Shown piece by piece: positions 1-36,952 of a stretch of DNA of 36,952 nt. Position numbers and translations under genes: made by a program. The stretch is from Armatimonadota bacterium (lineage in GTDB: Bacteria; Armatimonadota; Hebobacteria; GCA-020354555; CP070648). The stretch covers positions 791,373 through 828,324 of the forward strand of contig CP070648.1 in the NCBI GenBank assembly GCA_020354555.1, written 5' to 3'. Under the pieces are notes generated by a model that saw nothing but the letters and a program-made list of their open reading frames with translations, ran no database searches and was not told the DNA's origin. The stretch's first letter is position 1, and every line of letters begins with the position of its first letter.

Positions 1-2
1 AC

Positions 3-71
3 TTCCGCCAGGTGGTGCAGGCTGCTCAGGCGCTGGCGCTGATGTGCGTCGAATGGTGCGGCAAGGCGTAG
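3..71 (+). CDS. C-terminal end of an unidentified protein (cut by window start)
   Basis: The frame beginning at base 3 is open from the window edge to a TAG at 69-71 and encodes 22 residues that look like an amphipathic helix (VVQAAQALALMCVEW, ending CGKA). The codons have the G/C-ending third positions seen in the neighbouring genes. It is therefore probably the tail of a real gene that lies outside the window, but 22 residues are too few to name a family. The next gene on the same strand starts about 210 bases downstream. Confidence 0.4.
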   Translation, partial: FRQVVQAAQALALMCVEWCGKA

Positions 72-138
72 CCCGCCGCGTGCTTCTCCGTCGAAGCCGG
101 CGCTGCCCGACGCAGACGCAACGCGCGGCAATTGTCCA

Positions 139-168
139 CTGACACCGCTCGCCCCCCCCGGGCAGTAT
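139..168 (+). promoter_or_regulatory. Weak candidate sigma-70 promoter for the zinc-ribbon gene
   Basis: CTGACA (139-144) and CAGTAT (163-168) are separated by 18 bases and lie in the noncoding gap upstream of the gene starting at 280. The -35 matches five of six consensus positions and the -10 keeps A2, A5 and T6. The spacer contains a run of eight C. This is a by-eye match only and could be chance. Confidence 0.25.
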
Positions 169-279
169 CTCCCTGTGTTTCTCGCTCCCTTGCGTGGCGC
201 CGAGTGCGCGCTGGATCCCTTCTGTTTCCGCCGCCGGATGTGGAATACAAGAATTGTGATGAACTGCGAGGGGACAGCC

Positions 280-603
280 GTGATTTGCCCGAACTGTCTA
301 AGCGAACAGCCTGAGTGGGCGGACAGCTGCTTGGAGTGCGGGGCGTCGCTTGCGTTCCTGCGCGACCATCCGCGGCGTGTGGGAGTCGCCATCTGGGCCT
401 GCCTGATTCTCGGGCTCGGGCTGCTGGTGGACTTGCTGGCACGGCTGCTCGCACAGGCCGTGACGAACGTCACGCCCGTCTTTGGCTGGCTCGAGGCGGT
501 CGAACTCGGGCTTGGCATCATCTTCAGTCTGCTCGCCTCCGGCGCGTGGGCGACCCTGAGGGACATGGTCCTTCAGCGCTTCCCATCCCGCGCGCGGCGA
601 TAG
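280..603 (+). CDS. Small zinc-ribbon protein with two membrane segments
   Basis: 107 residues. The protein starts with a zinc-ribbon knuckle pair: CPNC at residues 3-6 and CLEC at 17-20, the CxxC...CxxC pattern of DUF2116/zinc_ribbon_2-like heads. Two hydrophobic stretches follow at about residues 32-55 and 64-88 and look like membrane helices, and the tail is short and Arg-rich. The GTG at 280 was chosen because GAGGGGA (268-274) lies five bases upstream. An ATG at 259 and others further up are in frame but have no SD and would add residues before the knuckle. Such proteins are common in many phyla and usually have no assigned role. The cytoplasmic ribbon may mediate a protein or nucleic-acid contact at the membrane, but this is a guess. 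It sits alone upstream of the DUF4091 gene. Confidence 0.65.
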   Translation: MICPNCLSEQPEWADSCLECGASLAFLRDHPRRVGVAIWACLILGLGLLVDLLARLLAQAVTNVTPVFGWLEAVELGLGIIFSLLASGAWATLRDMVLQRFPSRARR

Positions 604-747
604 ACGCTCGTCAGGGAATCGGGCTGCACCCACACCTAGTCCTCAGGACGACCTGCGTCGTAGCCTTCCGTGCGCTCCGGGCCTGAACCCAATCGTGATC
701 ACTCTCGTGCGCGAGGGGATCGCTGCCCGACGCAGAACGACCAGAGC

Positions 748-3150
748 ATGAGAACTACACTCCTGTTCTGCGTCTGGGTTCTGCCAGCGATTATCGGAGC
801 AGCGGTGGCGGACGACGTCCGCAACCTGGCCCTCGGCCGACCCTACACGATGTCGCCGGCGCCGAACTACCGGCTGTGCACCGACCCCGAGGACCGCACT
901 CAACTCACCGACGGCGAACACGCCGGGCCGGATATGTTCTGGGCGCAGGCGGCCGCGGTGGGATGGGCGACTTCCAACCCCATTCAGATCATCGTGGACC
1001 TCGGCGCAGTCAAGCCCGTGGACGGCGTCGTTTGGAGCACGGCGTCGCGCCTCAACGCCGGGGTTCACTGGCCCACCGTCATCGCGGCGGTGAGCGACGA
1101 CGGCACGATGTACCGTATCGTCGGCCAGATGGCGGCCGCCCCCATCGCGAACCAGGATCCGACGCGCGAGTACCGCCAAGCGATGCGCCTGACCGGCCTG
1201 CGCACCCGCGCTCGGTTCGTGATGCTGTTCGTCATCCCCGGCGGGCCCTACGCTTTCAGTGACGAGATCGAGGTGCTGGCTGGATCACACGAGCCGGACC
1301 GGGTCGAGATGACGGGGCGTGCGTTTCGGCCCGAGGAGTTTCGCAGCTACATAGGACTGATGCGCCAGCGGGCCTGGCTGCCGAAGCAGTGTGTGCGGCT
1401 GGCGGAGCGCGCGCGGGCGGAGGCCGGCATGGCCGCCCGCAGAGGCGACGACGGCACGGCGGCACAGCTGCGGCGCGCGGAGGCCGGACTGCGCCAGCTT
1501 GCCGGGCACATCCCCGCGCTTGCCCTCGATGCGCGCGCGCTGCGTGACGCGAGGCGCGAGGTGGCGGGCCTGTGCGCGGAGATCAATTCGTCATTGCGGC
1601 CGGGGGCGCCCTACGTCGTCTGGGAGCACGACCCCTGGGCGCCGCTGTCACCGCTCGAAGTCCCGCCGGGCGACCACGGCGGCTTGACGCGCCTCGAGGT
1701 TCACGCCGCTGCGAACGAATACTCAAGCGCGGCGGTCACGGTCACGAATCTGACGCGCGCGCCGATGGTGTTGACAGCGCGCCTCGAGGATTTGCGCGGC
1801 GAGCGAGCCACCGTCGGTGCGGACGACGTGTGCCTGCGCCGCGTCGAATTCGTCGAGGCCGCGACCGGGGAACTGATCGCCGATGCCCTGCCGCGGCTCG
1901 ATCGCCGGGGGCTCAGGCTCGGCGCGGGCGAGACCTCGCAGATATGGTTGACGCTGCCCAAGCGGCGCCTGCCGGCGGGCGACTATCGCGGGCGCCTGCT
2001 GCTGCAACCGACTGGTGCGGATGCGCCGCGCGCGGTGACGATAGTCCTGCGCGTCTATCCCATCGAACTCCCCGACGACATGAGCTTGCAGACATACAAC
2101 TGGGCATACGTGAGGACGTTCCCACTGGTGCGCGGGCTGGAGGAGGAAGCGGTCGCCGACCTCTTCGCCCATTACACGAACACGTTTGTTTTCTCCGGGC
2201 GCGACGTGCCGTGGCCGCAGTTCGACGCACAGGACCAGGGGACGATTGACTTCGCGTCCCACGACGAGAACCTGGAACTGCACCGCAGCGCGCGCGAGAT
2301 CTCCTGGTTTTGGAGCTTCCACGACGGCGAGCGCCCGGACGCGGGGCGATTCGGCGCCGACTATCTGAGCCCCGCATGGAAAGAGCGCTTCGCGTGGTGG
2401 CTGCGGGAGTGGGTGGCGCACCTGGGTGACCTCGGGTACGGCTACGATGACTTCTTCATGTATCCCTTCGACGAGACGCTGTGCGAGCGCTTCGGTGACC
2501 TAGCGCAGTTCATCAAGGAGGTGGACCCGCACCTCCGGGTGTTCGCCGACCCGACGAGCCATGACACGCGCGAGCGCATTGAGGCAATCGCGCCGTACAT
2601 TGACGTGTGGTGCCCTCACCTCTTCAGTTTCGAGAAGCGGGCGGATGACGTGGAGCTAATGCGCGCGCACGGCGAGAAGCTGTGGACTTACGCGTGCAGC
2701 GGGCCGGCGAAGGCGCTGTCGCCGCATGCCTACTACCGGCTCATGATGTGGAAGGCGTGGCGGCGGGGGTTCGCGGGCTGCGGGTTCTGGGCATATGCAG
2801 ACGCCGGCTGGGGCGGTAGCGACGCGTGGGACGACTTCGACGGCACGCGCCATGACTTCGCCGTGATCTACGCCGGCCGCAACGCGCCGCCGCGCGTGCC
2901 GCGGGATGAAGCGATCATCCCCAGCAAGCGGTGGGAAGCCTGGCGCGAAGGGATTGAGGACTACGAGTTGATGCGCGCGATTGACGAGGCCGCCCGCCGC
3001 GCGGAGGCGAACGGCGAGGCCGACCGAGCGGCGTCGCTGCGCGCGTCGCTGGACAACGCAGTTGAAGCAGGCCTTGCGTCGGAGGACGACGCCGGGGCGA
3101 TGGAGTCCGCTCGCCGGCGCCTACTGAAGACATTGGCCACGGCCTCGTAG
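748..3150 (+). CDS. Secreted DUF4091 / GH123-like protein with N-terminal discoidin-like domain
   Basis: 800 residues. ATG 748 gives a clear signal peptide (MRTTLLFCVWVLPAIIGAAVA, cut near ADD), so export is likely; the ORF is open further upstream but that extension is not hydrophobic. Residues about 25-150 resemble an F5/8-type (galactose-binding) domain, with NLALGRPYT and IIVDLGAVKPVDGV. A helical stretch (about 190-290) follows, then a beta domain, then a TIM-barrel-like region. The C-terminal part carries the DUF4091 hallmarks GCGFWAYADAGWGG (near residue 675) and WEAWREGIEDYELM (near 730). DUF4091 proteins are relatives of GH123 beta-N-acetylgalactosaminidases; the substrate here is not known. 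No strong SD was found. The gene is monocistronic, with yebC behind its own promoter 99 bases downstream. Confidence 0.8.
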   Translation: MRTTLLFCVWVLPAIIGAAVADDVRNLALGRPYTMSPAPNYRLCTDPEDRTQLTDGEHAGPDMFWAQAAAVGWATSNPIQIIVDLGAVKPVDGVVWSTASRLNAGVHWPTVIAAVSDDGTMYRIVGQMAAAPIANQDPTREYRQAMRLTGLRTRARFVMLFVIPGGPYAFSDEIEVLAGSHEPDRVEMTGRAFRPEEFRSYIGLMRQRAWLPKQCVRLAERARAEAGMAARRGDDGTAAQLRRAEAGLRQLAGHIPALALDARALRDARREVAGLCAEINSSLRPGAPYVVWEHDPWAPLSPLEVPPGDHGGLTRLEVHAAANEYSSAAVTVTNLTRAPMVLTARLEDLRGERATVGADDVCLRRVEFVEAATGELIADALPRLDRRGLRLGAGETSQIWLTLPKRRLPAGDYRGRLLLQPTGADAPRAVTIVLRVYPIELPDDMSLQTYNWAYVRTFPLVRGLEEEAVADLFAHYTNTFVFSGRDVPWPQFDAQDQGTIDFASHDENLELHRSAREISWFWSFHDGERPDAGRFGADYLSPAWKERFAWWLREWVAHLGDLGYGYDDFFMYPFDETLCERFGDLAQFIKEVDPHLRVFADPTSHDTRERIEAIAPYIDVWCPHLFSFEKRADDVELMRAHGEKLWTYACSGPAKALSPHAYYRLMMWKAWRRGFAGCGFWAYADAGWGGSDAWDDFDGTRHDFAVIYAGRNAPPRVPRDEAIIPSKRWEAWREGIEDYELMRAIDEAARRAEANGEADRAASLRASLDNAVEAGLASEDDAGAMESARRRLLKTLATAS

Positions 3151-3198
3151 GGCAGCGCCTGCGCGTCGCCGCCGCGGGTTCCTATGCTGTTGCCTTTA

Positions 3199-3207
3199 TG
3201 GTAGAAT
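3199..3207 (+). promoter_or_regulatory. Extended -10 promoter for yebC
   Basis: TGG followed by TAGAAT (3202-3207) forms an extended -10 element (TGn-TAGAAT). It lies 42 bases upstream of the yebC start in the short gap after the DUF4091 gene. No convincing -35 sits at 17 bases, which is tolerated for extended -10 promoters. Confidence 0.5.
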
Positions 3208-3249
3208 GGGCGCGGGTCGAGCGCTTTAGTTCTCCGCGGTGGAGCTGAT

Positions 3250-4002
3250 ATGTCTGGACACTCCAAATGGCATAACATTCGCATCCGCAAAGCGCGGGTT
3301 GACGCGCAGCGGGGGAAGATCTTCACGAAGGTCGCGCGAGAGATCATCATGGCGGCGCGCGAGGGCGGCGGGGATCCGGATGTCAACGCCCGCCTGCGGG
3401 ATGCGGTGCAGAGAGCGCGCGATGTGAGCATGCCGCAGGACAACATCACGCGCGCGATCCAGCGCGGCACCGGCGAGCTGCCCGGCGTCCAGTACGAGGA
3501 GATCGTCTATGAGGGGTACGGCCCGGGCGGGGTGGCGATTCTGGTGCAGGCCCTGACGGATAATCGCAACCGCACGGTGAGCGAGCTGCGCAGCATGTTC
3601 TCCCGTCACGGCGGCAACCTCGGCGAGGCGGGCAGTGTTGCGTGGATGTTCAGTTCCAAGGGCGTCATCATCGTGCCCCGCCAGCAGATCGAGGAGGACT
3701 CGCTGCTGGAGATTGTGCTCGACGCGGGCGCGGAGGACATGAAGACCGACGCGAACTCGTACGAGATCACCACCGGCCCGGAGGATTTCGAGGCCGTCAA
3801 AACCGCGTTGACCGAGCAGAGCATCGGAATGGAAAGCGCCGACCTCACCCTCGTGCCGCACAGCACAGTCACACTCACGAGCAAAGACGGCGAGCAGACC
3901 CTCAGGCTGATGGACGCGCTCGAGGATCACGACGACGCGCAGCGGGTGTACGCGAACTTCGACATCCCCGAGAGCGTGATGGAGCAGGCCGCCGCGGCGT
4001 AG
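3250..4002 (+). CDS. yebC: YebC/PmpR family protein
   Basis: 250 residues, the normal family length. The diagnostic N-terminus is present (MSGHSKWHNIRIRKARVDAQ), followed by the conserved GGDPDVNARLR, MPQDNITRAI and YEEIVYEGYGPGGVA blocks and the NRNRTVSELR motif. This is the three-domain YebC/TACO1 fold. Family members were first described as transcription regulators, and more recent work places them on the ribosome, assisting translation of difficult sequences such as proline runs. Location is cytoplasmic. GGTGGAG lies just upstream of the ATG. In many bacteria yebC is next to ruvC; here it is isolated among glycosidase genes behind its own extended -10 promoter, so it is probably an independent housekeeping transcript. 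Confidence 0.97.
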   Translation: MSGHSKWHNIRIRKARVDAQRGKIFTKVAREIIMAAREGGGDPDVNARLRDAVQRARDVSMPQDNITRAIQRGTGELPGVQYEEIVYEGYGPGGVAILVQALTDNRNRTVSELRSMFSRHGGNLGEAGSVAWMFSSKGVIIVPRQQIEEDSLLEIVLDAGAEDMKTDANSYEITTGPEDFEAVKTALTEQSIGMESADLTLVPHSTVTLTSKDGEQTLRLMDALEDHDDAQRVYANFDIPESVMEQAAAA

Positions 4003-4040
4003 GGCGGTGTTGATGATCGCCGCGGGGGCACCGCGGCCTA

Positions 4041-4056
4041 GCTCGTGAAGACGAGC
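4041..4056. terminator. Hairpin between convergent yebC and the C45 remnant
   Basis: GCTCGT-GAAG-ACGAGC is a perfect 6-bp stem with a 4-base loop, 38 bases after the yebC stop and just past the end of the opposing pseudogene. On the plus strand it is followed by GGCTATTTCC, a poor U tract. A terminator role for yebC is plausible from position but not secured. Confidence 0.4.
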
Positions 4057-4058
4057 GG

Positions 4059-4352
4059 CTATTTCCCCAGCGCCGCCGCGAAGTCGAAGCGGACGTGTTT
4101 CTGACTGCCGGCCGGCTCCAGGCCGTCGGCGTTCGCCGCCCAGAGCTGCAGCGCCGTGAGGTCGAACACGACGCTGTGCAGATTCGACTTCGGCATCATG
4201 ACGTACGGCGCGATGACCTCGTAGGCATACTCCGCCGTGATGTCGCCAAACTTCGCCGCAAGCTTCTCCGCCATGCGATCGTTGTAGTGGCTGCCGTAAA
4301 CGATACCCTCGAAGGCGGGCAGTTCCTGTCCGCCGAGCGCCGCCGCCACGCG
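4059..4352 (-). pseudogene. C-terminal remnant of a C45-type (acyl-CoA:6-APA acyltransferase-like) protein
   Basis: About 97 codons ending at a TAG resemble the C-terminus of peptidase C45 / Ntn-type acyltransferases: PAFEGIVYGSHYNDRMAEKL, then MPKSNLHSVVFD and LWAANADGLEPAGSQKHVRF. These match the usual family ending, where a serine/asparagine-rich SNLHxVxFD strand precedes WxANADG. A full protein would need several hundred more N-terminal residues including the autoprocessing Cys. On this strand the homology fades near 4352, where the oppositely directed esterase gene begins, and no start codon with an SD is visible. I read it as a truncated gene fragment left by a rearrangement. Family assignment is from memory of the motif and is moderate. 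Confidence 0.5.
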
Positions 4353-4414
4353 ACAGCATCCTCTTCCGGGTGCGCCCACAGGAAAAGCGGCAGTCCCCAC
4401 CGAATCCGGGCATC

Positions 4415-6463
4415 GTGAGATCACCGCTTGCTGGTATTGTTGCCGCCGCAGTCATCGCGGGCGCGTGGTGCGCGGCCGCGCAAGGAGATGACATGGCACG
4501 ACCGGAGCCGCCAAGCGCGGACGCGCGCTTGACAAATGTCCGCCACCTCGATCTGCGTTATCACTTCACGCCGTACACATCGAAGCGCGCGTGGCTCACG
4601 CGCGCCGGCGACCTCCGCCAACGCATCTTGGTGAGCACCGGCCTGTGGCCCATGCCCGAGAAGGCACCGCTCAACGCGCAGGTATTCGGCCGCATCGAGC
4701 GCGAGGGCTACACGGTCGAGAGGGTGTATTTCGAGAGCGTTCCCGGGTTCTTCGTGACCGGCAATCTCTACCGGCCGCGCGACGGCAGGGCCAAGCACCC
4801 CGGGATCCTCAACCCCCACGGGCATTGGGGCACCGGCCGGTTGGAGAACACCGATGCCGGCTCGGTCCCCGGGCGCTGCATCAACCTCGCGCGCCAGGGA
4901 CACGTCGCGTTCTCCTATGACATGGTGGGCTACAACGACAGCAATCAGGTTCCGCATTCATTCGGCGGGCCGCGCGAGGAGCTGTGGGGCGTGAGCCTGA
5001 TGGGCCTGCAATTGTGGAACAGCATTCGCGCGGTGGATTTCCTGTGCTCGCTGCCCGACGTTGACGTGAAGCGCATCGGCTGCACCGGCGCGTCCGGCGG
5101 CGGGACGCAGACGTTCATGCTGATGGCGGTTGAGGATCGCATCAAGGTCGCGGTGCCGGCGGTGATGGTCTCCGCGCACATGCAAGGCGGTTGCCTGTGC
5201 GAGAACGCGCCCGGTCTTCGCGTGGATGCGTACAATGTCGAGATTGCGTCGCTCATGGCGCCGCGCCCGCTATTCCTGGTCGCGGCGACGGGCGACTGGA
5301 CGCGCGACAATCCGACCGTCGAATGCCCGGACATCCGCAGTATCTATGCGCTGTTCGGCGCCGAGGATCGCCTGGACTGCGTGCAATTCGATGTTGGGCA
5401 CAACTACAACAAGGACAGCCGCGAGGCGATGTACGCGTGGATGGGGCGGTGGCTGCTGGGCATCGAGGAGCAGAAGCGCCTGCGCGAGCAGCCGTTCGAG
5501 GTCGAGGACCGCGCGGATCTGCTGGTGTGGAGCGACCGCAAACGGCCGGCGAGCGCCCTCGATGCAGAAGGGCTGACCGAATACGTCATCGAGCGCAACC
5601 GCAAGCGCATCGCGGCGCGCATGCCGCGCGACAGGAGGGCTCTGTCTGCTTTCCGCCGCGAGATGGGCGTTGCGCTGCGGCATGCGTTGATGGTCGGCGA
5701 ACCGGAGCGCGAGGAAGTGCTTGCGTGGTCTGCGGGAGGGGTGGAGGCGCCGCGGTTCACGCTCCAGCACCTCATTCTGGGGCGGCGCGGCGTCGGCGAC
5801 CGGATTCCGGCTGCGCTGCTGATACCGAAAGGTGCACGCGCAAGAGGGCCGGCCGCGCTCGTCGTGCACGACCGGGGGCGCGCGGCTCTGGTTGACGATG
5901 CGAAGCCGTCTGCCGGCGCGCTGGTTAACGCACTGCTGGCGGAGGGGCAGCGCGTGCTCACGGTTGACTGCTTCCTCACCGGCGAAGCCGCCGGCGAGCG
6001 CAACCGTGACGTCAAGCATTTCACGACCTACAACCGGGCCGACCTCGCCGAGCGCGTGCAGGACATCCTGACTGCAATCGCGTGCCTGCGCTCGCGAGAA
6101 GATGTGACGCGAGTTGACCTCATCGGCGTGGGCGATGCGGGGCTGTGGTGCATGCTGGCGGCGGGGTTGTCGCAGGGCGTCGGCGCCATAGCCGCGGACG
6201 CGGCACGCTTCGACACCAGCAGCGACGAGGAGTACGTCAACCGGCTGTTCTGCCCGCACCTGCGCGCGGCGGGCGACTTCTTCACCGCCGCCGCGCTCAC
6301 CGCGCCATCGCCGCTGCTCATCCACAACACCGGCGACGCGTTCGCCGCCGACGGCATCCGCCGGATCTACCGAGCCGCCGCGGCGCCGGATCGGCTGACC
6401 GTCCGCCGAGGCTGCCTCTCCGCCTCCGCACTCGCTGCCTGGCTCGCCGCGCACGCGCGTTAG
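4415..6463 (+). CDS. Secreted double alpha/beta-hydrolase, acetyl xylan esterase-like
   Basis: 682 residues from GTG 4415. The first half is a complete alpha/beta hydrolase: PGFFVTGNLYRP entry, HG oxyanion region (NPHGHW), nucleophile elbow GASGGG (Ser 227), probable acid Asp 294 (ATGDW) and His 329 (VGHNYNKD). It resembles the AXE1/dienelactone-hydrolase-like esterases found beside glycosidases, so a role in removing acyl groups from polysaccharide is likely. The second half (about 400-680) repeats the fold, but its elbow reads GVGDAG with Asp in place of Ser, so it is probably non-catalytic. The start is uncertain. GTG 4415 supplies a signal-like segment (AGIVAAAVIAGAWCAAAQ). ATG 4493 has an ideal AAGGAG at 4482-4487 and an extended -10-like TGGTATTGT at 4432-4440, which would make the protein cytoplasmic. 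The start region overlaps the frame of the C45 remnant's upstream extension. Confidence 0.8.
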   Translation: MRSPLAGIVAAAVIAGAWCAAAQGDDMARPEPPSADARLTNVRHLDLRYHFTPYTSKRAWLTRAGDLRQRILVSTGLWPMPEKAPLNAQVFGRIEREGYTVERVYFESVPGFFVTGNLYRPRDGRAKHPGILNPHGHWGTGRLENTDAGSVPGRCINLARQGHVAFSYDMVGYNDSNQVPHSFGGPREELWGVSLMGLQLWNSIRAVDFLCSLPDVDVKRIGCTGASGGGTQTFMLMAVEDRIKVAVPAVMVSAHMQGGCLCENAPGLRVDAYNVEIASLMAPRPLFLVAATGDWTRDNPTVECPDIRSIYALFGAEDRLDCVQFDVGHNYNKDSREAMYAWMGRWLLGIEEQKRLREQPFEVEDRADLLVWSDRKRPASALDAEGLTEYVIERNRKRIAARMPRDRRALSAFRREMGVALRHALMVGEPEREEVLAWSAGGVEAPRFTLQHLILGRRGVGDRIPAALLIPKGARARGPAALVVHDRGRAALVDDAKPSAGALVNALLAEGQRVLTVDCFLTGEAAGERNRDVKHFTTYNRADLAERVQDILTAIACLRSREDVTRVDLIGVGDAGLWCMLAAGLSQGVGAIAADAARFDTSSDEEYVNRLFCPHLRAAGDFFTAAALTAPSPLLIHNTGDAFAADGIRRIYRAAAAPDRLTVRRGCLSASALAAWLAAHAR

Positions 6464-6537
6464 CAAACCGGGACGAGGGCCATCGTCGCGCGCGCGCTGG
6501 GCTTTGGCAGCCGCGTGGATTGGCGTACTGCTGGCTC

Positions 6538-6566
6538 TTGACTCCGCTGCTGCGCTGGGGCAAGAT
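6538..6566 (+). promoter_or_regulatory. Candidate sigma-70 promoter for the 202-residue hypothetical gene
   Basis: TTGACT (6538-6543) and CAAGAT (6561-6566) with a 17-base spacer lie in the 137-base gap between the esterase stop and the next start. The -35 is strong (5/6) and the -10 keeps A2, A5 and T6. Confidence 0.4.
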
Positions 6567-6600
6567 AGGGGTCGAGATCCCGCACAACCGCGACGGTAGC

Positions 6601-7209
6601 ATGACGGCGCGAATACCCGAGAACCATCCCTTGTGCCGCCTGTTTCGCGAGGCGACGCAGTGGGCCTTCGAACAGGGGCGACTTCAGGATCCGCTTTCGG
6701 ATGATCCCGCGCTCAAGTCGTACCTCTCCGAGGAAATCCTCGCTCGCTTCGTGCACGTGGACAATCTCTACCGACTGCGCGACGCGCGCGGGCGGCGGCT
6801 CGAAGACATCGCGGAAATGCTGATGGAGGGCCGGGCCCGTGATACTGCGCCGGCCCTGATGGAGTTCGAGCGGCAACGGCACATCGGTGATTACGCGCTG
6901 TTCATCACCGGCGTGTTCCCCGAGAGTCTTCAACGGCTGCGGCGGCATCCGACCCGTCCGGACCGGATCATGATGTCGGTGGGCAAGCTGCTGCTGCCGT
7001 TCGAGCATCCCGAGGATTATTACCGCCACCAAGGAAAGCAGGCCTATTCACGCGCGGCGGAACTCAGTCGCCGCCACGGGCTGGAGTGCGAGTCGCTGTT
7101 TGAGCAGCTCGCGGCGGATTATCAGGCCTACGTGAAGGCGATGAGCCTGGTGCGCCTGTACCTTGACGCCAGCCCCTTGTTCCAAGACGCCAAACGGATC
7201 ATTCTCTGA
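6601..7209 (+). CDS. Conserved-looking hypothetical protein, all-helical
   Basis: 202 residues, not recognised. The sequence is predicted mostly helical, rich in Arg, Glu and Leu, with no signal peptide or membrane segment, so it is probably cytoplasmic. Notable blocks are HPLCRLFREATQWAFEQGRL at residues 8-27, MEFERQRHIGDYALFITGVF in the middle and YYRHQGKQAYSRAAELSRRH near residues 140-160. His and Tyr are frequent and there are few Cys, so no obvious metal site. ATG 6601 is chosen because the residues upstream lose this character; the SD is weak (GACGG). The gene is followed after 79 bases by the secreted TIM-barrel-like protein on the same strand. Codon use matches its neighbours, so it is a real gene. 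Confidence 0.7.
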   Translation: MTARIPENHPLCRLFREATQWAFEQGRLQDPLSDDPALKSYLSEEILARFVHVDNLYRLRDARGRRLEDIAEMLMEGRARDTAPALMEFERQRHIGDYALFITGVFPESLQRLRRHPTRPDRIMMSVGKLLLPFEHPEDYYRHQGKQAYSRAAELSRRHGLECESLFEQLAADYQAYVKAMSLVRLYLDASPLFQDAKRIIL

Positions 7210-7288
7210 CCGGCGCTCGTTGAACCGAGCAGGACTCCGTCGCGCCACCGTTGAAGCGCGACGCAACGCTAAACGGAGGTCCGGTCCC

Positions 7289-8866
7289 GTGACACGTCGC
7301 GTTCTCATTCCGAGCGTCTTGCTGGTTTTCGCCGCGCAGATGCTGTGCGCCATGCCCCAGGGGCATCGGCGCAAGATCATCCTGTGGGGCGCCCCGACGC
7401 CTGGCTACATCCGGGAGCACACCGAGCAGATCCAGCAGATGCCGGTGGACGGGATCATGCTCACGGCGACCTACCCCGAGGGTGGGAAAGACCGCCGCAT
7501 GGCCGATGCCGTGTTCAGCAACCGGCGAGTGAATCCCGACGATTTCCGCGACGATATAGCGCAATTGCGCGCCACCGACTTCGGGCGGCTGACGGACAAC
7601 TTCCTGCTGGTTCACGTCACGCCGGGGGACATTGACTGGTTCGGTGACTGCTCGGCATTCATGCATAACGCGCGGGTCGCGGCGCGCATCGCGCGCGAGG
7701 CTGGGCTCAAGGGCCTGGTCCTGGACTGCGAGCCGTACGGCTTCAAGCTGTGGGATTACCGCGAGGTCGCACATCCCGAGCGCAGCTTCGAGGACTACCG
7801 GCGGCAGATACGTCTGCGCGGCGAGGAGTTCGCGCGCGCCGTGTGGGGCGAGTTCCCGGACCAAGTGTTCTTCCTGCTGTTCGGATATTACATGGGTGAC
7901 CTGAGACATCCCGAGGACCACCATTACGGCTTGCTGCCGCCGTTTCTCGACGGCTTGTTCGCGGCTTCGCCTGGGAATGCCGTAATCGTTGACGGGTGGG
8001 AGGCGTCGTACACGGCGAAGACGCGCGAGGAGTTCCTGCGGGCGTACTGGTGGATTCACTGCGGGGCGCTGCCGTTGTGCGCGGTGCCCGATGAGTACCG
8101 GCGCAAGGTCTCCGCCGGGTTCGGCATCTGGCCTGATCCGATAAGTGTCGAAGACGCGCCGTTCGACTGGGACGAGGAGGACTTCTCGCGCAACTATCGC
8201 ACCCCCGAGGGATTCAAGCACACCCTCATCTCCGCGCTCGACACCGCGGATGAGTACATCTGGATCTTCTCCGGACGCATCAACTGGTGGAGCGGCGAGC
8301 ACCTGCCGGGGGCGTACCGGCAGGCGATGGTGGAGGCGAGAGACACGCTGCTGGGGTTCAGCGGCGTGCAGCTCGAGGAATGGGCGCGCTGGCCGAGCAG
8401 CGAGGCGTTCGCGCGCGATCACGAGTTGATCGCAGAGCTAGCGCACGACTGGAAGTTCCGCCTCGACCTCTATGATCGTCACGCGACATGGTACGATCCG
8501 AAGCTCGATGACTCTGACTGGCTCACCGTCAAGACCGACGGGCAGTGGTACCAGGCGCTGCCCTTCCCCGATGCGACCGGCACCGCGTGGGGGCGCGTCG
8601 CGTTCGACATTCCTGCGGAGTACGAGAGACATCCGCTCCACCTCTGGTTCGGCGCGCTCGACGAGGGGGGCGAGATATACCTCAACGGCACGCGCGTCGG
8701 CGAGTGGAATGAGGACTTCGACTACGCGTGGCAGACGCCGTTCGCCGTCGACATCACGGATGCGGCGCTGCCCGGCGGGCGCAACCTGCTGGCGGTGAAA
8801 GTGCGCGCCGAGAGCTCACTGGGCGGGGTGTTTCGGCCGGTGTATCTCTACACGACGCGGAGGTGA
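7289..8866 (+). CDS. Secreted putative glycosidase: TIM-barrel-like domain plus sugar-binding-like C-terminus
   Basis: 525 residues. GTG 7289 has a strong GGAGGT (7275-7280) eight bases upstream and opens a signal peptide (MTRRVLIPSVLLVFAAQMLCA). Residues about 30-380 look like a TIM barrel: KIILWGAP, DGIMLTATYP, LKGLVLDCEPYGFKLW (a beta4-type strand ending in an acid, as in clan-A glycosidases), FFLLFGYYMGD, VIVDGWEAS and EYIWIFSGRINWW. Residues about 390-520 form a jelly roll like the galactose-binding domain of GH2 enzymes (WLTVKTDGQWYQ, GEIYLNGTRVGEWNED, NLLAVKVRAE). No characterised family is recognised for the barrel, so glycosidase activity is inferred from fold, export and context; Glu in LDCEPYG is the best candidate acid. 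It converges with the transporter-like gene 35 bases downstream. Confidence 0.75.
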   Translation: MTRRVLIPSVLLVFAAQMLCAMPQGHRRKIILWGAPTPGYIREHTEQIQQMPVDGIMLTATYPEGGKDRRMADAVFSNRRVNPDDFRDDIAQLRATDFGRLTDNFLLVHVTPGDIDWFGDCSAFMHNARVAARIAREAGLKGLVLDCEPYGFKLWDYREVAHPERSFEDYRRQIRLRGEEFARAVWGEFPDQVFFLLFGYYMGDLRHPEDHHYGLLPPFLDGLFAASPGNAVIVDGWEASYTAKTREEFLRAYWWIHCGALPLCAVPDEYRRKVSAGFGIWPDPISVEDAPFDWDEEDFSRNYRTPEGFKHTLISALDTADEYIWIFSGRINWWSGEHLPGAYRQAMVEARDTLLGFSGVQLEEWARWPSSEAFARDHELIAELAHDWKFRLDLYDRHATWYDPKLDDSDWLTVKTDGQWYQALPFPDATGTAWGRVAFDIPAEYERHPLHLWFGALDEGGEIYLNGTRVGEWNEDFDYAWQTPFAVDITDAALPGGRNLLAVKVRAESSLGGVFRPVYLYTTRR

Positions 8867-8901
8867 AACGATTGTGACGCTGCTGGCGCGATTGGCGCGC
8901 G

Positions 8902-10824
8902 CTACTCGATGGGGAAGATGACGTGGCCGCGGACGCCGAAGTACCAATCGATCGGCAGCCAGATCCCGGAGATCACGAACTCGCCGAGCACCATGCCGAT
9001 GAAGAACGGCCGCATCTCGCGGTAGAAGCGCAACCCCCCGCCGCGCGTCGCGAGATAACTGCACAGCCAGCCGACGAGCACCGAGAACCACAGGTGCCCC
9101 ATCGTCCACGTGCTGCCGAAGATGTAGCCCAGCGGGCTGATGCGGAACCACAAGTAGTTCTTGTTGAGAAACGTCAGCAACGACATCATCCCCACGCCGT
9201 AGGTGAACGAGAACGCGGCGAACCACGTGAGGTGCTCGGGCTCCTCCATGGTCGTGGACACATCGTTGAGCGGGAAGAGAGGGCCGTCGCTGAAGTACCA
9301 CTGGTCGAGGCGGACGCCGCCATACTTGTACGCGATGGTGAGCACTGAGATCGTGCCGACAATCATTGACAGGAAGACGGCGAGGCCGGCTGCGATTGCC
9401 AGGTGCCTGCCGCGCAGGCCGGTCGAATGGCCGATCTTCGAGCCGTCCATGAGGTACGGCATGGTGATGTTGCGCTGGTCGAACATGAAGAACTGCTGCT
9501 GCATGCCCAGGATGTAGAGCGTACGCACCGGGATGTTGACGCTGCCGAAGGCAATGTTGATGACGTCGTAGGGCAGCCAGTTGGCCTCGACCCACAACGC
9601 CCCGCCAGCGTTGACCAGCCGCGTGAGCCCGAGCACCATGACGTAGAAGAACACAATGCCGAGCAGCGCGAAGAAGTAGTTCATCCCGGCGGCGTAGCCC
9701 CAGCCCGCGAGCATCAGTGTCGCGACGACGAAGCCTATCGTCGCCCAGCGGATGCTCATCGGGGCCGTGGGATCGGCAGGCACGCGGCGGCGAAATGCGT
9801 CAATGACTTGGCGCCGCACGGCGTAGAGGACGACATAGGTGAGAACGAAGAAGCCGCCGATTTCCTGTATGCGCAGGAAGGTCCCGGTGTTCGGGCCGCC
9901 CATTTTGCCGCCGAGATCGAGCCCGTAAGCGTAGAGGGCGACCTTCTGCAACTTGCTGAACCAGAAGAAGGCCCACAGGCTGGCGCCGACTTCCTGGCTC
10001 AGCAGGTACGAAACGCCGATCACCGCGGGGTAGATGAAGATCTCGACATCGTTGATCGCGCTCCACGGCCGGTCCTTGAGGCCCTGGAAGGCACGCAGGT
10101 GCGCCATATTGATCATCGGCAAAGAGGGGTAGTAGAGGTGGAGGCTGTTGAGGCTGTCGAGAAGCGCGATGGAGATGAAGCCGAACCACATGACCTTGCT
10201 GCGAAAGAACGGCGCGGCGAGGGATGGCTCGTCGGCCTGCTGCACCATCTCCAGCGGCACCTGCGCCAGCGGGAAGGTCAGGCGCTCGTTCTCGATCCAC
10301 TGTCGCCGCAGGATCATGGTCAGGAAGAAGAACGCGGACACCAGGAGCATGACGAAGATGCCCCACGCCACGAACGGCGCGACCCATACGCCCCACGGGA
10401 TGGACTTGCCCGGCGGCAAGCCTTCGTAGAGCCACTTGATGGCGTCGGGATCCTGCGGGGACAGGAAGTTCTTGAGATAAGGCTGGAATTTGATTGCGTA
10501 CTGGTTCTCGTCGGTGGCGAAGTAGAACGCGGCAGTGGTCACCCCCGGGAAGAACTCGGCGTAGCCGCCGCTCGGCAGCGGCGCGGCGACGAGAACGATG
10601 ATGTAGATGGCCGCGAGTTCGGCGGCGCTGAGGGTCCGCCTGGGAGACAGCCTGCGCAGGAGCGTGTTGGCGATGGCGATGAGGAGGAAGAGCGTGATCA
10701 GGGCGCTGATCGGCAAGTGGTTGAAGGCGAGCTTCGAGCCCTGAAGGTAGAGGTCGGTGTAGGGCACGATGGCGGCGAAGAAGACTGCGACCGCCAGCCC
10801 AACTAGAGCGGCGCGCAGAGTCAA
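8902..10824 (-). CDS. DUF6785/DUF6784 family multi-pass membrane protein, possible transporter
   Basis: 640 residues with about 12-14 hydrophobic segments spread along the length, for example AALVGLAVAVFFAAIVPYT near the start, ALITLFLLIAIANTLL, FVMLLVSAFFFLTMIL and FLSMIVGTISVLTIAYKYG. Conserved loops include RQWIENERLTFPLAQVPLEM and LMDGSKIGHSTGLRGRH. This is the DUF6785 (N-terminal) plus DUF6784 (C-terminal) architecture, distantly related to OPT oligopeptide transporters (family knowledge). It is the only candidate transporter in the window, so uptake of a glycan or peptide product is plausible but unproven. The start codon is TTG 10824: a stop (TGA) lies 30 bases upstream in frame, no ATG or GTG occurs between, and the first helix begins at once. 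There is no clear SD. An inverted repeat sits 20 bases upstream. Confidence 0.85.
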   Translation of the reverse strand: MTLRAALVGLAVAVFFAAIVPYTDLYLQGSKLAFNHLPISALITLFLLIAIANTLLRRLSPRRTLSAAELAAIYIIVLVAAPLPSGGYAEFFPGVTTAAFYFATDENQYAIKFQPYLKNFLSPQDPDAIKWLYEGLPPGKSIPWGVWVAPFVAWGIFVMLLVSAFFFLTMILRRQWIENERLTFPLAQVPLEMVQQADEPSLAAPFFRSKVMWFGFISIALLDSLNSLHLYYPSLPMINMAHLRAFQGLKDRPWSAINDVEIFIYPAVIGVSYLLSQEVGASLWAFFWFSKLQKVALYAYGLDLGGKMGGPNTGTFLRIQEIGGFFVLTYVVLYAVRRQVIDAFRRRVPADPTAPMSIRWATIGFVVATLMLAGWGYAAGMNYFFALLGIVFFYVMVLGLTRLVNAGGALWVEANWLPYDVINIAFGSVNIPVRTLYILGMQQQFFMFDQRNITMPYLMDGSKIGHSTGLRGRHLAIAAGLAVFLSMIVGTISVLTIAYKYGGVRLDQWYFSDGPLFPLNDVSTTMEEPEHLTWFAAFSFTYGVGMMSLLTFLNKNYLWFRISPLGYIFGSTWTMGHLWFSVLVGWLCSYLATRGGGLRFYREMRPFFIGMVLGEFVISGIWLPIDWYFGVRGHVIFPIE

Positions 10825-10844
10825 CGAGGTAGCCTGCGTTGTTG

Positions 10845-10868
10845 ATACCGGTCACGGGTCGCCGGTAT
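10845..10868 (-). promoter_or_regulatory. Operator-like inverted repeat upstream of the DUF6785 gene
   Basis: ATACCGG (10845-10851) and CCGGTAT (10862-10868) are perfect 7-base inverted arms around a 10-base spacer, 20 bases before the TTG start of the membrane-protein gene. The 17-base centre-to-centre distance would suit a dimeric DNA-binding repressor, or the arms could form an mRNA hairpin. No regulator is encoded nearby. The remaining noncoding DNA from 10869 to 11026 shows no clear promoter. Confidence 0.4.
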
Positions 10869-11026
10869 TGTCGTTCTGTGCGCCACAGTCGTTGCTCGCG
10901 GATGATTCATGACGCTTGTGCGCCTACCGGGTATCCCCGACGGGGGAGAACACGGCGAACGCGGGAGGCTCCTCGTTCTCATCCACCCCGATTCATGGAA
11001 ACGCCGGGGCGGCTCATGTATTCGAT

Positions 11027-12163
11027 TCAGTCGTACTGGCCGTAGCGCTCGGCGGCGGCGATCAGGGCGCGGATGTTCTCGTCGGGAGTGTCGCGGCCGC
11101 ACTGGTCGCCGGTGGAAAGGATGAACCCGCCGCCCGCACCCGCCGCTTCAATCGCCTGTCGCCCGGCGTCCATGACCCGCTCCGGGGTACCGCGCAGCAT
11201 GACATCGGTGGTGTGCAGGTTGCCCATGAGGGCAAGCCGGCCGCCGAACTGTCGCTTGATTTCCGCGAGGTCGCAGTCGCCCATCGGCGGTGGTTCGAGC
11301 GGGTTGATACAGTCGAGAGCAGTCTCTTCGGCGCAGATGCGCACGAGTTTCCGCTCCTTGCCGCAGGAGTGAAGCATCGTCGGCACGCCCGCCTCGCGCG
11401 CCATGCGGGTGGCCTGTTGCAGGGTGGGCAGGCTCAACTCGCGAAACGCCTGCGGCGTGTTGAGCGTCCACAGCCCCGACGCGCCGAGCAGCAGGAAATC
11501 GGGCCGCGCGTCAAGCAACATCTCGACCTGCCGCAGCACGTCGCGCTCCTGCCAGGAAACGAATTCACGCAATTCATCGCGATGATCCGCCCACGCGTAG
11601 GCCACCGCCTCCAGCCCGCGTTCAAACCACACGAACAGTTCCTGAAAGCCCGGCACGCCGACGCACACACCGAGCGCCCCGTCCTCGCCGAGATGCGCGC
11701 GCATTTCCTCCAGCGGCGCCGGGTCGCACCCCGTGATCTCGGGGAAAAAGTGGCGCAGCTTCGCCATGTCCGCGGGAAAGTCTTTGATCCACTTATGCGT
11801 TTGCGTCGGCGGGTCAGCGACGTAGTACGTCGTTTCGCAGGTCAGGTCGCCATCGGGGGTGCGGCAGGCGGTGCGCGTGACGATGCGCTCATCGCTGCGC
11901 GAAATCGTTTCGGTCGTCCACTCTCGCCGATCGCCCGCGCGCTGGAACGCCACCGTGCCGTACGTAAACCAGCCGTCAATGCCGAAGTGGCGTACGGCGT
12001 CCACGTAGGCGCGCCACAGCGGCGGGTCGCCGTGGAGGTAAATGTCCCAGAACGACTTGCCTGTGAGACGGCAGGGAATCATGTTGGAGATGTCGGGCGC
12101 GACGGGGACGCGGTCGGGGCGACCGCCGGTCATCGCGACGATCATGCGCTCGCGGGAGGTCAT
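11027..12163 (-). CDS. URO-D family protein with an intact methyltransferase-type zinc site
   Basis: 378 residues, the normal length for the uroporphyrinogen decarboxylase superfamily. The family opening MTSRERMIVAMTGGRPDRVP is present. Zinc ligands typical of the cobamide methyltransferase branch (MtaA/MtbA-like) are visible: H265 and C267 in LHSCGK, and C355 in STGDQCG. This argues for a methyltransferase-like activity rather than heme synthesis, since the haem enzyme lacks this site. The methyl donor or acceptor is unknown. ATG 12163 is the first start giving the family N-terminus; no SD is visible and a small hairpin (12172-12188) lies just upstream. It is divergent from the fucosidase gene and lies on the same strand as the membrane protein downstream (202-base gap). 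Confidence 0.85.
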   Translation of the reverse strand: MTSRERMIVAMTGGRPDRVPVAPDISNMIPCRLTGKSFWDIYLHGDPPLWRAYVDAVRHFGIDGWFTYGTVAFQRAGDRREWTTETISRSDERIVTRTACRTPDGDLTCETTYYVADPPTQTHKWIKDFPADMAKLRHFFPEITGCDPAPLEEMRAHLGEDGALGVCVGVPGFQELFVWFERGLEAVAYAWADHRDELREFVSWQERDVLRQVEMLLDARPDFLLLGASGLWTLNTPQAFRELSLPTLQQATRMAREAGVPTMLHSCGKERKLVRICAEETALDCINPLEPPPMGDCDLAEIKRQFGGRLALMGNLHTTDVMLRGTPERVMDAGRQAIEAAGAGGGFILSTGDQCGRDTPDENIRALIAAAERYGQYD

Positions 12164-12171
12164 GGCGGGTA

Positions 12172-12188
12172 GATTCGGTGCTCGAATC
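12172..12188 (-). promoter_or_regulatory. Small inverted repeat in front of the URO-D-like start
   Basis: GATTCG-GTGCT-CGAATC, a perfect 6-base stem with a 5-base loop, ends eight bases before the ATG at 12163 where an SD would be expected. In the transcript it could occlude initiation or bind a protein. Six-base arms can occur by chance. Confidence 0.3.
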
Positions 12189-12287
12189 ACAATCCCTGCG
12201 GTTTGCGGGAGGAGCGCCGAAGCAACCATGCGTGACGCAGCGGCCAGCGACTTCGGGGCAGACCACCAGCGAGACACGAGGCATGTC

Positions 12288-12316
12288 TTGACCCGTGAGG
12301 CGCGGCGGCCTATCAT
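12288..12316 (+). promoter_or_regulatory. Sigma-70 promoter for the GH29 gene
   Basis: TTGACC (12288-12293), a 17-base spacer and TATCAT (12311-12316) match ten of twelve consensus bases. They lie in the divergent gap between the URO-D-like gene and the fucosidase gene. Transcription would begin near 12323 and leave a leader of about 60 bases before ATG 12384. Confidence 0.65.
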
Positions 12317-12383
12317 CTCCGCAAAAGCCAACGGGCCTGCGGCCGAAAACGCGGAGATACGAAGAGGCGGGAGGGCAGGTCGC

Positions 12384-13742
12384 ATGACGCGGGTTTCTCG
12401 AAGCCGACACGCGACTCTGTGGCTCGCGCTACTACTTGCGAGCCTGACGAACACGGTGGAAGGAGCGCAGGGAGCGATGCTGGTTAAGCCGACGCCGGAG
12501 CAGGTTGCCTGGCAGGGCATGGAATTGGGGATGTTCTTCCATTTCGACATCCCCGTGTTCACGGACCTCGCGGAAGGTGAGTGGCAGCAAGCACGTCACC
12601 TCGATCCCGACATCTACAACCCGAGCAAGCTCAACACGGATCAGTGGATGGAGGCGGCCAAGGCACTAGGCGCCACGTACACAGTGCTCGTGGCGAAGCA
12701 CTGCTCCGGGTTCCTGTGCTGGCAGAGCGACCTGTACCCGTATGGCGTCAAGCAGTCGAAGTGGCGCGGCGGCACGGGCGACGTTGTCCGGGACTACGTG
12801 GCATCGTGCCGTAAGTACGGCATCAAGCCTGGCATCTACGCCAGCGTGTCCGCCAATGCGTACTGGGAAGTGACGAATCCCGGTCTCGTGAACTGGGGCA
12901 AGGGAGGGGACGACGCCAAGCAGGCCGCATACGCGCGGATGTGCGAGCAGATGCTTGCCGAGCTATGGGGCAACTACGGCCCGCTGTTCGAGGTCTGGTT
13001 CGACGGTGGCGCGCTGCCGCCGGATCAGGGCGGACCCGATCTCATTCCGATCCTCAAGAAGCTCCAACCCGCAGCCATGGTGTTTCAAGGCCCTGCGGCA
13101 ACCATTCGTTGGATCGGCAACGAAGACGGCGTGGCGGGCTATCCGTGTTGGGCGACCGTCGCGAGCCTCGACGCGCCCGGCAGCGGCGACCCGAACGGCC
13201 GGATATGGCAACCCGGCGAATGCGACGTCCCGATCCGCAACCACGACTGGTTCTGGCACCCGAATGCCGAGCACAAGCTGTACACCCTCGACGAGTTGAT
13301 TGAGATGTACTACAGGTCGGTCGGCCGCAACTGCAACCTACTGGTCAACGCGAACATTGACCGCCGCGGCTTGGTGCCCGGAGCGGACTTGAGGCGCTAC
13401 CGGGAGTTCGGGGACGAGATCAGGCGCCGCTTCGGCAAGTGCCTGGCGGAGACGCAGGGCAGAGGCGAGGTCGTGGAACTCGCACTGGAGAAGCCGACGC
13501 TGATTGACCACGTCGTCATCATGGAGCAGATCTCCGAGGGGGAACGTGTGCGTGAGTACGTGGTGGAGGGGATGGTCGGGGGCGCATGGCGGGAGCTGTG
13601 TGGGGGCACGTCAATCGGCCACAAGCGGATTGAGCGGTTCGTTGCGGCGGAGGTTTCGGCGGTGCGGCTACGCTGTCTGAAATCGGCGGCGGAGCCGCTG
13701 ATCCGCAGGCTCGCGGCGTACTGCGTAGGGCCCGCGGCCTAG
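12384..13742 (+). CDS. Secreted GH29 alpha-L-fucosidase
   Basis: 452 residues with a signal peptide (ATLWLALLLASLTNTVEGA). GH29 landmarks: GMFFHFD near residues 49-55, the barrel motif AKHCSGFLCW at 105-114 (family form KHHDGFCLW), and LFEVWFDGG with the nucleophile Asp at 207. Further conserved blocks are NCNLLVNANIDRRGLV and an RYREFGDEI helix leading to a C-terminal beta domain of about 110 residues. GH29 enzymes retain configuration and release L-fucose from glycans; the acid/base residue is poorly conserved and was not assigned. ATG 12384 has GGGAGGGCAGGT just upstream. The gene has its own promoter and converges with PFK, with 53 bases between the two stops. Subfamily (A or B) cannot be fixed by eye. 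Confidence 0.9.
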   Translation: MTRVSRSRHATLWLALLLASLTNTVEGAQGAMLVKPTPEQVAWQGMELGMFFHFDIPVFTDLAEGEWQQARHLDPDIYNPSKLNTDQWMEAAKALGATYTVLVAKHCSGFLCWQSDLYPYGVKQSKWRGGTGDVVRDYVASCRKYGIKPGIYASVSANAYWEVTNPGLVNWGKGGDDAKQAAYARMCEQMLAELWGNYGPLFEVWFDGGALPPDQGGPDLIPILKKLQPAAMVFQGPAATIRWIGNEDGVAGYPCWATVASLDAPGSGDPNGRIWQPGECDVPIRNHDWFWHPNAEHKLYTLDELIEMYYRSVGRNCNLLVNANIDRRGLVPGADLRRYREFGDEIRRRFGKCLAETQGRGEVVELALEKPTLIDHVVIMEQISEGERVREYVVEGMVGGAWRELCGGTSIGHKRIERFVAAEVSAVRLRCLKSAAEPLIRRLAAYCVGPAA

Positions 13743-13795
13743 CGCCCCGGCGCGCGTTGAGCGGCCCGATTCGGTGCCACTCGCCCGCGCCGCAA

Positions 13796-15301
13796 TCAGG
13801 ACAGTTCCGGCTGGCCCGTCGCGGATGCCACCTCGCGCCAGAAGATCCCACCGCGCGCGATGCGTTTTTCCACTTTGGCGACCAGTGGCAGCGGCACCAG
13901 GACGTGACCCGTGAGCCATTGGGTCAGCATGAAGCCGCTGTGGCCGGCCAGAGCGCTGTCCACCGCGAGGTCGCCGAGCCGCGCGGCGGCGATCAAGTCC
14001 TCCGCGCCCGGCGCCACCGCGCGAATCAAGTATCCCGGCTGGCTGATAATGACATGCCCGGTGAAGATCGGCGGCTTGATGAACTGGGCGCGCAGCTCGT
14101 CGCGCATCCACCGCAGCGCGAGGTCGCGCAGGTCCTGGCGCCCGTAGTACGGGTCGCGCAGGCCGGTGGCGGACGGCTTGGGCAGCTTCGCCAAGTCCTG
14201 GCTCACCAGGTACTTGCCGAGCGCCAGGAGCGCTCCCTCCGCCACGACGACGAGAGCGTAATGCTGCGCGCGAGCGCGGTCCGCGACGTACTCCGCCGCC
14301 TTCCAGGGATCGAAGCCCTCCTCGGGAATCAGCACGCAGTCCGCCTTGCCGCTGGCGAGCGCCGCGGTGGCGGCAATGAAGCCCGCGTCCGCCCCGAACA
14401 GCTCGACCAGGATGACGCGGCGATTGGCTTCGGCGTCGGTGTGCAGGACATCGAGCAAGCGCGCGGCCTCCGCCAGAGCGGTGCGGTGGCCGAGGGACTG
14501 CCACGTCCACGCGATGTCATTGTCCATCGTCTTCGGGATGCCAGCGATCACGATGTTCTTGCCGGCGGGGTCGCCGCGCAGTGCATTGTGCAGTTCGAGC
14601 GCGGCGTGCATGCCCCCGTCGCCGCCGATCACGTAGAGGATGTCTATCTTCTCCGCGAGCAGGTTCTGCGCGATCTGGTTGAGGCGCCCGGCTGCGGAGA
14701 AGTCGTAGCGAGATAACCCAAGTTGGCACCCGCCGAGATCACGCCAGGTCACGGTCTGCTCCGGGCGGAGTTCCACCGGCCCCGGGATCGTCACGTCGGC
14801 GCGCCCGCGCGGGGCCATGAGGCCCTCAAAGCCGTTCTTGATGCCCAGCACCTGACCCGTGCACGCGGGCCCGTCGCCGGTGCGCCCCGCGGCGTCCCAC
14901 GCCGCCTGAGCCGCTTGAACGTACCGGCCGTGGCGGCGCACGATGGCGTGTATCGCCGCGTTGGTGCCCGGGGCAGTGCCGCCCGCTGCGACGATCGCGG
15001 CGCGCACGGTGCACGGATCGAAGCGCAACTGCTCGCGCGGCCCCGCAGCGAGGAAGCCGGGGAACAGGCCGCGGTCGGCGAACGCCCGCACTATGTCGTC
15101 GTCTGCGCTGACGAGCCGCCGTTGCTGCGGATCCTGGAACTCCCCGACCTCGTCAGCGGGAAGCGGGTTGGGATAGTCGGCGGGGCCAGGGATGACCGAC
15201 ACCGTCGTCTCGTCGTGGAGCACGTCAGCCGTTACCTGACCATCGAGCCACGTTTCCTGGATATATCGCTGCTCGGACGTGAGGACATTTCTCGGCATCA
15301 T
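13796..15301 (-). CDS. pfkA: 6-phosphofructokinase, plant/trypanosome-type, probably ATP-dependent
   Basis: 501 residues, longer than the 320-residue E. coli enzyme because of an N-terminal extension of about 95 residues ending in AAGPREQLRFDP, the signature preceding the core in the long PfkA group (plant, trypanosome and some bacterial enzymes). Core motifs: GGTAPGTN (107-114; usual form GGLCPGLN), GGDGG (226-230) and PKTMDND (256-262) with the catalytic Asp at 260. The phosphoryl donor is read from two sites. Gly 229 (E. coli 104) rather than Asp argues for ATP, while Lys 257 (E. coli 124) is the long-group form found in both ATP and PPi enzymes. The reaction is fructose-6-phosphate to fructose-1,6-bisphosphate in the cytoplasm. 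GAGAGGT lies seven bases before the first of two consecutive ATGs. Confidence 0.92.
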   Translation of the reverse strand: MMPRNVLTSEQRYIQETWLDGQVTADVLHDETTVSVIPGPADYPNPLPADEVGEFQDPQQRRLVSADDDIVRAFADRGLFPGFLAAGPREQLRFDPCTVRAAIVAAGGTAPGTNAAIHAIVRRHGRYVQAAQAAWDAAGRTGDGPACTGQVLGIKNGFEGLMAPRGRADVTIPGPVELRPEQTVTWRDLGGCQLGLSRYDFSAAGRLNQIAQNLLAEKIDILYVIGGDGGMHAALELHNALRGDPAGKNIVIAGIPKTMDNDIAWTWQSLGHRTALAEAARLLDVLHTDAEANRRVILVELFGADAGFIAATAALASGKADCVLIPEEGFDPWKAAEYVADRARAQHYALVVVAEGALLALGKYLVSQDLAKLPKPSATGLRDPYYGRQDLRDLALRWMRDELRAQFIKPPIFTGHVIISQPGYLIRAVAPGAEDLIAAARLGDLAVDSALAGHSGFMLTQWLTGHVLVPLPLVAKVEKRIARGGIFWREVASATGQPELS

Positions 15302-15355
15302 TCAACTGACCTCTCGCGCTGCTGTGCGGCGTCGCTGGATGATCGGCGCCGGCTG

Positions 15356-15384
15356 CACGTATCACCTCATCACTGTTCTGTCAA
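15356..15384 (-). promoter_or_regulatory. Promoter candidate for the phosphofructokinase gene
   Basis: On the minus strand a perfect TTGACA (15384-15379) is followed after 17 bases by TACGTG (15361-15356) with an upstream TGA giving an extended -10 context. Transcription would start near 15349, about 48 bases before the ATG at 15301. The -10 hexamer itself is weak. Confidence 0.45.
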
Positions 15385-15567
15385 TTGCGGCGGCTATCCT
15401 GCCCAATAGCGTCCTGGTATCGGCGCAGCGCTCCAGGCATGATGCGGCGGCGCCGCATGACGCCACCGGGGCGCTAGTTCCCGCACGACGTGCGCGTCGG
15501 CTGGACGGGCAGCGACACGCAGGGAGACGATTGTGCCTGACGAAACATGATGCCGAGGTGCGATGCG

Positions 15568-18093
15568 ATGGCCTTCGAAACCCAGCGCCGCCGTGCGCAG
15601 GCGAGCAGTGGCTGCCGCAGGAGTACGGTACGCCGTACCGCGATCGGCACGGCGTGTAGCCTGGCGCTCGTTCTGACCGCGCTGCGATTCATGTCGGCGT
15701 CAGCCGAACCGGCCAATGAGACGACATCAGAGGTGGTCAACATGCCCTCGACGACACGCGCCAACGACTTCTATGTCGGAAATCGTGCGCCCCTGCTGCC
15801 CAGCCCGCTCATCAAGCTGCCCGCCGGCAGCGTCCGGCCCGAGGGCTGGCTGAGGCACCAGTTGGACCTGATGGCGCAGGGCTTCTCCGGGCGCCTGATC
15901 GATATCAGCCAGTGGTGCCGCTTCGAGGGCAGCGCGTGGGCGGACGCCAAGGGCAACGGCGAGTTCGGCTGGGAGGAGCTACCGTACTGGCTCAAGGGCT
16001 TCACTTCGCTGGCCTATGCGCTGCACGACGAGCGGCTCATCGCCGAGGCACAGCGGTGGCTGGAGCCGATCATCGCGAGCCAGGATGCCGACGGTTACTT
16101 CGGCCCGCGCGTCAATCGCGAGGCGCCGGACCTGTGGCCGAACATGATCGCGCTCTACGCTCTGCGCACGCACTACGAGGCGACGGCGGACGAGCGCGTG
16201 ATATCGTTGATGACGAAGTACTTCCGCTGGCAGGCCGCGCTGCCGATCGAGCGGTTCCTGCCGGGGAGTTGGCAGCAATGGCGCGGCGGCGATAACCTCG
16301 ACAGCATCTACTGGCTGTACAATCGCACGGGGGAGTCGTGGCTGCTCGACCTGGCGCGCGTCAACCACGAGCGCACCGCTGACTGGACCGGCGGCATCCC
16401 GACTTGGCACGGGGTGAACGTCTGCCAGGGCTTCCGCGAGCCCGGCGAGTACTACCAGCAGAGCGGCGACCGGCGCTACTTGCAGGCGACGCAGCGCAAC
16501 TACGACACGATCATGAGAGAGTACGGCCAGGTGCCGGGGGGGATGTTTGGCGCGGACGAGAACTGCCGGCCCGGCTACACCGGCCCGCGGCAAGCCGCGG
16601 AGACGTGCTCGATGGCGGAACTCATGCACAGCTCGGAGATGCTCGCGCGCATCACTGGCGATCCGTTGTGGGCTGACCGCTGCGAGGAGGTCGCGTTCAA
16701 CTCGCTGCCTGCGTCACAGACGCCGGACTACAAGGGATTGCACTATTTGACCGCGCCCAACATGGTTCAGCTCGACCGGGAGAACAAGAGCCCGGGCCTG
16801 CAGAACGCGGGTTGCATGCTCGCGTACGACCCCACGAGCTATCGGTGCTGCCAGCACAACATCGCGTTCGCGTGGCCGTATTTCGCGGAGCATCTGTGGA
16901 TGGCGACTCCGAGTAATGGACTGGCGGCGGTGCTCTATGCGCCGAGCGAGGTGACGGCGAAGGCAGGGCCCGGCGCGGAGGTGCGGATTGCGGAGACGAC
17001 TGACTATCCTTTCGGCGAGACCGTCGAGTTTCGCCTTGCCACCAACAGGCCGGCTCAGTTCCCGCTGCTGCTTCGCGTCCCGGGCTGGTGCGAGCGACCG
17101 CGGGTGGAGATCAACGGCGAGCCGTTAGAAGTGCTCGCTCATCCGTCATGCTGGATTGCGATCGAGCGCACCTGGCGCGACGGAGACGTGCTGCGGCTGA
17201 CGCTCCCGATGACGGTCCGCGTCCGGGTGTGGGAGCAGAACAACAACGCCGTGTCGGTGAGCCGCGGCCCGCTGACCTACTCGCTCAGGATAGGCGAGCG
17301 ATGGGCGCGTTACGGCGACAGCGACGAATGGCCGGCCTACGAAGTCTTCCCCACGACACCATGGAACTACGGGCTGATCGTGGACATGCAGAATCCGGCC
17401 CGGTCATTCGAAGTCATCGAGAAGCCCGGGCCGCTTCCGGGTCAGCCGTTCGACGTCGAGGCCGCGCCAGTTCAACTCTCGGCCAAAGCGCGCAGGATAC
17501 CGGAATGGAGAATGGATGGCGGGCTGGTGGGCGAGCTTCAGATGAGCCCGGCGAAAACGTCCGAAGCCGTCGAGTCGGTGACGCTCGTCCCGATGGGCTG
17601 CGGGCGGCTTAGGATCGCGGCGTTTCCCACGGTAAGCGACGGCCCCGACGCGCACGAGTGGGTGGCGGCCCCGGAGCCGCCGCTCGCCTCGCACTGCTGG
17701 CCGAATGACACCGTGCGCGCGTTGAACGACGGCATTGTGCCGAAGAGGTCGAGCGACCAGAGCATCCCGCGGATGACGTGGTGGGATCACAAGGGCACGA
17801 CGGAATGGGTCGCGTACCGGTTCGACGCGCCGCGCGAGCTGAGCTGGTCCGAGGTGTACTGGTTCGACGACACCGGCGTCGGCGAGTGCCGCGTACCGGC
17901 GCGCTGGCGGCTGTTATGGAAGAACGGCGAGGCGTGGGAAGCGGTCAACAACGCGTCGGACTACGGGGTGCAACTCGATGAGTTCAACCGCGTGACCTTC
18001 GAGCCCGTGGTGACGACCGACGTGAAGCTCGAGGTCGAACTCCAGCCCGGCTTCTCGGGCGGTATCCAGGAATGGCGCTTGGGACGGTCGTAG
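15568..18093 (+). CDS. GH127 (DUF1680) family protein, beta-L-arabinofuranosidase-like
   Basis: 841 residues. An Arg-rich head precedes a hydrophobic segment (AIGTACSLALVLTALRFM), so export or membrane anchoring is likely. The (alpha/alpha)6 barrel core of GH127 is clear. The zinc/nucleophile cluster is intact: Glu 345 and Cys 347 in AETCSMAELM, Cys 427 and Cys 428 in RCCQHN. These match Glu338, Cys340, Cys417 (nucleophile) and Cys418 of the characterised HypBA1 enzyme with nearly the same spacing. Beta-sandwich regions follow (about 455-640), and a C-terminal discoidin-like part of about 150 residues (ELSWSEVYWFDDTGVGECRV, LEVELQPGFSGGI). Substrate is probably an L-arabinofuranose-type or related sugar, though the family is broad. 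ATG 15568 has GAGGTG at 15555-15560; an earlier ATG pair at 15547 lacks an SD. Confidence 0.88.
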   Translation: MAFETQRRRAQASSGCRRSTVRRTAIGTACSLALVLTALRFMSASAEPANETTSEVVNMPSTTRANDFYVGNRAPLLPSPLIKLPAGSVRPEGWLRHQLDLMAQGFSGRLIDISQWCRFEGSAWADAKGNGEFGWEELPYWLKGFTSLAYALHDERLIAEAQRWLEPIIASQDADGYFGPRVNREAPDLWPNMIALYALRTHYEATADERVISLMTKYFRWQAALPIERFLPGSWQQWRGGDNLDSIYWLYNRTGESWLLDLARVNHERTADWTGGIPTWHGVNVCQGFREPGEYYQQSGDRRYLQATQRNYDTIMREYGQVPGGMFGADENCRPGYTGPRQAAETCSMAELMHSSEMLARITGDPLWADRCEEVAFNSLPASQTPDYKGLHYLTAPNMVQLDRENKSPGLQNAGCMLAYDPTSYRCCQHNIAFAWPYFAEHLWMATPSNGLAAVLYAPSEVTAKAGPGAEVRIAETTDYPFGETVEFRLATNRPAQFPLLLRVPGWCERPRVEINGEPLEVLAHPSCWIAIERTWRDGDVLRLTLPMTVRVRVWEQNNNAVSVSRGPLTYSLRIGERWARYGDSDEWPAYEVFPTTPWNYGLIVDMQNPARSFEVIEKPGPLPGQPFDVEAAPVQLSAKARRIPEWRMDGGLVGELQMSPAKTSEAVESVTLVPMGCGRLRIAAFPTVSDGPDAHEWVAAPEPPLASHCWPNDTVRALNDGIVPKRSSDQSIPRMTWWDHKGTTEWVAYRFDAPRELSWSEVYWFDDTGVGECRVPARWRLLWKNGEAWEAVNNASDYGVQLDEFNRVTFEPVVTTDVKLEVELQPGFSGGIQEWRLGRS

Positions 18094-18180
18094 GCAGCGC
18101 GGCGATACCTCGCCCGACCCGTCGCGCCCAATCCGACGGTCGCTTGGGAGCGCGATCCCTGCGACGACGACACGTCCGCA

Positions 18181-20646
18181 TCAGTCCGTGAAGAACAACT
18201 CGTACAGGCCGTCTTCCGGTGGGTTGCGCCGGACGCCGACTTTGCCCGCACAGGTCCGGCGATCCAGCGGCGCGTCGGCGGGTAGGCCGACCGCCGCTAT
18301 CTCCACAACGTAGCGACACCCCGGCAGGACCTCGGGCACCGGGACCGATACGTCGAGCCATCGCTCCCACATGGAGACGCGCCCGGTAGGATCCCGGCCC
18401 GGCAGCACCCGGCGCCGCGTATCACCCTCGACCGCGACCACGACGACGCTTTTCACGTCCGTGCCGTACGCGCTGTCAATGAAATCGAAGCACACCACGT
18501 ATTCGCCGGGCTGCGTGATGTACGGCGTGGCGTCGAAGGTGAGGGTCTGCTGCGGGCCGTCGGCGAAATCCTCTGCCGACCACTGGCCGAGCTCCCAGTA
18601 GCCGAACGCGAATGGCGGGGCGGCGATGCCGAGCTGCGCGCCGATGATCCCGCGCGTCACCGCGGCGGCGCGCGGGGCGACGTGAAGCGTATCGAGCAGA
18701 CGATCGGGCATGGATCCACCGGACCGCGCGCATACTCGCTCCCCCCAGCGTCGCAGGCGCGAGCTGGTCACGGCCGCGCACTGGTCGAGCGTGTCGAGCG
18801 CGTCCGCGGCGGCGCGGATTTCATCGGAGGACACAGCCTGGGCATCAGCCGGCAAATGCGACAGCCGGTAGAGCGACCGCAGGAGCTTGACCGAGGCGAT
18901 GGTAATCTCCGTCTCGTCCACCGCATCGGGGAGGTCAAGGCGGCGGGCGATGGCGAGCGCCTCTCGCGCCTGGGCCAGGTCGCGTTGTATCTGCTCTTCG
19001 GACAGGACTTCCGGGCCGCTTTCGAAACGATGATCGAGTGGCACGTCGCGACCCACGGCCAGCGCCGGGTTGTAGATCAGGTTCAGAAACAGCCTGCTGC
19101 CGGCGATGTCCCACCCGACCGGCCCGATCTTGTCCGCCCAATCTGCGAAGGCCTCGATGTTCGCGACGCCGACGGCGCAGGCGTACGCGCGGGCGAACTC
19201 GCGCGGCGAGCGTCCATTGTGGTTCCAGCTCCACTCCGCGGCGGCGGTGACGTTGAACTCATGGAAGCGATTGGACGGGACGGCATAGCAGATGACGTTG
19301 GACAGCCCCTTGGTGGCGAACTCGTCCATGCGGGCGTGGACGAACTGCGGTCCGGTCCACGGAAACACCGTCCGCCACGCATTGGTGACCTGCGGGTACA
19401 CGCCGAGCCAGCGGCCGGAGCGGGCGAATTCCTCGAGCAGCGGGTAGATCATGGGGTGATGCGATGAGTCGTACGTGCGCCCGCCGTCGTAGTACGAAAC
19501 GCCGACATCCCGCGGCGCGGCTTCGAGGATCTTGTCATTGACGCTGTAGCTTCCCTGGGTGGTGAGAATGCGCAACCGCGCGTCAGGGTTGACCTGTTCC
19601 TGCGCCTGCCGGAAACCCGCGACGATGGCGGCCACCTCCAGGGCGTAGGGATCCTTGCCCGCGCACTCCTCGCAGAAGCAGGGCGTAGCTTCCTCGGAGA
19701 GCCAGACCATGATATCCCGCACGCCGGGAACGGCCGCGATTCCCTTGAGCCACTGCGCGATGAGATCCCACGTTCGCGGCTTGGACATGCACAGGACCGG
19801 GTAGAAGTCGCTGCGCTTTGCGCGTTCCTCGCTGGGCGTGCCGTAGCAGTCTTCCCACCCCTTGAGGCCGCCGCGCGTGAGCTGCTCCAGATGCGAGAGG
19901 ATGGGCACGACTTTGACGCCGAGCCCCTCCCCTTCCGTGATCTTGGCCCGATCGAAATGGATGGTCGGCTGCCCGTTCTCGTCACAGCCAGCCCCGGCGT
20001 GGAGTTCCACGACGTTCAGTTTCCGCTGCGCCATCCACGCGAAGTCAGATGCCGCGTTGCCGCCCCACTGGCCGCGCTCCGCGATATCGGGCCAATCCAC
20101 GATCTCGCCCAGCGGCAAGGCGAGTGGCGTATCGGGCGCAACCTCGGAGGGGGGAGAGATCAACCGCTGTAATGTCCGCGCGGCGTAGAGCAGGCCCAAC
20201 GGCGCGTTGGCTGCGAGCACGATTTCAGCGCCGCCGTCCGTCTCCCGGCTGAGGATGGCATAGGCCTGGTCGGAGTTGGGGAGCGCGCTAAAGCGGGCTG
20301 CGAGTCCGTCGGGCAGGCGAGCGTCGCCATCCGAAGATAGTGCGAGACGGATCCGACACGGGCTGTCCTCTCCGCCAAGGGCGAACGATCTGATGATCTC
20401 CAGCGCCGTGACGACCGGCGGCGGACTCTCTGCCGGCGGAACCACGTGAATCCGCACGGCCGTCGTCGCGAGTCCGCCCGTGATGGTCATCTCCTGCGGC
20501 AGCGGTATCACCCGCACCGCCCAGTCAACACTCGTGCCCGTGCTCATTGCAGTGGATGCCTCCTCCTGTACGGGATTGCCGTGCGCGCACACACGCGCCG
20601 CGTAGAGAACAACCACGCCAATGGTCACGACGGCGATCCTGCGCAT
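18181..20646 (-). CDS. Secreted GH20-like protein, second of a tandem pair
   Basis: 821 residues with a signal peptide (MRRIAVVTIGVVVLYAARVCA). Residues about 45-165 match the GH20 N-terminal alpha/beta domain (IPLPQEM..., LGLLYAARTLQRLI). A barrel region then starts at EIVDWPDIAERGQWG, as in GH20. Where GH20 has GGDE this protein has VWLSEE (Glu 318 and Glu 319), followed at once by CFCEEC (C323, C325, C328), a possible metal knot. A helical region (about 540-640) and a C-terminal beta domain (WSAEDFADGPQQTLTFDA onward) complete it. Hydrolysis of an N-acetylhexosamine-like substrate is suggested by fold only. It starts three bases after the stop of its paralog, and its SD (GCGGAGTGAATC-ATG) lies inside that gene, so translation is probably coupled. 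It may equally be a binding protein. Confidence 0.75.
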   Translation of the reverse strand: MRRIAVVTIGVVVLYAARVCAHGNPVQEEASTAMSTGTSVDWAVRVIPLPQEMTITGGLATTAVRIHVVPPAESPPPVVTALEIIRSFALGGEDSPCRIRLALSSDGDARLPDGLAARFSALPNSDQAYAILSRETDGGAEIVLAANAPLGLLYAARTLQRLISPPSEVAPDTPLALPLGEIVDWPDIAERGQWGGNAASDFAWMAQRKLNVVELHAGAGCDENGQPTIHFDRAKITEGEGLGVKVVPILSHLEQLTRGGLKGWEDCYGTPSEERAKRSDFYPVLCMSKPRTWDLIAQWLKGIAAVPGVRDIMVWLSEEATPCFCEECAGKDPYALEVAAIVAGFRQAQEQVNPDARLRILTTQGSYSVNDKILEAAPRDVGVSYYDGGRTYDSSHHPMIYPLLEEFARSGRWLGVYPQVTNAWRTVFPWTGPQFVHARMDEFATKGLSNVICYAVPSNRFHEFNVTAAAEWSWNHNGRSPREFARAYACAVGVANIEAFADWADKIGPVGWDIAGSRLFLNLIYNPALAVGRDVPLDHRFESGPEVLSEEQIQRDLAQAREALAIARRLDLPDAVDETEITIASVKLLRSLYRLSHLPADAQAVSSDEIRAAADALDTLDQCAAVTSSRLRRWGERVCARSGGSMPDRLLDTLHVAPRAAAVTRGIIGAQLGIAAPPFAFGYWELGQWSAEDFADGPQQTLTFDATPYITQPGEYVVCFDFIDSAYGTDVKSVVVVAVEGDTRRRVLPGRDPTGRVSMWERWLDVSVPVPEVLPGCRYVVEIAAVGLPADAPLDRRTCAGKVGVRRNPPEDGLYELFFTD

Positions 20647-20649
20647 GAT

Positions 20650-23190
20650 TCACTCCGCGAAAAACGATGCGGCCACCGCGTTCTCCGGCCACTCGCGCCT
20701 AATGCCGGCGCTGCCGCTGCAGGTCCTGCGATCCGGCGGCGCATCGGCAGGGATGCCGCGCACGTCAATCTCCACGACATAGCGACATCCCGGCAGAATC
20801 TCGGGCACCCTGACCGACATGTCGCTGTACCGGCTCCACATGGACACGCCGCCGGTGGGGTCCGAAGTGTCGAGCACCTGGCGGCGAGTTTCGCCGTCAA
20901 GCGCAACGATACGAACGCGCCGCACGTCGGTCCCGTAGGCACTCTCGATGAAGCTCAGGCACACTGCGTATCTGCCGGGCTCCGCGATGTGTTCCGTGGC
21001 ATCGAAGGTCAGCGTCCGCTCGGGGCCATCGGCGAAGTCAGCGCCGGACCAGCTGCCCAGCTCTCTAGTGTGGGACTCCGGGTGTGGATCGTCTATGCCC
21101 AGACGGTCGCCGATCATTCCGCGGACGACGCTCGCGGCGCGGGGCACGACGTGGATCGAGTTCGCGAGGCGGCCGGGCAAGGATTCCCCGATGCGCGCGC
21201 TTTCGCGCTCGCCCCATCGTCGCAGGCGAGTGCTGGTCACGGCGGCGGACCGGTCAAGCGTGTCGAGGTTGTCGGCGGCCGCTCTGATGTCGGCCGCGGA
21301 TAGCTGCGACGCGTCGAGCGGGACGTGCGACAAGCGATACAGCGCGCGCAGGAACTTGAGCGCGGCGATGTCCATTTCCGTCTCGTCTACCGCGTCGGGC
21401 GTGTTCATGCGACGGGCAAGGGCGAGCGCGTCGCGCGCCTGCGACAGGTCGCGCTCGATCTGTTCCTCGGACAGGACTTCGGGCCCGCCCTCGAAGCGAT
21501 GATCCAGCGGCACGGCCTCGCGCAATCCCATGCTCGGATCGTACATCAAGCAGAGGAAAATCTTGGTGGCGGCGACATCCCACCCTACCGGCCCGATCTT
21601 CTCGGCCCACTCGGCGAAAGGTTCGACATCGGCAATCCCGGCGGCACGGGCGAACGCGCGCGCGAATTCGCGCGGCGTGCGCCCGGCGTGGTTCCAGCTC
21701 CATTCCGCGGCGGCGGTGCAGTTGAACTCGTGGAAGCGGTGGGATGGAACGGCGTAGCGGATCACCGAGGCGAGCCGCTTGCCATAGAACTCATCCATGC
21801 GCGCCTGGATGAACTGGGGCCCGGTCCACGGCAGCACCGTGCCCCAGGCGTTGGTGATCTGAGGGTATACCCCGAGCCAGCGACCGGATGCCGCATACTT
21901 CTCCAGCAGCGGATAGATCATGGGGTCATGGGTGGAGTCGTAAGTGCGGCTGCCGTGGTAATAGGTCAAGCCGATGTCGGCGGGCAGTGCCGCGACGATC
22001 TCATCATTGGAGGCGTAACTTCCCTGGCTGGTGAGGATGCGCAGGCGGGCGTCGGGGTTGACCTCTGCTTGCGCCTCGCGGAATGCGGCGAGCACGACCG
22101 CAACTTCGAGCGAGTACGGGTTGTGCCCGCGGCACTGCTCGCAGCAGCACGGCGTCTCCTCCTCGGAGAGCCACACGCTGATGTCGCGCACGCCGGGCAC
22201 GGCTGCGATCTGCTTGATCCACCCCGCGATCAACTCCCGCGTCCGCGGTTTCGACATGCACAAGGTGGGATGGAAGTCGCTGCGTTTGGCCCGCTCTTCG
22301 GTCGGCACGCTGTAGCAGTCTTCCCACCCCTTGAGCCCGCCGCGAGCGAGATGCTCCAGATGCCCCAGGAAGGGCACGACCCTAATGCCCAACTTCGCGC
22401 CCTCCGCGACCTTCGCCTCGTCGAAACGGATGATCGGCTGTCCGCGCTCATCGAGTCGCTCGTGGACGTCCATCTCCACGACGTTGAACTTCCACCGCGA
22501 CATCCATGCGAGATCGTCCTCGGGGTCTTCCCCCCACTGGCCGCGTTCCGGGATGTCAGGCCAGTCCACGATCTCGCCGAGAGGCAAGATGAGTTCCGTG
22601 TCCTTCGTGACGCACGACGGCGGAGACACCAACTGCTCAAGTGTCCGTGCAGCGAAGAGCAGGCCCTGTGGAGTGTTTGCGACCAACAGGATCTCGACGG
22701 CGCCGTCGCTGGTTCGCCGACCGAGCAGTGCATACGCCTGGTCGGCGTTGGGCAGCCCACGCAGGCGTTCGGCCAACCCGGCGGGCAGCGCGAGATCATT
22801 CTGTGACGACAGTGCCAGCCGGATGCGGCACGGGGGGACCTCGCGGCCGAGCGCGAAGGATCGCAGAGTATCCAGCGCAGTCGCGATAGGTGGAGAGGTG
22901 GCCGCAGGCCCGAGCGCGCAGAGCTCGTCCGCCCTGACCACAGCGCTGTCCGTTATGCTCATCTCGTGCGGCAGCGGTATGACCCGCACGGCCCAGTCAA
23001 TGCTTGGTGTCGTACCCAACGGCGTAGATGCCTCCTGGATGGATTGAGCCGCGACGACGTCAGTCAGACTCCGGGCCGCTGAATCTGCGCCGCGCCGGTC
23101 ACCTGCCGAACACGCACCACCCGTTGCGATGGCGCTCGCCGACAGCATTGCCAGAACGGTAATGCCGGACGTACCCAGAACTCGTCTCAT
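20650..23190 (-). CDS. Secreted GH20-like protein, first of a tandem pair
   Basis: 846 residues from ATG 23190, which has GCGGAGTGGTC immediately upstream; in-frame codons above it are open but not family-like. A hydrophobic signal segment (GITVLAMLSASAIATGGA) is followed by a linker, then the same order as the downstream paralog: GH20b-like domain (IPLPHEMSIT), barrel from EIVDWPDIPERGQWG, VWLSEE (Glu 343 and 344), CCCEQC (C348, C350, C353), helical region, C-terminal beta domain. The two proteins align over their whole length with well over half the residues identical by eye, so this is a gene duplication that has had time to diverge, mostly in the signal region and C-terminus. It is the promoter-proximal gene of the pair, with an inverted repeat 23 bases upstream. 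Confidence 0.75.
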   Translation of the reverse strand: MRRVLGTSGITVLAMLSASAIATGGACSAGDRRGADSAARSLTDVVAAQSIQEASTPLGTTPSIDWAVRVIPLPHEMSITDSAVVRADELCALGPAATSPPIATALDTLRSFALGREVPPCRIRLALSSQNDLALPAGLAERLRGLPNADQAYALLGRRTSDGAVEILLVANTPQGLLFAARTLEQLVSPPSCVTKDTELILPLGEIVDWPDIPERGQWGEDPEDDLAWMSRWKFNVVEMDVHERLDERGQPIIRFDEAKVAEGAKLGIRVVPFLGHLEHLARGGLKGWEDCYSVPTEERAKRSDFHPTLCMSKPRTRELIAGWIKQIAAVPGVRDISVWLSEEETPCCCEQCRGHNPYSLEVAVVLAAFREAQAEVNPDARLRILTSQGSYASNDEIVAALPADIGLTYYHGSRTYDSTHDPMIYPLLEKYAASGRWLGVYPQITNAWGTVLPWTGPQFIQARMDEFYGKRLASVIRYAVPSHRFHEFNCTAAAEWSWNHAGRTPREFARAFARAAGIADVEPFAEWAEKIGPVGWDVAATKIFLCLMYDPSMGLREAVPLDHRFEGGPEVLSEEQIERDLSQARDALALARRMNTPDAVDETEMDIAALKFLRALYRLSHVPLDASQLSAADIRAAADNLDTLDRSAAVTSTRLRRWGERESARIGESLPGRLANSIHVVPRAASVVRGMIGDRLGIDDPHPESHTRELGSWSGADFADGPERTLTFDATEHIAEPGRYAVCLSFIESAYGTDVRRVRIVALDGETRRQVLDTSDPTGGVSMWSRYSDMSVRVPEILPGCRYVVEIDVRGIPADAPPDRRTCSGSAGIRREWPENAVAASFFAE

Positions 23191-23212
23191 GACCACTCCG
23201 CTTTGTTGCTCA

Positions 23213-23237
23213 CGGTAACGACGGACTTCCGTCACCG
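23213..23237 (-). promoter_or_regulatory. Imperfect palindrome upstream of the GH20-like pair
   Basis: CGGT-AAC-GACGGA-CT-TCCGTC-ACCG: a 6-base inner stem, then a 3-base bulge and a 4-base outer stem, starting 22 bases before the ATG at 23190. It could be an operator or a leader hairpin for the two-gene unit. The rest of the 296-base divergent gap shows no clear minus-strand promoter. Confidence 0.35.
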
Positions 23238-23365
23238 AACGGCCAAGTCCTCTGAGACCGCGCCTCACAGGCGGCCCTGGGGGGAGGGGCGCACGACGAA
23301 GTCCACTCACTTCTCGGCAAAGTGCCCCTCGGACGGGCCGCGGCGTATGGCGTGCCCGCGGAAAG

Positions 23366-23392
23366 GTGACTCGGCGGCGTCCCCCGTATTAT
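23366..23392 (+). promoter_or_regulatory. Candidate promoter for the GH32-like / AKR / ADH run
   Basis: GTGACT (23366-23371) and TATTAT (23387-23392) with a short 15-base spacer. The -10 matches five of six bases in otherwise very GC-rich noncoding DNA, about 95 bases before the start at 23487. The spacing is suboptimal. Confidence 0.35.
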
Positions 23393-23486
23393 GCGCCAGG
23401 AGCGGGCCGCGCGCCGCCGCCGTCGCCCACGAGGCAGCGGCGCCGAGCCCAAGACCTGCGACACGTCCGCCGTTGCGGAGGCAGCG

Positions 23487-25121
23487 ATGATGTCCAATCA
23501 TGCCGATGCGGCCGATCACTGGCAGCTCTTCCTGGACGATGACGTCCTGGCGCGGACGACAGGATTCGACCGCATCATACACCACCCGCGGGCGACGGGT
23601 GTCGTCATTCCCGCCGACCGACCGTGGGAGACCGCCGGGGTCGCGCCGCTGCTCGTGGATCGCCGGGGCGACGGCTCGTTCTTCGCCTACTACACGGCGA
23701 TGTGGTGGGACATTGACGGCGCCGACACCCTGCCGGATAACTTCAGGCGCGACCGCGCGCATCACATCTTCCACGGCGTCGCCTATGCCGAAAGTGACGA
23801 CGGAGTTCACTGGCACAAGCCGGAGCTGGGCCTGGCTGAGGCGCCCGCCGCGGTTGACCGGGACAAGTACGCGCCCTTCCCCTCGCCCCAGGGCGTCGCC
23901 CGCGAGAATAACCTCGGCGTGCCGTTCGTGGTGGTCGCGGACCTCGGCCGGTTTGGGAACGTCAGCGACCTGCACAAACGATATGCGCTGCGCCTGGCGC
24001 CCGATCCGACGCAGCCGGCCGGCGTCGGCGCCGCCTGGACCCTATCGCCGCGCGGGTACTTCGCCTCCGAGCTTCCCGATTTCGTGAACGAGCGCGAGTG
24101 GGGCAAGAAGCTGCTCGATTCCGGGGGCTGCTTCGACCCACGGCGGCACCTGCTCCATTTCTGGGACGACGTACACGAGGAATGGGTGGCCATGGAGCAA
24201 GGCGTGATCGGCCACTGGCTGCCGTCGCGCGAGATCGCGCGCATGTCGTCTCCCGACCTGATTAGCTGGACATCGCGGGCGGTGCTGTATCCGGATGCCG
24301 CCGATCCACACGGACAGGACGACTACGACGAGCCGATGTCGCTGACGCCGTTCTGCGCGGAGCGCGTCGTATTCGGGCTGCTGAGCTGGTTTCACTCGGA
24401 TCGGACGCATCCCGACGGCGGGCCAAATCTGGAGCCGTCGCCTGGACATCCGCACATCTGGCCGTGGTGCCGCAAGGGAACCTGCGAAATGCGCATCACC
24501 CTCAGCCGCGACGGCGGCATGACGTGGGACCGTACGGTCAGCCGCGAGCCGTGGATTCCACACGGCGGCGAGCAGGACAGCTACGACCGGCTGGTGATCG
24601 GCGCGCTGCCGCCGGTACGCGTCGGCGACGAGGACTGGTTCTACGTCGAGGTGATCGACGGCGACCACCTGGGCATTCGCAACGACGTCGAGCAGACGCC
24701 CTACTATCGCGGTCGCTTGCCGCAGCACCAGATCGCGCTGTACATCCAGAAGCGCAATCGCTACGTGAGCCTGACCGCGCGCAACCATCCAGAGGTGCTT
24801 ATCACGAAGCCCATCACGATCACCGGTGATTCACTTCGGCTCAACGTTGACGCGAGCCGCGGCGAGGTGCGCGTCGGCATCGCGGCGGCTGGACCCGTGT
24901 CGACGTTCGAGGATACGACGCCGTCGTTTGCGCCGCATCTGCTGGAGCAACGGCTGCTCTGCGGTCTTGGGTTCGACGACTGCGTGCCGGTGCGGGGGAA
25001 TTCGGTTGAGCACGAGGTGCGGTTTCGGGATGGAGCGGCGCTGCAATCGCTTCGGGGGCAGGCGGTTTGCCTGCTAGTCCGGATGGTTGACGCGGACCTC
25101 TACGGCTTTCGGTTGGTGTGA
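23487..25121 (+). CDS. GH32/GH43-like five-bladed propeller protein, cytoplasmic
   Basis: 544 residues, no signal peptide. The opening DHWQLFLDDDVLARTTGF is the usual start of GH32-like propeller proteins of planctomycete-type genomes, followed by repeating blades with DDGVHWHKPELGL, SSPDLISWTSR and SRDGGMTWDRTV, the Asp-box-like strand ends of sialidase or GH43/GH32 folds. A C-terminal beta-sandwich (SLRLNVDASRGEVRVGI) resembles the GH32 C-terminal domain. The classical GH32 triad motifs (WMNDPNG, RDP, EC) were not found, so the catalytic residues and the substrate remain open. ATG 23487 has GGAGG five bases upstream (23477-23481). It is followed after 38 bases by the aldo/keto reductase, probably in one transcript, which suggests intracellular sugar processing. 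Confidence 0.7.
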   Translation: MMSNHADAADHWQLFLDDDVLARTTGFDRIIHHPRATGVVIPADRPWETAGVAPLLVDRRGDGSFFAYYTAMWWDIDGADTLPDNFRRDRAHHIFHGVAYAESDDGVHWHKPELGLAEAPAAVDRDKYAPFPSPQGVARENNLGVPFVVVADLGRFGNVSDLHKRYALRLAPDPTQPAGVGAAWTLSPRGYFASELPDFVNEREWGKKLLDSGGCFDPRRHLLHFWDDVHEEWVAMEQGVIGHWLPSREIARMSSPDLISWTSRAVLYPDAADPHGQDDYDEPMSLTPFCAERVVFGLLSWFHSDRTHPDGGPNLEPSPGHPHIWPWCRKGTCEMRITLSRDGGMTWDRTVSREPWIPHGGEQDSYDRLVIGALPPVRVGDEDWFYVEVIDGDHLGIRNDVEQTPYYRGRLPQHQIALYIQKRNRYVSLTARNHPEVLITKPITITGDSLRLNVDASRGEVRVGIAAAGPVSTFEDTTPSFAPHLLEQRLLCGLGFDDCVPVRGNSVEHEVRFRDGAALQSLRGQAVCLLVRMVDADLYGFRLV

Positions 25122-25159
25122 GCCAGCCACGGCGTTCTCAGAGGAAGGATGCAGCAGAG

Positions 25160-26149
25160 ATGAAGACGCGGGTTCTCGGTCGCACGGGATTGCAGGTCAG
25201 CGAACTCGGCCTCGGCGGGTTATTCATCTCGCGAGTCGGCGGCAAGCCGCAGGAAGAGTCCGTGCGAGCGATTCGCCGCGCGCTCGAACTCGGCGTCAAC
25301 TACATTGACACGGCGCCGACGTATGCCGACAGCGAGGAGGTGCTCGGCGCCGCGCTCGACGGTGTCGAGCATTCGTACATCATCTCGACCAAGCTCGGCG
25401 GACGGCCGGAACCGTTCGACGCCAAGGACAAGGCAGCGCTTCGCGAGTCGTTCGCAACCAGCCTGCGCCTGCTGCGGCGCGACTCCGTTGACATCCTGAT
25501 GGTCCACGAGCCCGACCGGCCCGGACAGTATGACTGGTGGACCGACTATGACTCGTTCCACGGGCCGGTCATCGAAGTGCTGCAGGAACTCAAGGGCGAG
25601 GGCATCATCCGCTTCACCGGCCTCGGCGGGACGACGGCGTACGAATTGCCGCGCATCATGGCGACGGGGTTCTACGACGTCGTTTTGACCGCGTTTAACT
25701 ACAGCCTGTTGTGGCGCGAGGCGGCAATCGCGGTGCTCCCCGAAGCAAAGAAGCAAGACATGGGGCTGATAATCGGCTCGCCGCTGCAACAGGGCGCGCT
25801 CGCGCGGCGGTATGACGACGAGGTGAGCCACGGCGCGCCGTGGCTGAGCCCCCCGCGCCGCGCGCAGTACAGGGCGCTGTACGCGTTTCTCGACGAGCTG
25901 GGCTTGCCGCTCGCCGAAGTCGCGCTGCGGTTCTGTCTGTCGCATCCCGACGTGGCGACGGTGCTGATGGGAGCCCGCTCAGTCGAAGAGGTCGAGCAGA
26001 ACGTCGCCGCGGTCGAGAAGGGACCGCTGCCGCCAGAGGTCCTGAAGCGTCTCGACGAGATCGCGGCGATGGTGCCGTTTCGCCCGTTCGAGGAGCCGTT
26101 CGGGCTGCCGTTTGGGCGGGAGCACCACGGCCCCGGCCGGGCGAGATAG
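25160..26149 (+). CDS. Aldo/keto reductase
   Basis: 329 residues, standard length. The catalytic tetrad is complete: Asp 50 and Tyr 55 (NYIDTAPTYADSE), Lys 78 (IISTKLGG) and His 116 (LMVHEPDR). The C-terminal NADPH site region (GARSVEEVEQNV) is present. The family reduces aldehydes or ketones, or oxidises sugars at C1, using NAD(P)H in the cytoplasm; it resembles the D-threo-aldose/L-fucose dehydrogenase-like group, which would fit the nearby fucosidase, but the match is by eye. The start ATG 25160 gives the conserved MKTRVLGRTGLQVSELGLGG; upstream codons are not family-like. The SD (AGAG or GAGGAAGG) is weak. It sits between the GH32-like gene and the zinc dehydrogenase on the same strand. 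Confidence 0.92.
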   Translation: MKTRVLGRTGLQVSELGLGGLFISRVGGKPQEESVRAIRRALELGVNYIDTAPTYADSEEVLGAALDGVEHSYIISTKLGGRPEPFDAKDKAALRESFATSLRLLRRDSVDILMVHEPDRPGQYDWWTDYDSFHGPVIEVLQELKGEGIIRFTGLGGTTAYELPRIMATGFYDVVLTAFNYSLLWREAAIAVLPEAKKQDMGLIIGSPLQQGALARRYDDEVSHGAPWLSPPRRAQYRALYAFLDELGLPLAEVALRFCLSHPDVATVLMGARSVEEVEQNVAAVEKGPLPPEVLKRLDEIAAMVPFRPFEEPFGLPFGREHHGPGRAR

Positions 26150-26241
26150 CGAGCCGCGGTTATTGTACTACGCGTGAAGGGCGTACATCCGGCGGGCGAT
26201 GCGTGCCCGCATGAGCAATGCGCGCGAGCGGAGTTGAGTCA

Positions 26242-27288
26242 ATGAAAGCGGTCGTCGTTGAGGATGCGAATCGCGTCACCGTACGCGACGTGCCGAAGCC
26301 GCGCGACATCGGCCCGTACGAGGCGCTGACGAAGAACGTGTGCGCCAGCATCTGCAACGCCACCGACCTCAAGATCTTCCACCGGACACTCCACTTCGTG
26401 CACGACTATCCGACAATCCTCGGCCACGAGGGCGTGGGGCGCGTCATCGAGGTCGGCGAGAAGGTCCGCAGCTTCCGCGTCGGCGACCTGGTGTCGCGCC
26501 CGCGCGCCAACCCGCCGCCGGAGTCCGGGCTATTCGAATCGTGGGGGGCGTTCGCTGAGTACGGTGTCGTCACCGACATGCGTGCGATGGTCGAGGACGG
26601 CGCAGCGGAGGCCAAGCCCGGCCGAGCGCCCGACCAGATTGCCGCGCCGCCTGACGCCGACCCGGTCGCGCTGACGCAGATGGTCACTCTGCGCGAGACG
26701 CTCTCCCTGTTGCGCAACATGGGCGTCAAGCCCGGCGAGTCCATCGTCGTCTTCGGCACCGGGCCGGTCGGGCTTTCGTTCTCGATGCTGGCGCGGCAGA
26801 TCGGCCTGAATCCGGTCATCGTTATTGGCCGGCGCGACGCGGCAATCGAACGTGCGAAGACGTTCGGTCGCGCTACGCACGTCATCAACAACACGATTAA
26901 GAACGTGCCCGAGGTTGTGCGCGAGTTGACGAACGGCCGCGGCGCGGATTGGGCGATCGAGGCTATCGGCACCGACGCCGTGCTGCCCGACGCGCTGTCT
27001 TCTCTCGCGCCCGAGGGGAAAGTCGCGCTGTACGGCGTGCCGGATGCGTGCGAGGTTGGATCTCCGCTGCGCAGCGGGGATTCCATCAGCAGCGCAGGGC
27101 CCAACGAAGGCGCGGCGGCGAAGGGGATATTCGATTGGGTCGCGGGCGGCGTCATCCCCGCGCGCGAGTTCGTCAGCCACGAGGTGCCGATGGCGGAGGT
27201 CAGGGAGGGATTCCGCCTCCTTGAGAGCAGGGAGGCATTCAAGGTGCTACTCTGGATCGAACTACGGACGGCAGCGGCTGGCGCGTAG
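26242..27288 (+). CDS. Zinc-dependent alcohol/polyol dehydrogenase (MDR superfamily)
   Basis: 348 residues. The catalytic zinc ligands are Cys 38 (ASICNATD) and His 62-Glu 63 (GHEGVG). The NAD(P) site is FGTGPVGLSF (171-180). The four-Cys structural zinc loop usually found near residues 90-115 is missing; the region reads RPRANPPPESG with no Cys, as in several sorbitol- and threonine-dehydrogenase-like branches. It oxidises an alcohol or polyol group in the cytoplasm; the substrate is unknown. ATG 26242 has GGAG eight bases upstream. It is the third gene after the GH32-like gene and the AKR, with a 92-base gap, so it probably works on the same sugar intermediates. It converges with the SWIM gene 31 bases downstream. 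Confidence 0.9.
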   Translation: MKAVVVEDANRVTVRDVPKPRDIGPYEALTKNVCASICNATDLKIFHRTLHFVHDYPTILGHEGVGRVIEVGEKVRSFRVGDLVSRPRANPPPESGLFESWGAFAEYGVVTDMRAMVEDGAAEAKPGRAPDQIAAPPDADPVALTQMVTLRETLSLLRNMGVKPGESIVVFGTGPVGLSFSMLARQIGLNPVIVIGRRDAAIERAKTFGRATHVINNTIKNVPEVVRELTNGRGADWAIEAIGTDAVLPDALSSLAPEGKVALYGVPDACEVGSPLRSGDSISSAGPNEGAAAKGIFDWVAGGVIPAREFVSHEVPMAEVREGFRLLESREAFKVLLWIELRTAAAGA

Positions 27289-27319
27289 GGCAAGCGAGCC
27301 GAAGGCACGCCGTCAGCGC

Positions 27320-28006
27320 CTATTCGGCGGCCAGGTCCCATTCCTCGGTGAGGAGTTGGCGGAGCAGGTCGGCAGCCCGCGCCTCGGGCATATCCAGGAA
27401 CGCGCGGCAGACATGCTTGCACAGCGCGCCGCGCGTCGCCTGGCGGCGAAAGTCCGGACAGTCGTGCGCAATGCGGCGTTTTGATGCATCAACGGCAAAG
27501 GCGTAGTTGCCGACTGTGCCGCACCAGCGCTCGGGGCCGTCCTCCTCGAACGTCGCCGCCGGAGTCTCCTTCTTCGCGCGCGTCAGGCGGCTGCGACCGG
27601 CGGCATAGGCCAGCAGGTCATCGCGGCTCATGCCTGATGCGCGGTCGGGAGAAAGTGCGGGCAGTCGCTCCTCAGGCATGCCGAAATCGGCAGCCAGGCC
27701 GAAACGCTGCAGCGCCGCGTTGATGCGCGCGTCAACGAACTCCTGCTCTGCGCGCGTGTACTTGGCGCGATTGCGCGGCCGGTCGAAGTACTGGCGCGCC
27801 CGGCGGGCGTGGATCGGCGTGTGAACGGGATACTTCCAGTTTTCGGGGTCGGCGTACGACTCTTGGTCTCGCGGGTAACCTTTGGGCGGGCCGGGCCTGC
27901 CATCGGCGCGGCGCGCAGGACGTTTGCCGGGCACAATGTCCTCCTTTGGGCCAGGGCCGCCGGAGTAGGCAGCCATCGCAGCGACGCTCGCCGTAGCCAA
28001 GAGCAA
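27320..28006 (-). CDS. SWIM-zinc-finger protein with a DUF6582-like N-terminal part
   Basis: 228 residues. The N-terminal region has NWKYPVHTPIHARRARQYFD (57-76) followed by a charged helix, similar to the DUF6582 pattern. The C-terminus has a SWIM finger: FAVDASKRRIAHDCPDF, then ALCKHVCRAFL. In this finger the usual CxC is H181-D-C183, paired with C196-K-H198, so one Cys is replaced by His, which can still bind zinc. SWIM domains bind DNA or proteins; the function here is unknown. The start is TTG 28006, supported by GGGGAGGT ending four bases upstream, which lies in the 15-base gap after the ankyrin gene. Together these suggest co-translation of the two genes. Confidence 0.72.
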   Translation of the reverse strand: MLLATASVAAMAAYSGGPGPKEDIVPGKRPARRADGRPGPPKGYPRDQESYADPENWKYPVHTPIHARRARQYFDRPRNRAKYTRAEQEFVDARINAALQRFGLAADFGMPEERLPALSPDRASGMSRDDLLAYAAGRSRLTRAKKETPAATFEEDGPERWCGTVGNYAFAVDASKRRIAHDCPDFRRQATRGALCKHVCRAFLDMPEARAADLLRQLLTEEWDLAAE

Positions 28007-28021
28007 AGAGACCTCCCCGGC

Positions 28022-29749
28022 TTATGGCGCGCGAGCATCGGGACGTAGTTTTCGACCCGTGTGCACCCGAAGCAGGTCGGTCACTCCCGCCTCGGACGCG
28101 ATGTCCAGAGGCGTGCGCCCCTGGTCGTCACGCGCTTTCATATCAGCGCCTTTGGCCAGCAAAAGCCGCGCCGTCTCCAGGTGTCTATCCCTCCGCGCTT
28201 CAGCGTACCGCACCGCTGCCGTGCCGTGCCGAGGGTCGATCTTTGGAGCGCGGTCGATGAGCCAGCGCTGCTGCCGCGCGAGTTCGGTGACAGCGAAGCG
28301 CACGGGCGTTTCCCCGCCGTGGCCTTCGCGTCTCGCGTTGACGTCAGCCCCGTTTGCAATCAGCACGCGAGCCGCCTCGGCTTGGCCCTGGCGGGCGGCC
28401 TCATGAAGTGGCGTCGAGCTGTCCTCTCCTCTGGCGTTTACGTCCGCTCCGCTGGAAATGAGAAGACCCACAACATCGGCGCGGCCGCCAGCAGCCGCCC
28501 AGTGTAGCGGTGTGGACCTGTTGCGTCCTACCGCGGTGACGGCCGCCCCGCGTGCAAGAAGGAGCCGTACGGTGCGCACGTCTCCCGCGATGGCCGCATT
28601 ATGCAGCGGCGTCGAACCGTCCGCGTCTCTGCTGTTGACATCGGAGCCCCCGACGAGCAGCGCCCTGACCGATTCAGGGTCGCGGCGGTGAGCCGCAACG
28701 TGCAACGGCGTATTCCCTGCATCATCCTTGGCCTCGACGTTCGCTCCGTTGCTCACCAGAAGTCTTACGAGAGCGACGCGCGACTCTCTCTCCGCGGCCT
28801 CCGAGTAGTCTCCGCCTGCCAGCGCCCAGTGGAGCGGCGTCGAGCCGTCGTCTCGTCTCGCATTCACATCTACTCCTGCGGATAACAGCAACTTCACAAC
28901 GTCGACGCAGCCCCCGCGCGCCGCGGCGTGAAGCGGCGTCGAGTCTCCGCGTGATCTGGCTTCAACGTCGCCGCCTTTGGCGATCAGCACCGCTGCGGCC
29001 GCCACGCGGCCCTCCGCGGCCGCGACGTGCAGGGGCGTCCGCCGCTCGTCTTTCGTCCTCGCGTTGACATCGGCGCCTTTGGCCAACAGAAGCCTGACGA
29101 GACCTTCGTCCCCCGACTTGGCGGCGCCGCATAACAGCGGATAGCCACGTACGCCAGCCACCTCGACGTCAGCGCCGTGCGTCAGCAAGAGCCGCGCAGC
29201 TTCCGGCTGAATGGCCTGTGGGGCCATCGCCAAGGCCAGCGGCGTGCGACCGCGGCGGTCCTTTGCGTTGACGTGCGCGCCCGCGGTCAGCAACAGGCGC
29301 AAGACTTCCGTCCGACCCGCTTGGGACGCGGCATGCAACGGCGTCGCGTTGTCTATGTTTCTCGCGTTGACGCCGGCCTGCCGTGCGAGGAGCAGCCTCA
29401 CAACCTCGGCGTGGCCCTCCGCCGCTGCCTGATGCAGGGGAGTGTCGCGGGACTTGTCGGGAGCGCGAACATCCGCGCCCGCATCGAGGAGCAGCGTTGC
29501 CATTGGCGTATCACCGCGGCGAGCGGCGAAGTGGAGCGCAGTCTGTCCGGATTCGTCGATGGCATTGACGGAATCGGCGTCGGCCCTGAGAACGTTTCGG
29601 ACTGCGCTGACATCGCCCGCCTGTGCCGCGCGGTGAATCGGCTCGGTGCTTCCCGCCCGGCCCACCCTTCCCGCGTGCCTCGCACAACCGCCCACGCCGA
29701 GCGCGAGGATGATCGCGCACGACGCGGCTGCGTGGAGCCCTCTGCGCAT
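28022..29749 (-). CDS. Ankyrin-repeat lipoprotein
   Basis: 575 residues. ATG 29749 gives MRRGLHAAASCAIILALGVGGC, a lipoprotein signal with a VGGC lipobox, so the mature protein is probably anchored to a membrane outside the cytoplasm. The rest is about 15-16 ankyrin repeats of 33 residues, most with the consensus TPLHxAAxxG and LLLxxGADVNA; one repeat (around SEAAERESRVA) carries a 10-residue insertion. A weak SD (GGGGTG) precedes the ATG. Ankyrin repeats mediate protein contacts; partner unknown. It is the first gene of a two-gene unit with the SWIM-finger gene 15 bases downstream. The repeats give internally similar DNA, so copy number may vary between strains. Confidence 0.9.
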   Translation of the reverse strand: MRRGLHAAASCAIILALGVGGCARHAGRVGRAGSTEPIHRAAQAGDVSAVRNVLRADADSVNAIDESGQTALHFAARRGDTPMATLLLDAGADVRAPDKSRDTPLHQAAAEGHAEVVRLLLARQAGVNARNIDNATPLHAASQAGRTEVLRLLLTAGAHVNAKDRRGRTPLALAMAPQAIQPEAARLLLTHGADVEVAGVRGYPLLCGAAKSGDEGLVRLLLAKGADVNARTKDERRTPLHVAAAEGRVAAAAVLIAKGGDVEARSRGDSTPLHAAARGGCVDVVKLLLSAGVDVNARRDDGSTPLHWALAGGDYSEAAERESRVALVRLLVSNGANVEAKDDAGNTPLHVAAHRRDPESVRALLVGGSDVNSRDADGSTPLHNAAIAGDVRTVRLLLARGAAVTAVGRNRSTPLHWAAAGGRADVVGLLISSGADVNARGEDSSTPLHEAARQGQAEAARVLIANGADVNARREGHGGETPVRFAVTELARQQRWLIDRAPKIDPRHGTAAVRYAEARRDRHLETARLLLAKGADMKARDDQGRTPLDIASEAGVTDLLRVHTGRKLRPDARAP

Positions 29750-29956
29750 CGTGAACACCCCGTCGAAACGTATCTTCAACGCGCCCCGTGCGCATCCTCG
29801 CATCTCCACGCGCATCGCTCCGCACCGGCGCGCACGCCGCTCCCCGTCCTCACGTCGGTCATGCCCCAGCCCCACCGGGCGGGCCGGCTCATCTGCAGGG
29901 GCCGGGGCTCACGGAGCAGAACCCTGCACTGGCTCAGGCGAGCAGGGACAAAGCAC

Positions 29957-31063
29957 GTGCGCATTGATTTCCACGGGCGGTTGTCGGACGCAGATGAGAT
30001 TCGGGCCGGGTTCATCGGGTGCGGCTCGCATTCCTTCCGCAACATCTATCCCACGTTCCAGTTTGCGCCGGTGCACCTGGCCGCAACCTGTGACCTCGAC
30101 CTCGAGAAAGCGCGGGCATTCGCGGCGAAGTTCGGCGCGCGCAGCGCGTATTCCGACTATCGCGAGATGCTCGAGCGGGAGGAACTGGACGCAGTCTTTA
30201 TCGTGGTGGGCTACGATGACGCGGGGCGCCCCCTGTATCCGCGGATCGCTACGGACTGCCTTAGCGCCGGGCGCCACGTGTGGATCGAGAAGCCGCCCGC
30301 GGCAACATGCGCGGAGATCGAAACGATGTCTGAGGCGGCCGCCGCGGCCGGCAAGCACGTCATGGTCGGCCTCAAGAAGATGTTCGCCCCCGCCAACGAA
30401 CACGCCAAGGCACTATCGGAGGGAGCGGACTTCGGCCGCGTCTCCTTGGTAACGCTGCAGTACCCGCAAGCCATTCCGACGCCCGAGGAGTTCGCGCGAT
30501 ACCTTAGAGGCGGAGAGCGCGTCGCGGCGGTCGTTGGTTTCCTCGACCATCTCTGTCACCCGGCGTCACTGCTCGTGTACTTACTGGGGATGCCCGAGAC
30601 ACTGTACTACGAGTGCAGCGCGGCACGCGCCGGGGTCGTCACGTTCTCGTTCGCTTCCGGCGTCGTGGCCTCGCTGGCCTCTACCCACGGCGCCGCGGTG
30701 AGCGGCGGCATGGAGCGGACGACCGTCGTTTCCGATGCGGGGAGGCACATCGTCGTTGATAATAATATCCGAGTGACCTACCACCGCAACCCGGTGAGCG
30801 GCTACGGCGACGTGCCAACGTTCTTCGCCGGAGCGCCGGAGCGGACGAGCGCGGTGTGGGAGCCGGAGTTCTCACTCGGTCAACTGTACAGCAAAGGGCT
30901 GTTCCTGCAAGGGTACTATGGGGAGGTCACCGAGTTCGCCCGCGCCATTATTGAGAATAGAGCGCCGGAGAAGGCAACTTTGGAGCACGCGCGGCAAGTG
31001 ACGCGCATTTTCGAGGCCTTCGCGGAAGGGCCCCGCCGCACCGTCTCGCTGACTTCGGGCTGA
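29957..31063 (+). CDS. Gfo/Idh/MocA family oxidoreductase
   Basis: 368 residues. The N-terminal Rossmann motif is AGFIGCGSHSF (17-27) and the family EKP motif is complete (WIEKPPA at 109-115), so the catalytic Lys is present. The C-terminal alpha/beta domain follows (VGFLDHLCHPASLLVYLLG, YYGEVTEFARAII). These enzymes oxidise or reduce sugars with NAD(P) in the cytoplasm; the substrate cannot be told. GTG 29957 has AGGGA eight bases upstream; the frame is open much further up because it runs antisense to the ankyrin gene. The stop is 21 bases before the start of the cupin gene, which probably forms one operon with it. Codon use is as in the neighbours. Confidence 0.88.
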   Translation: MRIDFHGRLSDADEIRAGFIGCGSHSFRNIYPTFQFAPVHLAATCDLDLEKARAFAAKFGARSAYSDYREMLEREELDAVFIVVGYDDAGRPLYPRIATDCLSAGRHVWIEKPPAATCAEIETMSEAAAAAGKHVMVGLKKMFAPANEHAKALSEGADFGRVSLVTLQYPQAIPTPEEFARYLRGGERVAAVVGFLDHLCHPASLLVYLLGMPETLYYECSAARAGVVTFSFASGVVASLASTHGAAVSGGMERTTVVSDAGRHIVVDNNIRVTYHRNPVSGYGDVPTFFAGAPERTSAVWEPEFSLGQLYSKGLFLQGYYGEVTEFARAIIENRAPEKATLEHARQVTRIFEAFAEGPRRTVSLTSG

Positions 31064-31084
31064 GTGGAGATCAAGGAGAAGCGC

Positions 31085-31450
31085 GTGAAGTTCGCCGTGG
31101 TGAGGCAGGTCGAAGCTGAGGCCGATCGCGTTGACGAGAGCTGGGGCAATCTCCGCTGGCTGGCGAGCGGGGAGCTGACCGACACGGGCGGGCTGACGCT
31201 CGGTCGCGTGGTCATCAAGCCGGGCATGAGCAATCCGCGGCACAGCCATCCGAACTGTGACGAGGCCCTTCATCTGCTTCGCGGCACATTGGAGCATTCG
31301 GTGGGCGACGAGATGGTTATGATGAATGCCGGCGACACGCTGGTTGTTCCCGCGGGTGTAGCGCATCAGGCCGTGAATGTCGGCAGCGAAGACGCCGACA
31401 TGATCGTCGCGTATAACACCGGCGAGCGGCAATTCCAGCGGGAACTGTAG
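31085..31450 (+). CDS. Single-domain cupin protein
   Basis: 121 residues, one cupin barrel. Metal-binding motif 1 is PRHSHPNCDEALHLLRGTLE (His-x-His...Glu), motif 2 is VPAGVAHQAVN with the His. A sugar isomerase, dioxygenase or sugar-binding role is possible. The GTG at 31085 is preferred over GTG 31064 because AAGGAG (31073-31078) lies six bases upstream; 31064 directly abuts the oxidoreductase stop and has no SD. The SD lies in the gap after the oxidoreductase gene, so the two are likely translated from one message. Small cupins next to Gfo/Idh enzymes are common in sugar-catabolic loci. Confidence 0.85.
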   Translation: MKFAVVRQVEAEADRVDESWGNLRWLASGELTDTGGLTLGRVVIKPGMSNPRHSHPNCDEALHLLRGTLEHSVGDEMVMMNAGDTLVVPAGVAHQAVNVGSEDADMIVAYNTGERQFQREL

Positions 31451-31529
31451 TGATCGCGCGCAGGCAAGCGGCGGCGAATGCGGATCAGAAGGGTCGTCAG
31501 CGCGCCCGGGCCGGCGCGCCGTGTGATGT

Positions 31530-31558
31530 TTGACAGCATGGTGCGAGCATGATAGTAT
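31530..31558 (+). promoter_or_regulatory. Near-consensus sigma-70 promoter for the SpoIID-SLH gene
   Basis: A perfect TTGACA (31530-31535), a 17-base spacer and TAGTAT (31553-31558, keeping T1, A2, A5 and T6) form the best promoter in the window, in a noncoding gap after the cupin gene. Transcription would start near 31565. An ATG at 31549 lies inside the -10 region and cannot be the translation start. Confidence 0.75.
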
Positions 31559-31609
31559 CCGCCGCGGCGAGTCCGCGGATGATTGATGGCGCTCCCATAC
31601 TCCGATTCC

Positions 31610-31694
31610 GCGATTCGGCGAATCGCACGCAACGCGGTCAAGGGACCAGCGCCGGCGGCCCGCGAGTGAGCGTGAGCCGGAGACGCTCACCGCG
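31610..31694 (+). promoter_or_regulatory. Structured 5' leader with two hairpins
   Basis: Two strong inverted repeats lie in the leader of the SpoIID-SLH message. The first is GCGATTC-GGC-GAATCGC (31610-31626, 7 bp). The second is CGCG-A-GTGAGCGT, a 9-base loop, then ACGCTCAC-CGCG (31661-31694, 12 bp with a bulged A). Neither is followed by a U tract, so they are not typical terminators. I do not recognise a known riboswitch consensus. Confidence 0.5.
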
Positions 31695-31722
31695 CGCGTC
31701 TTGCTGTTCCCTCACGACGCGC

Positions 31723-33186
31723 GTGCGCCGTTTCCCGCCCTGTAACTTCCGTATGTCCAGCTTGTGCTTGCTGCTGGCGCTCCATGTCGTTCTCGCAGCG
31801 CCGTGCTCCGCTCTTCACGGGGCCGATCCGACAACACTGGCCGTTGACGCCGCGCGAGGAGGATGCGACGCCGCTCGCCTCTTGGTGCCGGCGCCACCCG
31901 CGTCTTCCGCGTTATGGATGTCGTTGGCCGCGAACGCCTCGGGCTACGAGTTGAGCATAACCGGGCTGCCCGCAACGATCCGCGTGCTGATGCCGGGCGG
32001 TACGGTTCAGGAGATGAGCCTCGAGGAGTACACGAAGGGCGTGCTGCCGAGCGAGCTATACGCGTCCTGGCCGACGGAGGCGCTGAAAGCCGGTGCGGTC
32101 GCGATGAGGTGCTACGCAGCCACGTCCTGGCGCCACGACGATGTCGGGGCCAACGTATGCACGACGACGCATTGTCAGGTGTGGTCCCCTGCGCGGGATC
32201 CGCGGACCGACGCGGCGGTGGATGCGACCTCCGGAGTCGCGGCGACTCACGACGGCTGTGTGATCGCGGGCTACCACTTCAGTCACTGCGACGGCACCAC
32301 GCGGAACAGCGAGGATGTGTGGGGCGAGTACCTGGCATACTGCCGCGGTGTGCCGTGCGGCTGCGGCTATGACTTCATGGGCGGCCACGGCGTCGGCATG
32401 TGCCAGTGGGGGGCATGGGCGATGGGCGCCGCCGGATACGATTACACCGAGATTCTGCAGCACTACTACACCGGCGTTGCGATCGTGGACTTTACGACGT
32501 TCGACGACGTGCCCGTTGGGTACTGGGCGCACGACGCGATTGAGGCCATCTACCGCGAGGGAATCACCGGGGGGTGCAGTGCGGTGCCGCCGCTGTACTG
32601 TCCGGCAGGCAGCGTCACGCGCGGACAGATGGCCGCGTTCATCTGCCGCGCCGCCGGGAAGTCCTGGCTCGATCCGGGGACGGCTACGTTTGCGGATGTG
32701 GCGCGCGGCGAGAACGGTCAGTGGGACGGCGGTGGCAGCGGCGGCCTCGATGCCGATGGCACGCACGTGTTCTACGGCTGGATCGAACGGTTGGCTCATC
32801 CGGAATCATGGGGCGGCACCGCGCCGACGGTGGGCTGCGGGGCGGGGGTGTACTGCCCGGGGTCATCGTGTACGCGCGGCCAGATGGCGGCATTCCTCAG
32901 CCGGGCGCACGGCAAGACCTGGCTGGATCTCGGAACGGCCACTTTCGGCGACGCGCTGCGGGGTGAAAACGGCCAGTGGGACGGCGGCGGCACGGGCGGC
33001 CTCGACGCCGATGGCACGTACATATTCTACGGCTGGATCGAGCGTCTGGCTGACCCCGGTTCGTGGACTACGCCACCGACCGCCGGGTGTGCTGCGGGCC
33101 CGCCTCCGCTCTACTGCCCGGCCAACAACTGCCGGCGCGACCAGATGGCGGTCTTCCTCTGCCGCGCATTCGAGATACCGTACTGA
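31723..33186 (+). CDS. SpoIID/LytB-domain protein with C-terminal SLH-like repeats
   Basis: 487 residues. The signal peptide includes CLLLALHVVLAAPCSA. GTG 31723 is preferred over ATG 31753 because it supplies a basic n-region (MRRFPPCNFR); neither has an SD. Residues about 85-255 are a SpoIID/LytB domain: IRVLMPGG, EYTKGVLPSELYASWPTEAL with the catalytic Glu (111), and GHGVGMCQWGAWAMG (family form GHGVGMSQYGA). SpoIID-type enzymes are lytic transglycosylases that cut denuded peptidoglycan. From residue about 260, an SLH unit (FDDVPVGYWAHDAIEAIYREG) and repeats of 85 residues (TRGQMAAF..., GENGQWDGGG, DADGT, FYGWIERLA) suggest binding to the cell wall. Many Cys (VYCPGS, PLYCPA) point to disulfides. 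This fits a secreted wall-remodelling enzyme anchored by its SLH part. Confidence 0.88.
   Translation: MRRFPPCNFRMSSLCLLLALHVVLAAPCSALHGADPTTLAVDAARGGCDAARLLVPAPPASSALWMSLAANASGYELSITGLPATIRVLMPGGTVQEMSLEEYTKGVLPSELYASWPTEALKAGAVAMRCYAATSWRHDDVGANVCTTTHCQVWSPARDPRTDAAVDATSGVAATHDGCVIAGYHFSHCDGTTRNSEDVWGEYLAYCRGVPCGCGYDFMGGHGVGMCQWGAWAMGAAGYDYTEILQHYYTGVAIVDFTTFDDVPVGYWAHDAIEAIYREGITGGCSAVPPLYCPAGSVTRGQMAAFICRAAGKSWLDPGTATFADVARGENGQWDGGGSGGLDADGTHVFYGWIERLAHPESWGGTAPTVGCGAGVYCPGSSCTRGQMAAFLSRAHGKTWLDLGTATFGDALRGENGQWDGGGTGGLDADGTYIFYGWIERLADPGSWTTPPTAGCAAGPPPLYCPANNCRRDQMAVFLCRAFEIPY
32617..33132 (+). repeat. Two 255-base tandem repeats encoding SLH-like units
   Basis: Bases 32617-32871 and 32872-33132 encode two copies of an 85-87 residue unit, with a partial third at the C-terminus. 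The most similar part is 32710-32790 versus 32965-33045 (GENGQWDGGG to FYGWIERLA), with mainly third-position differences. The copies lie in one frame, so copy number could change without a frameshift. Confidence 0.8.
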
Positions 33187-33354
33187 CCGGCGCGGTCGGC
33201 CTCACCCGCACAGCGCCGTGACGCCGCGGCTACTTGCCGGATTCGGCGATCGCCTGTCACGTCGGCCGGGGCAAGCTGCAGTAGGCGTAGTGAACCAAGG
33301 GGCGGCGCGCCGGGCGACTCGTCGCTGCGGCCGATGCTTCCGTCCATGCGCCTG

Positions 33355-34458
33355 TCACTTGCTCGTGCGCCGGCGGCGCTTCACCTTCCACTTCTCGGCC
33401 TCTTTGAGAAGCGCTTCGCCTTCCTCCTGTGACGACGCGGAGGTACTGATGAGCAGCCCTTCCGGCCCCAGCTCCTTGACGAGCTGCTGCGCCTCGTCCT
33501 TGCCGACACCGATGAGGAGCAACGGCTTCCCCGCCTCGCGCGCCTGCCGGTACATGTCGAGCCACACGGGGTCGCCGGCGCCCGGTTGATTCGCGCCGGG
33601 GGTCCACTGGAGCGCGGTGAGCTTGGGAATGGAGAGGATGAGATCGAGGTGCTTCACGGCGTCCACGCCGTCGAGATGGTACACACTGTAGTCGAGCCGC
33701 TCGCACTGCTCGGACAGGTACGGCACCACGAATTCCTCGAACATCGCGGGCGAGATCATTGCGGAGAAGTCGCACTGGAGCTTTGCCATCTTGCCCGGCG
33801 CCCAGACCTGAAACGCGGAGAAGCAGCAGCCGCCGCCGTCGTCCGACGCGATGGCCCAGAGATCGTCAAAGCACCGGAAGTAGAGTTCGAGCACTTGCCG
33901 CTGCAGCTCGTGTATCTGCCGCGGTCGATCGGACAGGTCGTGGAGAAGGCTCTGCGTCCCGCGCAAGCTGGCGAGGGTATCGAGGTTCTCTATCAGATCG
34001 GGGATCGCGGTCAGGTAGCGGTCTCGCCCGCGCTGTACGCCTTCTGCGACGAGATTCATCGTCGCCTGCCACCAGCGATTGCCCGGGTCGAAGTGCAGCT
34101 CCGGCGCCGCGTCGAGGTCTTCAATACACGGCTGATACCACACCGTGTCCTCGGCGAACGACGGCTCGGAACCTAGGTACAGCGCCAGGCTGCCGGGGCC
34201 GAGGTGTGGATCGAAATAGGGGAAGGCCTCGCCGCCATACCAGGTTGACGTGAAGCGCTGCTCGGTGGCGGCGATGCGGTGATTGGGATCGAGCCAGCGT
34301 TCGGCGAGGTCGTCCGGCGCCGCGACGGCGGGGGCGTCCACTGCAAGCGGCTGTTCCCGAGGCGCGGTCACCTGCAGTGCAACCCGATTCACTATCTCAC
34401 CGCGCCACCAAGCCGCCAGCCGCTCGGCTGCCTCTTCCCAGTCAGGTTTGAGTTCCAT
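33355..34458 (-). CDS. URO-D superfamily protein without the methyltransferase zinc Cys
   Basis: 367 residues, a URO-D-fold protein of the corrinoid-methyltransferase-like branch: PKTALQW-type strand (IPKLTALQWTPGANQPG, 277-293), FAEDTVWYQP and CDFSAMISPAMFEEFVVPYL (229-248). Where zinc methyltransferases have HxC, this protein has H261-L-D263 (VYHLDGVDA), so a cobamide methyltransferase activity is doubtful; it could be a different lyase or a non-zinc member. ATG 34458 has ACGGGA six bases upstream. It converges with the SpoIID-SLH gene (168-base gap) and is divergent from the second Gfo/Idh gene across 405 noncoding bases. It is only distantly similar to the URO-D-like protein at 11027-12163. 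Confidence 0.75.
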   Translation of the reverse strand: MELKPDWEEAAERLAAWWRGEIVNRVALQVTAPREQPLAVDAPAVAAPDDLAERWLDPNHRIAATEQRFTSTWYGGEAFPYFDPHLGPGSLALYLGSEPSFAEDTVWYQPCIEDLDAAPELHFDPGNRWWQATMNLVAEGVQRGRDRYLTAIPDLIENLDTLASLRGTQSLLHDLSDRPRQIHELQRQVLELYFRCFDDLWAIASDDGGGCCFSAFQVWAPGKMAKLQCDFSAMISPAMFEEFVVPYLSEQCERLDYSVYHLDGVDAVKHLDLILSIPKLTALQWTPGANQPGAGDPVWLDMYRQAREAGKPLLLIGVGKDEAQQLVKELGPEGLLISTSASSQEEGEALLKEAEKWKVKRRRRTSK

Positions 34459-34863
34459 GTGCGTCCCGTGACCCCCGTAGGCACAATCGTGGTGGGAGTT
34501 GTCCGCTTCGTGGGGTCGCCGCGCGCGGGGGCGCACTCGCCTCGGTGCTCCCGCTCGGCTCTAGTTCTCGATGCCAGGGTCTCCCCCCTCTTGCGTCCTG
34601 CGATTCAACCGGCGGAATGGCCGTGCCGCGCACGACCTGAAACCGCTTCCCTCGGATGGCCCGGCCGTAGGCGCGAGCGCCCGCCCGTCCGGCGCGTCGG
34701 CGCGCGCCCCGTATCATCATTCCCCTTGTTGGCAGGAATGGCCGCGGCCCCGACGCGTCGAAGTACTCTGTCCCAGGGGCGGGTGCGCGTCGCAGCGTCG
34801 GCCGGGCGGCGGCGCCTTCCCTGCCTGATTCAGAACGCATCAGTCTTGCCAGAGGTAGTGCGC
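34459..34863. other. 405-base divergent intergenic region
   Basis: Between the URO-D-like (-) and Gfo/Idh (+) starts. I see no gene: short open frames here have the Arg/Pro/Ala composition of random GC-rich DNA. No clear -35/-10 pair, tRNA or strong inverted repeat was found on either strand. The only clear element is AGAGGT at 34851-34856, the SD of the plus-strand gene. Confidence 0.6.
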
Positions 34864-36012
34864 ATGGGCATCAGTGTAGGCATTGTCGGCGTTGGCGCGT
34901 TCGGGCGTGGGTTCGTTGGGCTCTTCAAGCGTCACCCGCTCGTTGATCGCATCGCCGTTTGCGACATCCGATCGGATCGCTTGTCGGCCGTCGCGCGGGA
35001 ATTCGAAATCGCCGAAACCTACGCGAGTCTCGACGACATTTGCAGGATCGACATTCAGGCGCTGGTCATCATCACGCAGCCGTGGCTCCACGCGCCGCAG
35101 GTGATCCAAGCGCTGGAGTCGGGCAAGCACGCGTACAGCGCGGTGCCGCTCGCCTACTCGAGCGACGGCGACGACATGTTGGAGTGGTGCGACCGCGTCA
35201 TCGAGACGTGCAAGCGCACCGGCATGCACTACATGCTGGGTGAGACGTCGTATTACCGCCCGGAGGCGATGTACTGCCGACGGCGCGCACAGGCCGGGGA
35301 TTTCGGCAACTTCGTCCATGCCGAGGGCCAGTACATTCACGACGTGGACTGGCCCGCGTGCAATCTGCGCGACGTCGCCCGCAGTCGCTGGGGCGCCGAT
35401 TGGCGCCCCGCGAAGGCCGGCGGCATCCCGATGCATTACCCCACCCATTCCACGGGCGGCTTCATCTCGGTCACGCGCGCCCACGTCACCGAGCTGTGCG
35501 CATTCGGCCGCGAGGATCCCGCGGACGACTGGCACCGCGCGGACACGGAAAGCGGCAATGTGATGGGTAACGAGATCGCGCTGATGCGGATGAGCAACGG
35601 CGCGACCGCCACGATCAAGGAATACCGATGGGTCGGGGCCTGGGGCCACGAAGGATTCAGCGTTTTCGGCACGAAGGCATCGTTCATTGACAGCTTCGGC
35701 CAATGCCGGTGGATCACGCGCGATGAATTGCCGGAAACGTTCCTGGCGACCGAGGAGATGCGCGACCCGCTGCCGCCGGAGGTGGCGGCGGCGTTCCGGG
35801 ACGAGAAGGGGGAGACGGAGTACGGCGGCCACGGCGGGTCGCACGCGTATCTCGTGCACGAATTCGTTGACGCCGTGGCGCACAATCGCACGCCTGCGGT
35901 CAACGCGTGGGAGGCAGCGCGGTACCTCGCGCCCGGGGTGATCGCGCATCAGTCAGCGCTGCGCGGCGGCGAGCTGATGAAGGTGCCGGACTGGGGGGAT
36001 GCGCCGGGGTGA
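34864..36012 (+). CDS. Gfo/Idh/MocA family protein lacking the EKP lysine
   Basis: 382 residues. Rossmann motif VGIVGVGAFGRG (5-16), then CDIRSDRLSAVAREF. Where the family has EKP, this protein reads YSAVPLAYSSDGDD (91-104), so the catalytic Lys is replaced by Val. The branch with S(E/A)VPxA here is known among uncharacterised members. It may bind NAD(P) without the usual chemistry or use another base. The C-terminal domain has MHYPTHSTGGFISVTRAHV and GGHGGSHAYLVHEFVDAVA, His-rich blocks near the expected substrate pocket. ATG 34864 has AGAGGT seven bases upstream. Its nearest neighbour is the ceramidase-like gene 218 bases downstream on the same strand. The protein is likely cytoplasmic. Confidence 0.85.
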   Translation: MGISVGIVGVGAFGRGFVGLFKRHPLVDRIAVCDIRSDRLSAVAREFEIAETYASLDDICRIDIQALVIITQPWLHAPQVIQALESGKHAYSAVPLAYSSDGDDMLEWCDRVIETCKRTGMHYMLGETSYYRPEAMYCRRRAQAGDFGNFVHAEGQYIHDVDWPACNLRDVARSRWGADWRPAKAGGIPMHYPTHSTGGFISVTRAHVTELCAFGREDPADDWHRADTESGNVMGNEIALMRMSNGATATIKEYRWVGAWGHEGFSVFGTKASFIDSFGQCRWITRDELPETFLATEEMRDPLPPEVAAAFRDEKGETEYGGHGGSHAYLVHEFVDAVAHNRTPAVNAWEAARYLAPGVIAHQSALRGGELMKVPDWGDAPG

Positions 36013-36030
36013 TGTGGGCGCGCGGTTGGT

Positions 36031-36160
36031 ACCTCCTCCCCCTGCCAGGGTGAGGATTGAGGCGAGGGTCGCGAGGTTTCGCAGCGCTGCAAGCATCGCG
36101 CTCGTTTCCAATCGCGGGCTGACACGCTCACCCGGCCTCTCTCTGCGAGGGAGAGGCGTA
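36031..36160. repeat. Degenerate palindromic, MITE-like repeat in an intergenic gap
   Basis: Two arms of the CCTC-CCCTGCC-AGGG-GAGG type lie in the 218-base gap: 36031-36069 and 36128-36160. The right arm is a 10-base stem with one G-T wobble (GCCTCTCTCT-GCG-AGGGAGAGGC, 36136-36158). The arms resemble the palindromic CCCTCTCC/GGAGAGGG elements scattered in many environmental genomes, here in pieces. No transposase is present. Confidence 0.4.
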
Positions 36161-36230
36161 TCCGGTACGCGACGCCGCGGAATCGCGCGAGAGATCTGAG
36201 CGGACGACGAGCAATGGAGGTTGAGGACAC

Positions 36231-36952
36231 GTGAAAGCGGGGTTCTACGAGGCCGATATCACGCCGGCGGTGGGGATGGAACAGCCGGGAGGCTACGGCA
36301 AGGTCTACATCAGCCGGATACACGACCCCTTGAAGGTGCGCGCCGCGGTCATTGATGACGGCAGCGAGCGGGTCGCTCTGGTCGGCGTTGACACGTGCGT
36401 CATTCAGTCAGCACAGGCCGTGGCCGAGGCGCGTCAGGCGGTTCAAGAGCATTGCGGCATCAAGGGCGATCATGTTCTGATCGCCGCATCGCACACCCAC
36501 GCCGGCGGGCCTTTCTTCGGGCTGCTCGCGCGTGATGTCGAGGGCGCTCCGGAGTTGGTCAGAGACCTCGTGCTCAATCACTCCACCGTCACCGACCCGG
36601 AGTATCGTGACTGGGTCATCGCGCAGATCTGCACGGCGATCTGCGAGGCCGACCGGCGGAAGGAAGACGCGCGGCTCGCGGTCGGCTCGGGATGCGAGGG
36701 CAAGACGACGTTCAACCGTCGCTTCCGGATGAAGAACGGCCGCAGCTATACCCACCCCGGCAAAGGCAATCCGGATATCGTCGAACCTGCGGGGCCGATA
36801 GATCCGGAGGTCGGCGTCATCGCTGCCTGGGGCTCGCGCGGGGACCTGCTGGGCTGTATCGTCAACTTCGCCTGCCACGGGACGACGTTCGGCGGCGGCG
36901 TTTCGGCGGACTGGATTGGCTACCTCGACTCGACCATCAAGGGCGCGATGGG
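36231..36952 (+). CDS. Neutral/alkaline non-lysosomal ceramidase-like hydrolase, N-terminal part (cut by window end)
   Basis: 240 codons are open from GTG 36231 to the window edge without a stop. GGAGG (36216-36220) and GAGGAC just upstream support this start. The frame reads MKAGFYEADITPAVGMEQPG, the usual opening of the ceramidase-like family, then VGVDTC, the metal motif ASHTHAGGPFFG (His residues near 88-90) and NFACHGTTFGG with SADWIGYL near the edge, matching NxACHPTxxGG...SADYPG. The full family protein is about 400-450 residues for the bacterial single-domain form. There is no signal peptide, so it is probably cytoplasmic. The true substrate of such bacterial homologs is often unknown; they are frequent next to Gfo/Idh and URO-D-like genes. 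Confidence 0.85.
   Translation, partial: MKAGFYEADITPAVGMEQPGGYGKVYISRIHDPLKVRAAVIDDGSERVALVGVDTCVIQSAQAVAEARQAVQEHCGIKGDHVLIAASHTHAGGPFFGLLARDVEGAPELVRDLVLNHSTVTDPEYRDWVIAQICTAICEADRRKEDARLAVGSGCEGKTTFNRRFRMKNGRSYTHPGKGNPDIVEPAGPIDPEVGVIAAWGSRGDLLGCIVNFACHGTTFGGGVSADWIGYLDSTIKGAM

Follow-up and report, generated by a model that had tools for sequence, protein, structure and literature searches.

A tandem gene pair from an Armatimonadota bacterium in an uncharacterised GH20-superfamily branch

The window, a 36,952-nucleotide stretch of contig CP070648.1 from an Armatimonadota bacterium, contains a tandem pair of genes (Table 1) whose products, P0001 and P0002, fall in a GH20-superfamily branch that is uncharacterised; the chemistry based on an E-E pair and a metal that a first-pass annotation had proposed for them is unsupported. 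The reading we favour, and which we regard as reasonably probable, is that both are secreted and probably exo-acting predicted glycoside hydrolases, with a glutamate as acid/base and without the canonical polarising aspartate. The branch occurs widely (118 stretches confirmed in one scan, about ten phyla), yet it has no match to a curated family above cut-off and no close solved relative, and it lets one ask, with natural variants, how the GH20 scaffold functions when the polarising Asp is missing.

Table 1. Features of the gene pair, with positions in the window
Feature	Position	Strand	Basis
Gene 1, P0001, 846 aa, secreted GH20-superfamily protein	20650..23190	-	ORF call, codon-position GC
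Gene 2, P0002, 821 aa, P0001 paralogue	18181..20646	-	ORF call, alignment, tree
Gene 1 stop TGA	20650-20652	-	
Gene 2 start ATG	20644-20646	-	
Gene 2 Shine-Dalgarno-like site GGAG, within gene 1	20653..20656	-	
P0001 GH20b-like N-terminal domain, residues 69-210	22561..22986	-	Pfam PF02838
P0001 (beta/alpha)8 barrel, residues 215-500	21691..22548	-	AF2 models and Foldseek
P0001 C-terminal beta-sandwich, residues 709-832, 8pxu-like	20695..21066	-	Profile match and AF2
P0001 R216, invariant, on GH20 sugar-binding Arg	22543..22545	-	Alignment
P0001 H277, invariant, on GH20 pocket His	22360..22362	-	Alignment
P0001 C311, fourth Cys, comes and goes with the other three	22258..22260	-	Alignment
P0001 S342-E343, Ser at GH20 Asp position, Glu at acid/base position	22162..22167	-	
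P0001 E344, variable position, second Glu of the proposed E-E pair	22159..22161	-	Glu in 15/77
P0001 C348-x-C350-xx-C353	22132..22149	-	Sequence, alignment
P0002 GH20b-like N-terminal domain, residues 44-185	20092..20517	-	Pfam PF02838
P0002 R191, counterpart of R216	20074..20076	-	Alignment
P0002 H252, counterpart of H277	19891..19893	-	Alignment
P0002 C286, fourth Cys	19789..19791	-	Sequence, alignment
P0002 S317-E318, counterpart of S342-E343	19693..19698	-	Alignment
P0002 CxCxxC (C323, C325, C328)	19663..19680	-	Sequence, alignment

The gene pair and its duplication

The two open reading frames and their coordinates are as first annotated, and the junction between them, GCGGAG-TGA-ATC-ATG, agrees with the description of a second gene that starts three bases past the stop of the first, with its Shine-Dalgarno sequence inside the first gene. 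From this 3-nt gap (ATC) we infer that the genes are probably transcribed as one operon, and the gap together with the Shine-Dalgarno-like site makes the proposed joint production of the two proteins likely. GC content at the three codon positions of the P0001 gene is 0.66/0.52/0.81 and third-position GC is 0.81-0.83 in the two genes, while divergence between them at codon positions 1/2/3 is 0.27/0.19/0.46; these values are consistent with two coding genes under purifying selection. Both proteins start with a hydrophobic segment that, judged by eye from the sequence, is signal-like.

P0001 and P0002 are 64% identical over their alignment and are sister branches in the tree with support of 100/99, so that the duplication, which is a local one, happened after their lineage had parted from its nearest sampled relatives. 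In the stretch of flanking DNA covered for each of ten near relatives, no second copy was found beside the gene. Tandem copies do exist elsewhere too, since at one locus (L020, G041:C435:10419-14532) distant family members adjoin each other, one of them with an in-frame TGA. In the barrel tree the P0001 branch is about 3.7 times the length of the P0002 branch (0.37 vs 0.10): this duplicate is evolving faster, perhaps toward another substrate. Examples of differences between the copies are P0001 H412, which is Asp in P0002, and P0001 D241, which is His.

Fold and relationships to known families

The GH20-like architecture that had been proposed is supported by the GH20b head, the barrel model, and the profile and Foldseek matches. 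PF02838 (GH20b) is recognised in the window proteins at E 4e-4 and 2e-4, under the curated cut-off, and in 22 of 23 family members in Pfam searches (best E 2e-11), and the DWP part of the entry segment is borne out by the invariance of D209, W210 and P211 in 77 aligned proteins. An AF2 model of P0001 from 77 sequences has a pLDDT of 90.4 and a pTM of 0.89, with low confidence in residues 1-59 (the signal segment and linker), and a barrel-only model reaches pLDDT 94. The barrel strands in the model are residues 215-219, 237-246, 270-275, 336-340, 382-386, 407-410, 439-441 and 475-479. H277 follows beta3 and E343 directly follows beta4, placing the motif at the C-terminal end of the predicted catalytic strand, as annotated, and the glutamate at the strand mouth rather than away from the pocket.

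With the whole protein, Foldseek matches are ordered 8pxu GH20, GH138, GH115, GH84, GH20 and GH67, and TM-scores against all solved families are low (0.31-0.58); with the barrel only, the best 12 matches are all GH20, followed by GH138 and GH115 amid more GH20. The top whole-protein match, the Akkermansia GH20 8pxu/8pxt, has the same domain order (GH20b head, barrel, C-terminal beta-sandwich), and its C-terminal domain matches that of P0001 with an i-Evalue of 1.6e-9, but it is only 11% identical and is a beta-N-acetylhexosaminidase by its record name. The GH138 alpha-galacturonidase BP0997 (6hze) and the GH115 and GH67 alpha-glucuronidases share the fold class and are among the top Foldseek matches, but the barrel has no sequence support for these families. 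Membership of GH115 (hhalign 1.5%) was rejected, as was membership of GH84, for which a profile check had been suggested and gave the barrel no support (hhalign 7%).

A GH20 profile search had also been suggested, and it is on GH20-like proteins that the barrel profile aligns best. The hhalign probability against distant GH20 proteins is 98.5% over 278 columns, in a register that sets WLSE on GxDE (E343 on E, S342 on D) and pairs R216 and H277 with the GH20 Arg and His; against bona fide GH20 it is 81%, in an alignment confined to the first part of the barrel. Among solved structures, the barrel profile matches only 9fym/9fyl by sequence, with WLSE on GLDE. PDB searches with single sequences gave no meaningful match, and PF00728 is matched by neither window protein and is absent from the families matched by the 23 members. 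Literature searches for 9FYL, TrpyGH20 and 8PXU returned nothing. The pair thus resembles GH20 (PF00728; GcnA 2epk, SpGH20C 5a6b, Treponema denticola lacto-N-biosidase 9fym) in its GH20b head and (beta/alpha)8 barrel, in the Arg on beta1, His after beta3 and Glu after beta4, and in a Cys cluster comparable to that of some GH20 members, but differs in lacking both a PF00728 match and the Asp-Glu pair after beta4. Assignment to an established active family whose normal D-E pair lies elsewhere had been raised as a result that would count against the annotation; no curated family is matched above cut-off, and the Asp position holds Ser, Ala, Gly or Thr.

The suggested search against DUF4838 (PF16126) gave a mixed outcome. 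Over 278 columns the barrel profile aligns with DUF4838 at an hhalign probability of 96.5%, E343 falling on the Asp of ND and all four cysteines lining up, the set (LCxTN ... CxCxxC) being common to both; Pfam membership, in contrast, did not stand, with P0001 scoring 12.5 bits (E 0.08) vs a cut-off of 26.6, P0002 giving no PF16126 match and 7 of 23 family members matching weakly. DUF4838 proteins also differ in having mostly Asn-Asp after beta4 vs Ser-Glu in the window branch. DUF4838 is a large expanded family on which we found almost no literature (a single paper); the window's own genome has 16 matches (including L031-L040) and one relative genome (G014) has 34. For the one DUF4838 member tried, no solved relative was found by sequence.

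Pocket residues, the cysteine set and competing explanations

Residue conservation was counted over the 77 aligned proteins, which come from about ten phyla. The motif sequences of the two window proteins are LSEEETPCCCEQC and LSEEATPCFCEEC. E343, R216 and H277 are each present in 77/77, and W219 and W499 are likewise invariant. Position 342 is Ser in 45 proteins, Ala in 11, Gly in 11 and Thr in 10, and position 344 is Asn in 20, Glu in 15, Arg in 14 and Leu in 9, with others in the remainder, so the motif shared by the family reads W-[LM]-[SAGT]-E-x and not E-E. LSEE followed by CxCxxC does stand in both proteins where GGDE was expected, and the GH20 Asp is indeed absent, but Asp-Glu has been replaced by Ser-Glu and not by Glu-Glu; conservation rejects the E-E pair as a catalytic unit. 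Among the 77 proteins there is no second invariant pocket carboxylate, and the catalytic set can therefore be assigned only in part; the E239 column has Glu in 62, Lys in 13 and Gln in 2. E496 was considered as a nucleophile and rejected, as it sits in the helix after beta8 and not at a strand end.

In GH20 enzymes the Glu serves as acid/base, and polarising the N-acetyl group falls to the Asp together with a Tyr (PMC7426924); the pocket Arg binds the -1 sugar at O3 and O4, and mutants of either member of the Asp-Glu pair lose nearly all activity (PMC8098473). Taken with the profile register, these roles indicate that the family keeps the acid/base position without the polarising Asp. E343 would then act as general acid/base, with R216 and H277 holding the sugar in the -1 site. 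Because the polarising residue is replaced by Ser, Ala, Gly or Thr, the canonical Asp-assisted route through an oxazoline is unlikely. The substrate may instead be polarised by another pocket group, or it may not be a 2-acetamido sugar.

The full set of four cysteines (C311, C348, C350, C353) is present in 72/77 proteins and missing in five, one of which has a single aligned Cys. If each column lost its Cys independently at the observed rate of about 5/77, calculation predicts less than one sequence with at least three losses, and this all-or-none behaviour indicates a joint metal site, in keeping with the suggestion of a metal site near the motif. The five proteins lie on at least three separate branches of the tree (L047; L088; L117/L119/L120) and all keep E343. 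An upstream Cys with CxCxxC or CxxC after the catalytic strand is also found in 35/39 DUF4838 proteins, 4/9 bona fide GH20 and 7/21 distant GH20, and in the solved GH20 BT0459 (6q63) CTGG, LCAGND and CPKC flank an intact GGDE. The set thus appears to be an old and dispensable feature, most likely a structural metal knuckle as far as sequence comparison can tell, which would hold a metal, most likely Zn, and pin the beta4-alpha4 loop beside E343. Its recurrence by the catalytic strand across GH20 and DUF4838 is a caution for annotation.

The same observations bear on the proposal that the E-E pair does altered chemistry beside a catalytic metal. While the motif is in both window proteins and the cysteines are close in sequence to the Glu, the second Glu is a minority residue, the Cys block is lost repeatedly with E343 kept, and the same kind of block accompanies a normal D-E pair in ordinary GH20; we therefore consider this proposal highly improbable, metal-dependent catalysis is disfavoured, and the Cys cluster is not a sign of altered chemistry. 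A non-catalytic sugar-binding protein of glycosidase descent would explain why one GH20 catalytic carboxylate is gone and no second invariant pocket acid was found; a pure binder, however, would hardly need an acid/base residue, let alone one retained across about ten phyla with the pocket Arg and His, and we think this explanation unlikely.

That the pair are ordinary beta-N-acetylhexosaminidases, working by substrate-assisted catalysis with Tyr442, Gln389 or Glu239, for example, in place of the Asp, seems to us slightly less improbable than a binding protein, though still doubtful. GH20 gives the best match in both structure and profile, its pocket Arg, His and Glu are kept, and Tyr442, positioned after beta7, is conserved within the near clade, a Tyr being the second polarising residue of GH20 (PMC7426924). 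Against this, the Asp is essential in GH20, activity being almost abolished in VhGlcNAcase D437A/N (PMC8098473), and Ala or Gly occupies its position in 22/77 proteins. Our favoured reading, of predicted hydrolases with a Glu acid/base and no canonical polarising Asp, has a more specific form that we put forward tentatively, at somewhat worse than even chances: the branch could be a new GH family in the GH20 superfamily, with one invariant pocket carboxylate, acting on a non-acetamido sugar (such as a uronic acid or a rhamnogalacturonan side chain) by a non-oxazoline mechanism.

Distribution and genomic neighbourhood

Matches to P0001 occur in 23 of 151 genomes, its own counted; its own genome has none beyond the pair, and the 13 others from that genome's family or class lack them. 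A first contig scan with a single-protein query detected no relative; the scan that confirmed the 118 stretches yielded 80 that were kept, from Chloroflexota, Acidobacteriota, Planctomycetota, Armatimonadota, Verrucomicrobiota, Lentisphaerota, Kiritimatiellota, Omnitrophota, Gemmatimonadota, Latescibacterota and Bacteroidota. The tree-nearest sequences are from Chloroflexota (L041, L044) and homologues in the pair's own phylum are more distant (36% at best), which suggests horizontal transfer. Thirteen sequences (L106-L120) from Latescibacterota, Gemmatimonadota, Acidobacteriota, Bacteroidota and Kiritimatiellota group as a sister clade whose branch is long (1.54); they have Lys for Glu at 239 and mostly WLSER or WLTER after beta4.

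Neighbours of the pair in the window include GH127, an alpha-L-fucosidase, a GH2-type domain, an acetyl xylan esterase-like protein and oxidoreductases, and genes near the relatives encode GH106, GH78, GH42, alpha-L-arabinofuranosidase, pectate lyase and a GH141-type domain, as well as peptide/sugar-type ABC transporters. The glycan-degradation neighbours and the signal-like segments favour an exo-glycosidase on plant-type glycans, and the neighbours hint faintly at a role in trimming plant or pectin-like side chains. Upstream of the pair is a divergently oriented 576-aa ORF (23391-25121) with no Pfam match at E 0.01. Elsewhere in the window, an 826-aa ORF (670-3150) has a GH123 catalytic-domain match just below threshold (22.3 vs 23.1 bits), and a 617-aa ankyrin-repeat ORF at 28022-29875 on the minus strand has about ten repeat stretches.
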